Made by a program: the position numbers and the translations under genes
Notes under the pieces: model-generated
Databases searched by the model: none
Told to the model about the DNA's origin: nothing
What the model saw: only the letters and a program-made list of their open reading frames with translations
Part shown: positions 1 to 53,904 of the stretch, in pieces
Numbering within the stretch: the first letter of the stretch is position 1
Layout: each line of letters starts with the position of its first letter
NCBI GenBank assembly: GCA_021205695.1
Contig: JAJPXB010000062.1
Coordinates: forward strand, 1-53,904
DNA: 53,904 nt
From: Clostridiales bacterium
GTDB taxonomy: Bacteria; Bacillota; Clostridia; Oscillospirales; Oscillospiraceae
Direction: 5' to 3'

Positions 1-233
1 ACCTACAGAAGGAAGCAGGCTCAAAGGTTGTGAGTGAAGCGATTTGGAAGCGGAAAATCTCATTGTTCAGTTTTGAGGGTACAGCAAGACCCTGGCTTTG
101 GGAAGAAAGGGTAGCACCGCTGAGGACCTGCCACTGAAAGAAGCGGCGAAAGGGAAACAGAGGAGAAACAGGGTTGCACCGCAGCCGCGGCGCATTGAAG
201 TTTCTTTGCACACTTTCTTTTCAAAGGAAGTAA
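1..233. other. rRNA operon spacer, upstream of the tRNA array
   Basis: No gene was found here. A short stretch at about 60-82 (cattgttcagttttgagggt) resembles the processing-stem sequence that follows 16S or 23S genes in Firmicutes rRNA operons. With the tRNAs and 5S downstream, this suggests the window opens just after a 23S rRNA gene. The 23S itself is not visible. Confidence 0.5.
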
Positions 234-306
234 GCACCTTTAGCTCAGTTGGTAGAGCACCTGACTCTTAATCAGGGTGTCCAGGGTTCGAGTCCCTGAA
301 GGTGTA
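234..306 (+). tRNA. tRNA-Lys (CTT)
   Basis: A full cloverleaf can be drawn. The acceptor stem GCACCTT pairs with AAGGTGT, the anticodon loop is CTCTTAA, the T arm is CAGGG/CCCTG around TTCGAGT, and the discriminator is A. CCA is not encoded. It is the first gene of the array and lies before the 5S. Confidence 0.95.
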
Positions 307-352
307 GTAGACATCTGAGGGCGTATGAAGAGTACCCAAGGATGAGCGAACC

Positions 353-424
353 GGCCCGTTGGTCAAGTGGTTAAGACAGCGGCCTCTCACGCCGTTAACA
401 TCGGTTCAAATCCGGTACGGGTCA
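353..424 (+). tRNA. tRNA-Glu (CTC)
   Basis: The acceptor GGCCCGT pairs with ACGGGTC. The anticodon loop CTCTCAC lies between GCGGC and GCCGT, giving anticodon CTC. The sequence follows the usual Firmicutes tRNA-Glu, but with CTC in place of the common TTC. The discriminator is A and no CCA is encoded. Confidence 0.93.
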
Positions 425-512
425 TTAAAAATACTTGACAAGCGAGAGCGGGTTGAGTATAATAGCATCTGTTGAAAAGAGAGGGGAACTTTCTTTTCAG
501 GGGAAGCAAGAG

Positions 513-630
<118 letters not shown>

Positions 631-655
631 GAAAGGTCTTATGACCTTTCCATAT

Positions 656-728
656 TCCTCAATAGCTCAGTCGGTAGAGCACGCGGCTGTTAACCGCGGT
701 GTCGTAGGTTCGAGTCCTACTTGGGGAG
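656..728 (+). tRNA. tRNA-Asn (GTT)
   Basis: The acceptor TCCTCAA pairs with TTGGGGA. The anticodon stem CGCGG/CCGCG encloses CTGTTAA, giving GTT. The discriminator is G and CCA is not encoded. Confidence 0.95.
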
Positions 729-786
729 CTTTGGAGATTGGGCCGCCACGCGGTGTGCATGGCGGCACTTTTTCTGAAAAGGTTAT

Positions 787-863
787 GGGCCTTTAGCTCA
801 GTTGGTTAGAGCATCCGGCTCATAACCGGACGGTCCACGGTTCGAGCCCGTGAAGGCCCACCA
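787..863 (+). tRNA. tRNA with CAT anticodon (elongator Met, or Ile2 if lysidine-modified)
   Basis: The acceptor GGGCCTT pairs with AAGGCCC. The anticodon loop CTCATAA sits in a TCCGG/CCGGA stem. The 3' CCA (861-863) is encoded, unlike in the other tRNAs here. CAT can mean elongator Met or the AUA-reading Ile tRNA made by TilS. It is not an initiator, because the acceptor is fully paired and the anticodon stem lacks three G-C pairs next to the loop. The body resembles clostridial tRNAs of both kinds, so identity is left open. Confidence 0.9.
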
Positions 864-901
864 TGTTTTTGATATGGGGAAGCTGATGGACCTCCTGATA
901 T

Positions 902-974
902 AGGGGTATAGCTCAGCTGGTAGAGCAGCGGTCTCCAAAACCGCGTGCCGAGGGTTCGAATCCTTCTGCCCCTG
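902..974 (+). tRNA. tRNA-Trp (CCA)
   Basis: The acceptor AGGGGTA pairs with TGCCCCT. The anticodon stem GCGGT/ACCGC encloses CTCCAAA. The discriminator is G. Confidence 0.95.
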
Positions 975-1011
975 TTTCGCTGTAACCGAGAGAGATCTCG
1001 TTTACATATAT

Positions 1012-1085
1012 GGCCCGGTAGTTCAGTTGGTTAGAACGCCAGCCTGTCACGCTGGAGGTCGTCGGTTCGAGTCCGATCCGGGTCG
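1012..1085 (+). tRNA. tRNA-Asp (GTC)
   Basis: The acceptor GGCCCGG pairs with CCGGGTC. The anticodon stem CCAGC/GCTGG encloses CTGTCAC. The discriminator is G. Confidence 0.95.
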
Positions 1086-1118
1086 CTCGCTTTCCCTATA
1101 GGGGAGAAAAGTGAATAT

Positions 1119-1191
<73 letters not shown>

Positions 1192-1198
1192 TGCAACA

Positions 1199-1238
1199 AA
1201 AACCGCTTGAATCAAACGATTTGAGCGGTTTTGCTTTT
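1199..1238 (+). terminator. Terminator of the rRNA/tRNA array
   Basis: The stem AACCGCT/AGCGGTT, with a looser inner ATC/GAT pairing, is followed by TTTTGCTTTT. It lies directly after tRNA-Thr. Confidence 0.8.
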
Positions 1239-1382
1239 GGTTTTACAACCTTTAACGGCAAAATGTCAAAATGACGAAAATCAAAATTTGGGGAGGAAAA
1301 CAAAAAAGGGGTAACAAAAGGGGTAACATTGAACGGAGAAAACCCGATTGCAGTTTGATTTGCTGCAACCGGGTTCCTTTTG

Positions 1383-1520
1383 TTATTTGGCCTCTTTCAA
1401 GGCGGCTCTTGCGGCCTCCCCCGCTCTGCGGACGCTTTCGGCGTTGGCGTGGCTGTAAAAGTTGACGGTGGTGGAAACAGCGGCGTGGCCCAGCCGTTGA
1501 GCAACGCTTCCTTTATTCAT
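1383..1520 (-). pseudogene. C-terminal remnant of a tyrosine recombinase (phage-type integrase)
   Basis: The 45 codons before the TAA read as the end of a phage-type integrase: RLGHAAVSTTVNFYSHA, the LGH..VSTT..Y.H box with the expected nucleophilic Tyr, then an Ala/Arg/Glu-rich helix ending LKEAK. The rest of the catalytic domain (the R and HxLR boxes) is missing. The frame stays open upstream to about 1650, but that part (with PDSDYIIVPGD) does not look like integrase and may be a fused fragment. Position beside a tRNA array fits a decayed integrative element. The remnant is well supported; the original boundaries are unknown. Confidence 0.75.
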
Positions 1521-1735
1521 AAATCCCATCGGAGCATAACGCCTTTTCTCCGATGAGTCGCCAGGGACGATTATATAATCAGAATCCGGTTGAAGATCAC
1601 AGATAACTACCAGGAAGTCGCCGATATGCAGGCTGTGCGCAATTTTAATTTACACACCACCCCTTCAGACAGAAATAGTGTGACACAGACAACGGGAGCA
1701 AAAGCAGGGGGACCCTTAATTCTTCTTAACTCTTA

Positions 1736-1763
1736 TTGACCCCGCGGGAAAACATGATATGCT
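1736..1763 (+). promoter_or_regulatory. Promoter of the lipoprotein gene
   Basis: The -35 TTGACC (1736-1741) is 16 bp from the -10 TATGCT (1758-1763). A strong AAGGAGG ribosome binding site follows at 1776, ahead of the ATG at 1793. Confidence 0.65.
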
Positions 1764-1792
1764 AAGGACAACACTAAGGAGGCGGGTTCAAC

Positions 1793-2713
1793 ATGAAAAA
1801 ATACATTGTCTTGTTGCTCTGTGCGGCCCTGTCCCTGTCACTGACCGCCTGCGGCGGCGGTACTGGGGATAACGTTGTAAACACAGAAACCAGTGAAGAC
1901 GAGGAAACCGTCATTGTGGATGCCGACAGCGGGGAAGACGTAACGGAAGGCGCTGACGGCGGGGAGACCGACGCGGATGGTACTGACAGCGAGGAGAGCA
2001 CCGAAGACCTGGACGCAGGGCCAGAGATGGACGACCAGGAAGCTTACCTGGTGCTGGATGCCTCCGACGCCTGTGAACAGCCCTGCTTTTTCGTAGCCGA
2101 TGGAACGGGCACCTATACCTTCACTGCTTCCAACGCCGAGGGCTATGAGGACGTCGCCTGGAGCATCTACCTCTTTGACGGGGAGATGGAGGAAATCAAG
2201 GAGGGCGAAGTCCCCGCACTGACCGGCGACGGCTCCATTGAGCTGGCATCGGGGAAATATGTCTACTGCGTCTGTTCCTACAGTAGTGCCACCGAAGAAC
2301 AGGCTGCCTCCGGAATCAGCACGCTGATCATCGGATTTGAAGCGGGCCAGGAAGACCAGGCCGATATCACCACTGTGACGGTGGACGCCTCCGAGGTCTA
2401 TGACAGCATCGCATACTCCTTCCAGGCCCCCCAGTCGGGAACCTATCAGGCAACAAGTGTTACCACGGAGGGCTTTTCGCCTGCCGATGTGGGCTGTGAT
2501 GCCGAGGAAGTAGTGTGGAGCTTCTATGTGCTGGATGAACCCTTCGATGACGCCGCCCGCTTCCTGCCCCAGGCGTATGACAGCGTGCTGGAGGGGGATG
2601 GCAGCTTCGAGGTGACCCAAGGGCAGTACGTCTACTGCCTGTGCAACATCAATGCCTTCACCGCAGACGAGATGCCGGAGGGGCAAAATGAGCTGACCCT
2701 GACGATGAAATAA
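1793..2713 (+). CDS. Putative lipoprotein with two related domains
   Basis: A secreted lipoprotein of unknown function, 306 aa. The N terminus is a type II signal peptide with lipobox LTAC, so Cys20 would be lipidated and the protein anchored on the outer face of the membrane. Residues 21-80 are an acidic Asp/Glu/Thr/Gly linker. Two similar halves follow (about 85-190 and 200-306), each with a W-S-[IF]-Y motif, a GDGS turn and a GxYVYC[VL]C strand, suggesting duplicated beta-sandwich domains with paired cysteines. It appears to be transcribed alone, between its own promoter and a terminator. I do not recognise the family. Confidence 0.85.
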   Translation: MKKYIVLLLCAALSLSLTACGGGTGDNVVNTETSEDEETVIVDADSGEDVTEGADGGETDADGTDSEESTEDLDAGPEMDDQEAYLVLDASDACEQPCFFVADGTGTYTFTASNAEGYEDVAWSIYLFDGEMEEIKEGEVPALTGDGSIELASGKYVYCVCSYSSATEEQAASGISTLIIGFEAGQEDQADITTVTVDASEVYDSIAYSFQAPQSGTYQATSVTTEGFSPADVGCDAEEVVWSFYVLDEPFDDAARFLPQAYDSVLEGDGSFEVTQGQYVYCLCNINAFTADEMPEGQNELTLTMK

Positions 2714-2817
2714 GGGCAAAACTGCACCCGAATGCAGGTGCAAAGGAAAGGTTATATGGTATGTATATCTTGCGGCCTCCACATAATTAGCGCTTTATGT
2801 AAACTGAGAATGATTCG

Positions 2818-2857
2818 GCGCAGCCGACCACTTCCGGTCGGCTGCGCCCTCTTTTTT
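2818..2857. terminator. Terminator after the lipoprotein gene, shared with trxB
   Basis: The stem GCGCAGCCGACC/GGTCGGCTGCGC is followed by CCTCTTTTTT on the plus strand. It sits between the convergent lipoprotein and trxB genes and can act for both. Confidence 0.9.
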
Positions 2858-2861
2858 GTAT

Positions 2862-3761
2862 TCAACTGCAGTATTGACAGGCGGCCAGCGCTGCAATGGC
2901 CCCGTCAGAGCAGGCAGTAATGAGCTGCCGCACCTCCTTTGCCCGGCAATCGCCGGCGGCAAAGATACCGGGAACCGACGTTTTGCAGCCCTCCCCTGTG
3001 GGAATAAAGCCCGTTTCATCAGCGATGCCAAGCATCTGCGCAAGCCTGCCCTCCGGTTTTTGCCCAACTGCCAGGAACAGGCCGCTGACATCCACTCTGG
3101 AGATTGCTCCCGTCAGGGCGTTCTTTACAACAAGCCCATTCAGCGCTTCGTCTCCCACCAGCGAGCTGATCACCGTATCCAGCAGCAGCGTGACATTCGG
3201 TAGTCTGCGGACCGCGTCCACCAGCACAGCGTCCGCCCGGAGCGTGTTCCGGCGATGGATCAGCGTCACATGGCGGCAGAGGTCGGAGAGATAGATTGCC
3301 TCCTGCACGGCGGTGTTACCGCCGCCGCAGACGGCCACGTCCTTTCCCCTGTAAAAGGCTCCGTCGCAGACGGCGCAATAGGAGATTCCGGCCAGCGTAT
3401 CCTCCTCTGGCAGTCCCAGGGAGCGATGGGTCATTCCGGTGGCGAGGATCACTGCGGCGCAGGTGTAAGCGCCGTAATCCGTGCGGACACTTTTCGTCGC
3501 GCCGTCCCGAATCTCCAGCACTTCCTCCACTTCGATGTCCGCCCCCAGATTTTCGGCCTGGGTATACAGCTGCTCCGACAGCTCCATCCCCGAAATGCTC
3601 TGTATCCCCGGGAAATTGTCCACCTTGGGAGAGGATGCGATCTGGCCACCAATGGTATCCCTTTCCAGCACCAGAACGGTTTTTCCCGCACGTCTGGCAT
3701 ACACCGCGGCGGTCAGCCCGGCGGGGCCGCCGCCGACGATTATAATGTCAAAATGTTTCAT
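2862..3761 (-). CDS. trxB: Thioredoxin reductase (NADPH)
   Basis: Transfers electrons from NADPH through FAD to a redoxin. The 299 aa match the family length. Visible motifs are the FAD site GGGPAG (10-15), the redox-active CAVC (Cys129 and Cys132), the NADPH site GGGNTA (146-151), HRRNTLRA (the NADPH-specific HRRxxxR pattern) and a C-terminal AAGD FAD motif. It is the last gene of nrdG-nrdD-trxB, starting 54 bp after nrdD. The NrdD here carries its own redoxin domain, so this reductase probably recharges it. The family call is firm; the partner is inferred. Confidence 0.93.
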   Translation of the reverse strand: MKHFDIIIVGGGPAGLTAAVYARRAGKTVLVLERDTIGGQIASSPKVDNFPGIQSISGMELSEQLYTQAENLGADIEVEEVLEIRDGATKSVRTDYGAYTCAAVILATGMTHRSLGLPEEDTLAGISYCAVCDGAFYRGKDVAVCGGGNTAVQEAIYLSDLCRHVTLIHRRNTLRADAVLVDAVRRLPNVTLLLDTVISSLVGDEALNGLVVKNALTGAISRVDVSGLFLAVGQKPEGRLAQMLGIADETGFIPTGEGCKTSVPGIFAAGDCRAKEVRQLITACSDGAIAALAACQYCS

Positions 3762-3815
3762 CCGATATCCCGTCCATCGCAGGAAGGACGCCGCGTCCCT
3801 CTGGCGGTCTTGTGT

Positions 3816-6200
3816 TTATTGGGCGACGGCGAAGTGTTTGATGGCGCCCGCCCCTACCAGCTTCTCCGCAACTCCGTTTTTGAGGACGATCAGGGTGGGG
3901 GCCTGGCGGATGCCGTACCGTTCCACCAGCTTGGGCTGCTCCGTGGCGTTCATGACCTGATAGGAAATGCCCGCTCTGTCCAGCTCTGATTTTGCAATCC
4001 TGCAATTGGGGCAGGTGGCAGTGGTGAACAGGATGAGACCGTTTTCGCCCTGGGCGGCAGGCGTCTGGGGCGCCTCGGCGGGCGTCTCCGCCCCCTCCCG
4101 GTCGCACAGCCGCCGTCCTGCAAGCGCAGAGGTCTCCACCACATACTCCTTCCGCTGCTTGAACTCCTGCACCTTGCCGTCGTTCCAGTTCTGCACCGGA
4201 CGATAGTAGCCTGTGATCCGGCTCCAAACCTCTGTTTTAGCGCCGCAATAGGGGCAGGTATGCTGCTCACCGGTGAGATAGCCGTGCTCGTGGCAGATGG
4301 AATAGGTGGGGGACATGGTGTAATAGGGCAGCTTGAAGTTTTCCGCGATTTTGCGGACCAGGTTGGCAGCCGATTTCCAGTCCGGCAGCTTCTCCCCCAG
4401 GAAGGCGTGGAACACGGTGCCGGAGGTGTACAGGGTCTGCAGATCGTCCTGAATGGCCAGCGCCTCGAAGATGTCGTCCGTGCATCCTACCGGCAGGTGG
4501 GAGGAGTTCGTATAATACGGCGTGTCCTCCTCGCTCTTGGCGGCGGTGATAATGTCCGGGTACCGCTCCTTGTCGTGCTTTGCCAGCCGGTAGGTGGTGG
4601 ACTCCGCCGGGGTGGCCTCCAGGTTGTACAGGTCGCCATACTGCTCCTGGTAGTCGGACAGGCGCTCCCGCATATGGTTCAGCACGTCCTTCGCAAATGC
4701 CTGCGTCTCCGGGTGGGTCAAATCCTTGCGCAGCCATTTGGCATTCAGCCCCACCTCATTCATACCGATGAGCCCAATGGTGGAGAAGTGGTTGTCGAAG
4801 GTGCCCAGGTAATGCTTGGTGTAGGGATACAGCCCGGCGTCCATCAGTCGGGTGATGACCGTGCGCTTGATTTTCAGGGAGCGGGCCGCGATGTCCATCA
4901 TCTTGTCCAGCCGCTGATAGAACTCCTCCGGCGTGTCCGACAGATAGGCAATGCGGGGCAGGTTGATGGTCACAACGCCCACCGAGCCGGTGGATTCGCC
5001 GGAGCCGAAGAACCCGCCGGACTTCTTGCGCAGCTCCCGCAAATCCAGGCGCAGGCGGCAGCACATGGAGCGGACATCCGAGGGCTCCATGTCGGAGTTG
5101 ATATAGTTGGAGAAATAGGGCGTGCCATACTTGGCAGTCATCTCGAACAGGAGACGGTTGTTCTCCGTATCGCTCCAGTCGAAATCCTTGGTGATGGAGT
5201 AGGTGGGGATGGGGTACTGGAAGCCGTGGCCCACGGCGTCGCCCTCGGTCATGACCTCGATGAACGCCTTGTTCACCATGTCCATTTCCTTTTTGCAGGC
5301 GCCGTAGGTGAAATCCATCTCCTTGCCGCCTACGATAGCGGGGAGGTCCGCCAAATCGGCGGGAACCGTCCAGTCCAGGGTGATGTTGGAAAACGGAGCC
5401 TGAGTCCCCCAACGGCTGGGGGTGTTCACGCCGTAGACGAAGGACTGGATGCACTGCTTGACCTCCTTCTGGGAGAGGTTGTCCACCTTCACGAAGGGAG
5501 CCAAGTAGGTATCGAAGGAGGAGAACGCCTGCGCACCGGCCCATTCATTCTGCATGATCCCCAGGAAGTTGACCATCTGGTTGCACAGGGTGGACAGATG
5601 ATTGGCGGGGGAGGAGTTTATCTTTCCGGGGATGCCCAGCCCCTGCTGGATCAGCTGCTTCAGACTCCAGCCTGCGCAGTAGCCGGTCAGCATGGACAGG
5701 TCGTGGAGATGCAGGTCCCCGCTCTTGTGGGCGTTGGCGATCTCGGAATCATAAATCTCGCTGAGCCAGTAGTTGGCGGTGATGGCCCCGGAGTTGGAGA
5801 GGATCAGGCCGCCGACGGAATAGGTCACGGTGGAATTCTCTTTCACTCTCCAGTCGTTGACCTGCAGGTAGTTGTCCACCAGCTCCTTATAATCCAGCAT
5901 GGTGGTTTTCAGATTGCGGATTTTTTCCCGTTGCTTACGGTACAGGATGTACGCCTTGGCGACCTCCTCATACCCGGCCCGGGACAGAACGGCCTCCACG
6001 CTGTCCTGGATGTCCTCCACGGAGACCTGCCCATCCTTTATCTTGCCCTGGTAGTCGGCCGTGACCTTCAATGCGATAAAGTCTATAATGTCCGGCGTAT
6101 ACTCCGTGTTGGTGGCCTCAAACGCCTTTGTGATCGCCGTGCTGATTTTCGAGAGATCAAAATCAGCTATGGCGCCGTCTCTCTTTGTGACCTGGTACAT
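3816..6200 (-). CDS. nrdD: Anaerobic (class III) ribonucleoside-triphosphate reductase with fused redoxin domain
   Basis: Makes dNTPs from NTPs by glycyl-radical chemistry under anaerobic conditions. The 794 aa comprise an N-terminal ATP-cone (about 1-95), a ten-stranded barrel core with the active-site Cys pair near 378 (SMCCRLRLD), a zinc motif with CPYC near 650, the glycyl-radical loop RITGYYRP (Gly near 664), and a C-terminal glutaredoxin/thioredoxin-like domain from about 715 with TATCPNC (Cys730 and Cys733) and a cis-Pro motif QAPT. Formate-dependent NrdD proteins lack that last domain. Its presence, and trxB next door, point to the class that takes electrons from a redoxin. An NrdR box lies at the promoter. 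The activating enzyme nrdG is directly upstream. Confidence 0.95.
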   Translation of the reverse strand: MYQVTKRDGAIADFDLSKISTAITKAFEATNTEYTPDIIDFIALKVTADYQGKIKDGQVSVEDIQDSVEAVLSRAGYEEVAKAYILYRKQREKIRNLKTTMLDYKELVDNYLQVNDWRVKENSTVTYSVGGLILSNSGAITANYWLSEIYDSEIANAHKSGDLHLHDLSMLTGYCAGWSLKQLIQQGLGIPGKINSSPANHLSTLCNQMVNFLGIMQNEWAGAQAFSSFDTYLAPFVKVDNLSQKEVKQCIQSFVYGVNTPSRWGTQAPFSNITLDWTVPADLADLPAIVGGKEMDFTYGACKKEMDMVNKAFIEVMTEGDAVGHGFQYPIPTYSITKDFDWSDTENNRLLFEMTAKYGTPYFSNYINSDMEPSDVRSMCCRLRLDLRELRKKSGGFFGSGESTGSVGVVTINLPRIAYLSDTPEEFYQRLDKMMDIAARSLKIKRTVITRLMDAGLYPYTKHYLGTFDNHFSTIGLIGMNEVGLNAKWLRKDLTHPETQAFAKDVLNHMRERLSDYQEQYGDLYNLEATPAESTTYRLAKHDKERYPDIITAAKSEEDTPYYTNSSHLPVGCTDDIFEALAIQDDLQTLYTSGTVFHAFLGEKLPDWKSAANLVRKIAENFKLPYYTMSPTYSICHEHGYLTGEQHTCPYCGAKTEVWSRITGYYRPVQNWNDGKVQEFKQRKEYVVETSALAGRRLCDREGAETPAEAPQTPAAQGENGLILFTTATCPNCRIAKSELDRAGISYQVMNATEQPKLVERYGIRQAPTLIVLKNGVAEKLVGAGAIKHFAVAQ

Positions 6201-6256
6201 GGTGATTCCCTCCCTGCGCGCTCAAAACAAAACGCCTTCCGGCGTGCGCAAGCTTC

Positions 6257-6308
6257 ATTATACCACATCTTGAACTATTGTCAACGATGAATACACTATA
6301 TGTTGTGA
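6257..6308 (-). promoter_or_regulatory. nrdD promoter with NrdR box
   Basis: Read on the minus strand, TTGACA (6284-6279) is 16 bp from TATAAT (6262-6257). Just upstream of the -35 is ACACTATATGTTGTGA (6293-6308), 14 of 16 matches to the NrdR consensus (acaCwAtATaTwgtgt). A weaker half-site containing ATGTGG lies about one repeat spacing downstream, between -35 and -10, which is where the second box of an NrdR pair would sit. NrdR is the ATP/dATP-sensing repressor of ribonucleotide reductase genes. nrdR itself is not in this window. Confidence 0.8.
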
Positions 6309-6310
6309 CC

Positions 6311-6361
6311 AAAAGAAAAAACAGCCCGGGCCCGTGCGCAGACGGCACAGAGGACCCGGGC
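6311..6361 (-). terminator. Terminator after nrdG
   Basis: The minus-strand stem GCCCGGG/CCCGGGC, extended by flanking pairs, is followed by TGTTTTTTCTTTT. It separates nrdG from the strong nrdD promoter, so the two genes are mostly separate transcripts. Confidence 0.85.
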
Positions 6362-6372
6362 AAACCGTTTTC

Positions 6373-7077
6373 TCAGAAGCCCCGGACGTGTACGGTTCCG
6401 AAATAGGGGGCGGCTGCGGCGGCCAGGGCGTCCAGCTCGTCCTCTGAAAAGCCGTGAAAGCCTGTCCCGATGAGGTTGCCTGAATCCTCAAAGTTCTGGA
6501 GGAAGTAACGGGGCGCGCCTTGCAGCCAGGCTCCGATCCCGACCACATCCTCCAGGGTGTGCAGCTCCCTGACCGCAGTCGTGCGAAATTCGTAGTCCAC
6601 TGCGCCTGTTTTCAGGATGTCTATGCTCCGCTGAACCGGAGCCAGATCAAAATCTGCGACCCCTGTTGTGAGAGAATACTTTTTCGGCGTGTTTTTGATG
6701 TCCATTGCGACGTAATCTGCCAGGCGCCTGTCAAGGACCTCGGCCAGTGCGTCTGGATAGCATCCGTTTGTGTCCAGCTTGATGGAAAAGCCCATGTCTC
6801 TCACAGCCTGTAGGAACTCCACTACCCCGTTTTGCAGCAGCGGCTCCCCGCCAGACAGGACGACCCCATCCAGCAACCCCCTTCGTTTCCGGAGGAAATG
6901 CAGGACATCCTCTGTGTCAAGCTGCGGAGATTCTGATAAGCGCGTCACCAGCAGGGCATTATGGCAAAAGGGACAGCGCAGATTGCAGCCGCCTGTGAAT
7001 ACTGTGGCGGCTAATTTCCCAGGATAATCTACCATGGACAGCTTTTGTAAGCCATAGATTTTGAGGGCGTTTTCCAT
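6373..7077 (-). CDS. nrdG: Anaerobic ribonucleoside-triphosphate reductase activating protein (radical SAM)
   Basis: Generates the glycyl radical on NrdD using S-adenosylmethionine and a 4Fe-4S cluster. The cluster motif is CNLRCPFC (Cx3Cx2C) within TGGCNLRCPFCHN. A later SGGEPLL motif is the radical-SAM GGE box. The start is set at the ATG at 7077, because the ribosome binding site GGAGAGG overlaps two upstream in-frame ATGs. That gives 234 aa, typical of the longer PflA-like NrdG subgroup. It is transcribed from its own promoter through a leader that contains a terminator. Confidence 0.92.
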   Translation of the reverse strand: MENALKIYGLQKLSMVDYPGKLAATVFTGGCNLRCPFCHNALLVTRLSESPQLDTEDVLHFLRKRRGLLDGVVLSGGEPLLQNGVVEFLQAVRDMGFSIKLDTNGCYPDALAEVLDRRLADYVAMDIKNTPKKYSLTTGVADFDLAPVQRSIDILKTGAVDYEFRTTAVRELHTLEDVVGIGAWLQGAPRYFLQNFEDSGNLIGTGFHGFSEDELDALAAAAAPYFGTVHVRGF

Positions 7078-7187
7078 TTTCATCCTCTCCATAGACCGTT
7101 GGTGGAGCGCTCCGTGTCATTAGCATTCCCGGGATAGGATTGCCCCTTTTCTCCGGCATTGCCCGTAGCTCCATATCTCTGTGAATG

Positions 7188-7229
7188 AAAAAAGAGGGCC
7201 CGCAGGTCCTCCTTCCGGTCGCAGGCCTC
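7188..7229 (-). terminator. Terminator hairpin inside the nrdG leader
   Basis: On the minus strand, a GAGGCCTGC arm pairs with GCGGGCCCTC (one bulge, one wobble) and is followed by TTTTTTC. It lies between the nrdG promoter (7258-7286) and the nrdG start, about 25-60 nt into the transcript. It would attenuate nrdG unless antitermination occurs. Confidence 0.7.
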
Positions 7230-7257
7230 ACAGGTATCTGCAACCTACACTATTGAA

Positions 7258-7286
7258 AATATAGCACGAACCGCATGGCAAGTCAA
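7258..7286 (-). promoter_or_regulatory. nrdG promoter
   Basis: On the minus strand, TTGACT (7286-7281) is 17 bp from TATATT (7263-7258). It gives a leader of about 170 nt before nrdG. I see no clear NrdR box here, in contrast to nrdD. Confidence 0.7.
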
Positions 7287-7419
7287 GGCCGTACGGAGAT
7301 ATTTGATGGTATACACAAACTGCACCACCCACATTCAGTAGATGCCAAAATCGGGTGTGTATGGACGGGTAACAATCACAACAAAAGTGGCTTATTTTTC
7401 GGAAAACATGGGATGGCAG

Positions 7420-7473
7420 ATTAAATAACAAGAAAGCGCAGCGCATATAATCAATGTCCACTGTGCTTTCTTG
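7420..7473 (-). terminator. Terminator after the flavin reductase gene
   Basis: The minus-strand arms CAAGAAAGCACAG and CTGCGCTTTCTTG (one mismatch) enclose a long loop and are followed by TTATTTAAT. Confidence 0.65.
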
Positions 7474-7519
7474 TCTTTGGCGTCCGTTCACGCAATGTTC
7501 TTGTTCATAGAAACACCTC

Positions 7520-8095
7520 CTATTTCACTTTCATCAGTTCCGCGCCGCTGTTCCATGCCTGGCCGACTTTTTCACCGATTGCATAGTAGCCGTTTCTCAT
7601 CTGGTCGAACACAAAAGCATGGATTTTGGAAACGTTAATTTTTCCTTTTTCGTCCAGCACCTTCTCATCCGCAATTACATTCACAATTTTTCCGAGGACG
7701 CGAAGCCCGTAGGGCTGATTCTGCATTTCGACCACTTCGCATTCCAGGGTAACCGGGTATTCCAAAATGACTGGTGCGTTTACGTGGTCGCTCTTTTTTG
7801 CGTGAAGTCCAGTGCGGGCAAACTTATCAGCCATTTTGTTAGCTGTTGCGATTCCGAGAAAATCAGATTCCTTCAGGGTATCTGTTCCCGGAACAGAGAG
7901 CGTAAAGGCTTTTCTTGCTTCGATATTTGTTGCGGTTTTGTGCTCGGCCTCCAGATTCAGCGCAACCATATCCTCCGCACAGATTCCTCCCCAGGCCATC
8001 ATCATAACATCAACGGAATCATCTTCATTATAGGTTCCGATCATATAGGTCGGCATCGGGAAGAGATACGGATGTGTACCAAGATTCTTTGTCAT
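7520..8095 (-). CDS. Flavin reductase family protein (FMN-binding)
   Basis: A 191-aa protein of the flavin reductase / DIM6-NTAB split-barrel family, which binds FMN and moves electrons from NAD(P)H to flavin or other acceptors. The pattern MMMAWGGICAEDM followed by ALNLEAEHKTATNIEARKAF is the usual FMN-binding half. The start at 8095 is chosen because a good GGAGGA site precedes it; an open frame continues 38 codons further up without one. It is divergent from an HxlR regulator with overlapping promoters, the usual arrangement for redox- or quinone-responsive flavin reductases. The physiological acceptor cannot be read from the sequence. Confidence 0.85.
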   Translation of the reverse strand: MTKNLGTHPYLFPMPTYMIGTYNEDDSVDVMMMAWGGICAEDMVALNLEAEHKTATNIEARKAFTLSVPGTDTLKESDFLGIATANKMADKFARTGLHAKKSDHVNAPVILEYPVTLECEVVEMQNQPYGLRVLGKIVNVIADEKVLDEKGKINVSKIHAFVFDQMRNGYYAIGEKVGQAWNSGAELMKVK

Positions 8096-8149
8096 AGTAA
8101 ATGTCCTCCACTTCCGGCGGGATTGCCTTCCCCCGCCTGATATATTATA

Positions 8150-8201
8150 ATTATAGCGTGTGTTGGCAGTTTGACAAGTACACACATTCAGGTTATATAC
8201 T
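8150..8201. promoter_or_regulatory. Overlapping divergent promoters sharing one -35 region
   Basis: Leftward: TTGTCA (8177-8172), 16 bp, TATAAT (8155-8150) for the flavin reductase. Rightward: TTGACA (8171-8176), 17 bp, TATATA (8194-8199) for hxlR. The two -35 hexamers occupy the same bases. GTGTGT at about 8157 and ACACAC at about 8180 form an inverted pair flanking them, a plausible HxlR operator. Confidence 0.7.
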
Positions 8202-8241
8202 GACATCAATGTGCAATACTTACCTAAAGGAGAGTGCTAAA

Positions 8242-8574
8242 ATGAAAGAGCTTTGCATATCAGAAGAATGTATTAAATCGACCGGATTCAGTTATACACT
8301 GTCGCTTATAAACGGAAAATATAAGATGACAATTCTGTATACCCTCGCCGTTTTTCAGGTCGTCCGCTTCAATGAAATGAAACGGTATATCGAGGACATT
8401 TCATATAAGACGTTAAGCTCTGCACTGAAGGAACTGGAAGCGGACCAGCTTGTACATCGGGAAGAATATCCACAGATTCCGCCAAAGGTGGAATACAGCC
8501 TGACGGAAAGAGGAAAATCCCTGATGCCGATTCTAAATGCCATGTGTGACTGGGGAGAGCAGAACAGGCTATAA
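8242..8574 (+). CDS. HxlR-family winged-helix transcriptional regulator
   Basis: 110 aa, the usual length for HxlR (DUF24) regulators. The central SLINGKYKMTILYTL, RFNEMKRYI and ISYKTLSSALKELEADQLVHREEY stretches are the winged helix, and EYSLTERGKSLMPILNAMCDWGE is the typical dimerisation end. Cys4 and Cys9 lie at the N terminus, where thiol-sensing members carry their reactive cysteine. The start at 8242 has an AAAGGAGAG site; upstream codons lack one. It probably controls the divergent flavin reductase gene and itself. Confidence 0.9.
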   Translation: MKELCISEECIKSTGFSYTLSLINGKYKMTILYTLAVFQVVRFNEMKRYIEDISYKTLSSALKELEADQLVHREEYPQIPPKVEYSLTERGKSLMPILNAMCDWGEQNRL

Positions 8575-8827
8575 ATAATAAAGCAGATAAAAACGTCTGT
8601 CTTCCTCATAGACAACAGACATTCAAATGCACCTAAGTTATGCTCCCATCCTCGGAGATTTTGTCCCCACCTGGCTCACGCACATAATCTATCACCGGAT
8701 GGTATTAAAAGTTGAGTGGGAAATTCAGCTCCTTGCCATAGTAGTTGGTACCCCAGTTCTCGATTCCTTCGGCTTGCTCGACGGTGATCTCTGCGGAGCC
8801 GATGTACTGATCTAGAATGTAGTTAAA
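8575..8827. other. Decayed intergenic stretch
   Basis: No intact gene. A minus-strand open stretch at about 8705-8826 ends in NYYGKELNFPLNF and a stop, and reads like the tail of some coding sequence, but I could not assign it. Confidence 0.4.
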
Positions 8828-9310
8828 ATGGGGCGACCTGGCTTTGCACAGCTGCCGGACGCGCAGGCGATGGAAATGCTGAACATCACTCACGATGGGA
8901 AGCCTACACTGGCGGCAGTCATGAATTTCTGCGTCTACCCTCAAGGCTACTTGCCCCAGTTAGCAATCACCGCTGTAGCTGTGCCCGGTGAGGAGATCGG
9001 CAAACGGGTTGGGAACGATCAAAAACATGGTGGAGGAGGCCATCACGTTCTGCAAGCGGAACATGAAGGTTCAAACGATCATTGATTCAGAGACGGGACG
9101 AAGAAAAGACCGAACAGAGTATCCCGTAGAGGCGATTCGTGAGATCGTGCTGAACGCGTTGATTCACAGAGATTACAACCCTCTGACGGAGGGCATGCCC
9201 GACCAGATTTGAGAAATCCTGCGCTGGCCGTCATGACAGAGGGACTGATCGGAGCGGAAAACCGTTACTCCGGCATTCCAATGATACGTGTAGGTCAAGT
9301 TGGGTACTTT
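8828..9310 (+). pseudogene. Frameshifted AlbA_2 / RecG-like ATP-binding regulator remnant
   Basis: Three pieces in changing frames follow the order of AlbA_2-type proteins. Piece one (8828-8990) has LNITHDGKPTLAAVMNF. Piece two (8988-9212), in another frame, has EYPVEAIREIVLNALIHRDY, the best-conserved box of the family. Piece three (from 9209, back in the first frame) has RNPALAVMTEGLIG and YSGIPMIR. The segment normally found between pieces two and three is missing. At least two frame changes and a deletion make a functional product unlikely. Confidence 0.75.
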
Positions 9311-9825
9311 CAGGACGAGGACGGTGGTGGACGCCGCCTCTTTGCAGAAAGGAAACTGGAGATAGAAGTCGCCACGACCTGCCTTTTGCAGAGCAGGTTG
9401 GACTGGTTGCAAAAGCTCGCTATGTCCGTAGCGCAGTTTTCGTCCCTCCTAATGACCTTATAAATAGGGACGACGAAGATGGCGCCCAGATGGAGGACTG
9501 GCACCTTTTGGATGATTTTGGGGGCCAGCTTATCCAGCGGAATGGCGTGGCCTCGCAGATTCCACATAATAGAGTATAGGCGAGTTTGTTGCCAGACCGA
9601 ATCCCCGCCCCGGCAACCGGGCGTGAGATCTTCTCCGTTCTGTCCATTGCCCAAGCCCGTGCGCCATAGCTGCCGTGTCGAATGAGCTGATAAAATCTGA
9701 TTTCCGTGAAAAAGCTTGAAAAACGGTTTCTTTGTCCCCGACGGTGTGATATAATGATAAAGCATATGGACAAAGGGAAGGGGCGTGTCGGCCCCAGAGG
9801 TTCCCTATGCTCCGGGAGGTGCCTT
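9311..9825. other. 515 bp with no recognisable gene, plus zapA upstream region
   Basis: Both strands contain open stretches (for example 9310-9765 minus, with IPLDKLAPKIIQKVPVLHLG), but they have no good start site and match no family I know. They may be debris of the same decayed locus as the pseudogene. A TATAAT at about 9750, with only a weak -35, is the likely start of the zapA transcript. Confidence 0.45.
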
Positions 9826-10158
9826 ATGAAAGAGAAAATGAACGTCACCATTGCAGGCTCCACCTATACCCTGGTCACCACCGACGACCCCGCCCATGTG
9901 GAGCAGGTGGCCGCCCAGGTAGACCAGATGATGACCTCCGTCATCCAGCAGGCAAGAGTCTCCGCTCTGGATGCCGCCGTGCTGACGGCGATCAATGCGG
10001 TGGACTCCGCCGTCCGGGAACAGCAGACCAGCCAGGCCCTCCGGGAGCAGATGAAGGACAGCCTGGAGGAAAACCGTAAGCTCCGCCAGGAGCTGGCAGA
10101 CGCCCGCCGTGAGGTGACCCGGCTGAAAAAGCTTCCGAGGAACAGCGGTTCGAATTGA
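9826..10158 (+). CDS. zapA: Cell division protein ZapA
   Basis: A cytosolic FtsZ-associated protein that bundles protofilaments at the division ring. The 110 aa begin with the compact head NVTIAGSTYTLVTTDD, followed by HVEQVAAQVDQMM and a long C-terminal coiled coil (about 60-105) rich in Glu, Gln and Arg. The start at 9826 follows a GGGAGGT site; 40 upstream in-frame codons lack one. It is the first gene of a rightward run with the U32 peptidase, dut, maf and mreCD. Confidence 0.88.
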   Translation: MKEKMNVTIAGSTYTLVTTDDPAHVEQVAAQVDQMMTSVIQQARVSALDAAVLTAINAVDSAVREQQTSQALREQMKDSLEENRKLRQELADARREVTRLKKLPRNSGSN

Positions 10159-10164
10159 TGCACA

Positions 10165-10193
10165 GGCGTGTCGAAACGGTGTTTCGGCACGCC
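10165..10193 (+). terminator. Hairpin between zapA and the U32 gene
   Basis: A 13-bp stem, GGCGTGTCGAAAC/GTTTCGGCACGCC, with one wobble pair and a 3-nt loop. There is no T run, so termination is probably partial, or it may be a processing site. Confidence 0.5.
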
Positions 10194-10265
10194 GCCGCTT
10201 CTATTTGACCTGCTCCGGCCCACAGGCCGGAGGATATGAGAGAAAACCATAAGAGGGGAACGGAA

Positions 10266-12347
10266 ATGATGGAAATACTCTCGCCCGCCGGCTCCTATGA
10301 GGCGGTGACCGCCGCTGTCCAGAGCGGGGCGGACGCCGTCTATCTGGGAAGCAAAGCCTTCAACGCCCGGCGAGGTGCGGCCAATTTCGACGACAACAGC
10401 CTCCGGTCTGCGGTAGAATACTGTCATCTCCGGGGGGTGAAGGTGTACCTCACCCTGAACACCCTGTTAAACGACCACGAGCTGCCCCAGGCCGCCCGGC
10501 TGGTCTCTCTGTGCAGCGAGATCGGAGTAGACGCCCTTATCGTTCAGGATCTGGGGGCGGTGCGGATGGCCCGTCAGGTGGCCCCGGATCTCCCCCTCCA
10601 CGGCTCCACCCAGATGACCGTCCACAGCCTGGACGGCGTGCTGGCCTGTGCCGCGCTGGGAATGGAGCGGGTGGTGCTGTCCCGGGAGCTGCCCCGGCAG
10701 GAGATCGCCTTTATCTGCCGCCGCTCTCCCATCGAAATCGAGGTTTTTGTCCACGGGGCGCTGTGTATGTGCTACTCCGGCCAGTGCTTCCTCTCCTCCG
10801 CCATCGGCGGCAGGAGCGGCAACCGGGGCCTGTGCGCCCAGCCCTGCCGGATGAAATACGGCTGGGCGGGAAACGCCGACGGCTACCCCCTGAGCCTGAA
10901 GGATATGTCTCTGATCCGCCATCTCCGGGAGCTGGAGGAGATGGGAGTGGCCAGCGCAAAAATCGAGGGCCGGATGAAGCGGCCGGAGTATGTGGCCATC
11001 GTCACCCGGGTCTACGCCGACGCGCTCCGGGAGGGCCGCCAGCCCACCCGGGAGGAGCTGGACGCCCTGACGAATGCGTTCAACCGGCAGGGCTTTACCG
11101 ACGGCTATTACATGGGCAGAACCGGGCCGGAGATGTTCGGCGTCCGGGAGAAGGAGCAGATTCCCGAGCAGCTCTTTGCCCGGACCCGTCAGGAGTACCG
11201 CCGGGAGCATCCGTGGGTGCCCGTCCGCTTCTCTCTGGAGATGAAGGAGGGCCGTCCCCTCCGGCTACAGGTGGAGGACGACCGGGGGGAGCAGGTCTCC
11301 GCGGAAGGCCCTGTCCCCCAGCAGGCCGTTCACCACGCCGTCACGGAGGAGGAGCTTCGCCGCCAGCTGGAGCACACCGGCGGCACCCCTTATTTTGCCG
11401 AGCAGATCGATGTGGCTGTCGATCCCGGACTGGCCGTCTCCCTCTCCGCCGTCAACGGGCTGCGCCGGAGGGTACTGGACGATCTGAACGTCCGGCGCAT
11501 CCGTCCCCCGGCGCGCACAGTGAACCGATTTGCCCCCGCGCCCCGGCAGAAGGGCCGGGAGGAACCCCCTGTCTTTACCGTCTCCCTGCGCAGGGGAGCG
11601 CAGCTGACCCGGGCGCTGCTGGAGCAGGGGCCGCAGGTGATCTACCTGGCCCCCGAGGAAATCATCAGCAGCCGTACGATGGTGGAGGCCGCCATGGAGT
11701 GCTCCGTCGAGGTCTGCGCCGCCCTGCCCCGGATCTGCTGGGACAGCGAGCGGGGGGAGCTGCTCAGCCAGCTGGAGCAGGTGCGGGAGATGGGCGTCTC
11801 CACCGCCCTGGTGGGGGAGCTGGGGGCGCTGACTCTGGCGCTGAATCTGGATTTCGCCTGCCGGGGGGATTTTGGCCTGGGCGTCTGCAACGGAGAGACC
11901 CTGGAGCAGCTGAAGGAGATGGGGCTCCTCTCCGCCACCCTGTCCTTCGAGCAGCGACTCGCCCAGGTGCGGGACATGAGCAAGCCCCTGGACACAGAGC
12001 TGATCGTCTACGGCCGCCTCCCCCTGATGATCACCCAGAACTGCATCATCAAAAACCGGACGGGCCGGTGCGCCTGCCAGGGGACCAACATCCTCACCGA
12101 CCGCACCGGAACCCAGTTCCCGGTGCTCCCCGCCTGGGGCTGTCGGAACGAGATCCTCAACTCCAAAAAGCTCTTTCTGGCGGACAAGCCGGAGCGGTGG
12201 CAGAGCCTGGGCCTGTGGGCCGCACGGCTGAGCTTTACCACCGAGAATCCCAGGGAGTGCGTCAGCATCCTGGAGCGCTATCAGGGACGCGGGAGCTTCG
12301 ACCCCTCCGACATCACCCGGGGACTGTACTTCCGGGGGGTAGAGTGA
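10266..12347 (+). CDS. Peptidase U32 family protein with DUF3656 (RlhA-like)
   Basis: A 693-aa U32 protein. The barrel begins LSPAGSYEAVTAAVQSGADA. The four-Cys signature CYSGQCFLSS followed by GNRGLCAQPCR (about 160-190) binds a metal or Fe-S cluster. The C-terminal half carries the DUF3656 region, with CIIKNRTGRCAC near the end. E. coli RlhA (YdcP), the same architecture, hydroxylates 23S rRNA C2501; other U32 members modify tRNA or degrade collagen-like substrates. The RlhA role is inferred from domain layout only. The start ATG at 10266 follows AGGGGAA. Confidence 0.82.
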   Translation: MMEILSPAGSYEAVTAAVQSGADAVYLGSKAFNARRGAANFDDNSLRSAVEYCHLRGVKVYLTLNTLLNDHELPQAARLVSLCSEIGVDALIVQDLGAVRMARQVAPDLPLHGSTQMTVHSLDGVLACAALGMERVVLSRELPRQEIAFICRRSPIEIEVFVHGALCMCYSGQCFLSSAIGGRSGNRGLCAQPCRMKYGWAGNADGYPLSLKDMSLIRHLRELEEMGVASAKIEGRMKRPEYVAIVTRVYADALREGRQPTREELDALTNAFNRQGFTDGYYMGRTGPEMFGVREKEQIPEQLFARTRQEYRREHPWVPVRFSLEMKEGRPLRLQVEDDRGEQVSAEGPVPQQAVHHAVTEEELRRQLEHTGGTPYFAEQIDVAVDPGLAVSLSAVNGLRRRVLDDLNVRRIRPPARTVNRFAPAPRQKGREEPPVFTVSLRRGAQLTRALLEQGPQVIYLAPEEIISSRTMVEAAMECSVEVCAALPRICWDSERGELLSQLEQVREMGVSTALVGELGALTLALNLDFACRGDFGLGVCNGETLEQLKEMGLLSATLSFEQRLAQVRDMSKPLDTELIVYGRLPLMITQNCIIKNRTGRCACQGTNILTDRTGTQFPVLPAWGCRNEILNSKKLFLADKPERWQSLGLWAARLSFTTENPRECVSILERYQGRGSFDPSDITRGLYFRGVE

Positions 12348-12384
12348 CCCCTCTGAATCAGGAACACAGAAAGAGGTGCGCGCC

Positions 12385-12834
12385 ATGAAGCTGAACTGGA
12401 AAGCCGTCTCCCCCAAAATCGGCCGGGAGATCCCCGCCCCCTACTACGCCAGTGCAGGGGCCGCCGCCATGGATCTCCACGCCTGTCTGGAGGGGCCGGT
12501 GACCATCCCCCGGGGAGAGCGAGCGCTCATCCCCACCGGCATCGCCATCGCGCTCCCCTCCCCGGACTATGTAGCCCTGATTTTCGCCCGCTCCGGACTG
12601 GCCGTCCGCCACGGCATCGTCCCGGGCAACTGCGTGGGGGTCGTTGACAGCGACTACCGGGGAGAGATCAAGGTGGGGCTTTACAATTCCGGGGCCGCCG
12701 ACTTTACGGTGCAGCCCGGAGATCGCATCGCCCAGATGGCGGTCGTCCCGGTGGTACAGGCGGAGCTGGTGCAGACGGACGCCCTGGACCAGACCGAGCG
12801 GGGCGGCGGCGGCTTCGGCTCCACCGGACGGTAA
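12385..12834 (+). CDS. dut: Deoxyuridine 5'-triphosphate nucleotidohydrolase (dUTPase)
   Basis: Hydrolyses dUTP to dUMP and PPi, keeping uracil out of DNA and feeding dTMP synthesis. The 149 aa carry the trimeric dUTPase motifs in order: AAMDLHA (motif 1), ARSGLAVRHG (motif 2), GVVDSDYRGEIKV (motif 3, with the catalytic Asp), GDRIAQM (motif 4) and RGGGGFGSTGR (motif 5, the phosphate-binding tail). It starts 37 bp after the U32 gene. Confidence 0.95.
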   Translation: MKLNWKAVSPKIGREIPAPYYASAGAAAMDLHACLEGPVTIPRGERALIPTGIAIALPSPDYVALIFARSGLAVRHGIVPGNCVGVVDSDYRGEIKVGLYNSGAADFTVQPGDRIAQMAVVPVVQAELVQTDALDQTERGGGGFGSTGR

Positions 12835-12880
12835 ACAGGCATCTCGCGGCCAGTGGCCGGTCATAAAGGAGTATACAATC

Positions 12881-13456
12881 ATGTCTATTATTTTAGCCTC
12901 CCAATCTCCCCGGCGGCGGGCGCTGCTGGAGCAGATGGGTATTTCCGATTTCACCGTCCTCCCCGCCAGAGGACAGGAGGATATGTCCGCCGAACTGACG
13001 CCGGAGCATCTGGTGGAGACGCTGGCCCTGAATAAGGGCCGGGAGGTCGCCGCCCGGACGGCGGCGGGCAATCTTGTCATCGCCGCCGACACGGTGGTGG
13101 CCCTCCACGGGGAGGTGTTGGGCAAGCCCCAGGACGAGGCGGACGCCTATCGAATGCTCCAGCTCCTCTCCGGGGAGACGCACGCCGTCCACACCGGCGT
13201 GGCCGTTCTCAGGGACGGGCAGTCCCTGTGCGAGCACGAGACGACCCTGGTCCGGTTCCGCTCCCTCTCCGACCGGGAGATCCGGGCCTACATCGCCACA
13301 GGGGAGCCCATGGACAAGGCCGGGGCCTATGGCATTCAGGGCCGGGGCGCGGTGCTGGTGGAGGGTATCCAGGGAGATTACTGCAACGTGGTGGGCCTGC
13401 CGGTCTGCCGTTTGAGCCGGATGCTGGAGACCTTCGGTATCCGGACGCTGGGATAA
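12881..13456 (+). CDS. maf: Maf-like nucleoside triphosphate pyrophosphatase
   Basis: Probably hydrolyses dTTP/UTP or modified pyrimidine triphosphates and is linked to septum formation. The 191 aa begin ILASQSPRRRALLEQMG, the Maf signature, followed by ADTVVALHGEVLGKP with the acidic metal-binding residues, and end with DKAGAYGIQGRGAVLVEGI and YCNVVGLP. The start ATG at 12881 has AAAGGAG upstream. It lies directly before mreC, as in many Firmicutes. Confidence 0.92.
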   Translation: MSIILASQSPRRRALLEQMGISDFTVLPARGQEDMSAELTPEHLVETLALNKGREVAARTAAGNLVIAADTVVALHGEVLGKPQDEADAYRMLQLLSGETHAVHTGVAVLRDGQSLCEHETTLVRFRSLSDREIRAYIATGEPMDKAGAYGIQGRGAVLVEGIQGDYCNVVGLPVCRLSRMLETFGIRTLG

Positions 13457-13481
13457 GCTGCCGGGACGGGATCGGTTCGCC

Positions 13482-14318
13482 ATGAAGAAATTCCTTCAAA
13501 AAAACGGCTTCGCCGTACTCATCGCCGCCCTTCTGCTGACGGCAGCGGTATCTATCGTCAGCGCTCTGGTGCCTATGGACCCCCTGACCAACCTGGCGGG
13601 CATCATCGCCACGCCCTTTCGGGCGGTGGCCACAGCCGTGACCTCCTGGGTGGAGGGCGTTTGGGACTATGCCACGGAATACGCGGCGCTGAAGGAGGAG
13701 AACGAGGCCCTCAAGCTCCAGGTGGCTGAGCTGGAGGAGGAGAACCGGGAGGCCACAGAGGCGCTGGAGGAGAACGAACGCCTCCGGGCGCTGCTGGAGC
13801 TGCGGGAGAAGCGCTCCGACTTCGTCTTTGAGTCCGCCACAGTCACCGGGCGCAGCGTCACCAGCTGGTCCGCCACCCTGACCATCAGCAAGGGCACCGC
13901 CCAGGGAGTAGAGGCGGGCGACTGCGTCATCACCGAGGCCGGCTATTTGGTGGGGGTCGTCGGAGAGGCGGGGCTGAACTGGTCTACCGTGGTCACGATC
14001 ATCGACCCGGACATCTCCATGGGCGCCCTGGTCTTTCGCACCGGAGAGGACGGTCTGCTGGAGGGCGATCTGACGCTGATGCTGGAGGGCGCCTGCCGCC
14101 TGTCTTATCTGAGTACCGATTCGACGATCGCCGTCGGGGACGAGGTGCTGACCTCCGGTCTGGGGGGCGTCTACCCCTCGGGGCTGGTGATTGGAACGGT
14201 GGAGCGGGTGGAGACGACCTCCTCCGGGGTAGAGCTGTACGCCGTTCTCCAGCCCGCCGCCGACCTGGAGTCGCTGGAGGAAGTCTTTGTCATCAAGGAA
14301 TTTGACATCGTAGAGTGA
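13482..14318 (+). CDS. mreC: Rod shape-determining protein MreC
   Basis: A membrane scaffold of the elongasome. The 278 aa start with a short cytoplasmic tail and one transmembrane helix (about 9-30), then a coiled coil rich in Glu and Leu (about 64-108), then two beta-barrel domains with the typical VSKGTAQGVEAGDCVI-like segment (here ISKGTAQGVEAGD) and DEVLTSGLGGVYPSGL. It is followed by mreD and a class B PBP, as in other bacteria. mreB, which usually sits just before mreC, is absent from this cluster. Confidence 0.93.
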   Translation: MKKFLQKNGFAVLIAALLLTAAVSIVSALVPMDPLTNLAGIIATPFRAVATAVTSWVEGVWDYATEYAALKEENEALKLQVAELEEENREATEALEENERLRALLELREKRSDFVFESATVTGRSVTSWSATLTISKGTAQGVEAGDCVITEAGYLVGVVGEAGLNWSTVVTIIDPDISMGALVFRTGEDGLLEGDLTLMLEGACRLSYLSTDSTIAVGDEVLTSGLGGVYPSGLVIGTVERVETTSSGVELYAVLQPAADLESLEEVFVIKEFDIVE

Positions 14319-14323
14319 GGGGC

Positions 14324-14881
14324 ATGAACAGGAACCGAACGCAAAACAGAATGAAACGCCCGGCCCCTCCCCCGCGACGGGAGGAGTCGTCCGGCTGGCC
14401 CGCCCGCATCGGGGTGCTGCTCCTGTGCTTTTTTCTGGAACGGTGTGTGCTCAACCGGCTCCCCCTCTGGGGTGGGACGCCGCTGCTGATGCCCCTGGCG
14501 GCGGCCGCAGTGGGGTTCCTGGAGGGCTCCGGCGCGGGGGCGATCTGCGGCCTGGGGGCAGGACTGGCCAGCGCCCTGGCCATGGGCTCTGACGGGACTG
14601 CCCTCATCTGGTTCGACACCGCCGTGGGCCTGGTCTGCGGGTTCACTCTGGACAGGGCCCTGGGCCGTACCTTTCCCGGCTATCTGCTCTGCGCCCTGGG
14701 GACCATGCTCCTCTGGGAGGGGCTGCAGGCGGTCATTCACATCCTCTTTCTGGGGGACGCCGCCGTGACGGTGCTGGCCCTGGCCGGGGCGGAGGGGGGC
14801 TATTCCCTGCTCTTTGCCCCGGTGATCTACCTGGTTTTTCGCTTGCTCCATGACCGGTTCCGGTCAGAGCCGGAGTTTTAA
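14324..14881 (+). CDS. mreD: Rod shape-determining protein MreD
   Basis: A polytopic membrane protein of about 185 aa that works with MreC and PBP2 in lateral wall growth. After a basic N terminus there are about five hydrophobic helices (near 28-45, 55-75, 80-100, 110-140 and 150-175). It lies 5 bp after mreC and 5 bp before the PBP2 gene. A GTG at 14315 that overlaps the mreC stop is an alternative start, but the ATG at 14324 is closer to the GAGGGG site. MreD is weakly conserved, so the call rests partly on position. Confidence 0.85.
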   Translation: MNRNRTQNRMKRPAPPPRREESSGWPARIGVLLLCFFLERCVLNRLPLWGGTPLLMPLAAAAVGFLEGSGAGAICGLGAGLASALAMGSDGTALIWFDTAVGLVCGFTLDRALGRTFPGYLLCALGTMLLWEGLQAVIHILFLGDAAVTVLALAGAEGGYSLLFAPVIYLVFRLLHDRFRSEPEF

Positions 14882-14886
14882 CGCCT

Positions 14887-16947
14887 ATGAGACAGAACAC
14901 CTTTCGTTTTCGCAGCCTGATTCTGGTCGCGGTGCTGCTGGCCTTTCTGGTGTGGTTCCTGGTGCTGCTCTATGACGACCAGATCGTCAACGGCATTAAC
15001 ATCGACGAGTCCTCCGCCGCCAACACCATCACCACAGAGGAGACGGTGGAGGCCGCCCGGGGGATCATCACCGACCGCAACGGTCAGGTCTTGGTGAGCA
15101 ACGAGACGATATACAACGTGGCCCTGGACGTGGGAGCCATGGGAGATTACAGCGCCCAGGCCGCCGTCGTCCGTCGGCTGCTGGAGCTGTGCCAGGAGCT
15201 GGAGCTGGAGCGCAACGACGGCGGCCTTCCCCTGACCTGGGACGGGGAGAGCTGGCAGTTCACCTCGGATTCCCCCTTCGTCACCGAGGACGAGGACGGA
15301 AACACCTCCGATACCCGGTTTGCCCAGCTCTGTCAGGAGATGGGCTGGCCCACCGACGCAGACGCCCCGGAAAAGACAGCTCAGGCCATGCTCTCCACCT
15401 TCGGTCTGGAGGACGAGAGCGATCTGGAGATCCTGGACGTGCTGTACGCCTGCTATCTCCGGGAGAAGGAGATCCTGTGGACGACCTGGTACTTTGCCGA
15501 GGACGTGGACATCGCCTTTATCGCCACGGTCCGGGAGGAGGACCTGTCCGGGGTGGAGATCAAGTCCACCACCCAGCGGGTCTACCACACGGAATATGCC
15601 GCCCATCTTCTGGGCCAGGTGGGGCTGATCTCCGCCGAGGACTGGGACGAGGGGGAGAACTATCAGGCCCAGGGCTATTCCATGGACGCCACCGTGGGTA
15701 TCTCCGGGGTGGAGTATGCCTTCGAGTCCTATCTCCGGGGGACCTCCGGCACGGTGCAGCGGGTGACGAGCCTGGACGGGAATTTGCTCAGCGAGAGCTA
15801 TGTAGAGGAGCCGGTGGCGGGCAATACTGTGGCCCTGACACTGGATATCGGCCTCCAGGAGGCGGTGGAGCTGGCGCTGGAGGAATATACCGAGGAGATC
15901 AACGGCGGCGAAGGCGGCAGCGCCGCCGTGGTCATCGACGTCTCTGACGGCAGCGTCCTGGCGGCGGCCTCCTGGCCCACCTACGACATCTCCCAGTACC
16001 GGACGCTGTACAGCGAGCTGGCCTCGGACGAGCTGAACCCCCTGTTCAACCGGGCCTTTCTGGGCACCTATGCTCCCGGCTCCACCTACAAGATGGTCAC
16101 CGCCACCGCCGGTCTGAACACCGGGGTCATTACAGCCGACTCCACGATCAACTGCACCGGCTATATGGACTACTACGGCACCACCTTCCGCTGCTGGTAC
16201 TACCGGCAGTACGGCCTGACCCACGGGCTGGAGACGGTGACGGAGGCGCTCCGGGACTCCTGTAATATCTTCTTCTACACGGTGGGCAGTCAGGTGGGCA
16301 TCGAGACGCTGACGGAGTACGCCCAAAGCTACGGCCTGGGGGTAGCCACCGGCATCGAGCTCAGCGAGTCCACCGGCGTCAACGCCGGGCCGGAGTACAG
16401 CGACCAGGTGGGGACGGTTTGGTATCCGGGCAACACGCTCTCCGCCGCCATCGGCCAGAGCGACAACCAGTTCACCCCCCTCCAGATCTGCAACTACATC
16501 GCCACCCTGGTCAACGGCGGAAACCGCTATTCCGTCCATCTGCTGAAAAGCGTCACCACCGCCAGGGACGGCGAGACCGTTGTGGAGTACGAACCGGAGG
16601 TCCTGAACACGGTGGAGCTGGCCGACGATGATCGGGCCGCCATCCTGGAGGGCATGGCGGAGGTGGTGGAGAGCACTGCCACGGTGAAGGAGGCTTTCGC
16701 CAATCTCACAGAGCAGGGCATCCAGGTGGGCGCCAAGACCGGCTCCGCCCAGGTCTCCGGCCAGGAGAACGCCAACGGCCTGTTCGTCTGCTTCGCCCCC
16801 TACGATGACCCGGAGATCGCCATCTGTGTGGCGGTGGAAAAAGGCGGCTCCGGCGCGGCCACATCGGTGATCGCCGCGGCCATCATGGAGTATTATTTCT
16901 CCGAGGAGGGCACCGGGGCCCAGACGGGCAATGATCTGGTGCAGTGA
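14887..16947 (+). CDS. mrdA: Penicillin-binding protein 2 (elongasome transpeptidase)
   Basis: A class B PBP that cross-links peptidoglycan during elongation. The 686 aa have an N-terminal transmembrane helix (about 10-30), a PBP dimerisation region with ARGIITDRNGQVL, and a C-terminal transpeptidase domain with all three catalytic motifs: SxxK at Ser399 (APGSTYK), SxN at Ser458 (SCN) and KTG at Lys617 (KTGSAQ). It is the last gene of mreC-mreD-mrdA. Confidence 0.95.
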   Translation: MRQNTFRFRSLILVAVLLAFLVWFLVLLYDDQIVNGINIDESSAANTITTEETVEAARGIITDRNGQVLVSNETIYNVALDVGAMGDYSAQAAVVRRLLELCQELELERNDGGLPLTWDGESWQFTSDSPFVTEDEDGNTSDTRFAQLCQEMGWPTDADAPEKTAQAMLSTFGLEDESDLEILDVLYACYLREKEILWTTWYFAEDVDIAFIATVREEDLSGVEIKSTTQRVYHTEYAAHLLGQVGLISAEDWDEGENYQAQGYSMDATVGISGVEYAFESYLRGTSGTVQRVTSLDGNLLSESYVEEPVAGNTVALTLDIGLQEAVELALEEYTEEINGGEGGSAAVVIDVSDGSVLAAASWPTYDISQYRTLYSELASDELNPLFNRAFLGTYAPGSTYKMVTATAGLNTGVITADSTINCTGYMDYYGTTFRCWYYRQYGLTHGLETVTEALRDSCNIFFYTVGSQVGIETLTEYAQSYGLGVATGIELSESTGVNAGPEYSDQVGTVWYPGNTLSAAIGQSDNQFTPLQICNYIATLVNGGNRYSVHLLKSVTTARDGETVVEYEPEVLNTVELADDDRAAILEGMAEVVESTATVKEAFANLTEQGIQVGAKTGSAQVSGQENANGLFVCFAPYDDPEIAICVAVEKGGSGAATSVIAAAIMEYYFSEEGTGAQTGNDLVQ

Positions 16948-16971
16948 GCGCGTACTCCGGTCGCCGCACCA

Positions 16972-18330
16972 CTATATCGCCAGCGTCCCGTGCTCGTCCT
17001 CCAGCAGGAGGAGGAGCTTTTCCTCCGCTCCGGTCTGGGCGTTGACGTAGACGATGACGTGGTTGCCCTCCTCCGTCTCGCAGAGGAACTCCCAGCAGAG
17101 GCGCTCATACTCCCCCTGGCTGGGGATCACCGCCTGGCGGACGGAGAGAACGCTCAGCCGGTCGGACACCATTCCCCGGGCCTCCTCCTGAGAGACGGCA
17201 GGGGCATCCAGCGTCCGCTCCCGATGGTTGGTCAGGTAGCCCTGGGCCTCAAAGCCCAGGAGACTGCCGTCCGCCATGGAGACGGACACCTTCACCAGAT
17301 CAGGGTAGCAGTACGTCCCGTCCTGAAGGGCGCAGAAATTCACCGTCAGGATGTTGCTCTGGAGGGAGTAATAGCTCTCCCCCATTTCCCCGAAGCCCAG
17401 CTGCTCCAGGACAGCGCGGGCAGCCTGGACCCCCTGTTCCGGCGTCAGGTTTTGCTCTGTCGGCGTCCCCTGGGTGATAAGGGAGAGGAGCTGTCCCCCC
17501 TGCCGGGTGACAGAGACGGTCCTCCGCCCGGAGGCCGTCTCCCCGGAGAGCGTATAGGTGGGGATGTCTCCCTCCACAACGCCCTCTGCCGTCAGCGCCT
17601 CGCCGCCCAGCAGATCCCGGGCGACGGCCAGCGCCTCCTCCTCCGTGATCTCCTCCAGGCCCTCCAGGGCCAGGGGCGTCCTGCCGGTAAGGTGCTGGGA
17701 GAAGGGCCCGTCATAGACCAGGCTGGGCAGCTCCGGAAAATCCGCCTCTACCGACTGGAAGCCGGAGACATTCTCCCCCGCCTCCTCCGCCGAGGCAGAC
17801 AGCCGGGCCTGGGCCGCCTCTACGCCGTCGATGGAGGAGCTGCCGTCAAACAGCGCCAGCTCCAGCTCGTCCAGCTGCTGAGAGAGGGCCTGGGCCGCCT
17901 GGGAGAGCCGGCTCCAGTTTTCCCGGTCCTCCTCCGTCCACGTCCCCTCCAGCGCGGCGGAGCGGGCCAGGGCCTGGGCATAGTCTCCCAGGGTGGCCAG
18001 AAAAGCTGCGGTCTGCTCCAGCTCCACGTTGGCCATGGGGAGCTGTCCCAGGGCCAGCTGGGCGGCGGCGGCCTGGGCAGAGATCTCGCTGCACAGGGAG
18101 CAGAACATGGGGGCGGAGGTGACATACTGCCCCTTTTGCAGGGCGGCGTCCATCCGATCCAGGCTGGCTGTGACCTCGGAAAAGGCGTGGAGATAGGTGT
18201 TGGAGACGGTGCGCTGGAGCCGGTCTGCCCGGCAGCGCTCCTGAATGGCGGCGCCGCAGACGACGACCAGCACAGCGGCAAAAAAAGAGACGGCACGGAT
18301 GCGCCCCCGGCGGCTGAACAGGCTGGACAT
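16972..18330 (-). CDS. ypeB: Germination protein YpeB
   Basis: A spore protein that, in Bacillus, stabilises and localises the cortex-lytic enzyme SleB. The 452 aa have one N-terminal transmembrane segment (about 12-30), a helical region with many Ala/Gln/Leu, and C-terminal PepSY-type repeats (ITEEEALAVARDLLG, LTPEQGVQAARAVLEQLGF, VSQEEARGMVSDRLS). The start at 18330 follows AGGAGG. sleB, its usual operon partner, is not beside it. A sigma-G-type promoter lies upstream, matching forespore expression. Confidence 0.9.
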   Translation of the reverse strand: MSSLFSRRGRIRAVSFFAAVLVVVCGAAIQERCRADRLQRTVSNTYLHAFSEVTASLDRMDAALQKGQYVTSAPMFCSLCSEISAQAAAAQLALGQLPMANVELEQTAAFLATLGDYAQALARSAALEGTWTEEDRENWSRLSQAAQALSQQLDELELALFDGSSSIDGVEAAQARLSASAEEAGENVSGFQSVEADFPELPSLVYDGPFSQHLTGRTPLALEGLEEITEEEALAVARDLLGGEALTAEGVVEGDIPTYTLSGETASGRRTVSVTRQGGQLLSLITQGTPTEQNLTPEQGVQAARAVLEQLGFGEMGESYYSLQSNILTVNFCALQDGTYCYPDLVKVSVSMADGSLLGFEAQGYLTNHRERTLDAPAVSQEEARGMVSDRLSVLSVRQAVIPSQGEYERLCWEFLCETEEGNHVIVYVNAQTGAEEKLLLLLEDEHGTLAI

Positions 18331-18365
18331 GGGACGGTTCCTCCTCTGCTTGGATTTCTCCCTGT

Positions 18366-18394
18366 CAGTATGGGAGAAAAAGAGGGAATCATGC
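18366..18394 (-). promoter_or_regulatory. Candidate sigma-G promoter of ypeB
   Basis: On the minus strand, GCATG (18394-18390) is 17 bp from CATACTG (18372-18366). The sigma-G consensus is GHATR and CATNHTA, so only the last base differs. The position, about 35 bp before the ypeB start, is right. Confidence 0.65.
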
Positions 18395-18413
18395 CGGAAA
18401 TTTGTGGTCAGCC

Positions 18414-18442
18414 TTGCAATTTCCCCCTGCGCCGGATATAAT
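18414..18442 (+). promoter_or_regulatory. prfC promoter
   Basis: TTGCAA (18414-18419) is 17 bp from a perfect TATAAT (18437-18442). It faces away from the sigma-G promoter of ypeB in the same 150-bp gap. Confidence 0.75.
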
Positions 18443-18483
18443 GAGAACGATTTTTGCCAGACGAATTTCACGGAGGTCATTCC

Positions 18484-20088
18484 ATGTCAAAATATGAATC
18501 GGAGATCAGCCGCCGCAGGACCTTTGCCATCATCTCCCACCCGGATGCAGGTAAGACGACGCTGACAGAAAAGCTCCTGCTCTACGGCGGGGCCATCAAC
18601 CAGGCGGGCGTGGTCAAGGGCAAGCGCAACGCCCGGGCCGCCACCTCGGACTGGATGGAGATCGAGAAGCAGCGGGGCATCTCTGTGACCAGCTCGGTGA
18701 TGCAGTTTCAGTATCAGGGCTATTGTATCAACATCCTGGATACCCCGGGCCATCAGGACTTCTCCGAGGACACCTATCGCACCCTCATGGCCGCGGACTC
18801 CGCCGTCATGGTCATCGACGCCGCCAAGGGCGTGGAGGCCCAGACCCGAAAGCTGTTCAGGGTCTGCGCCATGCGGCACATCCCCATCTTCACCTTTATC
18901 AACAAGATGGACCGGGAGGCCCGCGACCCCTTCGACCTGTGCGAAGAGATCGAGCACGAGCTGGGCATCGACACCTGTCCGGTGAACTGGCCCATCGGCT
19001 GCGGCAAGGACTTTCAGGGGGTCTATGACCGGCAGAAGGAGCAGGTGCTCCGTTTTACTGCCCACGGCAGCGCTCGGGCCGCCGACAGCGAGGAGATCGC
19101 GCTGGACGATCCCCGCCTGCCCCAAGCTATCGGGGAGAGCCGCTGTCAGGAGCTGCGAGACGCCCTGGAGCTGCTGGACGGGGCGGGAGAGGCGCTGGAT
19201 CTGGAGACAGTCCGCCGGGGAGCGCTGTCCCCGGTGTTCTTCGGCTCCGCCCTGACCAGCTTCGGCGTGGAGGCGTTTCTGGAGGAGTTCCTCCGCATGA
19301 CTACGCCGCCCCTGTCCCGGTCTGCGGGAGGTCAGGTGGTGGACTCCCTCTCCGATTCGTTCTCCGGCTTCGTCTTTAAAATTCAGGCCAACATGAACAA
19401 GGCCCACCGGGACCGCATCGCCTTTGTTCGGGTGTGCTCCGGACGGTTCGACGCAGACCGGGAGGTCTATCTGGTGCAGCAGGATCGGAAGGTGAAGCTC
19501 TCCCGTCCTCAGCAGCTCATGGCCGCCGAGCGGGAGATCATCGAGGAGGCCTATGCCGGGGACATCATCGGCGTGTTCGACCCGGGCATCTTTTCCATCG
19601 GGGACACCATCTGCGAGCCGGGGATGAAATGCCGCTTCGACCCCATCCCCACCTTCGCCCCGGAGCATTTCCGGCGGGTGCGCCCGAAGGACACCCTGAA
19701 GCGGAAGCAGTTCATCAAGGGCACCGAGCAGATCGCCCAGGAGGGCGCCATCCAGATCTTCAAAATCCCCTACACCGGCATGGAGGAGGTCATTGTGGGC
19801 GTGGTTGGCACCCTGCAATTTGACGTGTTCGAGTACCGGCTGAAAAACGAGTATCGGGTAGACCTGGTGATGGAAAACCTGCCCTATGAGTACGTCCGCT
19901 GGATCGACCGCAGCCCGGTGGAGGATCTGGACGAGCTGATCCTGGGCAACGGCCAGGACGTGAAGCTGGTGGAGGACTATCAGGGGGGAAAGCTGCTGCT
20001 GTTCTCCGCTCCCTGGTCTATCAAGTGGGTGCTGGACAAAAACAAGGGCCTGGAGCTGTCCGAATTCGGAGGGGCCAGGCTGGACTGA
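18484..20088 (+). CDS. prfC: Peptide chain release factor 3
   Basis: A translational GTPase that recycles RF1 and RF2 from the ribosome. The 534 aa carry the P loop SHPDAGKTT, switch II DTPGHQDFSEDTYR, and NKMD, all diagnostic of the RF3 branch, followed by the EF-Tu-like and C-terminal domains ending in LSEFGGARLD. The start at 18484 follows CGGAGGT. Confidence 0.95.
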   Translation: MSKYESEISRRRTFAIISHPDAGKTTLTEKLLLYGGAINQAGVVKGKRNARAATSDWMEIEKQRGISVTSSVMQFQYQGYCINILDTPGHQDFSEDTYRTLMAADSAVMVIDAAKGVEAQTRKLFRVCAMRHIPIFTFINKMDREARDPFDLCEEIEHELGIDTCPVNWPIGCGKDFQGVYDRQKEQVLRFTAHGSARAADSEEIALDDPRLPQAIGESRCQELRDALELLDGAGEALDLETVRRGALSPVFFGSALTSFGVEAFLEEFLRMTTPPLSRSAGGQVVDSLSDSFSGFVFKIQANMNKAHRDRIAFVRVCSGRFDADREVYLVQQDRKVKLSRPQQLMAAEREIIEEAYAGDIIGVFDPGIFSIGDTICEPGMKCRFDPIPTFAPEHFRRVRPKDTLKRKQFIKGTEQIAQEGAIQIFKIPYTGMEEVIVGVVGTLQFDVFEYRLKNEYRVDLVMENLPYEYVRWIDRSPVEDLDELILGNGQDVKLVEDYQGGKLLLFSAPWSIKWVLDKNKGLELSEFGGARLD

Positions 20089-20107
20089 GCAGTGAACGCA
20101 TGACAAA

Positions 20108-20142
20108 GCCCCGGAACGTGGAGAGGAATCACGTTCCGGGGC
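20108..20142. terminator. Hairpin between convergent prfC and the G5/M23 gene
   Basis: A perfect 13-bp stem, GCCCCGGAACGTG/CACGTTCCGGGGC, with a 9-nt loop. The following CTGTCTGCTTG is only mildly T-rich. It probably serves both convergent genes. Confidence 0.65.
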
Positions 20143-20163
20143 CTGTCTGCTTGCCTTGACCGG

Positions 20164-21222
20164 TTACTCCAGGTAATCCTCCGGATCTACCGGGGTACCG
20201 TTGATGCGTATCTCAAAGTGGCAGTGGGTGCCGGTGGAATTGCCGGTGGAGCCGGCCTTGGCGATCACGTCTCCCTGCTCTACCTCATCTCCCACAGAGA
20301 CACAGAGAGAGGAGTTGTGCGCGTAGTAGGTGACGGTGCCGTCCCCGTGGTCGATCTTCACCAGGTAGCCGTATCCGCCGCTGTTCCACTGGGCATAGAT
20401 GACGGTGCCCGCCTTGGCAGCCACGATGTCACTGCCGTAGGAGACGGCGATGTCTATTCCCTTATGATAGGAGGAGCCGCCCACAACGTGCCGACGGCCA
20501 AAGTGGGAGGACACCCGGCCAGAGGCAGGCCAGATATATTCCGGACGCTCCTTGGTGCCCACCATGACGACCTCGTCCACCGGCTTGACGGTGATCTCAA
20601 TGTCCACCGTGACCGTCTCCTGGGCCTCGCCGTTGAGACAGGTGGTCTGGGTGGTGACCTCCTTCAGACCGTTGGAGCCCTCGGTCACGACAGGCTCCTC
20701 ATCTATGTACATATTCTCGTCCTCTACCTGGACGGAGCCATAGCGGACGACGATCTCCCGCACCGTCTGCTCTACCGTGACCACGTTCAGCTCCTGGGCC
20801 AGGGTGTCCGCCGCTGCGGCCAGATCGCTGGACTCCCACAGGGAGACGGCGCCATGACAGAGCTGGAGCTGCTCATTGTCCTCCAGCGAGACGGAGATGG
20901 TGTTTTCTGTGATGTACAGCTCCGCCGCCGACCGAACCAGCTCGGTCAGCGCCTCCTCCGTGTCGGCGGTGACCAGCACATGGCCGTCCAGCAGCAGGTA
21001 GTAGCAATCCTGTGTCAGAAGGGTGGTCAGGCCACCTGCGTCCTCTACGCAGTCCTGCTGAGAGAGGGCCAGCGTCAGGGTGGGAACCGATACGCCGTCC
21101 TCTGTGCGCTCCAGCGCTTCGGCGGGCCGGACGGACAGGGCCAGAATCAGCACCAGGGCCAGAAAAAGGCCCGCCCCCAGGGTGGACAGCGGCCGGCGAA
21201 GGACGGCAGGTAAATGCTCCAT
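20164..21222 (-). CDS. G5-domain M23 family metallopeptidase (secreted)
   Basis: A 352-aa secreted or membrane-anchored peptidoglycan endopeptidase. It has a hydrophobic N-terminal segment (about 12-35), a region with two helices over about 60-190, a G5 domain (about 200-245, ending VVMVGTKE), and a LytM-type M23 domain with the complete zinc/catalytic set: HKGIDIA (HxxxD) and HCHFEI (HxH). The start at 21222 follows AGAGGGAT, though an ATG seven codons earlier is possible. All catalytic residues are present, so it should be active, unlike the SpoIIQ-like protein at 23751. Confidence 0.9.
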   Translation of the reverse strand: MEHLPAVLRRPLSTLGAGLFLALVLILALSVRPAEALERTEDGVSVPTLTLALSQQDCVEDAGGLTTLLTQDCYYLLLDGHVLVTADTEEALTELVRSAAELYITENTISVSLEDNEQLQLCHGAVSLWESSDLAAAADTLAQELNVVTVEQTVREIVVRYGSVQVEDENMYIDEEPVVTEGSNGLKEVTTQTTCLNGEAQETVTVDIEITVKPVDEVVMVGTKERPEYIWPASGRVSSHFGRRHVVGGSSYHKGIDIAVSYGSDIVAAKAGTVIYAQWNSGGYGYLVKIDHGDGTVTYYAHNSSLCVSVGDEVEQGDVIAKAGSTGNSTGTHCHFEIRINGTPVDPEDYLE

Positions 21223-21311
21223 GGATAAACATCCCTCTCTCATACCCGCAAAAGGCATTGTCAGGAACTTTTGCGGGCGTCAGTGTCAAAGGTTACAACC
21301 AGTTACAAAAA

Positions 21312-21340
21312 ATGCTACCAGATTTTTACCGCCTTGTCAA
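21312..21340 (-). promoter_or_regulatory. Promoter of the G5/M23 gene
   Basis: On the minus strand, TTGACA (21340-21335) is 17 bp from TAGCAT (21317-21312), giving a leader of about 85 nt. Confidence 0.65.
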
Positions 21341-21546
21341 CACTTTTCCTGAATTTTCCAAGTAAAATGGCGAAAATTCCGTCGAAAACAGCAGTTTGAC
21401 GGGGCAATTGTTTACATATGGCAACTTTTAAAAGGGGTTCGCCAAAATGAGACGGATACGGGGCGGCTGTAGCAGGCCGTATTTTCAATCTGCACGGACG
21501 CTGGCGGGTATTCGCACCGACGAACGGGAGGGCGCCAGGGGGAAAC

Positions 21547-21577
21547 GGCGCACAGAGTCCGGTTTATGGGACTCTGC
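21547..21577. repeat. Long hairpin upstream of the 41-aa ORF
   Basis: The arms GCACAGAGTCC and GGGACTCTGCGC pair around GGTTTAT with one mismatch. No T run follows. It may be a terminator remnant or an RNA element of the downstream ORF. Confidence 0.5.
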
Positions 21578-21643
21578 GCGCGCTATCATAGAGCCATCAA
21601 CAGAGAAGACGCTTTCGGGCGTCCCCGGAAGGAGGGCTTTACG

Positions 21644-21769
21644 ATGGAAGAAGTGGAATTTCGCCATGTGAGGGAGCATATCGAGGTCTATTCCCGGGAG
21701 GGACGGTTCCTGTTCTCCGCCGATACGGAGCGGGAGGCCCGCCAGGAAATGCGGGAGGATGCCGCTTAA
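21644..21769 (+). CDS. Small hypothetical protein, 41 aa
   Basis: A short, charged protein (MEEVEFRHVREHIEVYS, then REGRFLFSADTEREARQEMR) with no cysteines or membrane segment. A GGAGGG site precedes the ATG by 7 bp and codon use matches its neighbours, which supports a real gene. It lies 47 bp before ldhA and may be cotranscribed with it. Function is unknown. Confidence 0.65.
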   Translation: MEEVEFRHVREHIEVYSREGRFLFSADTEREARQEMREDAA

Positions 21770-21816
21770 AAGCCGCCAAAGCGGGGCAGACTGATCTGAG
21801 AAGGGAGTGCTGCCCC

Positions 21817-22809
21817 ATGAAGATCCTGTTTTACGGCGCAAGAGACTATGACCACCTGTACTTTGACCCCCTGGCGGCGGAGGAGGGCGACGGCTGCTCC
21901 ATCGACTTCCAGCCCGCCAACCTGGAGGAGCGCACGGCGGCGCTGGCCCGGGGCTATGAGGCGGTGTGCATCTTTGTCAACGCCGATTGCAGCCGTCCGG
22001 TGCTGGAGATCCTGGCGGAGGCCGGGGTGAAGCTGGTGCTGCTCCGGTGCGCCGGTTACAACAACGTGGATGTACAGGCGGCAGGGGAGCTGGGCGTCGC
22101 CGTCCTCCGGGTGCCGGGGTACAGTCCGGAGGCGGTGGCAGAATTCGCCATGGCCCTGGCTCTGGCGGGCTGCCGCCACATCCACAAGGCCTATATCAAG
22201 GTGCGCAACAACAACTTTGCCCTGGACGGTCTGCTGGGCCGGAACCTCCACGGGGGGACGGCGGGCATCGTAGGAACCGGCAGGATCGGCGCAGCCTTGG
22301 CCCGCATCTGCCACGGCTTCGGAATGGAGGTCATAGGGTGCGACAGCTGGCGCAATCCCGCCCTGGAGGGGATCGCGACCTATGCAGGTCTGGAGGAGCT
22401 GCTCCGGCGGAGCGATCTGGTGAGTCTCCACTGTCCGCTGACGGAGGACAACTACCATATGCTAAACGGCGAGACGCTGGGCTGGATGAAGGACACCGCC
22501 ATCCTGGTGAACACCAGCCGGGGCCAGCTCATCGACACGGACGCCCTGCTGGAACATCTCCGGCGGCACCGGTTCGGGGCGGTGGCCCTGGACGTGTACG
22601 AAAACGAGGAGGAGCAGGTCTTTGAAGACCTGTCGGACGACATCCTGGCCAACGACAAGGTGGCCCTGTTGCTGGCCTATCCCAACGTCATTGTCACCAG
22701 CCATCAGGCGTTTTTCACCCACACCGCCCTTCGGGCCATTGCGGAGACCACCCTGGAAAACGCCAGGGCGTTCCGGCAGGGTGGAGCGCTGGAAAACCGG
22801 GTGGAGTGA
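21817..22809 (+). CDS. ldhA: D-lactate dehydrogenase (2-hydroxyacid dehydrogenase family)
   Basis: Probably reduces pyruvate to D-lactate with NADH. The 330 aa follow the LdhA branch: LRCAGYNNVD in the substrate domain, the NAD site GIVGTGRIGAA, and the catalytic set Arg in NTSRGQLIDT, Glu in DVYENEEE and His in TSHQAFFT. The SHQAFFT box separates LdhA from phosphoglycerate and hydroxypyruvate dehydrogenases. Substrate is still inferred from the family. A HAD phosphatase follows. Confidence 0.88.
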   Translation: MKILFYGARDYDHLYFDPLAAEEGDGCSIDFQPANLEERTAALARGYEAVCIFVNADCSRPVLEILAEAGVKLVLLRCAGYNNVDVQAAGELGVAVLRVPGYSPEAVAEFAMALALAGCRHIHKAYIKVRNNNFALDGLLGRNLHGGTAGIVGTGRIGAALARICHGFGMEVIGCDSWRNPALEGIATYAGLEELLRRSDLVSLHCPLTEDNYHMLNGETLGWMKDTAILVNTSRGQLIDTDALLEHLRRHRFGAVALDVYENEEEQVFEDLSDDILANDKVALLLAYPNVIVTSHQAFFTHTALRAIAETTLENARAFRQGGALENRVE

Positions 22810-22890
22810 GGGGAGACAGGTGAAAACCGCCCCCTCCGCTTGACAACTCTCCCCTCCCCCGGTATCATAAAAGTCGGGGAGGGGATGACC

Positions 22891-23586
22891 ATGGCCTTTT
22901 ATGAGGGCGTTTTCTTTGATTTTGACTATACCCTGGGGGACGCCACGGCGTGCATCCAGACGGGGTTCTACGGGGCTTTTGAGGAGATGGGCCTGCCCCG
23001 GCCTGACGGGGAAGCGGTGCGCCGCACCATCGGCATGACGCTGGAGGACGCCTATACCCTCCTCTCCGGGGACGGGGACGAGGGGCATCGGGCGCTCTTT
23101 CGCAAGCACTATGTCCGCATCGCCGACCCCCTTCAGGTGTCCCAGACCAAACTGTTCCCCGGGGCAGAGGAGCTGCTGGACTGGCTGTACGCCGGAGGGA
23201 TTCAGGTGGCGGTGGTGAGCACCAAGCGGCGGGCCACCATCCGGCGGGTCTTTGACCACTATGGACTGAGCGACCGGCTGAGCCTGTGCGTCGGCGGGGA
23301 GGACATCCGCCGGCCCAAGCCAGACCCGGAGGGAGCGCTGCTGGCTCTGGAGCGGCTGGATCTCCGGCGGGAGCAGGTGCTGTTCGTGGGGGACACCCTC
23401 ATCGATGCGGAGACCGCCCGCCGGGCGGGGCTGGACTTTGCCGCCGTCTGCAACGGCACTACCCCCGCCGCCGCCTTTTCCTCCGTCCCCCATGTACATA
23501 TCGCCCCGGACCTGAAGGAGCTGCAAGGCTGGCTGGAGGCGCAGCGGCTTTCCCGCGCAAATGCGTCTGCGGCGGAAATGCGCTAG
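22891..23586 (+). CDS. HAD-superfamily hydrolase (phosphoglycolate phosphatase-like)
   Basis: A 231-aa phosphatase. Motif I is DFDYT (Asp10 nucleophile, Asp12), motif II VVSTK, motif III includes KPDPEG, and motif IV is GDTLIDAE. A helical cap sits between residues about 16 and 85, as in the PGP/Gph subgroup. The start is either ATG at 22891 or 22885; 22891 gives better spacing from GGGGAGGGG. It may repair metabolic by-products, but the substrate cannot be read. Confidence 0.85.
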   Translation: MAFYEGVFFDFDYTLGDATACIQTGFYGAFEEMGLPRPDGEAVRRTIGMTLEDAYTLLSGDGDEGHRALFRKHYVRIADPLQVSQTKLFPGAEELLDWLYAGGIQVAVVSTKRRATIRRVFDHYGLSDRLSLCVGGEDIRRPKPDPEGALLALERLDLRREQVLFVGDTLIDAETARRAGLDFAAVCNGTTPAAAFSSVPHVHIAPDLKELQGWLEAQRLSRANASAAEMR

Positions 23587-23629
23587 CGAAGCCCGGCGTT
23601 CCGGTACGCCTGCGCGCTTGCGTTTTTTT
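23587..23629 (+). terminator. Terminator after the HAD gene
   Basis: An inner stem GGCGT/ACGCC around TCCGGT is extended by AAGC/GCTT and followed by seven T residues. Confidence 0.75.
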
Positions 23630-23699
23630 CGGACGCAAACTGTTGTGCCGGTCGCGCCCTGTCGGTTTACGCGGGGAAGCCTAAAAATTGGCAAAGCTG

Positions 23700-23730
23700 T
23701 GAATAAACGCCTCCGGACCCGGTGATACTG
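23700..23730 (+). promoter_or_regulatory. Candidate sigma-F promoter of the SpoIIQ-like gene
   Basis: TGAATA (23700-23705) is 15 bp from GGTGATACTG (23721-23730). The -10 fits the sigma-F consensus GGNNANAMTR at every fixed base, and the -35 differs from WGCATA at one base. The start point would fall at about 23737, right at the GGAGGTG site, which is tight. Confidence 0.6.
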
Positions 23731-23750
23731 AGGTTCGGAGGTGTTTTCAC

Positions 23751-24614
23751 ATGAAGAAGAAACCATTTGTGCGTCGGGTGGGAGATTTTCTCCTGGGCAA
23801 GGGCTTCTACATGGTGCTTTTGCTGTGTATCCTTGCCATCGGCGGTTCCGGATACTACCTCTGGTGGCTGGCCGGTCAGGAGCTGGAGACGGAGACCCCG
23901 TCCATCGCCGCCTCCGCACCGGCGGAGGTAGAGGTGGAGACGGTGACAGAGACGGAGGCAGACGACGACCGGCAGACCGCTGAGGAGCCGACTGACCCGA
24001 CGGCGGAGACAGAGGAGTCGGAGGCAGAGGATACGGCCCGGGAGGCCGCCAATGCCGCTGCGGAGGCCGCCGTCACCCAGGAGCCGGTTCAGGAGAGCCA
24101 GGAGGCCGGGGAGACGGCGGAGCCCACCGGGGAGACCGCCCCGGCGGAGAGCGAGTCGGCAGAAGCGCCTGTGGCGGAGGAGGCGCTCCAAACCGTCGAA
24201 ACAGAGGAGAACGGCTTTACCGCGCCCGTCTCCGGGGAGGCGGTGGCCGCTTTCTCTGACAGCGAGCTGACCTACAACGCCGCTCTGGAGGACTGGCGCA
24301 CCCACAACGGGGTGGATCTGGCCGCCGAGGTGGGAGAGGAGGTCTATGCCGCTCTGGACGGAGATGTGCTTTCTATTGAGAGCGACCCCCTCCTGGGGAC
24401 CGTCATCACCATCAACCACGGGGACGGGCTGATGACCCTCTACGGCAACCTGTCTGATGAGGTGGCCGTCCAACAGGGGGACAAGGTCTCCGCAGGACAG
24501 GTCATCGGCACCGTGGGGGAGACCGCCGCCGGAGAATCCAACGAGAGCGGCTGGCTCCACTTTGCCGTAAAAAAAGACGGCGTTTTGGTAGACCCCATGG
24601 AATACCTGGGGTAA
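23751..24614 (+). CDS. SpoIIQ-like M23 domain protein
   Basis: A 287-aa protein with a cytoplasmic stub, one transmembrane helix (about 18-38), a long acidic Glu/Thr/Ala linker (about 45-150) and a C-terminal M23 domain. The first zinc motif is present (HNGVDLA), but the second is GWLHF in place of HxH, so one catalytic His is lost. Degenerate M23 domains are typical of SpoIIQ, which bridges the forespore and mother-cell membranes with SpoIIIAH during engulfment. The sigma-F-type promoter supports this role. SpoIIIAH is not in the window, so the assignment is inferred. Confidence 0.72.
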   Translation: MKKKPFVRRVGDFLLGKGFYMVLLLCILAIGGSGYYLWWLAGQELETETPSIAASAPAEVEVETVTETEADDDRQTAEEPTDPTAETEESEAEDTAREAANAAAEAAVTQEPVQESQEAGETAEPTGETAPAESESAEAPVAEEALQTVETEENGFTAPVSGEAVAAFSDSELTYNAALEDWRTHNGVDLAAEVGEEVYAALDGDVLSIESDPLLGTVITINHGDGLMTLYGNLSDEVAVQQGDKVSAGQVIGTVGETAAGESNESGWLHFAVKKDGVLVDPMEYLG

Positions 24615-24633
24615 TTTAACCGGCGGCATCTCA

Positions 24634-24672
24634 ACGGGGCCAGGCCCTCCCAAAAAGGGGGCATGGCCCCGT
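24634..24672 (+). terminator. Hairpin after the SpoIIQ-like gene
   Basis: The arms ACGGGGCC and GGCCCCGT, with an inner CCC/GGG pairing, form a GC-rich stem. The tail GTCTCCTGCG has few T residues, so efficiency is uncertain. Confidence 0.55.
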
Positions 24673-24761
24673 CTCCTGCGCCAAATCCCACCGGATGGAC
24701 AGCCGGAAGCAGCTGTCAACAACCAATTTTTACAAAAAAGTGACCGATTATTACAAGTCGA

Positions 24762-24789
24762 TTGAAATCGCTCAGGCTAGTGGTATGAT
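24762..24789 (+). promoter_or_regulatory. Promoter of the FN3-repeat protein gene
   Basis: TTGAAA (24762-24767) is 16 bp from TATGAT (24784-24789). A GGAAGAGA site precedes the ATG at 24844. Confidence 0.65.
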
Positions 24790-24843
24790 GAAAATAGTAA
24801 AATGGCAAAATCCTGACAGCCATTTCAGAAAGGAAGAGACACT

Positions 24844-27471
24844 ATGGAAAAACTCAAAAAAATCACAGCGTTATTCCTCTCCCTGGCAATTCTGTTCGCT
24901 CTGCTCCCCGGCGCAGCCTGGGCGACAGAGACAGAGGAGCCCACCGAGGCCGTTGCAGAGACGGAGGAGACGACAGAGGAAGATGCCCTCGTTGAGGAAG
25001 AGGTTTCTGTTGAGGAAAACATCATCGAGGAGGAGACTGATTCCAAGGAGGAAGCTCCTGAGGAGGAGGCCGCTGGGGAGCCTGCCGCCGATGAGGAGTC
25101 GGACGAGGAGGCCGCTGGGGAGCCTGCCGCCGATGAGGAGTCGGACGAGGCCGCCGCTACGTCCGAGGACGACATTATGCCGGTCAGCGATGATTATATG
25201 ATGTCCGGACAGTGCGGCGACAACGTGTACTGGACGCTGGATGGGGACGGAATCTTTACCGTCAGCGGCACCGGGAAAATATACGACTATATGGATGAAG
25301 ACAGTGATTGGGATGGTACTCCGGAATGGAACGGTGAAGACGCCGGCGATTTTATTGACAGAGTGGTCGTCAAAAGCGGCGTCACCTCTATTGGGTCATG
25401 GACATTCTATGGCTGTGCGGTAACGAGTGTGACGATAGCCGACACCGTGACCTCTATTGGCGCGGGCGCATTCTATGACTGTCCTTTCCTGACCAGCGTT
25501 ACAATCCCTGCCTCAGTGAAATCCATTGGTTCTGAGGCCTTTGGCTACGACTGGGACGGATCAGTAATGTCCAACTTCGTCATCTACGGCTACTCTGGCA
25601 CGGCTGCAGAAACCTATGCCAAAAGCAACGGCATCACCTTTGTCTCGCTAGGCGGCACTCTGGCTACCCCCACCCTGACCGGCATCACCAACACCACCAG
25701 CGGTGTGAAGATCACCTGGAACGCCGTCAGCGGGGCCACCAGCTACCGTGTCTACCGCAAGGCCAGCGGTGACAGCAGCTGGACACGGGTGGGAAGCACC
25801 ACCAGCACCAGCTACACCAGCACGGGCGTGACCTCCGGCAAGACGTACACGTTCACCGTCCGGGCAGTCAAGGGCAGCACCCTCAGCGGCTACAGCACCA
25901 CAGGAAAGACCATTCGTTATCTCTCCACGCCCTCTGTCACCCTGAGCAACATCACCGGCGGCGTCAAGGTCAGCTGGACAAAGTCTACCGGAGCCACAGG
26001 CGGATATTATGTCTATCGCAGGACCGAGAGCGGCAGCTATACGCTGATCGCCAAGATCGCATCCGGCACTTTGACCTATACGGATAAAGCCGCCAGCGCA
26101 GGGGTGAGATATTACTACATGGTGCGGGCCTACAGCAACGGCTACTACAGTGCTTATGCCTCCCAGTATATCACCCGACTGGGGACGCCCACGGGCATCG
26201 CCGTCACCAATGTCAAGAGCGGCGTTCAGGTGACCTGGAACTCGGTCAAGGGAGCTACCTCTTATGAGGTCTGGCGCAAGAAATCCGGTGGCAGCTGGAG
26301 CAAGGTGGGCACCAGCGCTACCACCAGCTACATCAGCCAGGGTGTGTCCTCCGGCGTGACCTATACCTTTACTGTCAAAGCGGTGTACAACTCCAGCAAG
26401 AGCGGCTACAGCACCACAGGGAAGACCATTCGTTATCTCTCCACGCCCTCTGTCACCCTGAGCAACATCACCGGCGGCGTCAAGGTCAGCTGGACAAAGT
26501 CTACCGGAGCCACAGGCGGATATTATGTCTATCGCAGGACCGAGAGCGGCAGCTATACGCTGATCGCCAAGATCGCATCCGGCACTTTGACCTATACGGA
26601 TAAAGCCGCCAGCGCAGGGGTGAGATATTACTACATGGTGCGGGCCTACAGCAACGGCTACTACAGTGCTTATGCCTCCCAGTATATCACCCGACTGGGG
26701 ACGCCCACGGGCATCGCCGTCACCAATGTCAAGAGCGGCGTTCAGGTGACCTGGAACTCGGTCAAGGGAGCTACCTCTTATGAGGTCTGGCGCAAGAAAT
26801 CCGGTGGCAGCTGGAGCAAGGTGGGCACCAGCGCTACCACCAGCTACATCAGCCAGGGTGTGTCCTCCGGCGTGACCTATACCTTTACTGTCAAAGCGGT
26901 GTACAACTCCAGCAAGAGCGGCTACAGCACCACAGGGAAGACCATTCGCTTCCTGTCTGAGCCTACGCTCACGGTGACAAATGCCGTCGGCGGTGTGAAG
27001 CTCACCTGGACGAAGTCCACCGGAGCCACGGGCGGATATTATGTCTACCGCCGGACAGCAAGCGGCAGCTATACCAAGATCGCGTCGATCCCCTCCGGCA
27101 CCCTGACCTACACGGACAAGAACGCCAGTGCAGGCGTTCAGTACTACTACGCTGTCCGGGCCTACAGCAACGGCTATTACAGCTCCTATACTGAGAAGGG
27201 CATCGTCCGGCTGGGGCATCCCACGCTGACTTTGAGCAAGGCATCCACCGGCGTCAAGCTCACCTGGACGAAATCCACCAACTGCACCGGCTATTACATC
27301 TACCGTAAGTCTGGCACCGGCAGCTACACCAAGATCAAGACCGTCACCGGCTCCAGTACCCTGACCTGGACGGACACCAGTGCGAAGAAGGGTACCACCT
27401 ATACCTATTACGTCTGCGCCTACAAGAGCAGCAGCACCAGCTCATATACCTGCAAGTCCATTACCCGTTAA
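24844..27471 (+). CDS. Secreted multi-domain protein: BspA-type leucine-rich repeats and fibronectin III repeats
   Basis: An 875-aa exported protein. A Sec signal peptide ends near AWA (27). Next comes a very acidic linker (about 28-115) with a perfect 14-residue duplication. A BspA/LRR_5-like block (about 120-265) has VTSIGSWTFYGCAVTSVTI and ASVKSIGSEAFG. Seven or so FN3-like modules follow (about 268-875), alternating two types, each with ATSYRVYRK-like or GGYYVYRR-like cores. A pair of FN3 modules is duplicated exactly. No LPxTG or SLH anchor is visible, so it may be released or bound through the repeats. It is likely a surface or matrix adhesin; partners are unknown. Confidence 0.85.
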   Translation: MEKLKKITALFLSLAILFALLPGAAWATETEEPTEAVAETEETTEEDALVEEEVSVEENIIEEETDSKEEAPEEEAAGEPAADEESDEEAAGEPAADEESDEAAATSEDDIMPVSDDYMMSGQCGDNVYWTLDGDGIFTVSGTGKIYDYMDEDSDWDGTPEWNGEDAGDFIDRVVVKSGVTSIGSWTFYGCAVTSVTIADTVTSIGAGAFYDCPFLTSVTIPASVKSIGSEAFGYDWDGSVMSNFVIYGYSGTAAETYAKSNGITFVSLGGTLATPTLTGITNTTSGVKITWNAVSGATSYRVYRKASGDSSWTRVGSTTSTSYTSTGVTSGKTYTFTVRAVKGSTLSGYSTTGKTIRYLSTPSVTLSNITGGVKVSWTKSTGATGGYYVYRRTESGSYTLIAKIASGTLTYTDKAASAGVRYYYMVRAYSNGYYSAYASQYITRLGTPTGIAVTNVKSGVQVTWNSVKGATSYEVWRKKSGGSWSKVGTSATTSYISQGVSSGVTYTFTVKAVYNSSKSGYSTTGKTIRYLSTPSVTLSNITGGVKVSWTKSTGATGGYYVYRRTESGSYTLIAKIASGTLTYTDKAASAGVRYYYMVRAYSNGYYSAYASQYITRLGTPTGIAVTNVKSGVQVTWNSVKGATSYEVWRKKSGGSWSKVGTSATTSYISQGVSSGVTYTFTVKAVYNSSKSGYSTTGKTIRFLSEPTLTVTNAVGGVKLTWTKSTGATGGYYVYRRTASGSYTKIASIPSGTLTYTDKNASAGVQYYYAVRAYSNGYYSSYTEKGIVRLGHPTLTLSKASTGVKLTWTKSTNCTGYYIYRKSGTGSYTKIKTVTGSSTLTWTDTSAKKGTTYTYYVCAYKSSSTSSYTCKSITR
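25066..25149 (+). repeat. 42-bp tandem duplication in the acidic linker
   Basis: Two consecutive 42-bp units encode EEAAGEPAADEESD twice. They are identical at the nucleotide level as far as I can read. Confidence 0.9.
25907..26938 (+). repeat. Two identical 516-bp tandem units (FN3 pair)
   Basis: The stretch from about 25907 recurs 516 bp later (for example CTCTCCACGCCCTCTGTCAC at 25921 and 26437). Reading the two copies side by side I see no difference, third codon positions included. Each unit encodes 172 aa, a pair of FN3 modules. A diverged third copy follows from about 26939. Confidence 0.93.
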
Positions 27472-27489
27472 AACCGATCCACCACAAAA

Positions 27490-27530
27490 GGGAGCACCCC
27501 AGGGCGAAAACCCGGGGTGCTCCCTCTTTA
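27490..27530. terminator. Bidirectional terminator between the FN3 gene and the hydroxyacid dehydrogenase
   Basis: An 11-bp perfect stem, GGGAGCACCCC/GGGGTGCTCCC, with inner GGG/CCC pairs, has TCTTTA on the plus side and CTTTTG on the minus side. Confidence 0.85.
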
Positions 27531-27567
27531 TGCCAAAAGAATGACAGCATATGCAATATCAAAATGG

Positions 27568-28536
27568 TCAACGCACCGACTCGATGCTCCGATATCCGGT
27601 GGCCCGGTCTACCACGCTCTCCATGGGCTGGCCGTTCAGGTAGGCCGCCAGATTGCGCAGGGCGATGTTCACCACCCGCCGGAGCGTCTCCGGAAGATTG
27701 TAGTTGCCGGAGACGTGGGGGGTGAGCAGCAGATGGGGCGCGTCCCACAGGGGGTGCTCCCGGGGCAGCGGCTCCGGGTCCACCACGTCCAGCACGGCGC
27801 CGCCGATCCGGCCGGAGCGGAGGGCGTCGTTCAGCGCATCCGTGTCCACGGCAGAGCCCCGGCCCACATTGACCAGGATGGCGGTGTCCTTCATCCGGGC
27901 CAGCTGCTCCGGGCCGATGACCTTCCGGGTCTGGGGGCTGTTAGGCAGGGACAGGGAGACGAAGTCCGCCAGGGGCAGCAGCTGATCCAGTGCGTCCATC
28001 CGGTACAGGGCGGAGAGATAGTCCGGCCGGGCGGTGACGTTCCGGCGGATGCCGATGACGGTGCTGCCCAGGGCGTGCATCCGCCGGGCGAAGGAGCCGC
28101 CGATGTCCCCCAGGCCCACCACCAGGGTGGTGGAGCCCTCGATGGAGGAGACCTGTCCCTCGTCATGCCACAGGTGCTGCGCCTGGTTCCGCTGGTACTG
28201 ATCCAGACGCTTGATGAGGTGGAGCACGCCCCCCAGCATACACTCGGAGATGGCCAGGCCGTAGGCGCCTGAGGCGTTGGTCAGGATAACCTCCTCGGGC
28301 AGCACCCCGGGGGCGGCGTAGTTGTCGCTGCCGGCAAAGTTGAGCTGGATCCATTTCAGGCGCTTTGCGTCCTTCAGCAGAGGGATGGGAACGTTCCCCA
28401 GGATGATCTCCGCCTGGGCAATCTCCTCTCCGGTGACATCGGCGGCGGCGGTATACCGGACGGATGCCTCCGGAGCGATGGCGGCCAGGGTCTGCCGTTG
28501 CTGCGGATCCATGGGGATGGTGACAAGTATGTTCAT
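27568..28536 (-). CDS. D-2-hydroxyacid dehydrogenase, NAD-dependent
   Basis: A 322-aa oxidoreductase that interconverts a 2-oxoacid and a D-2-hydroxyacid. The NAD site VVGLGDIGGSFA is followed by the catalytic Arg in NVGRGSAVD, Glu in VDPEPL and His in LTPHVSG. It differs clearly from the LdhA at 21817 and resembles the GyaR/hydroxypyruvate reductase-like branch. Its ATG overlaps the stop of the acetyltransferase gene (ATGA), so the two are translationally coupled. Substrate unknown. Confidence 0.87.
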   Translation of the reverse strand: MNILVTIPMDPQQRQTLAAIAPEASVRYTAAADVTGEEIAQAEIILGNVPIPLLKDAKRLKWIQLNFAGSDNYAAPGVLPEEVILTNASGAYGLAISECMLGGVLHLIKRLDQYQRNQAQHLWHDEGQVSSIEGSTTLVVGLGDIGGSFARRMHALGSTVIGIRRNVTARPDYLSALYRMDALDQLLPLADFVSLSLPNSPQTRKVIGPEQLARMKDTAILVNVGRGSAVDTDALNDALRSGRIGGAVLDVVDPEPLPREHPLWDAPHLLLTPHVSGNYNLPETLRRVVNIALRNLAAYLNGQPMESVVDRATGYRSIESVR

Positions 28537-29132
28537 GGGTGTTCCTCCTTGGAAGGGCAGAGGCCCTCGATGACGACGTGCTTCTCCAGCATCTCCCGGG
28601 GCAGCTGTAACTGATAGTAACGGTACAGCTCCCGGGCGCACAGGGCGCTTTTCTCCTCCGGCAGCTCCGGCGCCCAGAGGTGGATGAGATAAACCACCCC
28701 AAAGATGCGGTTGTCAAAGGGGCATGGGACAAAGCCGGAGCGCCGGTAAAACCGGAGACGGCGCTCCCGGAGGGCCAGCTCCTCCGCCGACAGGTCGGAA
28801 AGTGGCGCCTCTGCCTCCACCAGAATGCCCTGGGGATACCGGGTCTTGAGCAGCTCCAGGCAAGCCGTGCCCCAGCCGTTTCCCTTCTCCGGCATGGCCA
28901 GGTAGTCCAGCAGCACATAGCGGCAGCCCTCCCGCCGCAGGAGCAGGGCATAGCCGCGGACGGCCCCGCCGCCCACCAGCTTCCACATATCGTAAATACC
29001 CCGGCGGTACAGCTCCAGCAGCCGGTTCAGGGGCTTCAGCTCGTTTTCCGGGAAGGTCCTTGCCAGGAAGGGGAAGCAGCCGGTCAGCTCCTCCGGGGTC
29101 AGAGGCTCCAGCCTGCAGTCAGTTCGGGTCAT
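28533..29132 (-). CDS. GNAT-family N-acetyltransferase
   Basis: A 199-aa acetyltransferase-like protein. YLAMPEKGNGWGTACLELLK contains the acetyl-CoA binding motif A (here GNGWGT), and RERRLRFYRRSGFVP matches motif B of the fold. The start at 29132 follows CGGAGGA; a longer open frame upstream has no ribosome binding site. It is coupled with the downstream hydroxyacid dehydrogenase by a 4-bp overlap. The acceptor is unknown. Confidence 0.82.
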   Translation of the reverse strand: MTRTDCRLEPLTPEELTGCFPFLARTFPENELKPLNRLLELYRRGIYDMWKLVGGGAVRGYALLLRREGCRYVLLDYLAMPEKGNGWGTACLELLKTRYPQGILVEAEAPLSDLSAEELALRERRLRFYRRSGFVPCPFDNRIFGVVYLIHLWAPELPEEKSALCARELYRYYQLQLPREMLEKHVVIEGLCPSKEEHP

Positions 29133-29154
29133 GATATTCCTCCGTTCTGGGGCT

Positions 29155-29183
29155 ATTGTCTCGCATTTGAGCGGGATTGTCAA
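29155..29183 (-). promoter_or_regulatory. Promoter of the GNAT/hydroxyacid dehydrogenase operon
   Basis: On the minus strand, a perfect TTGACA (29183-29178) is 17 bp from GACAAT (29160-29155). Confidence 0.55.
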
Positions 29184-29294
29184 GGAAAAGGCAGGACGGG
29201 AAGAAATGCGGGAAAGCGCGGCGGGCGGCTTTCCCGCTCTCACATTGCCTATGAAATCGGGGCTCCCGGCCTGCGGTTTTGTGACACACATGGA

Positions 29295-29323
29295 TTGCCT
29301 TTTCCGGTTTTCGTTGCTATAAT
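29295..29323 (+). promoter_or_regulatory. Promoter of the zinc-ribbon/guaB operon
   Basis: TTGCCT (29295-29300) is 17 bp from a perfect TATAAT (29318-29323). Confidence 0.7.
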
Positions 29324-29373
29324 AAATTCCAAACAATCAGATAACTGCCCATAGAAAGAAAAGGAGAACATCC

Positions 29374-31529
<2,156 letters not shown>

Positions 31530-31544
31530 GGCAAAGGCAGAATA

Positions 31545-31579
31545 CCGCCCGACGGGAACGCTGTGTTCCCGCCGGGCGG
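31545..31579 (+). terminator. Hairpin after guaB
   Basis: The arms CCGCCCGACGGGAAC and GTTCCCGCCGGGCGG pair with one mismatch around GCTGT. No T run follows. Confidence 0.55.
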
Positions 31580-31595
31580 CGGTGTTTCCGGGTGC

Positions 31596-31624
31596 TTGCG
31601 TCTGCCGGGAAAACGCTGTATAAT
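31596..31624 (+). promoter_or_regulatory. Promoter of the hydro-lyase cluster
   Basis: TTGCGT (31596-31601) is 17 bp from a perfect TATAAT (31619-31624). Confidence 0.7.
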
Positions 31625-31671
31625 GATTTTATCACACCTCCCGGGGTGTACCCGGAGAAAGGGAATGGCCA

Positions 31672-32145
31672 ATGGGCAAAATATTCAAATTCCACACCGA
31701 TGTGGACACAGACCAGATCATCGCCTCCCAGTACCTGCTCTACCCCACGGTGGAGGAGATGAAATCCCACGCCTTCGAGTCCCTGGACGACACCTTTGCC
31801 AGCCGGGTCAGGCCGGGGGACTATGTGGTGGCGGCGGAAAACTTCGGCTGCGGCTCCTCCCGGGAGCAGGCCCCGGCGGTGCTCAAGGCGCTGGGGGTGC
31901 GGGCGGTCATTGCCAAGAGCTTTGCCCGCATTTTCTTCCGCAACGCCATCAATATCGGCCTGCCGGTGATCGTGTGCAAGGAGCTGTACGACCACGTGCA
32001 GGACGGGGAGGAGATGGAGCTGGACCTGACCGAAGGGGTCGCCACCGTCCATAGAACGCAGTTCACCTGTACCCGGCTCAACCCCTATATGCAGCAGATT
32101 TTGAACCAGGGGGGCCTGCTGGCCTCGCTGAATGAGGAGGTGTGA
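31672..32145 (+). CDS. Aconitase-family hydro-lyase, small subunit (set 1)
   Basis: The swivel subunit of a two-subunit 3-isopropylmalate dehydratase / homoaconitase / 2,3-dimethylmalate dehydratase-type enzyme. The 157 aa contain DVDTDQIIASQYLLY, then the Ser-loop NFGCGSSREQAP and KSFARIFFRNAINIGLP. From memory, the loop after the first DTD fixes substrate choice: methanogen homoaconitase has YLRT there and isopropylmalate isomerase YLVY. YLLY is nearer the latter, with no Arg to bind a longer acid. Start 3 bp before the large-subunit gene. Exact substrate unknown. Confidence 0.8.
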   Translation: MGKIFKFHTDVDTDQIIASQYLLYPTVEEMKSHAFESLDDTFASRVRPGDYVVAAENFGCGSSREQAPAVLKALGVRAVIAKSFARIFFRNAINIGLPVIVCKELYDHVQDGEEMELDLTEGVATVHRTQFTCTRLNPYMQQILNQGGLLASLNEEV

Positions 32146-32148
32146 GCG

Positions 32149-33411
32149 ATGGGCATGACACTGGCGGAAAAGATCATCGCCTCGGCGGCAGGGGTGGACG
32201 TCGTCCGCCCCGGGGACATCCATACGGTGGAGCTGGACCTGCTCATGAGCAACGACGGCACCACCCACCTCACCATCGATATGTACAACCGGCTGGCCCA
32301 TCCCCACATCGCCGACACGGACAAGCTGGTCTGGGTCGTCGACCACAACTGCCCCTCGGACAGTCCCAAGACGGCGGCCAGCCAGAAGAAGATGCGGGAC
32401 TTCGCCAAGACCCACGGCATCACCTTCTACGAGGGCAAGGGAGTCTGCCATCAGCTGATGATGGAGAACCACGTCCGGCCGGGACAGCTCATCTTCGGGG
32501 CGGACAGCCACACCTGCGCCTACGGGGCCCTGGGGGCCTTCGGCACCGGCGTGGGTTGCACCGACTACTTATACGCCATGGTCACCGGTCACAGCTGGGT
32601 GCTGGTGCCGGAGAGCCTGAAATTCAACCTCTACGGCCATCTGAACCCCGGCGTCACTGCCCGGGACCTGATCCTCACCATCATCGGCCGGATCGGGGCC
32701 AACGGGGCCAACTACAAGGCCATGGAGTTCGGCGGAGAGGGCCTGGCCACTCTGTCCATGTCAGACCGCATCGCCGTCTGCAACCTCTGCGTGGAGGCGG
32801 GGGCCAAGACTGCCGTCATGGAGGCCGACCGGGTGGCGCTGGACTATCTGGCCGCCCGGGGCCGGACGCCCAAGGCGGTGTTCTACAGCGACCCGGACGC
32901 CGTCTATGCCCAGACCTATGACATCGATCTGGGCAGCATCGTCCCGGTGGTGGCAAAGCCCCACTTTGTAGACCAGGTGGTCCCCGCCGCAGAGTGCCGG
33001 GGCATCCCCATCGACGAGGCGTTTCTCGGCTCCTGCAACAACGGGCGGATCGAGGACCTCCGGGCAGGGGCCGCTCTCCTCCGGGGCAGGAGGGTGGCGG
33101 ACGCCGTCCGCTTACTGGTGGTGCCCGCCAGTGGGGAGATCTACCGCCAGGCCCTGGCGGAAGGCATTCTGAAGGCCTTCATGGAGGCCGGGGCCATCGT
33201 CATGAACCCCAACTGCTCCGTCTGCTGGGGCAGCTGCCAGGGGGTCATCGGCGAGGGAGAGACGCTCATCAGCACCGGCACCCGCAATTTCAAGGGGCGG
33301 GCAGGCCATCCCGGCTCCTTCGTATACCTGGCCTCTGCGGAGACGGTGACCGCCTCCGCCATTCTGGGGGAGATCGCCACGGCGGACCAGCTCCCCCCTG
33401 TGGAGGGCTGA
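32149..33411 (+). CDS. Aconitase-family hydro-lyase, large subunit (set 1)
   Basis: The 420-aa Fe-S subunit of the first hydro-lyase. Cluster ligands are Cys296 (GSCNNGRIEDL), Cys356 and Cys359 (NPNCSVCWG). GADSHTCAYGALGAFGTG is the conserved active-site region. The usual GSCTN has become GSCNN. The residues around the last two Cys differ from LeuC (GPGCAMC) and from set 2, pointing to another substrate. Known relatives act on isopropylmalate, homocitrate, dimethylmalate or citraconate. It overlaps closely with its small subunit gene and set 2. Confidence 0.82.
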   Translation: MGMTLAEKIIASAAGVDVVRPGDIHTVELDLLMSNDGTTHLTIDMYNRLAHPHIADTDKLVWVVDHNCPSDSPKTAASQKKMRDFAKTHGITFYEGKGVCHQLMMENHVRPGQLIFGADSHTCAYGALGAFGTGVGCTDYLYAMVTGHSWVLVPESLKFNLYGHLNPGVTARDLILTIIGRIGANGANYKAMEFGGEGLATLSMSDRIAVCNLCVEAGAKTAVMEADRVALDYLAARGRTPKAVFYSDPDAVYAQTYDIDLGSIVPVVAKPHFVDQVVPAAECRGIPIDEAFLGSCNNGRIEDLRAGAALLRGRRVADAVRLLVVPASGEIYRQALAEGILKAFMEAGAIVMNPNCSVCWGSCQGVIGEGETLISTGTRNFKGRAGHPGSFVYLASAETVTASAILGEIATADQLPPVEG

Positions 33412-33414
33412 GCC

Positions 33415-33909
33415 ATGGCAGAGACATTTACCGCCCGCATCTGGGTGCTGGGGGACGACATCGACACGGACATCGTCATTCCCACAGAATACCTGGCCCT
33501 GAAAACCGTGAACGATATGCGGCCCTATGCCTTCTCCCCCCTGCGCCCGGAGCTGGCGGCCCAGATCCGGCCGGGAGATGTGATCGTGGCCGGGAGCAAC
33601 TTCGGCTGCGGCTCCTCCCGGGAGCAGGCCCCTGAGGTCATCAAGGCGCTGGGCGTCCGCTGCGTCATCGCCGGGAGCTTTGCCCGTATCTTTTTCCGCA
33701 ACGCCATCAACAACGGCCTGCTGCTCATCGAGTGCCCTGCCCTCCGGCCCGACGTGGCCGACGGCGATGAGGTGACAGTGACGGTGGGCAGGGAAATCGT
33801 CTGCAAGGGCAAGCGCTACCCCATCGCCTCCCTCTCGGACAATCTGCTGGAGATCGTCAACGCCGGGGGCCTGGTGAAGGCCATGCGCCGCCGGAACGGT
33901 CTGGACTGA
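33415..33909 (+). CDS. Aconitase-family hydro-lyase, small subunit (set 2)
   Basis: A 164-aa swivel subunit. DDIDTDIVIPTEYLALK holds the substrate-loop positions (YLAL), different from YLLY in set 1. The active-site loop NFGCGSSREQAPEVIKALG and GSFARIFFRNAINNGLL are intact. It follows set 1 by 3 bp. The two small subunits differ over much of their length, so this is not a recent duplication. Confidence 0.8.
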   Translation: MAETFTARIWVLGDDIDTDIVIPTEYLALKTVNDMRPYAFSPLRPELAAQIRPGDVIVAGSNFGCGSSREQAPEVIKALGVRCVIAGSFARIFFRNAINNGLLLIECPALRPDVADGDEVTVTVGREIVCKGKRYPIASLSDNLLEIVNAGGLVKAMRRRNGLD

Positions 33910-33922
33910 GGAGGGGAGAGAC

Positions 33923-35170
33923 ATGGGAGCGACCTTCATTGAAAAGCTCATCCGCCGGAACACCGGTCTACCGGAGGCAAAGGCGGGGGACATCGTCACC
34001 GTGAACGTGGATCGGGTGATGATCCACGACATCTTCATCCCCTTTGTGAAAGACAAATTCGAGGAGATGGGCTTCACCCGGCTGTGGGATGCGGACAAGG
34101 TGGTGCTCATCTATGACCACCTGGTGCCCGCCAGTCAGCTGGACGACCCGCGGCACCATCGGATCGGCAACGCCTTTGCCGCCCAATACGGCCTGACCCA
34201 TGTTCACCGCTCCGACGGCATCTGCCACCAGCTCATGACCGAGGCAGGGTACGTGAAGCCGGGAGACGTGGTCTTTGGCACCGACAGCCACACCACCACC
34301 TACGGCTGTGTGGGCGCCTTCTCCTCCGGCATCGGCTACACCGAGATGGCAGCCATTCTGGGCACCGGGACGCTGTGGGTGAAGATCCCCGAGACCATCC
34401 GCATCGTCATCGACGGCGTCCTGCCGGACAATGTGGTCTCCAAGGACGTGATCCTCCGCATTATCGGCGATCTGACCGCCGCCGGGGCCTCCTACTGCGC
34501 CCTGGAATTCTCCGGCTCCTGTGTGGAGGCCATGTCTGTCTCCAGCCGGATGACCATGTCCAACATGGCGGTGGAGGCGGGGGCCAAGTGTGCCCTGTTC
34601 ACTCCGGACGAAAAGACGGCAGCGTACTGCGAAATTCCCCTGACGGAGGAGCTGCGCGCCCTCCACGGGGACGACGACGCCCACTATATCCGCACCCTCC
34701 ACTATCAGGCGGAGGAGCTGGTCCCCGTGCTGGCCTGCCCCTCCCAGGTGGACAAGATCCGCCCGGTGCGCGCGCTGGCGGGGCTGGAGATCGACCAGGT
34801 GTTTCTGGGCTCCTGCACCAACGGCCGGCTGGAGGATCTGATGGCGGCGGCGGCCATTTTAAAGGGGAATCAGGTGGCCCCCTTTGTCAAGCTCATCGTC
34901 ACCCCGGCCAGCCGGAAGGTCTACCTCCAGGCGCTGGAGAACGGCACGCTGGACATCCTGGCGGCGGCGGGGGCAATCATTACGCACCCGGGCTGCGGCC
35001 TGTGCTGCGGCCGGACGGGGGGCATTCTCACCGACGGGGAGCGGGTGGTGGCCACCAACAACCGGAACTTCCTGGGCCGGATGGGGACCTCCAAGGTGGA
35101 AATTTTCCTGGCCTCCCCTGCCACCGCCGCCGCTTCCGCCATCGCCGGGCGCATCGCCGTACCGGAATGA
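33923..35170 (+). CDS. Aconitase-family hydro-lyase, large subunit (set 2)
   Basis: A 415-aa Fe-S subunit. Ligands are Cys298 (GSCTNGRLEDL), Cys358 and Cys361 (HPGCGLCCGRTGG), with an extra Cys362. TDSHTTTYGCVGAFSSG is the active-site region. It starts 13 bp after its small subunit with a GAGGGGAG site. The HPGCGLCCG motif separates it from set 1 (NPNCSVCWG). A hydro-lyase is certain, the acid it acts on is not. purF follows after 38 bp. Confidence 0.82.
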   Translation: MGATFIEKLIRRNTGLPEAKAGDIVTVNVDRVMIHDIFIPFVKDKFEEMGFTRLWDADKVVLIYDHLVPASQLDDPRHHRIGNAFAAQYGLTHVHRSDGICHQLMTEAGYVKPGDVVFGTDSHTTTYGCVGAFSSGIGYTEMAAILGTGTLWVKIPETIRIVIDGVLPDNVVSKDVILRIIGDLTAAGASYCALEFSGSCVEAMSVSSRMTMSNMAVEAGAKCALFTPDEKTAAYCEIPLTEELRALHGDDDAHYIRTLHYQAEELVPVLACPSQVDKIRPVRALAGLEIDQVFLGSCTNGRLEDLMAAAAILKGNQVAPFVKLIVTPASRKVYLQALENGTLDILAAAGAIITHPGCGLCCGRTGGILTDGERVVATNNRNFLGRMGTSKVEIFLASPATAAASAIAGRIAVPE

Positions 35171-35208
35171 GTGCCCAAAACGACAGAAGAGACAGAGGAG
35201 GACACTCC

Positions 35209-36630
35209 ATGAGCATCCATGAGGAATGTGGCGTCTTTGGCTGCTGGGACCCCAAAGGGGACTGTGCCAAGACCACCTATTACGGGTTGTATGCCCTCCA
35301 GCACCGGGGCCAGGAGGCCTGCGGCATCGCCACCACCAACGACCGGGAGCTGTCCTACTACAAGGACGTGGGCCTGGTGGGGGACGTGTTCGACGAAAAA
35401 AAGCTCCGGGAACTGGGAGGGACCATGGCGGTGGGCCATGTCCGCTACGCCACCACCGGAGCGGGCAAGCGGGAGAACGCTCAGCCCCTGACGCTGAAAT
35501 ATGTCAAGGGCACCCTGGCGGTGGTACACAACGGCAACCTGGTGAATACCGAGGCCCTGCGCCGGGAGTACGAGTACAACGGGGCCATTTTCCAGACCAC
35601 CTCGGACACCGAGATCATCGCCTACGCCATCGCCCGGGAGCGGCTGTCCTGCCCCAGCGTGGAGGAGGCGGTGAGTAGGGCGGTACGTCACCTGAAGGGG
35701 GCCTTCTCTCTCATCGTCATGAGTCCCCGAAAGCTTATCGCCGCCCGGGACCCCTGGGGCTTCCGTCCCCTGTGTATGGGAAAAAAGGGAGACGCTGTCT
35801 TTTTCGCCAGCGAGTCCTGCGCCCTGGACGGCGTGGAGGCGGAGTATGTCCGGGAGGTGGAGCCGGGCGAGATCGTGGTGGTGGAGCCGCCCGACGAGAA
35901 GAACGGCCAGACCGCCTGCACCGTCCGCTCCATCCGCACCAACTGCCGGGGCATGAGCCACCTGTGCATCTTTGAGTATATCTATTTCGCCCGACCGGAC
36001 AGCGTCATCTGCGGCCAGTCCGTCCACGAGGCCCGGCGGAATGCGGGGCGCTTCCTGGCCCGCGAGTCCCCGGTGGAGGCGGACGTGGTCATCGGCGTGC
36101 CCGACTCCGGCCTGGACGCCGCCATGGGTTACGCCGCCCAGTCCGGCATCCCCTACGGGGAGGGCTTTGTGAAAAACCGGTACATCGGCAGGACCTTCAT
36201 CACCCCTAACCAGCAGAGCCGGGAGCAGGCGGTGCGCATCAAGCTGGGCGCCCTTCGCAGCCAGGTGGCGGGAAAACGGGTGGTCATGATCGACGACTCC
36301 ATCGTCCGGGGCACCACCTGCAAGGCGATCATCAGCCTGCTCCGCCAGGCGGGGGCGACGGAGGTGCATATGCGCGTCTCCTCCCCGGAGTTCATCGCCC
36401 CCTGCTACTTCGGCACGGACATTCCGGACAAGGAGAAGCTCATCGCCTGCCACTACTCTCTGGAGGAGATCCGGGAGATGACCGGGGCGGACTCTCTGGC
36501 CTTTTTGAGCCTGGAGGGGCTGCACCAGATCGCGCCGGACGCCCGGTGCGGCTTCTGCGACGGCTGCTTTACCGAGCGGTATCCCATCCCCGCCGAGGAG
36601 ATCGGCTGCGCTGCGCCGGGGTGCAGATGA
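35209..36630 (+). CDS. purF: Amidophosphoribosyltransferase
   Basis: Makes phosphoribosylamine from PRPP and glutamine, the first step of purine synthesis. The 473 aa begin MSIHEECGVFG: Cys7 would be the N-terminal nucleophile after removal of a six-residue propeptide, as in Bacillus PurF. The PRTase loop is VVMIDDSIVRGTT. Four Cys (among them CIFEYIYFARPDS and CGFCDGC) fit an Fe-S cluster like that of the Bacillus enzyme. The start at 35209 follows GAGGAGG. guaB lies upstream, beyond the hydro-lyases. Confidence 0.95.
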   Translation: MSIHEECGVFGCWDPKGDCAKTTYYGLYALQHRGQEACGIATTNDRELSYYKDVGLVGDVFDEKKLRELGGTMAVGHVRYATTGAGKRENAQPLTLKYVKGTLAVVHNGNLVNTEALRREYEYNGAIFQTTSDTEIIAYAIARERLSCPSVEEAVSRAVRHLKGAFSLIVMSPRKLIAARDPWGFRPLCMGKKGDAVFFASESCALDGVEAEYVREVEPGEIVVVEPPDEKNGQTACTVRSIRTNCRGMSHLCIFEYIYFARPDSVICGQSVHEARRNAGRFLARESPVEADVVIGVPDSGLDAAMGYAAQSGIPYGEGFVKNRYIGRTFITPNQQSREQAVRIKLGALRSQVAGKRVVMIDDSIVRGTTCKAIISLLRQAGATEVHMRVSSPEFIAPCYFGTDIPDKEKLIACHYSLEEIREMTGADSLAFLSLEGLHQIAPDARCGFCDGCFTERYPIPAEEIGCAAPGCR

Positions 36631-36631
36631 G

Positions 36632-37345
36632 ATGAAGGAGCAAACGTCGGCGGAGGAATTTCCCGTCAGAATCATCGCCCGCATCCACACGGACTTCTCC
36701 ACCAAGTTCGGCGTCCCCCGGCAGAGCGGACTGGTGGAATCGCTGCGGGGGGAGATCGTCTTCGAACCGGCCTATCGCAGCCCGGACGCCCTCCGGGGCA
36801 TCGAGGGGTTCTCCCACCTGTGGCTCATCTGGCAGTTCAGCGGGGCCGTCCGAAGCCGCTGGAGTCCTACCGTCCGCCCGCCCCGTCTGGGGGGCAACGA
36901 GAGTGTGGGGGTCTTCGCCACCCGCTCCCCCTACCGTCCCAACCCCATCGGGCTGTCGGCGGTGAAGCTGGAGGCGGTGGAAAAGCGGCCGGGGACAGGC
37001 CCGGTGCTCATCGTCTCCGGGGCCGACCTGATGGACGGGACACCCATTCTGGATATCAAGCCCTATCTCCCCTATGCCGACTGCCATCCGGAGGCCACAG
37101 GAGGCTTCACCGACCAGGTGGCCCGGCGGACGCTGGAGGTGTCGTTCCCGGAGGCGCTGCTGGCGCGTATCCCCCCGGAGAAGCGGGAGGCGCTGCTGGG
37201 CGTGCTGGCCCAGGATCCGCGCCCCGCATACCAGAGCGACCCCGGTCGCCGCTACGGGCTGACCTTCGCAGGCTGGGACGTGCGCTTCACCGTGGAGGGG
37301 GATACCCTGACGGTGGCGGACGTGGTTCCGGTGGCAGGGAAATAA
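36632..37345 (+). CDS. trmO: tRNA (adenine(37)-N6)-methyltransferase TrmO-like
   Basis: Methylates t6A37 in tRNA-Thr using SAM. The 237 aa carry FSHLWLIWQF, RLGGNESVGVFATRSPYRPNP and DGTPILDIKPYLPYAD, all signature blocks of the TrmO (TsaA/YaeB) family. It begins 1 bp after the purF stop with only a weak ribosome binding site, so it is probably coupled to purF. Confidence 0.93.
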   Translation: MKEQTSAEEFPVRIIARIHTDFSTKFGVPRQSGLVESLRGEIVFEPAYRSPDALRGIEGFSHLWLIWQFSGAVRSRWSPTVRPPRLGGNESVGVFATRSPYRPNPIGLSAVKLEAVEKRPGTGPVLIVSGADLMDGTPILDIKPYLPYADCHPEATGGFTDQVARRTLEVSFPEALLARIPPEKREALLGVLAQDPRPAYQSDPGRRYGLTFAGWDVRFTVEGDTLTVADVVPVAGK

Positions 37346-37349
37346 AGCA

Positions 37350-37384
37350 ACGTGGGTCGGGCCTCTCGTCCGACCCACGTTTTA
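37350..37384 (+). terminator. Terminator after trmO
   Basis: A perfect stem, ACGTGGGTCGG/CCGACCCACGT, with TTTTAG after it. Confidence 0.85.
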
Positions 37385-37531
37385 GTTGGCAGCGCAGAGA
37401 TAAAGGGCTGTCCCCGGGGCGACAGAGAGGCCGCTTTCAGAAACGGGCCCCTCTCCGCTTTTATCCCGATGGGACGCCGACAGAATGTCACAGCACAACA
37501 GACGAGACAGATGGCAGGAGGCGCAGGACAG

Positions 37532-38140
37532 ATGAACGTTTTGGTCACAGGCTTTGAACCGTTCGGCGGGGAGACGGTCAACCCCTCCTGGGAGGCGGTG
37601 CGCCGTCTTCCGGAGCGGATCGGTGGGGCGGAGCTCACGGTGATACAGCTCCCCACCGCCTTTCAGCGGGGAGAACAAACGCTGCTCCGGGCGCTGAAGA
37701 CCTGCCGTCCGGAGCTGGCCCTCTGCGTGGGACTGGCCGGAGGGCGGCGGGGACTTACCCTGGAGCGGGTGGCGATCAACCTTCGGGACGCCCGCATCCC
37801 GGATAACGACGGTCTGCAGCCGGAGGATCAGCCGGTGCGCCCGGACGGCCCTGCCGCCCGGTTCGCCACTCTGCCGGTGAAAGCGGTGGTGCAGGGCCTG
37901 ACCCAGGCGGGCATCCCGGCATCGGTTTCCTACACAGCGGGGACCTATGTGTGCAATGACATTCTCTACACCCTCCTGGACTGGCAGGCCCGGGAGACGC
38001 CGGATGCCCGGGGCGGCTTTCTCCATCTGCCCTACACACGGGAGCAGGCGGCGGAAAAGGGGGAGAACGTGCCGGGGATGCCTCTGGAGGAGATGGTGCG
38101 GGGGCTGGCGCTGGCCATCCGGCTCGCCGCCGGGGATTGA
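37532..38140 (+). CDS. pcp: Pyroglutamyl-peptidase I
   Basis: A cytosolic cysteine peptidase that removes N-terminal pyroglutamate. The 202 aa begin VLVTGFEPFGGETVNPSWEA. The catalytic triad is visible as Glu78 (LERVAIN), Cys141 (YVCND) and His165 (FLHLPY). The start at 37532 follows GGAGGCG; the 60 upstream open codons run through the trmO terminator and are not coding. Confidence 0.94.
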   Translation: MNVLVTGFEPFGGETVNPSWEAVRRLPERIGGAELTVIQLPTAFQRGEQTLLRALKTCRPELALCVGLAGGRRGLTLERVAINLRDARIPDNDGLQPEDQPVRPDGPAARFATLPVKAVVQGLTQAGIPASVSYTAGTYVCNDILYTLLDWQARETPDARGGFLHLPYTREQAAEKGENVPGMPLEEMVRGLALAIRLAAGD

Positions 38141-38194
38141 CGGCCAAATCTCTTTGAATGGTTTTGCAACTTTTTTGGCTTAAAACTGCCTACC

Positions 38195-38223
38195 TTAAAA
38201 TTTTTTAGGGTTAAATTTATAAT
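38195..38223 (+). promoter_or_regulatory. htrA promoter
   Basis: TTAAAA (38195-38200) is 17 bp from a perfect TATAAT (38218-38223) in an AT-rich stretch. It gives a leader of about 100 nt. Confidence 0.6.
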
Positions 38224-38243
38224 TTTGCGTCATTTCGTTCATA

Positions 38244-38255
38244 TTGTGTACACAA
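38244..38255. promoter_or_regulatory. Perfect 12-bp palindrome in the htrA leader, candidate operator
   Basis: TTGTGTACACAA lies about 16-28 bp downstream of the expected transcription start of htrA, a common place for a repressor site. No regulator is assigned. Confidence 0.45.
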
Positions 38256-38330
38256 CCGTTTCGTATCCTTTGAATCAGAAAACAGGCGGGCCGAAGCGAC
38301 TTCGGCATCCGCAAAAGGAGCGTCAATACA

Positions 38331-40196
38331 ATGGGCTACAATATGTATGATAAGAACTATGGAAGCGGCTTTACCCCGGAGAACGATAACCGTCCTCCCG
38401 AGGAACGCCCGGGCTATCAGCCTCCGGAGCAGACGGAGCAGGCACAGGCCGCCCCCGCTGCCCAGCCTGCGGAACCGGTCCAGCAGGCCGAAGCCGCCCA
38501 GACCGCGCAGAGCGGCCAGACCACCCAGGGCGATCAGGCGGCGCAGCCCGTCCAGACCGCCGCTCAGCAGCCGGTGGTGAACGGCGAGTATCACTACAGC
38601 TACGGCTTCCAGCCGGCGGACAGCACGGACGCCGGGACGGGCAGCGCACAATCTGCGCCGAATAACGCCTACGGCGGCAGCTATCAGGGCTACAGCTCCG
38701 GCGGCGGCTATCAGGCCGACAGCGCCTCCGGCAACAGCTACCAGACCGGCAGCGGCTACCAGGCCGGCAATATCTACGGCGGCACCTATGGGGCCTCCGC
38801 CAACGCCGATTACGGCAATGGCACCACCCCTCCCAACAACACCTATTACGGCGGCGGCAGCGCAACGCCTCCTCCCAAGCCGCCCAGAAAACCGAAAAGA
38901 TCCGGCGGCTCCGGCATCGGAAGGATCATCGCTATCGTGCTGGTCTGCGTGCTACTGGGCGGGGCCGCGGGAGTGGGCGGAGCCTACCTGATGTTCAACT
39001 CTCTGAGCAGCTCCGCCACTGAGAGCGACAACGGCGATACCTCCGCTGAGGGCATCTCGGACAGTACTGAGAGCGCGGACAGCGCGGACTCCTCTGTGGA
39101 TATCCAGGTCAGCGACCGGGACACCTCCACCAGCAGCTCCGCCGCCACCTCCGAGGACGGCACCATGTCCCCCAGCCAGATCTATGAGGCCTATTCCAAC
39201 TCGGTGGTCAGCATCGAGGTCCAGACCTCTGACGGAGTGGGCGCGGGCACCGGCTTCGTCATCTCCGAGGACGGGTACATCCTCACCTGCTATCATGTGG
39301 TGGACGGCTATCAGGCCATCTCCTGCACCTTCATCGACTCCACCAGCTATGAGGCCACGTATGTGGGCGGCGACGAGGACGCTGACCTGGCGGTGCTGAA
39401 GATCGAGGCCACCGGCCTCACCGCTGTGGTGCTGGGCGACTCCGACGATCTGGTGGTGGGCACCACCGTCACCGCCATCGGCAACGCCCTGGGCACCTTC
39501 GCCAACACCCTGACCACCGGCACCGTCTCCGGTCTGGACCGGGCGCTGACCATGGAGGACGGCACGGTGATGAATCTTCTCCAGACCGACTGCACCGTGA
39601 ACTCCGGCAACTCCGGCGGCCCCCTGTTCAACGAGTATGGCGAGGTCATCGGCATTGTCAACGCCAAGTATTCCAGCTCCGGCTCATCCACCACCGCCAG
39701 CATCGAGGGTATCGGCTTCGCCATCCCCATCAATGATGCCCTGGACGTGCTGGACGACCTGATCAACTACGGTTATATCACCGGCAAGCCCTATCTGGGC
39801 ATCTCCGTGTCCACCGTCAGCAGCATCACCGCACAGCAGTACTCCAACATGGTGGTGGGCGCCTACGTCATGTCGGTAGAGTCCGGCTCCTGCTCCGAGA
39901 CTGCCGGCCTCCAGGTGGGTGACATCATCACCCAGGTGGACGGGGTGGACATCACCACCTATGAGGAGCTGGTAGACGCCAAAAACAACCACAAGGCCGG
40001 TGAGGAGATGACCCTGACCGTCTATCGGGACGGCACCTATTACACCATCGTCGTCACGCTGGACGAGGAGGTTCCGGACAGTGCAGCGGACGACTCCACC
40101 ACCGAGGACTCCACCACCGACGATTACAGTGACGGCTACAGCTATGGCTACGGCTATGGCTACTCCAGCCCCTTCGGCGGCAACGGCGGCTGGTAA
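38331..40196 (+). CDS. HtrA/DegP-type serine protease with PDZ domain
   Basis: A 621-aa membrane-anchored quality-control protease facing the outside. The N-terminal 190 residues are disordered, rich in Gln, Ala, Gly and Tyr. One transmembrane helix follows (about 195-218), then an acidic Ser/Thr/Asp linker. The trypsin-like domain holds the triad His322 (CYHVV), Asp352 (DADLAVL) and Ser428 (GNSGGPL). One PDZ domain (about 490-590) ends before a Tyr/Gly/Ser-rich tail. The anchor placed after such a long cytoplasmic segment is common in Gram-positive HtrA. It is probably envelope-stress induced, though no known box is seen. Confidence 0.93.
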   Translation: MGYNMYDKNYGSGFTPENDNRPPEERPGYQPPEQTEQAQAAPAAQPAEPVQQAEAAQTAQSGQTTQGDQAAQPVQTAAQQPVVNGEYHYSYGFQPADSTDAGTGSAQSAPNNAYGGSYQGYSSGGGYQADSASGNSYQTGSGYQAGNIYGGTYGASANADYGNGTTPPNNTYYGGGSATPPPKPPRKPKRSGGSGIGRIIAIVLVCVLLGGAAGVGGAYLMFNSLSSSATESDNGDTSAEGISDSTESADSADSSVDIQVSDRDTSTSSSAATSEDGTMSPSQIYEAYSNSVVSIEVQTSDGVGAGTGFVISEDGYILTCYHVVDGYQAISCTFIDSTSYEATYVGGDEDADLAVLKIEATGLTAVVLGDSDDLVVGTTVTAIGNALGTFANTLTTGTVSGLDRALTMEDGTVMNLLQTDCTVNSGNSGGPLFNEYGEVIGIVNAKYSSSGSSTTASIEGIGFAIPINDALDVLDDLINYGYITGKPYLGISVSTVSSITAQQYSNMVVGAYVMSVESGSCSETAGLQVGDIITQVDGVDITTYEELVDAKNNHKAGEEMTLTVYRDGTYYTIVVTLDEEVPDSAADDSTTEDSTTDDYSDGYSYGYGYGYSSPFGGNGGW

Positions 40197-40230
40197 TGAG
40201 ACAGCGATAACCCCATCCACCGGACAGAAG

Positions 40231-40278
40231 GACCGCCCGACAGCGCATCACCTTGCGCTCGTCGGGCGGTCTTGTTTT
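40231..40278. terminator. Terminator between htrA and gluQ
   Basis: The stem GACCGCCCGAC/GTCGGGCGGTC, with inner GCGCA/TGCGC pairs, is followed by TTGTTTTG on the plus strand. Confidence 0.85.
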
Positions 40279-40307
40279 GCTCTGGCCGGCATCCATGCGG
40301 ACGCAGT

Positions 40308-41264
40308 TCACGGCGCTTCAAAGAGCGCCGGATTTTGCCCCAGCCGCACGTCCTCCCTGCGCACCCTGTCCCAGTCGAACAGATCCACCAGCTCCCTGGC
40401 GGAGACAGACTCCGGGCGGTCGATCAGGCCAGCCCAGAACGCCAGCCTGCCCACCACCGCCTCCGGCGTCTGGCCTGCGGCACGGACAGAGCCCAGATCC
40501 AGATCCCTGTCCCGCTTGGAGAGCCGCCGCCCGTCGGCGGAGAGGAGCAGGGGGACGTGGGCGTATGTCGGATGGGAGAAGCCCAAAACCTCCTGGAGCC
40601 AGAGCTGCCGGGGAGTAGAGGAGAGCAGATCCCGGCCCCGCACCACCTGAGTGACTCCCATGAGTCCGTCGTCCACCACCACCGCCAGCTGATAGGCGTG
40701 GACCCCGTCCGAGCGGCAGAGGATAAAATCCCCACAGTCCCGGGCCAGGTTCTCCCTGCAGGGCCCCTGAAGCCTGTCGGTGAAGGAGATCTCCCGGTCG
40801 GGGACGCAGACGCGCAGGGCGGGGCGGCGGAGCGCCGCCCGTCGGGCCCGCTCCGCCGGGGAGAGGTTCCGGCAGGTGCCGGGGTAGAGAGGCGTCCCGT
40901 CTGAAGCGTGGGGGGCGGAGGCGGCGTGCAGCTCTCCCCTGGTGCAGAAGCAGGGGTAGAGCAGCCCCCGGTCTGCCAGAATATCCAGATAGCGGGCGTA
41001 GATCGCCCGACGGCGGCTCTGGCAGCAGACGGTACTGCCGTCAACCCCGCCCTCGTCCCAGTCCAGCCCCAGCCAGCGGAGGTCGTCCTCCACCTGTCGG
41101 GCGTAGTCGGGACGGCACCGCTCCGGGTCCAGATCCTCTATCCGCAGGAGCATCCGTCCGCCCACAGACCGAACGGACAGCCAGGCCAGCAGACAGGAAA
41201 AGGCGTTGCCCAGGTGCATCCGCCCGCTGGGACTGGGGGCAAAGCGGCCGATAGCAGTTGACAT
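40308..41264 (-). CDS. gluQ: Glutamyl-Q tRNA(Asp) synthetase
   Basis: Attaches glutamate to queuosine at position 34 of tRNA-Asp. The 318 aa are a truncated GluRS catalytic domain: the HIGH-type motif is in FAPSPSGRMHLGNAF, the KMSKS-type loop in RLSKRDRD, and no anticodon-binding domain follows. A CFC and later YPGTC supply the zinc-binding Cys/Tyr set of GluQ. The start at 41264 follows GGGAGGTG. tRNA-Asp(GTC), its substrate, is in this window at 1012. Confidence 0.92.
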   Translation of the reverse strand: MSTAIGRFAPSPSGRMHLGNAFSCLLAWLSVRSVGGRMLLRIEDLDPERCRPDYARQVEDDLRWLGLDWDEGGVDGSTVCCQSRRRAIYARYLDILADRGLLYPCFCTRGELHAASAPHASDGTPLYPGTCRNLSPAERARRAALRRPALRVCVPDREISFTDRLQGPCRENLARDCGDFILCRSDGVHAYQLAVVVDDGLMGVTQVVRGRDLLSSTPRQLWLQEVLGFSHPTYAHVPLLLSADGRRLSKRDRDLDLGSVRAAGQTPEAVVGRLAFWAGLIDRPESVSARELVDLFDWDRVRREDVRLGQNPALFEAP

Positions 41265-41310
41265 AAAGACACCTCCCGGGCAAATCAGCGCAGAGCTTTT
41301 CGTATGGCTC

Positions 41311-41339
41311 ATTGTACCATACCCGCCCCACGGAGACAA
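41311..41339 (-). promoter_or_regulatory. gluQ promoter
   Basis: On the minus strand, TTGTCT (41339-41334) is 17 bp from TACAAT (41316-41311). Confidence 0.6.
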
Positions 41340-41364
41340 GGGCGGCGTATCCGCAGCAGACAAA

Positions 41365-41392
41365 GCCGGCCCCCGTCAGAGACGGGAGCCGG
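41365..41392 (-). terminator. Terminator after the ABC ATPase gene
   Basis: The arms CCGGCTCCCGTC and GACGGGGGCCGG pair around TCT with one mismatch. The tail CTTTGTCT is weakly T-rich. Confidence 0.65.
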
Positions 41393-41428
41393 TCGATTTT
41401 ATAATGAATGTGACAACAGGGGAAACGC

Positions 41429-42583
41429 TCAGAACTTCTTGCAGACGGGAGCGTTGATGGCGGCGGACTCGGAGTCGAACCACACCAGGTTGTTGCCGGT
41501 CTGCTTGTCGAACAGCTGGAGCAGGTCGGCGGGGAAGGTGAAGTGGACCGTCTTGGTGGTGCCGTCCACCAGGCCCTGGTCGAGGCCCACGGTGGAGACG
41601 ACCAGAACCACCTCGTCGCCGTTGCAGTCGGTGTGCAGATGCAGGGAGGAACCCATCATCTCGCAGACCTCCACATTGGCGCTCAGGCCGCCTTCGCCCA
41701 GGGTGACATGCTCCGGACGGATACCGGCGACGATGTCACAGGGCTGCTGGTTGTTGGCGCGGAGCGCCTTCTGATGCAGCTCGGACAGCTCGAAGTCGGT
41801 GCCCTTGATCTGGGCATAGTACTTGCCCTGCTTGACGATCAGCTTGGCGTCGTTGAAGAAGTTCATCTGGGGGGTGCCGATGAAGCCTGCCACGAACAGG
41901 TTCACGGGGCAGTTGAACAGCTCCTGGGGGGTGCCGATCTGGTTGACGAAGCCGTCCTTCATAATGACGATACGATCGCCCAGGGTCATGGCCTCGGTCT
42001 GGTCATGGGTGACGTACATGAAGGTGGTGTCGATCCGCTTGCGCAGCTTGATGATCTCAGCACGCATCTGGTTCCGCAGCTTGGCGTCCAGGTTGGACAG
42101 AGGCTCGTCCATCAGGAACACCTTGGGCTCACGGACGATGGCGCGGCCGATGGCCACACGCTGACGCTGGCCGCCGGAGAGCGCTTTGGGCTTCCGGTCC
42201 AGATACTGGGTGATGCCCAGGATCTCAGCGGCCTCTTCCACCTTCTTGTCGATCTCGGCCTTGGGGACCTTCTTCAGCTTCAGCGCGAAGGCCATGTTGT
42301 CCCGCACGGTCATGTGGGGATACAGAGCGTAGTTCTGGAAGACCATTGCGATGTCACGATCCTTGGGGGCCACATCGTTGACCAGGCGGTCGCCGATGTA
42401 CAGCTCGCCCTCGGTGATCTCCTCCAGACCGGCGACCATACGAAGGGTGGTGGACTTACCGCAGCCAGAGGGGCCGACCAGGACGATAAACTCCTTATCG
42501 GCGATCTCCAGGTTGACGTCATGGACGGCGGTAACCTTGTTGTCATAGACTTTCTTCAGGTTTTTCAGTGTAACAGTTGCCAT
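41429..42583 (-). CDS. Sugar ABC transporter ATP-binding protein (UgpC/MsmX/MalK type)
   Basis: The 384-aa ATPase of a CUT1-type carbohydrate or glycerol-3-phosphate importer. It has Walker A GPSGCGKST, signature LSGGQRQR, Walker B VFLMDEP and the switch His in VTHDQTEA. The C-terminal TOBE-like domain (about 240-384) contains GIRPEHV, typical of MalK/UgpC/MsmX. No permease or binding-protein gene is beside it, so it probably energises several importers, as MsmX does in Bacillus. Its promoter lies about 250 nt upstream and the ribosome binding site is weak, hinting at leader-based control. Confidence 0.92.
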   Translation of the reverse strand: MATVTLKNLKKVYDNKVTAVHDVNLEIADKEFIVLVGPSGCGKSTTLRMVAGLEEITEGELYIGDRLVNDVAPKDRDIAMVFQNYALYPHMTVRDNMAFALKLKKVPKAEIDKKVEEAAEILGITQYLDRKPKALSGGQRQRVAIGRAIVREPKVFLMDEPLSNLDAKLRNQMRAEIIKLRKRIDTTFMYVTHDQTEAMTLGDRIVIMKDGFVNQIGTPQELFNCPVNLFVAGFIGTPQMNFFNDAKLIVKQGKYYAQIKGTDFELSELHQKALRANNQQPCDIVAGIRPEHVTLGEGGLSANVEVCEMMGSSLHLHTDCNGDEVVLVVSTVGLDQGLVDGTTKTVHFTFPADLLQLFDKQTGNNLVWFDSESAAINAPVCKKF

Positions 42584-42835
42584 TGCTTTCGACTCTGACA
42601 GAAGAGCATCCGCAGCTTCTGCCTCAGCGCTGTGTGCTTTATCACAGTGCCATTACGACAGGTCTCCACACTGCCGCACCGCGAGCCTTGCGGGGATGAT
42701 TGACCTCCTCTTTGAATGTACGCCGACCATATCGTGGAGTGGCCGACGCCATGGGGATGATATATATTCCGGGGCAGCGCCCCAAAATACCGACAGAAAG
42801 GGGATTGGAAAAAGACCTTCCCACTCCACGACCCT

Positions 42836-42864
42836 ATCATACCGAAATTTTTGGAGAAAGTCAA
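42836..42864 (-). promoter_or_regulatory. Promoter of the ABC ATPase gene
   Basis: On the minus strand, TTGACT (42864-42859) is 17 bp from TATGAT (42841-42836). Confidence 0.7.
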
Positions 42865-42884
42865 TCAAATCTTGTGGGAATTTT

Positions 42885-42925
42885 GTTTAAAAATCCTGCC
42901 GCCCGGCGCGGGGCCGGACGGCAGG
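42885..42925 (-). terminator. icd terminator
   Basis: The arms CCTGCCGTCCGGC and GCCGGGCGGCAGG pair with one mismatch, then ATTTTTAAAC on the minus strand. Confidence 0.85.
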
Positions 42926-42946
42926 AAAATGCAATAATAATACGGT

Positions 42947-44161
42947 TTATCCCAGCTTCTGCTCCAGCCGCTCCCGGATGGCGCGGAGGAATTCCAGAGA
43001 GCTGACCTTCCGGGCAGGGACCTCTCCCTCCCACATGGCGCAGAGGTCGCCGGTCATGACGCCGGACTCGATGGTCTCGATGGTGGCGGCCTCCAGGGCG
43101 TCGGCATAGGTTCCCAGGGCGTCCAGACCGTCCAGCTCCCCCCGTTTCCGGAGGGCTCCGGACCAGGCAAAGAGGGTGGCTACCGGGTTGGTGGAGGTCT
43201 CCTCCCCTTTCAGGTACTTGTAGTAGTGGCGGGTGACGGTGCCGTGGGCGGCCTCATACTCGTAGTTTCCCTCGGGGGAGACGAGGACGGAGGTCATCAT
43301 GGCCAGAGAGCCGAAGGCGGTGGAGACCATGTCGCTCATCACGTCGCCGTCGTAGTTCTTGCAGGCCCAGATGAAGCCACCCCTGGAGCGGATGACCCGG
43401 GCCACAGCGTCGTCGATCAGGGTATAGAAATAGGTGATGCCCGCCGCTTCAAACCGGGCCCGATACTCCGCCTCGTAGATCTCCTGGAAGATATCCTTAA
43501 AGGTGTGGTCGTACTGCTTGGAGATGGTGTCCTTGGTGGAGAACCACAGATCCTGCCGGGTGTCCAGGGCGTACTGGAAGCAGGAGCGGGCAAAGGAGCG
43601 GATGGAGCTGTCCTTGTTGAACTGCCCCTGGAGAACGCCGGGACACTCAAAATCGTAGACCGTCTCCCGGAAGGTGGTGCCGTCCTCTCCGGTGTAGACC
43701 AGCTCCGCCTTGCCGGGGCCGGGGACACGGTACTCCGTGGCCCTGTACACGTCGCCAAAAGCGTGACGGGCGATGGTGATGGGGGCCTTCCAGGTCTTGA
43801 CCACCGGGGAGATCCCTTTTACCATAATGGGGGCGCGGAACACGGTGCCGTCCAGAATGGCCCGGATGGTGCCGTTGGGGCTCTTCCACATCTGGGAGAG
43901 GTTGTATTCCTTCACCCGCTGGGCGTTGGGGGTGATGGTGGCGCATTTCACCGCCACACCGTACTTTTTGTTGGCGTTGGCGGCGTCGATGGTCACCTGA
44001 TCCTTCGTCTCCTCCCGGTGAACCAGGCCCAGGTCGTAATACTCCGTTTTCAGCTCCACAAAGGGGAGGATCAGCTCGTCCTTGATCTGCTTCCACAGGA
44101 TACGGGTCATCTCGTCCCCATCCATCTCCACCAGGGGAGTTGTCATTTTGATCTTTTCCAT
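42947..44161 (-). CDS. icd: Isocitrate dehydrogenase, NADP-dependent
   Basis: Oxidative decarboxylation of isocitrate to 2-oxoglutarate, here probably for glutamate synthesis in an anaerobe with an incomplete TCA cycle. The 404 aa are of the eukaryote-like homodimeric type II: VEMDGDEMTRI near the start, SPNGTIRAILDGTVFRAPI for isocitrate binding, YDGDVMSDMV for the metal, and HGTVTRHY with the following residues for NADP. The start at 44161 follows GAGGGA. Confidence 0.95.
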   Translation of the reverse strand: MEKIKMTTPLVEMDGDEMTRILWKQIKDELILPFVELKTEYYDLGLVHREETKDQVTIDAANANKKYGVAVKCATITPNAQRVKEYNLSQMWKSPNGTIRAILDGTVFRAPIMVKGISPVVKTWKAPITIARHAFGDVYRATEYRVPGPGKAELVYTGEDGTTFRETVYDFECPGVLQGQFNKDSSIRSFARSCFQYALDTRQDLWFSTKDTISKQYDHTFKDIFQEIYEAEYRARFEAAGITYFYTLIDDAVARVIRSRGGFIWACKNYDGDVMSDMVSTAFGSLAMMTSVLVSPEGNYEYEAAHGTVTRHYYKYLKGEETSTNPVATLFAWSGALRKRGELDGLDALGTYADALEAATIETIESGVMTGDLCAMWEGEVPARKVSSLEFLRAIRERLEQKLG

Positions 44162-44223
44162 GTGATTCCCTCGCTTTCGGCGGGCGGGACGGCCAGATGC
44201 GTCCCAAGGCGCTTTTCTTTATC

Positions 44224-44252
44224 AGTATAGCGTAAAAAAGTGTCCGCTGCAA
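44224..44252 (-). promoter_or_regulatory. icd promoter
   Basis: On the minus strand, TTGCAG (44252-44247) is 17 bp from TATACT (44229-44224). Confidence 0.7.
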
Positions 44253-44306
44253 TGGTCAGCTGTGACAAAATCCGGCCCTTTCCGGCCTGTTCCGTGAACG
44301 ATCGGG

Positions 44307-45257
44307 TCAGTAATTCGCCTCCAGGCCCCGGATGAGCCGGTAGAGCATGGTGTTGACCGGGGTGGGGACGCCGTGCGCCCGGCCCAGCTCCAGAATGACC
44401 CCGGTGAGGGTGGCGATCTCGGTGGGGCGCTTCGCCTGAATATCCTGGAGGGTGGAGGCGTGGTGATGATAGGTGTCCGGCAGCAGCTTGCCGTAGAACT
44501 CCTTCCGGTAGCTCCGGCTGTCCGGCCAGAAGGTGGTGTAGCCTGCGGCGTCCATGACGGCAAAAATCTCGTCCATCACGTCGTCCATAATGGCTCTCGT
44601 CTCCGGGCAATCTCCCAGCGCGCCGTAGTGGACGCCCAACACCGCCCCCAGGGGATTCAGGGCGCAGTTGTAGAGCATCTTGGCCCAGAGGGCCTTGTCC
44701 ACCTCATTGCTGGCCTGGGCGGGGAGGCCGCTGTCCCGGATGGCGGCGGCCAGCGGCTCCATAGGGGCGCAGTCCAGCCCGCAGAGACTCCCCAGCAGCA
44801 CCGGCGCAGTGTGGACGGTGATATTGCTCACGTTGGGGGCGGTGCGCTCAAAGCCGGTGATCACCCGGGCGTTCCACACCTGCGACGGGGAGAAGAAGCG
44901 GCGATAGGGCCGGTCGTTCCCCCATCCGTTCTGGAGGATGACCAGTCTGCCCTGAGGGGCCAAAATATCCCGATGGGCGTCCAGACTGCGGCTGACATCA
45001 TCGTTTGCCAGGGTCTTGGCGCAGATAAGGATGTAGTCGAAGTGCCCCGGCTCAAAGGCCGCATAGTCTGACTCCGCCCGGACCTGCTCCGGCGGGATAT
45101 CCACCTTTCCAAACAGCCCGGTGCGGTGGACGCCGCCGGAGCGGATGGCCTCCAGGGTGGCTCCCCGGGCAAAAAAAGAGATTTGCTGCCCGGCGCCTGC
45201 CAGTCCGGCCCCCAGAGCGACGCCGATGGCCCCGGCCCCGACGATGAGAATTTCCAT
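44307..45257 (-). CDS. Ketopantoate reductase family protein
   Basis: A 316-aa NADPH-dependent reductase of the PanE/ApbA family, which makes pantoate for coenzyme A or acts on related 2-oxoacids. The N-terminal Rossmann motif is VGAGAIGVALGAGLA. The catalytic Lys/Glu region includes NEVDKALWAKMLYNCALNPLGAV. The start at 45257 follows GAGGGAAC. No other pantothenate gene is nearby, and many family members are not true PanE, so no symbol is given. It lies 34 bp after the unknown gene at 45292 and is probably cotranscribed. Confidence 0.85.
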   Translation of the reverse strand: MEILIVGAGAIGVALGAGLAGAGQQISFFARGATLEAIRSGGVHRTGLFGKVDIPPEQVRAESDYAAFEPGHFDYILICAKTLANDDVSRSLDAHRDILAPQGRLVILQNGWGNDRPYRRFFSPSQVWNARVITGFERTAPNVSNITVHTAPVLLGSLCGLDCAPMEPLAAAIRDSGLPAQASNEVDKALWAKMLYNCALNPLGAVLGVHYGALGDCPETRAIMDDVMDEIFAVMDAAGYTTFWPDSRSYRKEFYGKLLPDTYHHHASTLQDIQAKRPTEIATLTGVILELGRAHGVPTPVNTMLYRLIRGLEANY

Positions 45258-45291
45258 GGTGTGTTCCCTCGTTTCCTGTAAACTCCCACCA

Positions 45292-45987
45292 TTATATTGC
45301 ATTTTCTGTCTCTCTGCAAGACCTGTCCTCCGCAACGCACAGCACCTCTCCCACCGGCAGCCGCCCTGCGTCCAGCAGCGCCGCCAGCGTCGGGAGGGGC
45401 GGGCACCCGTCGGGCAGGGACAGGCCGGGCAGCTCCAGCCGCCAGCCGCCCATCGTTGGGTCGTCGTCCCCCACGGGAAAGAAGCCGGGCCGCCACCGGC
45501 CGGGGAGAAAGGAGAGGGTCGCCGCCTCCCCGCCCTCCACCAGAGGGACGCCCAGCTCCTGCTGCAAATTCCAGCAGAAGGTCTCCTGTCGGAGGAGGGA
45601 GAGGGAAAGCGCCTTCACCTCCCGGGCCAGGGCCTGGCAGGTGCGGAGATAGCACCGGGTCATCCGCTCGCCCCGAACGGCCACCACCGACCGGCATGGC
45701 TCCAGCCCCCGCTGCCGGAGGTCGGCCAGAACCAGGGGAGCCGCCACCGCCTGCCACAGGCTCCGGGTGTGTACCGTGGGATAATAGGGAACGAGCGGGC
45801 AGGGAGCCAGCAAACGGCGACAGCCCGCCTCCTCCAGCCGATCCAGTCCCCTGGCCATCCGTCGCCGGGCCAGCAGGCTCTCCGGCGAGCCGGGGAGCCG
45901 GGCCTCGCAGACGGCCAGTCCCAGGACGCTGTGCTCCACCACCTGTACCCGGCGGCCCCTTCCCACAAAGTGCAAGTATCCAACCAA
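45292..45987 (-). CDS. Hypothetical protein, 231 aa
   Basis: A GC-rich coding frame with a TTG start, 7 nt after GAGGTG. It begins VGYLHFVGRGRRVQVVEHSVLGLAVCEA and contains Cys-rich segments (RLLAPCPLVPYY, LEPCRSVVAVRGERMTRCYLRTCQ). No membrane segment or known motif is visible. Codon use matches its neighbours and the frame is long, so it is probably real. It may be an operon partner of the downstream reductase. Function unknown. Confidence 0.68.
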   Translation of the reverse strand: MVGYLHFVGRGRRVQVVEHSVLGLAVCEARLPGSPESLLARRRMARGLDRLEEAGCRRLLAPCPLVPYYPTVHTRSLWQAVAAPLVLADLRQRGLEPCRSVVAVRGERMTRCYLRTCQALAREVKALSLSLLRQETFCWNLQQELGVPLVEGGEAATLSFLPGRWRPGFFPVGDDDPTMGGWRLELPGLSLPDGCPPLPTLAALLDAGRLPVGEVLCVAEDRSCRETENAI

Positions 45988-46065
45988 TGCAGCTCACCTC
46001 AGAAAAAGGGTATGCGCCAGGGTGCGGAATTAGAACCGAAAATCGGGGAGGTCCGTTCCCCTTCA

Positions 46066-46094
46066 TTGTGCTTCCCGGCAGAATATGCTATACT
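46066..46094 (+). promoter_or_regulatory. Promoter of the FAD oxidoreductase gene
   Basis: TTGTGC (46066-46071) is 17 bp from TATACT (46089-46094). Confidence 0.65.
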
Positions 46095-46153
46095 ATCAGT
46101 CAAAATCAAGTCGGCGGCCTCAGCGCCGCCCTGAGATATGGTGGTGTGTTCAT

Positions 46154-47737
46154 ATGCTCCAAGTCAGCAATCTCCGTCTCCCCCTGGACGCAGACCGGGA
46201 GGCGCTGGAACGCCGGACCGCCATGGCTCTGCACATCGGCCGGGGGGATATTCAGGAGCTCCAGCTGGTAAAGCAGTCCATCGACGCCCGGCGCAAAAGC
46301 GATCTGCACATGGTCTATACCGTCAACGTCCGGGTGGCAGACCAGGAAGGGGTGCTGCGCAGGGCCGGGCCCGGCGTGCGCAGGCTGGAGCGCACGCCCT
46401 ACCGGTTCCCGGAGACCGGCTCCTATACCGGTCCCCGGCCTGTGGTGGTGGGCATGGGACCTGCCGGATTGTTTGCCGCTCTGTTCCTCGCCCGGGCGGG
46501 CATCCCTCCCGTGGTGGTAGAACGGGGCCGCCCGGTGGAGCGCCGTCAGGCGGACGTGGAGCGGTTCTGGGCCACCGGAGCGCTTGATCCGCACTCTAAC
46601 GTCCAGTTCGGCGAGGGGGGCGCGGGGACCTTCTCTGACGGCAAGCTGACCACCGGTACCCATGACCCCCGCATCTCCGCCGTACTGGACACCTTTGTGG
46701 AGATGGGCGCTCCCGCGGACGTGGCCTGGTCGTTCCGGCCCCATGTGGGGACAGACGTGCTCCGCCGGGTGGTGCGCCGTCTCCGGGAGGAGCTGCTCCG
46801 GCTGGGCTGCGACATCCGGTTTGAGACTACCCTGGTGGGCCTGGAGCACGAGGGCGGAACGCTGACCGCCGCGGTTTTGGAGACAGAGCGGGGCCGGGAG
46901 CTGCTTCCCGCCTCCCGGCTGGTCCTGGCCCCGGGACACTCCGCCCGGGACACCTTCACCATGCTGGCGGAGCTGGGCCTCGCCATGGAGCAGAAGCCCT
47001 TCGCCATCGGTGTGCGCATCGAGCACAGTCAGCAGGCGATCAGCCGAGCCCAATACGGCCCCGCCTGGGAGCGCCTGCCTCCCAGCGACTATCATCTCTC
47101 CTGCCACCTCCCCAGTGGGCGGAGCGCCTTCTCCTTCTGCGTCTGTCCCGGCGGGACGGTGGTGGCCTCCGCCTCGGAGCCGGGGCGGCTGGTGACCAAC
47201 GGCATGAGCTGTCGGGCCAGAGACGGGGAGAACATCAACGGCGGCTTTCTGGTGGGGGTCGGCCCCGGGGACTATCCCGGCGCGGATCCCCTGGCGGGCG
47301 TCCGGTTTCAGGAGCAGTGGGAGGAGGCGGCCTTTCGCCTGGGCGGGGGCGGTTTCCGCGCCCCGGCTCAGCTGACAGGGGATTTTTTGCAGCGGCGTCC
47401 GTCTGTGGGCGGCGGGGCCGTCCGGCCCACCTACCGGCCGGGGGTGACCTGGACGGACGTGGGGCTGTGTCTGCCGGATTATGTGACGGAGACCCTTCGG
47501 GACGCCCTGCCTCTGCTGGATCGAAAGCTCCACGGCTTTGCCGCCCCGGAGGCGGTGCTCACCGGCATCGAGAGCCGGTCGTCCTCTCCCCTGCGGGTGC
47601 TCCGGGATGCAGATTTTCAGTCCAGTCTCCGGGGCGTCTATCCCTGCGGAGAGGGCTGCGGCTATGCCGGTGGCATCGTCAGTGCCGCCGTGGACGGCAT
47701 CCGTGTCGCCGAGGCAGTGGCACGTCAGGGGCTCTGA
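46154..47737 (+). CDS. FAD-dependent oxidoreductase (COG2509-like)
   Basis: A 527-aa flavoprotein. A 90-residue N-terminal domain precedes the FAD Rossmann motif VVVGMGPAGLFAALFLARAG (about 98-117). GEGGAGTFSDGKL and a C-terminal GEGCGYAGGIVSAAVDGIR are hallmarks of this conserved but poorly characterised dehydrogenase group. The start at 46154 was chosen because the conserved frame begins there; the ribosome binding site is weak. It is the last gene of the GC-rich chromosomal backbone before the AT-richer mobile region. Confidence 0.88.
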   Translation: MLQVSNLRLPLDADREALERRTAMALHIGRGDIQELQLVKQSIDARRKSDLHMVYTVNVRVADQEGVLRRAGPGVRRLERTPYRFPETGSYTGPRPVVVGMGPAGLFAALFLARAGIPPVVVERGRPVERRQADVERFWATGALDPHSNVQFGEGGAGTFSDGKLTTGTHDPRISAVLDTFVEMGAPADVAWSFRPHVGTDVLRRVVRRLREELLRLGCDIRFETTLVGLEHEGGTLTAAVLETERGRELLPASRLVLAPGHSARDTFTMLAELGLAMEQKPFAIGVRIEHSQQAISRAQYGPAWERLPPSDYHLSCHLPSGRSAFSFCVCPGGTVVASASEPGRLVTNGMSCRARDGENINGGFLVGVGPGDYPGADPLAGVRFQEQWEEAAFRLGGGGFRAPAQLTGDFLQRRPSVGGGAVRPTYRPGVTWTDVGLCLPDYVTETLRDALPLLDRKLHGFAAPEAVLTGIESRSSSPLRVLRDADFQSSLRGVYPCGEGCGYAGGIVSAAVDGIRVAEAVARQGL

Positions 47738-48274
47738 ATATTTCGCGGTATGAAGCGACGGTTTTTCCCCATCGTTTGCGGCACGCCGCTGTTTCCGCTA
47801 CGGTCCCCTTGTATCCTCAGCCAACAGGGATGCTCTCACCCCTATTGGATGACCCAGAGCCAGGGAATTTCACCCTTCTGGACACCCTGCTATTTTTGAC
47901 TGCAACAATCCCAACTCCAAAGATTTGTTGGCCTCATGTTGTCAAAAACAAAAATCCGAAAATCATCCACACGGCAGGTATGGATAATTTTCGGATTTTT
48001 ATATATGAAAATTGCTGTGGATGTGCAATCGACATTCTCACACAAAAATGACTAAAAATTCAGAGAAAAAGCACCGGATGCAACGCGGCTATATTCTATC
48101 ACCTTGATGAAAGCAAATGCTTACTTTATTTGAAGATCGAATAATGTAAGAATTGTGTTGAGCAAAGAGTCACCTCTTTCTTCTTAGAGAGGAGCAAAAT
48201 CGGATTTGTCGTACTCTATAGATGCAACAGGTGTTTCTACAAGCTCACATCCACGACTCTCAGAGTCAAAGTAA
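47738..48274. other. 537-bp junction between chromosome and mobile region
   Basis: No supported gene. Base composition falls from GC-rich to AT-rich across this stretch. It contains the terminator at 47951-48000. If the serine recombinase to the right drove integration, one attachment junction could lie here or further left, but no core site can be named. Confidence 0.5.
47951..48000. terminator. Bidirectional terminator after the FAD oxidoreductase
   Basis: The arms AAAATCCGAAAATCATCC and GGATAATTTTCGGATTTT pair with one mismatch, with A- and T-rich flanks that suit either direction. Confidence 0.75.
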
Positions 48275-48472
48275 TTAAATGCTCCTTACAGGATATTCAA
48301 ATGCCTTGGTACAGAAGCAGAGTTTGCTTCCACATTTTTTACATGTATACTCGCCAGTGAAATCAGATTCGATTTCGTCGCCCATATTTCTTTCATAAGC
48401 GAAGGATTCTTCCTCTAAAGAATCTACGGCAATCTCATGTTGCGCACCACAATCATCACAGCGAAAAATCAT
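48275..48472 (-). CDS. Small zinc-ribbon protein, 65 aa
   Basis: Two Cys pairs, CDDC (5-8) and CKKC (44-47), plus a late CFC, would bind one zinc. The acidic middle carries SLEEESFAYERNMGDEIES. It is the last gene of the leftward recombinase-cargo run, 131 bp after the Nudix gene. AT-richer than the backbone. Function unknown. Confidence 0.7.
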   Translation of the reverse strand: MIFRCDDCGAQHEIAVDSLEEESFAYERNMGDEIESDFTGEYTCKKCGSKLCFCTKAFEYPVRSI

Positions 48473-48603
48473 TTTCTTAGTTTTTCTCCGGTTTGTGCAA
48501 TAATGATGTATTTACATGTTTTTTGAAATTCTCACCAAGCTGTAACTGACGACATTGTCACCGTAATCTTTGTCGACAGGTTCATATCCGGAGCAGACCT
48601 TAA

Positions 48604-49005
48604 TTATTCCGATGTGTCGCGCAATTGCTTTCCAATTTCATCAACGATGGTAATGTCAGCAGGCAGCCATCGAACACTGTGCAGCATGTCTTTTGTCAGC
48701 CAACGAGCAGCTTGGGCCTCCTTTAGCACGAGGCTGCCGCTAATGACCTTACACCAAAAACAATCCATCGATAGGTGGAATGTTGGATAGTCATACTCGA
48801 TGGTCCCAATAAGACTACCTATTTCGATATCTGTATCTAATTCTTCTTTGATCTCACGAATAAGCGCCTGCTGTGGCGTTTCGTCGGATTCAATTTTTCC
48901 ACCTGGAAACTCCCACTGACCTTTATAGTCACCATAACCACGCGCAGTGGCAAATATCTTGTCTCCGTTGCGGATGACCGCAGCGACAACTTTAACGACC
49001 TTCAT
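48604..49005 (-). CDS. Nudix hydrolase (MutT/NudG-like nucleoside triphosphate pyrophosphatase)
   Basis: A 133-aa hydrolase that probably cleaves a nucleoside triphosphate to the monophosphate. The Nudix box is complete except one position: G36 x5 E42 x7 REIKEELD (the canonical Gly near its end is Asp57). GQWEFPGGK is the usual lead-in. Overall pattern (short, AAVIRNGDKIFATARGYGDYKGQWEFPGG) resembles E. coli NudG, which prefers CTP, 5-methyl-dCTP and oxidised dNTPs. The start at 49005 follows AGGAAG and lies 13 bp after the SRA gene, so the two are one operon. Confidence 0.88.
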   Translation of the reverse strand: MKVVKVVAAVIRNGDKIFATARGYGDYKGQWEFPGGKIESDETPQQALIREIKEELDTDIEIGSLIGTIEYDYPTFHLSMDCFWCKVISGSLVLKEAQAARWLTKDMLHSVRWLPADITIVDEIGKQLRDTSE

Positions 49006-49018
49006 ATCGCTTCCTGGC

Positions 49019-49783
49019 TTAAACAAACTCAATCAGCTTGTTTTTTATGCAAACTTCATAACCAAGCTTCTTTTCGCCTACGGAGTTGAAAGAGACAACG
49101 ATGATGGTATCAGTAACTTCGGTAATTGTTCCTTCGCCATAAGCCTTATGTTTCACTTGTTTACCAACAATCTCAGGTGGAACAACGACAGCAGACCTCG
49201 GAGGCACAGGAGGGGCGACAGAAATCGGCAGTGCCGGCTTTTCAGCCACTTTTTTGCCGGATTTTTTCTGTTCTGCAATCATCCTCATATACTCTTCGTC
49301 GACATTTTTTCCACGTGTCTTGAAGTCATCCATGTCTTTAAACACAAACATGGTCGGCTTCTCAACATCATTATCAGGCACAGGGCGAATAGGGAACATC
49401 CAAACCTTTCGGTCAATTCCGTCCTCACCAGGTTGAATATCAGTATAGGGCTTGTCCACAAGTTCAATCCTGCCACAGTATATGTATTCTCCGGCATTCA
49501 TCACCTCAAACAGATGAATGTCAACGCCATTTCTGCCACATGCTGCCAACGTCGCGTTCTGAGCCCAGTTAATATCCTGATCACCTGTTTTTCCCATACC
49601 GGTAAAATGGAGCACACCACCAATCCATTTATCATGGTAAATCCCCTTCGTATAGTCGGAAACAATTACCAGGGTGTTTGTCGTTTTGGACCGACGCATA
49701 CCACCCATATTTCCGCATTTAAAGATTTCTACTACATTGCTATTTTTTATGATTTGACCAATTTCCAAACCAGGATCAAACAT
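49019..49783 (-). CDS. ScoMcrA-like SRA domain protein with Tudor-like C terminus
   Basis: A 254-aa protein. Residues about 20-135 match the SRA domain of ScoMcrA-type restriction enzymes: GNMGGMRRSKTTNTLVIVSD, LHFTGMGKTGDQD, AQNATLA, VDIHLFEVMNAGEYIYCGRIEL and KVWMFPIR. SRA domains flip out and bind modified cytosine. A charged, proline-rich linker (about 150-203) leads to a 50-residue UvrD/PcrA-type Tudor-like domain (KQVKHKAYGEGTITEV to the end). No HNH or other nuclease motif is present, unlike in ScoMcrA. It is cotranscribed with the Nudix hydrolase and follows the serine recombinase by 54 bp. Domain call is firm, role inferred. Confidence 0.83.
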   Translation of the reverse strand: MFDPGLEIGQIIKNSNVVEIFKCGNMGGMRRSKTTNTLVIVSDYTKGIYHDKWIGGVLHFTGMGKTGDQDINWAQNATLAACGRNGVDIHLFEVMNAGEYIYCGRIELVDKPYTDIQPGEDGIDRKVWMFPIRPVPDNDVEKPTMFVFKDMDDFKTRGKNVDEEYMRMIAEQKKSGKKVAEKPALPISVAPPVPPRSAVVVPPEIVGKQVKHKAYGEGTITEVTDTIIVVSFNSVGEKKLGYEVCIKNKLIEFV

Positions 49784-49837
49784 ATATCACCACTTAAACC
49801 TTTCTATTTCTTATATGAGCCGCATACTTTCTTCCGG

Positions 49838-51793
49838 TTAAATCATCCCAAAATACCGCAGCGCTTCCGTAATCGCCACCTCTTTCTCCGGCGGACACTG
49901 CGGCTGCCTTGCATTTTCAGATTTCGGCTTATTATAATTTCCCCGTTCAATAATCCCATACTTCTGCTTAATCTGCGCAATGTACAGAGGGGACACCGAC
50001 AATCCTGTATGCTCTTTCACATAATCCTTGATCTGGCCGTAGGTGGCGCCTTTCTGAAATTCGGACATATCCATGTCCTCCAGGGAGAACTCCACTCGCA
50101 CTTTCCTGGAGTTGATTTCTCCCTTGGAAAGCTGAACAACCGTCCCAATATGCTCATCACAGTCCAAACTCAAATTCATATCATCTTCAATGATTGGCAG
50201 CTTGAATTTAATAGATTTCAGCCATTGTCCATTGGGCTGGCGTTCTTCGTATATCTGCACTTCTTCAATCAGCGCCTCCACAAGCTGCCGTTTTTCCGTC
50301 TCGTTCATGACGGCATACAGCTTGTCAAAATAGATCAGCACCTTGTAAATGTTATCGCCGGTGAGCTTGTCCGCTTCGATGACCTGCTTCTTTGCCCTCG
50401 CCTCGATCAGCTTAGATTCCAGTTCCTCAATCTTGTCATACATCCGGTAGAGCCGGTCATCCAGATCGGCCTTACGCCTGATATAGTGCCGGTCGTCCGG
50501 GTCCAGGGAGTCAATCTCCTCCATCAGCTTCGCCTTTGTGGAGTAGCTCTGGCGAAGCTGCTTTTCAAAGCCGGCAATCTCCTGGTCGATGGCGGAGGTA
50601 TCCACCTGCATATGGATCTTCTGCTGTATCATGGCGGCGAATTTAGGATTGCTGACCAGCTTTGCGATGACCTCCGCCACAGCATCGTCCAGCAGCTCCT
50701 CGTGCACCTGTTTTTTGTAGTCACACTTGTGACCATCGATCATCTTGCGGTGCTTACAGCCGTAGTAATAGAAGTCTTTGTATTTCGTCCCGTCCTTCTT
50801 GTGCTTGATGCTCTTGTTGCCGTACATACCGGCTCCGCAGACGGGGCATTTCACAATGCCGGACAGAAGGTGGATGCGCTCGTTCTTCGGCTTGTTGACG
50901 TGTTCGTACTTCCTGGCCTGAGCGATCAGCTTCACCTGGGCTTCCTGCCAGACCTCCTCTGACACGATAGGCTCGTGCAGCCCGTCCACCAGCAGATAAT
51001 CGTCCTGTTCCACCAAGTGATAGTCGTTTCGGGTGCCGTGTACCTTCTCCGTCTTTCTGCGTCCATAGGCGATCTTTCCGCAGTAGACCGGGTTTTTCAG
51101 GATCATCCGAACCAGATGGGAGTCAAAGAGAGGATTCTTCCCATTTTGGCGGGGGATCTTGCGGATCCCGTGGTCTGCCAGATATTTGGAGACGCCGTTT
51201 GCACCCAGGTCTGTATGGGCGTACTGGTCGTAAATGACCCGAATGGCAGGGGCTTCTTCTTCATTGATCTCCAGCTTGCCGTCTACCAGACGATAGCCGT
51301 AGGGCGCAAAGCCCCCATTCCACCGTCCCTCTCTGGCTTTCTGGATGCGGCCCTCCATCGTCTGAACACGGATATTTTCCCGCTCGATCTCTGCGACAGC
51401 CGACAGGACAGAGATCATCAGCTTCCCAGCCTCCTTGGAGGAATCGATACCGTCCTCCACGCAGACCAGGTTGACCCCAAAATCCTGCATGATCTGCAGG
51501 GAGGAGAGAACATCCGCCGCATTCCGCCCAAAGCGGGACAGCTTAAACACCAGGACGAAGGAGACGCCGTCTTTCCCAGACTGGATGTCCTCCATCATCT
51601 GGTTAAACTGGACACGCCCTTCGATGGACTTGCCTGATTTACCTGCATCCTCATATTCGTGGGCGATCTCGTAGTCGTTGAACTCTGCATAGGCTTTCAT
51701 CCGGGCTTTTTGGGCGTCCAGAGAGTAGCCGTCGGTCTGCATGGCGGTGGACACTCTGGTATAGGTATATACTTTGATTCGCTCTTTCCTCAT
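49838..51793 (-). CDS. Large serine recombinase (site-specific integrase)
   Basis: A 651-aa serine recombinase that integrates or excises the mobile element. The resolvase domain starts TYTRVSTAMQTDGYSLDAQ, with catalytic Ser15 and the Arg-bearing KLSRFGRNAADVL. A recombinase domain (about 160-260), a zinc ribbon (CPVCGAGMYG) and a coiled coil (about 395-475) follow. The last 85 residues (VEFSLEDMDMSEFQKGATYG through QPQCPPEKE) form an extra module that I recall from other clostridial mobile-element proteins. It is cotranscribed with rhuM. Large integrases of this kind usually sit at one end of their element. Confidence 0.93.
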   Translation of the reverse strand: MRKERIKVYTYTRVSTAMQTDGYSLDAQKARMKAYAEFNDYEIAHEYEDAGKSGKSIEGRVQFNQMMEDIQSGKDGVSFVLVFKLSRFGRNAADVLSSLQIMQDFGVNLVCVEDGIDSSKEAGKLMISVLSAVAEIERENIRVQTMEGRIQKAREGRWNGGFAPYGYRLVDGKLEINEEEAPAIRVIYDQYAHTDLGANGVSKYLADHGIRKIPRQNGKNPLFDSHLVRMILKNPVYCGKIAYGRRKTEKVHGTRNDYHLVEQDDYLLVDGLHEPIVSEEVWQEAQVKLIAQARKYEHVNKPKNERIHLLSGIVKCPVCGAGMYGNKSIKHKKDGTKYKDFYYYGCKHRKMIDGHKCDYKKQVHEELLDDAVAEVIAKLVSNPKFAAMIQQKIHMQVDTSAIDQEIAGFEKQLRQSYSTKAKLMEEIDSLDPDDRHYIRRKADLDDRLYRMYDKIEELESKLIEARAKKQVIEADKLTGDNIYKVLIYFDKLYAVMNETEKRQLVEALIEEVQIYEERQPNGQWLKSIKFKLPIIEDDMNLSLDCDEHIGTVVQLSKGEINSRKVRVEFSLEDMDMSEFQKGATYGQIKDYVKEHTGLSVSPLYIAQIKQKYGIIERGNYNKPKSENARQPQCPPEKEVAITEALRYFGMI

Positions 51794-51822
51794 GCTCTGC
51801 CCCTCCCTTTAGGCTGCGCTGC

Positions 51823-52827
51823 CTATTTTTGATCTGTCCGCTGTTCCAACAGCTTGATGGAGTCCAGATAATCCTGTTCCACCTCGCTGAGCGTCCTGGC
51901 CCTGTACTTTTTGTATTCGCTGGTCGCCTTGTCCACGGCCTGCCGGTGGGTGACGCTGCCGTTGCCGATCAGGAGCTGCTCGCCGCTCATGGTGAGGATG
52001 CGGTCCAGATGCTCCGCCCAATCCTTCATGGTCATGACCTGCTCCCGTTCTGCCTGACGCTCCGCAAAGTCCAGGTATCCGGAGACGAGCTGCCCCATCG
52101 CCCGCAGTTCCTTCTCGTCCAGATAATTCTTGGCGACAGTCGCCTCCCGCAGCGTGGGCTGCTTTCCTGCAAAGGTGGTCAGTCCCATAAATTCCTTCTC
52201 GGCGTCCGCTCTGGTGTAGATGACCTCCGCCGCTGTCTGGCCGTGAACGGCATAATGGATCTTGTTCTGTACCTTTTGGAAAAACTGAACAGAGATCTCC
52301 GCTTTCGGGTCGTAGTCAATGCTCGTGGCGTAGATCTCCAGCACCTGGCGGTAAAACACCTTTTCAGAGGCACGGATGTCCCTGATCCGCTCCAGCAGCT
52401 CCTTGAAATAGCCGCCGCCTCCCAGGTTTTTCAGCCGGTCGTCGTCCAGTGCGAAGCCTTTACGCATATATTCTTTGATTAGGCCCGTTGCCCAAATGCG
52501 GAACTGCGTCCCTCGCTGTGACTTTACACGATAGCCCACCGAGATGATCACGTCGAGGTTATAGTAATCGACCTGATAGGTTTTCCCGTCGGCGGCAGTG
52601 TAGGCAAATTTTGCCCAAACTGACTCCTTGACCAGTTCTCCTTCTTTGAAAATATTTCTGACATGTTTACCAATGACACTTTTATCCCGCTGAAATAGCT
52701 CCGCCATCTGGTCTATGGACAGCCAAACGGTATCCCCGTCAAAGGTCGTCTCGATCTTGGTCACGCCGTCTTCCGTCTTGTATATGATGATCTCCGATGG
52801 ATTGTCCCTGTTTTCCTGGGGATTCAT
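51823..52827 (-). CDS. RhuM family protein
   Basis: A 334-aa member of the RhuM (virulence RhuM) family, often found in pathogenicity islands and mobile elements. The typical blocks are visible: VWLSIDQMAELFQRDKSVIGKHVRNIFKEGEL, YYNLDVIISVGYRVKSQRGTQFRIWA and YAVHGQTAAEVIY. The N-terminal half looks like a DNA-binding ORF6N/KilA-type or winged helix. The biochemical role is not established. It starts after GAGGTG and ends 29 bp before the recombinase gene. Confidence 0.9.
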   Translation of the reverse strand: MNPQENRDNPSEIIIYKTEDGVTKIETTFDGDTVWLSIDQMAELFQRDKSVIGKHVRNIFKEGELVKESVWAKFAYTAADGKTYQVDYYNLDVIISVGYRVKSQRGTQFRIWATGLIKEYMRKGFALDDDRLKNLGGGGYFKELLERIRDIRASEKVFYRQVLEIYATSIDYDPKAEISVQFFQKVQNKIHYAVHGQTAAEVIYTRADAEKEFMGLTTFAGKQPTLREATVAKNYLDEKELRAMGQLVSGYLDFAERQAEREQVMTMKDWAEHLDRILTMSGEQLLIGNGSVTHRQAVDKATSEYKKYRARTLSEVEQDYLDSIKLLEQRTDQK

Positions 52828-52853
52828 ATGCTCACCTCATTACTTTCGGGAGT

Positions 52854-52892
52854 CTCAGAAGAGAAATGCGAAGAAAGCATTTCTCTTCTGAG
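52854..52892. repeat. Perfect 16-bp inverted repeat between the small ORF and rhuM
   Basis: CTCAGAAGAGAAATGC (52854-52869) and GCATTTCTCTTCTGAG (52877-52892) are exact reverse complements around GAAGAAA. No T run follows on the minus strand. It could be a terminator with a poor tail, an operator for rhuM, or a transfer-related hairpin. Confidence 0.7.
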
Positions 52893-52921
52893 TTTGGACA
52901 CTCTTTTCACGAATTATTATA

Positions 52922-53107
52922 TCATGCTACTAGCTCGTTTTCAACCTCCAATGCATCGGAATTTGCAGAAAGATCCACAATATTTTCCTTTGCGTGTGGG
53001 CTGCCCGTCATATCCGGGTCAGGCAGGGAATCAATGTCGATCTCCGCTGCGTATTTTGCAATCAAATCTGCCAACAGGTCGGCAAAACTGCTCCACTCAT
53101 CTCTCAT
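52922..53107 (-). CDS. Small acidic protein, 61 aa
   Basis: It begins MRDEWSSFADLLADLIAKYA and ends in an acidic tail with DIDSLPDPDMTG. The start at 53107 overlaps the end of the mob gene (ATG at 53107, mob stop at 53097), so translation is probably coupled. Small coupled ORFs after mob genes are common in mobilizable elements. Function unknown. Confidence 0.65.
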   Translation of the reverse strand: MRDEWSSFADLLADLIAKYAAEIDIDSLPDPDMTGSPHAKENIVDLSANSDALEVENELVA

Positions 53108-53904
53108 TTGTTTTCTCCCTCCTTCCGGCAGGCATCCGAGCATAGGCATTCACGATCTCCGGAGGGATACGATCCAGCAGAGTGACTGCCGCCTCATAAT
53201 CCCGCCGAAGCTTGGCATCTTCCAGCTTCTTGAGGGAGCTCTGCTTGGTGGCATCCGTCAGGGACTGATTCAACTGCGCATTGCTCTTTTTCAGCTTTTT
53301 GTTTTCCCGAACAGTATCCGTAAAGGTGACATTATATTTCTTAAGCTGGGTATCCATCGCCGCTACGCTGGGGATATAGGTGTCCAACAATTTGCAGATC
53401 TCTCCCGCTCTGGATTTAGCATTAAAAGGATTGATGCCGGTGAGCAGCGTCTCCAGATTCTCCCGCTGTTTGGTCAGCTGGGTCATCTCTTTGAACACTC
53501 TCGGCGGGATGTGGTCACGTCCTGTCTGGCTTGCGCTCTCGCCCCGCTCCAGCTCCGGGTACTTCCTGACCATGTGCTTCCAGAACTCATCCTGCCACCA
53601 GGTCAGCTTTTTCTTGTTGCCCACAATGTCCTTGGCAGACAATCTGCCATCCGGCGTCAGCGGGACAAAAGAAAGGTGCATATGGGGCGTTTTCTCGTCC
53701 ATATGCACCACGGCGGATATGATCGTTTTCGGGTCTTGATGCTGCTGAATAAACTCCAGCGCATATTGAAAATAGGCTTTGACCTCTGACTTCTTTTTCC
53801 CTTTGAAGAATTCCGGACTGGCCGTGACCAGCGCCTCCACCACACGAACGCTGTCCTTTCTGGTGCGGCAACCGGCTTCGGCGATCTGGCGTTCTGCCTC
53901 GGCT
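53097..53904 (-). CDS. Plasmid mobilization relaxase, Mob/Pre (MobV) family, 5' partial
   Basis: A DNA-nicking relaxase that starts mobilisation at oriT. The visible part reads from AEAERQIAEAG at the window edge, through VEALVTASPEFFKG and the metal-binding HMDEKTPHMH, to a long coiled coil and the end RMPAGRREKTNER. The N-terminal part and start codon lie beyond the window. A GTG within this part is not the start, because the upstream codons also fit the family. It belongs to the same mobile element as rhuM and the recombinase. Confidence 0.92.
   Translation of the reverse strand, partial: AEAERQIAEAGCRTRKDSVRVVEALVTASPEFFKGKKKSEVKAYFQYALEFIQQHQDPKTIISAVVHMDEKTPHMHLSFVPLTPDGRLSAKDIVGNKKKLTWWQDEFWKHMVRKYPELERGESASQTGRDHIPPRVFKEMTQLTKQRENLETLLTGINPFNAKSRAGEICKLLDTYIPSVAAMDTQLKKYNVTFTDTVRENKKLKKSNAQLNQSLTDATKQSSLKKLEDAKLRRDYEAAVTLLDRIPPEIVNAYARMPAGRREKTNER

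Follow-up and report, generated by a model that had tools for sequence, protein, structure and literature searches.

A nuclease-free SRA-Tudor protein encoded next to a Nudix hydrolase: a candidate modification-dependent restriction module with a precursor-removing enzyme

SRA readers, type IV restriction and hydrolases of 5-substituted dCTPs are all already known. The closest described restriction systems are TagI and ScoMcrA, type IV enzymes in which an SRA domain is joined to an HNH nuclease, and the SauUSI type, homologues of which are mentioned beside MutT homologues in Streptococcus in a figure legend that gives no interpretation in the available part of the paper (PMC7641849). The DUF3427 domain has been predicted to bind modified DNA, by its likeness to SauUSI (PMC7159879), and CMoRE is a GIY-YIG enzyme acting against 5hmC DNA, the available excerpt of its description naming no Nudix protein (PMC12923530). 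On the nucleotide side, hydrolysis of 5-Me-dCTP has been reported for E. coli NudG and for the Bacteroides fragilis enzyme 3GWY (Q5LBB1). The kcat/Km values given for the latter are 4.8e6 M-1 s-1 for 5-Me-dCTP, 4.4e6 M-1 s-1 for 5-hydroxymethyl-dCTP (printed as 5-MeOH-dCTP), 6.7e6 M-1 s-1 for 5-Me-CTP and 8.5e4 M-1 s-1 for 5-OH-dCTP; canonical NTPs were far poorer substrates (PMC5158307). The Tudor domain of PcrA provides a further point of comparison: mutation of H681, W684, K712 or L714 severely reduces the binding of PcrA to RNA polymerase (PMC5397179), and the domain also binds UvrB, via a helicase interaction motif (PMC8318588).

Layout of the locus and domains of the SRA-Tudor protein

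The window, that is, the whole stretch of 53,904 nucleotides analyzed here, is one entire contig (C62) of a 2.24-Mb draft genome. The locus under study comprises the following features.

48275..48472, minus strand: zinc-ribbon protein of 65 aa, 131 bp past the Nudix gene and on the same strand
48604..49005, minus strand: Nudix hydrolase of 133 aa, PADLOC candidate PDC-S07, nearest solved relative 3GWY
49006..49018, minus strand: gap of 13 bp between the SRA-Tudor and Nudix genes
49019..49783, minus strand: SRA-Tudor protein of 254 aa, with a Tudor domain of the UvrD/PcrA type
49838..51793, minus strand: large serine recombinase of 651 aa, 54 bp upstream of the SRA gene
52827-51823, minus strand: RhuM-family gene adjoining the recombinase, PADLOC candidate PDC-S05 (5.9e-191)
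upstream of the SRA gene and reaching the contig end: Mob_Pre relaxase

The arrangement described in a first-pass annotation of this DNA, an SRA domain with a UvrD/PcrA-type Tudor tail 13 bp from a Nudix gene, was confirmed, and an alternative TTG start at 49032 would make the two genes overlap. Terminal repeats of a mobile element were limited to short imperfect ones within 47700-53904, a region that stops with the contig at 53904 and so does not show the right end of the element. Homologues of the recombinase were found within 5 kb of the SRA gene at 7 of 34 SRA-Tudor loci and 2 of 37 SRA-HNH loci (sample described below); at L052, a recombinase 52% identical to that of the window precedes the SRA gene by 250 bp. 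A relative of the RhuM-family gene is located about 5 kb from the SRA-Nudix pair of L059, and a fragment overlaps the start of an SRA remnant in L065. At the left contig end there is a cluster of seven tRNA genes (window 234-1191, plus strand). The zinc-ribbon gene, also listed in the annotation beside the pair, was found by tblastn (E 1e-4) in 0 of 86 related SRA loci; it is therefore probably outside the module, and we rejected it as a third component.

The 254-aa protein is made up of an SRA domain (residues 1-142), two helices, a disordered linker (177-199) and the Tudor domain (about 204-254). The SRA fold is predicted by the structure model. The Pfam family SAD_SRA gave no match to the window protein and only 18.8 to 26.3 bits for four relatives, against a curated cut-off of 30.7, so the protein is called SRA by its fold and its pocket only. 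When compared with the cytosine-reading pocket of TagI (Asp58, Tyr67, Thr68 and Tyr55), three of the four positions are kept, and D51, T61 and an aromatic residue at position 60 (Y/F) are each present in 49 of 49 aligned rows; the position matching Tyr55 is isoleucine or leucine in 44 of the 49. Neither Pfam nor the structure model revealed an HNH or any other nuclease in the window protein, including its C-terminal part, as the annotation had held. A phmmer search of PDB sequences with the SRA protein and with its Tudor part gave no significant match, nor did the profile of A4, and among phage records the window protein matched, weakly, only two records of a single archaeal virus.

Numbering the Tudor tail by transfer of the PcrA residues through motif spacing, the counterparts of the PcrA contacts are H212 (29/29 SRA-Tudor rows), phenylalanine or tyrosine at position 215 (29/29, Y215 in the window), K238 (28/29) and leucine or methionine at position 240 (28/29, L240 in the window). 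Judging by this fold and these residues, the tail may dock on UvrB or RNA polymerase.

Recurrence of the SRA-Nudix pair

We collected 86 nonduplicate SRA loci, consisting of the best 80 of 92 confirmed in a genome scan with alignment A1 plus six from other searches. A Nudix gene is located within 400 bp on the same strand at 37 of them, and the neighborhood thus recurs in other genomes, as the original idea required. By class, adjacency was found at 15 of 34 SRA-Tudor loci, 20 of 37 SRA-HNH loci, 2 of 14 loci with SRA alone and not at the single locus with a broken SRA gene. The pairing is therefore equally common with SRA-HNH nucleases, and the lack of a nuclease, part of the original description, is not a rule. 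The Nudix gene is downstream in all 15 SRA-Tudor cases (three of them broken or remnants: L035, L046, and L048), while at the SRA-HNH loci it comes before the SRA gene in 10 cases and after it in 10 (one of the 20, L072, being partial). At five further loci it is 1.1 to 3.1 kb away, and none was found beyond 3.5 kb in the 480,531 bases covered. The available flanks of the other 44 loci, some of them at contig ends, contain no Nudix gene; this applies to 16 of 34 SRA-Tudor loci (2 of the 16 with less than 600 bp of downstream sequence) and to 15 of 37 SRA-HNH loci. A strict partnership of Nudix with every SRA gene was rejected on these grounds.

Control loci from the same order, with flanks of up to 1.5 kb, had no Nudix gene either at HsdS (0/30) or at cytosine-C5 methyltransferases (0/30), and with the same flanks 7 of 17 loci carrying DUF3427, a mark of type IV systems, had one. 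Within 1.5 kb, the count is 39 of 86 SRA loci versus 0 of 60 controls (Fisher 1.5e-11), a comparison in which rows are not independent and in which the Nudix profile, trained on SRA-linked genes, may undercount other Nudix genes in the controls. In viral contigs, 23 of 34 SRA loci had a Nudix gene, with 4 loci (2 adjacent) shared with the earlier set and about a dozen of one layout, seemingly close relatives. The carriers of adjacent pairs include many Bacillota, the alphaproteobacterium Tsuneonella (L090) and a Desulfomicrobium metagenome bin (L113). In Eubacterium callanderi (L048:8767-9131), the SRA-Tudor gene is open but the Nudix gene next to it is interrupted by a stop codon in frame and by a change of frame, so that the reader may outlive its Nudix partner or the sequence may contain errors. 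This broken gene, together with the many SRA genes lacking a Nudix neighbor, argues against an obligate antidote, and a toxin-antitoxin pair was rejected for the same reasons.

We also considered whether carriers avoid host C5-methyltransferases. The draft genome of the window itself (G000) gave no match to PF00145, but such genes are present in 5 of 9 SRA carriers checked, compared with 43 of 98 genomes of the order. Carriers being no poorer than the order as a whole, host 5mC is not avoided, and this idea was rejected.

The Nudix enzyme and its varied neighbors

The window Nudix matches PF00293 with 65.9 bits (cut-off 21.1) and PADLOC PDC-S07 with an E value of 1.3e-49; it is one of only 4 Nudix genes over the Pfam cut-off in its 2.24-Mb genome, a number that bears on how often such adjacency would arise by chance. 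Of the Nudix box (GX5EX7REUXEEXGU), the G, the E and REIKEE are kept, the last G and U being replaced by D and T. Its nearest solved relative is 3GWY (E 2.5e-25; 54 of 126 aa identical, 43%), which ranks ahead of the MutT and NudG entries and is also first for the profile of the window clade (115 bits, the next entry scoring 102). The activity of 3GWY on 5-Me-dCTP and 5-hydroxymethyl-dCTP is a strong lead for the original proposal of a reader of modified DNA combined with an enzyme that removes the matching nucleotide. For the Nudix genes that precede SRA-HNH genes, the first-ranked entry is the MutT protein 5X1X, as it is for unlinked Nudix genes, and NudG was rejected as their specific relative since unlinked genes give the same top two entries.

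Nudix trees have few columns and many open forks. The window Nudix belongs to a clade (100/98) of 32 rows, 31 of them distinct because L009 and L201 are one gene; 29 of the 31 have an SRA or DUF3427-helicase gene no more than about 3 kb away, in a clade recruited mostly via the SRA search. A second tree places 3GWY (100/88) together with viral-contig Nudix genes that are directly before SRA-HNH and 47 to 51% identical to it, and the larger grouping that contains 3GWY as well as the window Nudix has a support of 94/95, under the mark of the tool. SRA-HNH-linked Nudix genes are scattered over several other positions, which indicates repeated origin or exchange of the pairing.

The PDC-S07 profile has matches in 369 of 394 genomes of the order (E <= 0.001). 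We drew 60 regions around strong matches by score, ignoring their neighbors, leaving out the window and G260 and without exhausting the list. In 12 of them a profile built on three PLD-helicase proteins, two with DUF3427, matched within 1.2 kb (in one case only a 101-aa fragment); one region had an SRA gene, two an SLFN helicase and 45 none of these. Among the rows of the window clade that came from this draw, 5 of 7 are near SRA or DUF3427-helicase genes (4 of 6 without G181, which was already known), the exceptions being L190 and L202. The PDC-S07 profile thus mixes a linked clade with ordinary Nudix genes.

Several loci vary the composition. In L009 the domains are reversed, with Tudor first and SRA last (SAD_SRA 7e-6, under the cut-off), and directly downstream is a Nudix gene 60 to 62% identical to that of the window. 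In a viral contig (L310:5584-6822), a Nudix domain is fused to SRA and HNH in one open frame of 412 aa; the box of this domain is degenerate, reading RHVKEK in place of REUXEE, and the domain may therefore bind nucleotides and not cleave them, which makes the protein a possible nucleotide-sensing restriction enzyme. Between SRA-Tudor and Nudix there is an SLFN-type helicase in L039 and a PLD-ResIII-DUF3427 protein in L062 and L089, and in L058 McrBC adjoins an SRA-Tudor gene with no Nudix. In other viral contigs, a DUF3427 helicase is found beside a Nudix closely related to that of the window (L320), a DUF3427-NOV_C protein, a GIY-YIG protein and a window-like Nudix stand in a row (L321:2440-5044), and the stop of an HsdR-like gene overlaps the start of a window-like Nudix gene (L322:3092-6399); no SRA or DUF3427 match was found in viral contigs L323 and L324. 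Related proteins of 148 to 153 aa are encoded near SRA in L039 (7559-8008), L040 and L041, the L039 copy having no Pfam match.

Proposed function and comparison with known systems

We favor, with moderate confidence, reading the pair as cargo linked to the recombinase and as a restriction module of the modification-dependent (type IV-like) kind, in which the Nudix enzyme removes modified dCTP, probably to keep host DNA from becoming a target. From its fold and pocket residues, the SRA domain would bind 5-methyl- or 5-hydroxymethylcytosine flipped out of the DNA. With a Tudor domain in the place of HNH, counterparts of the polymerase-binding residues of PcrA, and a domain type that in PcrA also binds UvrB, the protein may recruit and not cut: SRA-Tudor would guide enzymes of the host to the modified DNA, either UvrB with the excision nuclease or RNA polymerase. 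The Nudix enzyme, by homology to the enzyme measured, would hydrolyze 5-methyl- and 5-hydroxymethyl-dCTP, so that modified cytosine, such as the cell might salvage from phage DNA it has degraded, would be kept off the host chromosome. Type IV systems lack a methyltransferase to protect their host, and removal of the modified precursor would take over this role as self-protection; starving the phage of its modified dCTP would be a second possible benefit.

Speaking for the module are the adjacency against 0 of 60 controls, the pairs in viral contigs, the small number of Nudix genes in the window's genome, the linkage of the window Nudix clade to SRA or DUF3427-helicase genes, the grouping of 3GWY with SRA-HNH-linked Nudix genes, the two gene orders, the several Nudix lineages, the compositions of L009 and L310, the McrBC, SLFN-helicase and PLD-ResIII-DUF3427 neighbors, the kinetics of 3GWY, the SRA pocket and the Tudor positions. 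Against it stand the loci without Nudix, the broken gene of E. callanderi, the carriers of C5-methyltransferases, the ranking of 5X1X, the 94/95 support and a Nudix profile built from SRA-linked genes, and recruitment by the tail has against it that the tie to UvrB or RNA polymerase comes from fold and residues only, with the Trp of PcrA being F/Y here. A broader version, which we put forward only as a speculation and consider rather unlikely, is that this is a new kind of self-protection in which the precursor is destroyed instead of the own DNA being marked, Nudix having been paired repeatedly with readers of modified cytosine (HNH, PLD-helicase, GIY-YIG neighbor, Tudor), and in which the Tudor version outsources the cut by docking on UvrB or RNA polymerase, turning excision repair on phage DNA.

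The equal speed of 3GWY on 5-hydroxymethyl-dCTP and 5-Me-dCTP (PMC5158307) would also suit an antiviral Nudix that destroys the 5-hydroxymethyl-dCTP of the phage, the SRA protein being a second arm against finished DNA, and viral contigs often carry SRA-HNH-linked Nudix genes (23 of 34 SRA loci, many alike). Such an attack on the precursor pool deserves attention as an unlikely but serious alternative; it accounts less well for a Nudix that travels with readers of modified DNA, 5mC readers included. It seems improbable that the Nudix is an ordinary MutT-type (8-oxo-dGTP) enzyme of general hygiene that hitch-hikes in defense islands. The 45 of 60 PDC-S07 regions without such neighbors and the first rank of MutT for the genes before SRA-HNH agree with hitch-hiking, but control restriction-modification loci have no Nudix within 1.5 kb (0/60), the spacing is tight in both orders, there are a fusion and several Nudix lineages, and a 5-Me/5-hm-dCTPase ranks first for the window clade. 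More doubtful still is that SRA-Tudor is not a defense protein but serves the mobile element as a regulator or an adaptor for repair, flagging modified DNA to RNA polymerase or to excision repair while Nudix acts as damage control: the lack of any nuclease found in SRA-Tudor, the kept PcrA/UvrD-type Tudor positions and the serine recombinase near 7 of 34 SRA-Tudor loci would fit, but the same SRA is joined to an HNH nuclease in sister proteins, and the neighbors of several SRA loci include McrBC, SLFN-helicase or SauUSI-like genes, which points to restriction.

If the restriction module is real, a system that attacks modified DNA would keep the DNA of its host unmodified without a methyltransferase, a class of Nudix enzymes regarded until now as pool cleaners would gain a role in defense, and matched reader-remover pairs for 5mC/5hmC would become available. 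It would also point to a restriction factor that has no nuclease of its own and makes use of the repair or transcription of the host. The new element would be the addition to type IV restriction of an enzyme that removes the matching precursor, in the window in a Tudor form that lacks a nuclease. The initial impression that no such system has been described holds in part: the legend in PMC7641849 and PADLOC PDC-S07 precede it, and nothing else on SRA plus Nudix was found, that legend being the only case among the open-access matches listed, as far as their available text goes. Nuclease-free SRA-Tudor proteins are likewise not described in the available text of the open-access matches listed.

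Among the known relatives, 3GWY and NudG are not linked to restriction in the available part of PMC5158307. The window Nudix fits the PADLOC PDC-S07 profile, which extends to many Nudix genes that have neither SRA nor DUF3427 beside them. The SauUSI type (PLD, helicase, DUF3427) is a single large nuclease-helicase, whereas in L062 and L089 such a protein is an extra gene. The C-terminal Tudor domain of PcrA/UvrD has the same fold as that of the window, where the four polymerase-binding residues have counterparts (Trp becoming Phe/Tyr and Leu becoming Leu/Met), but it sits on a helicase, and the window Tudor sits on an SRA protein without one. No Nudix partner is mentioned in the available excerpts of the papers on TagI and on the ScoMcrA screen, and the first wall tyrosine of TagI is isoleucine in the window protein. 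Finally, TagI and ScoMcrA carry an HNH nuclease where the window protein carries its Tudor tail instead.
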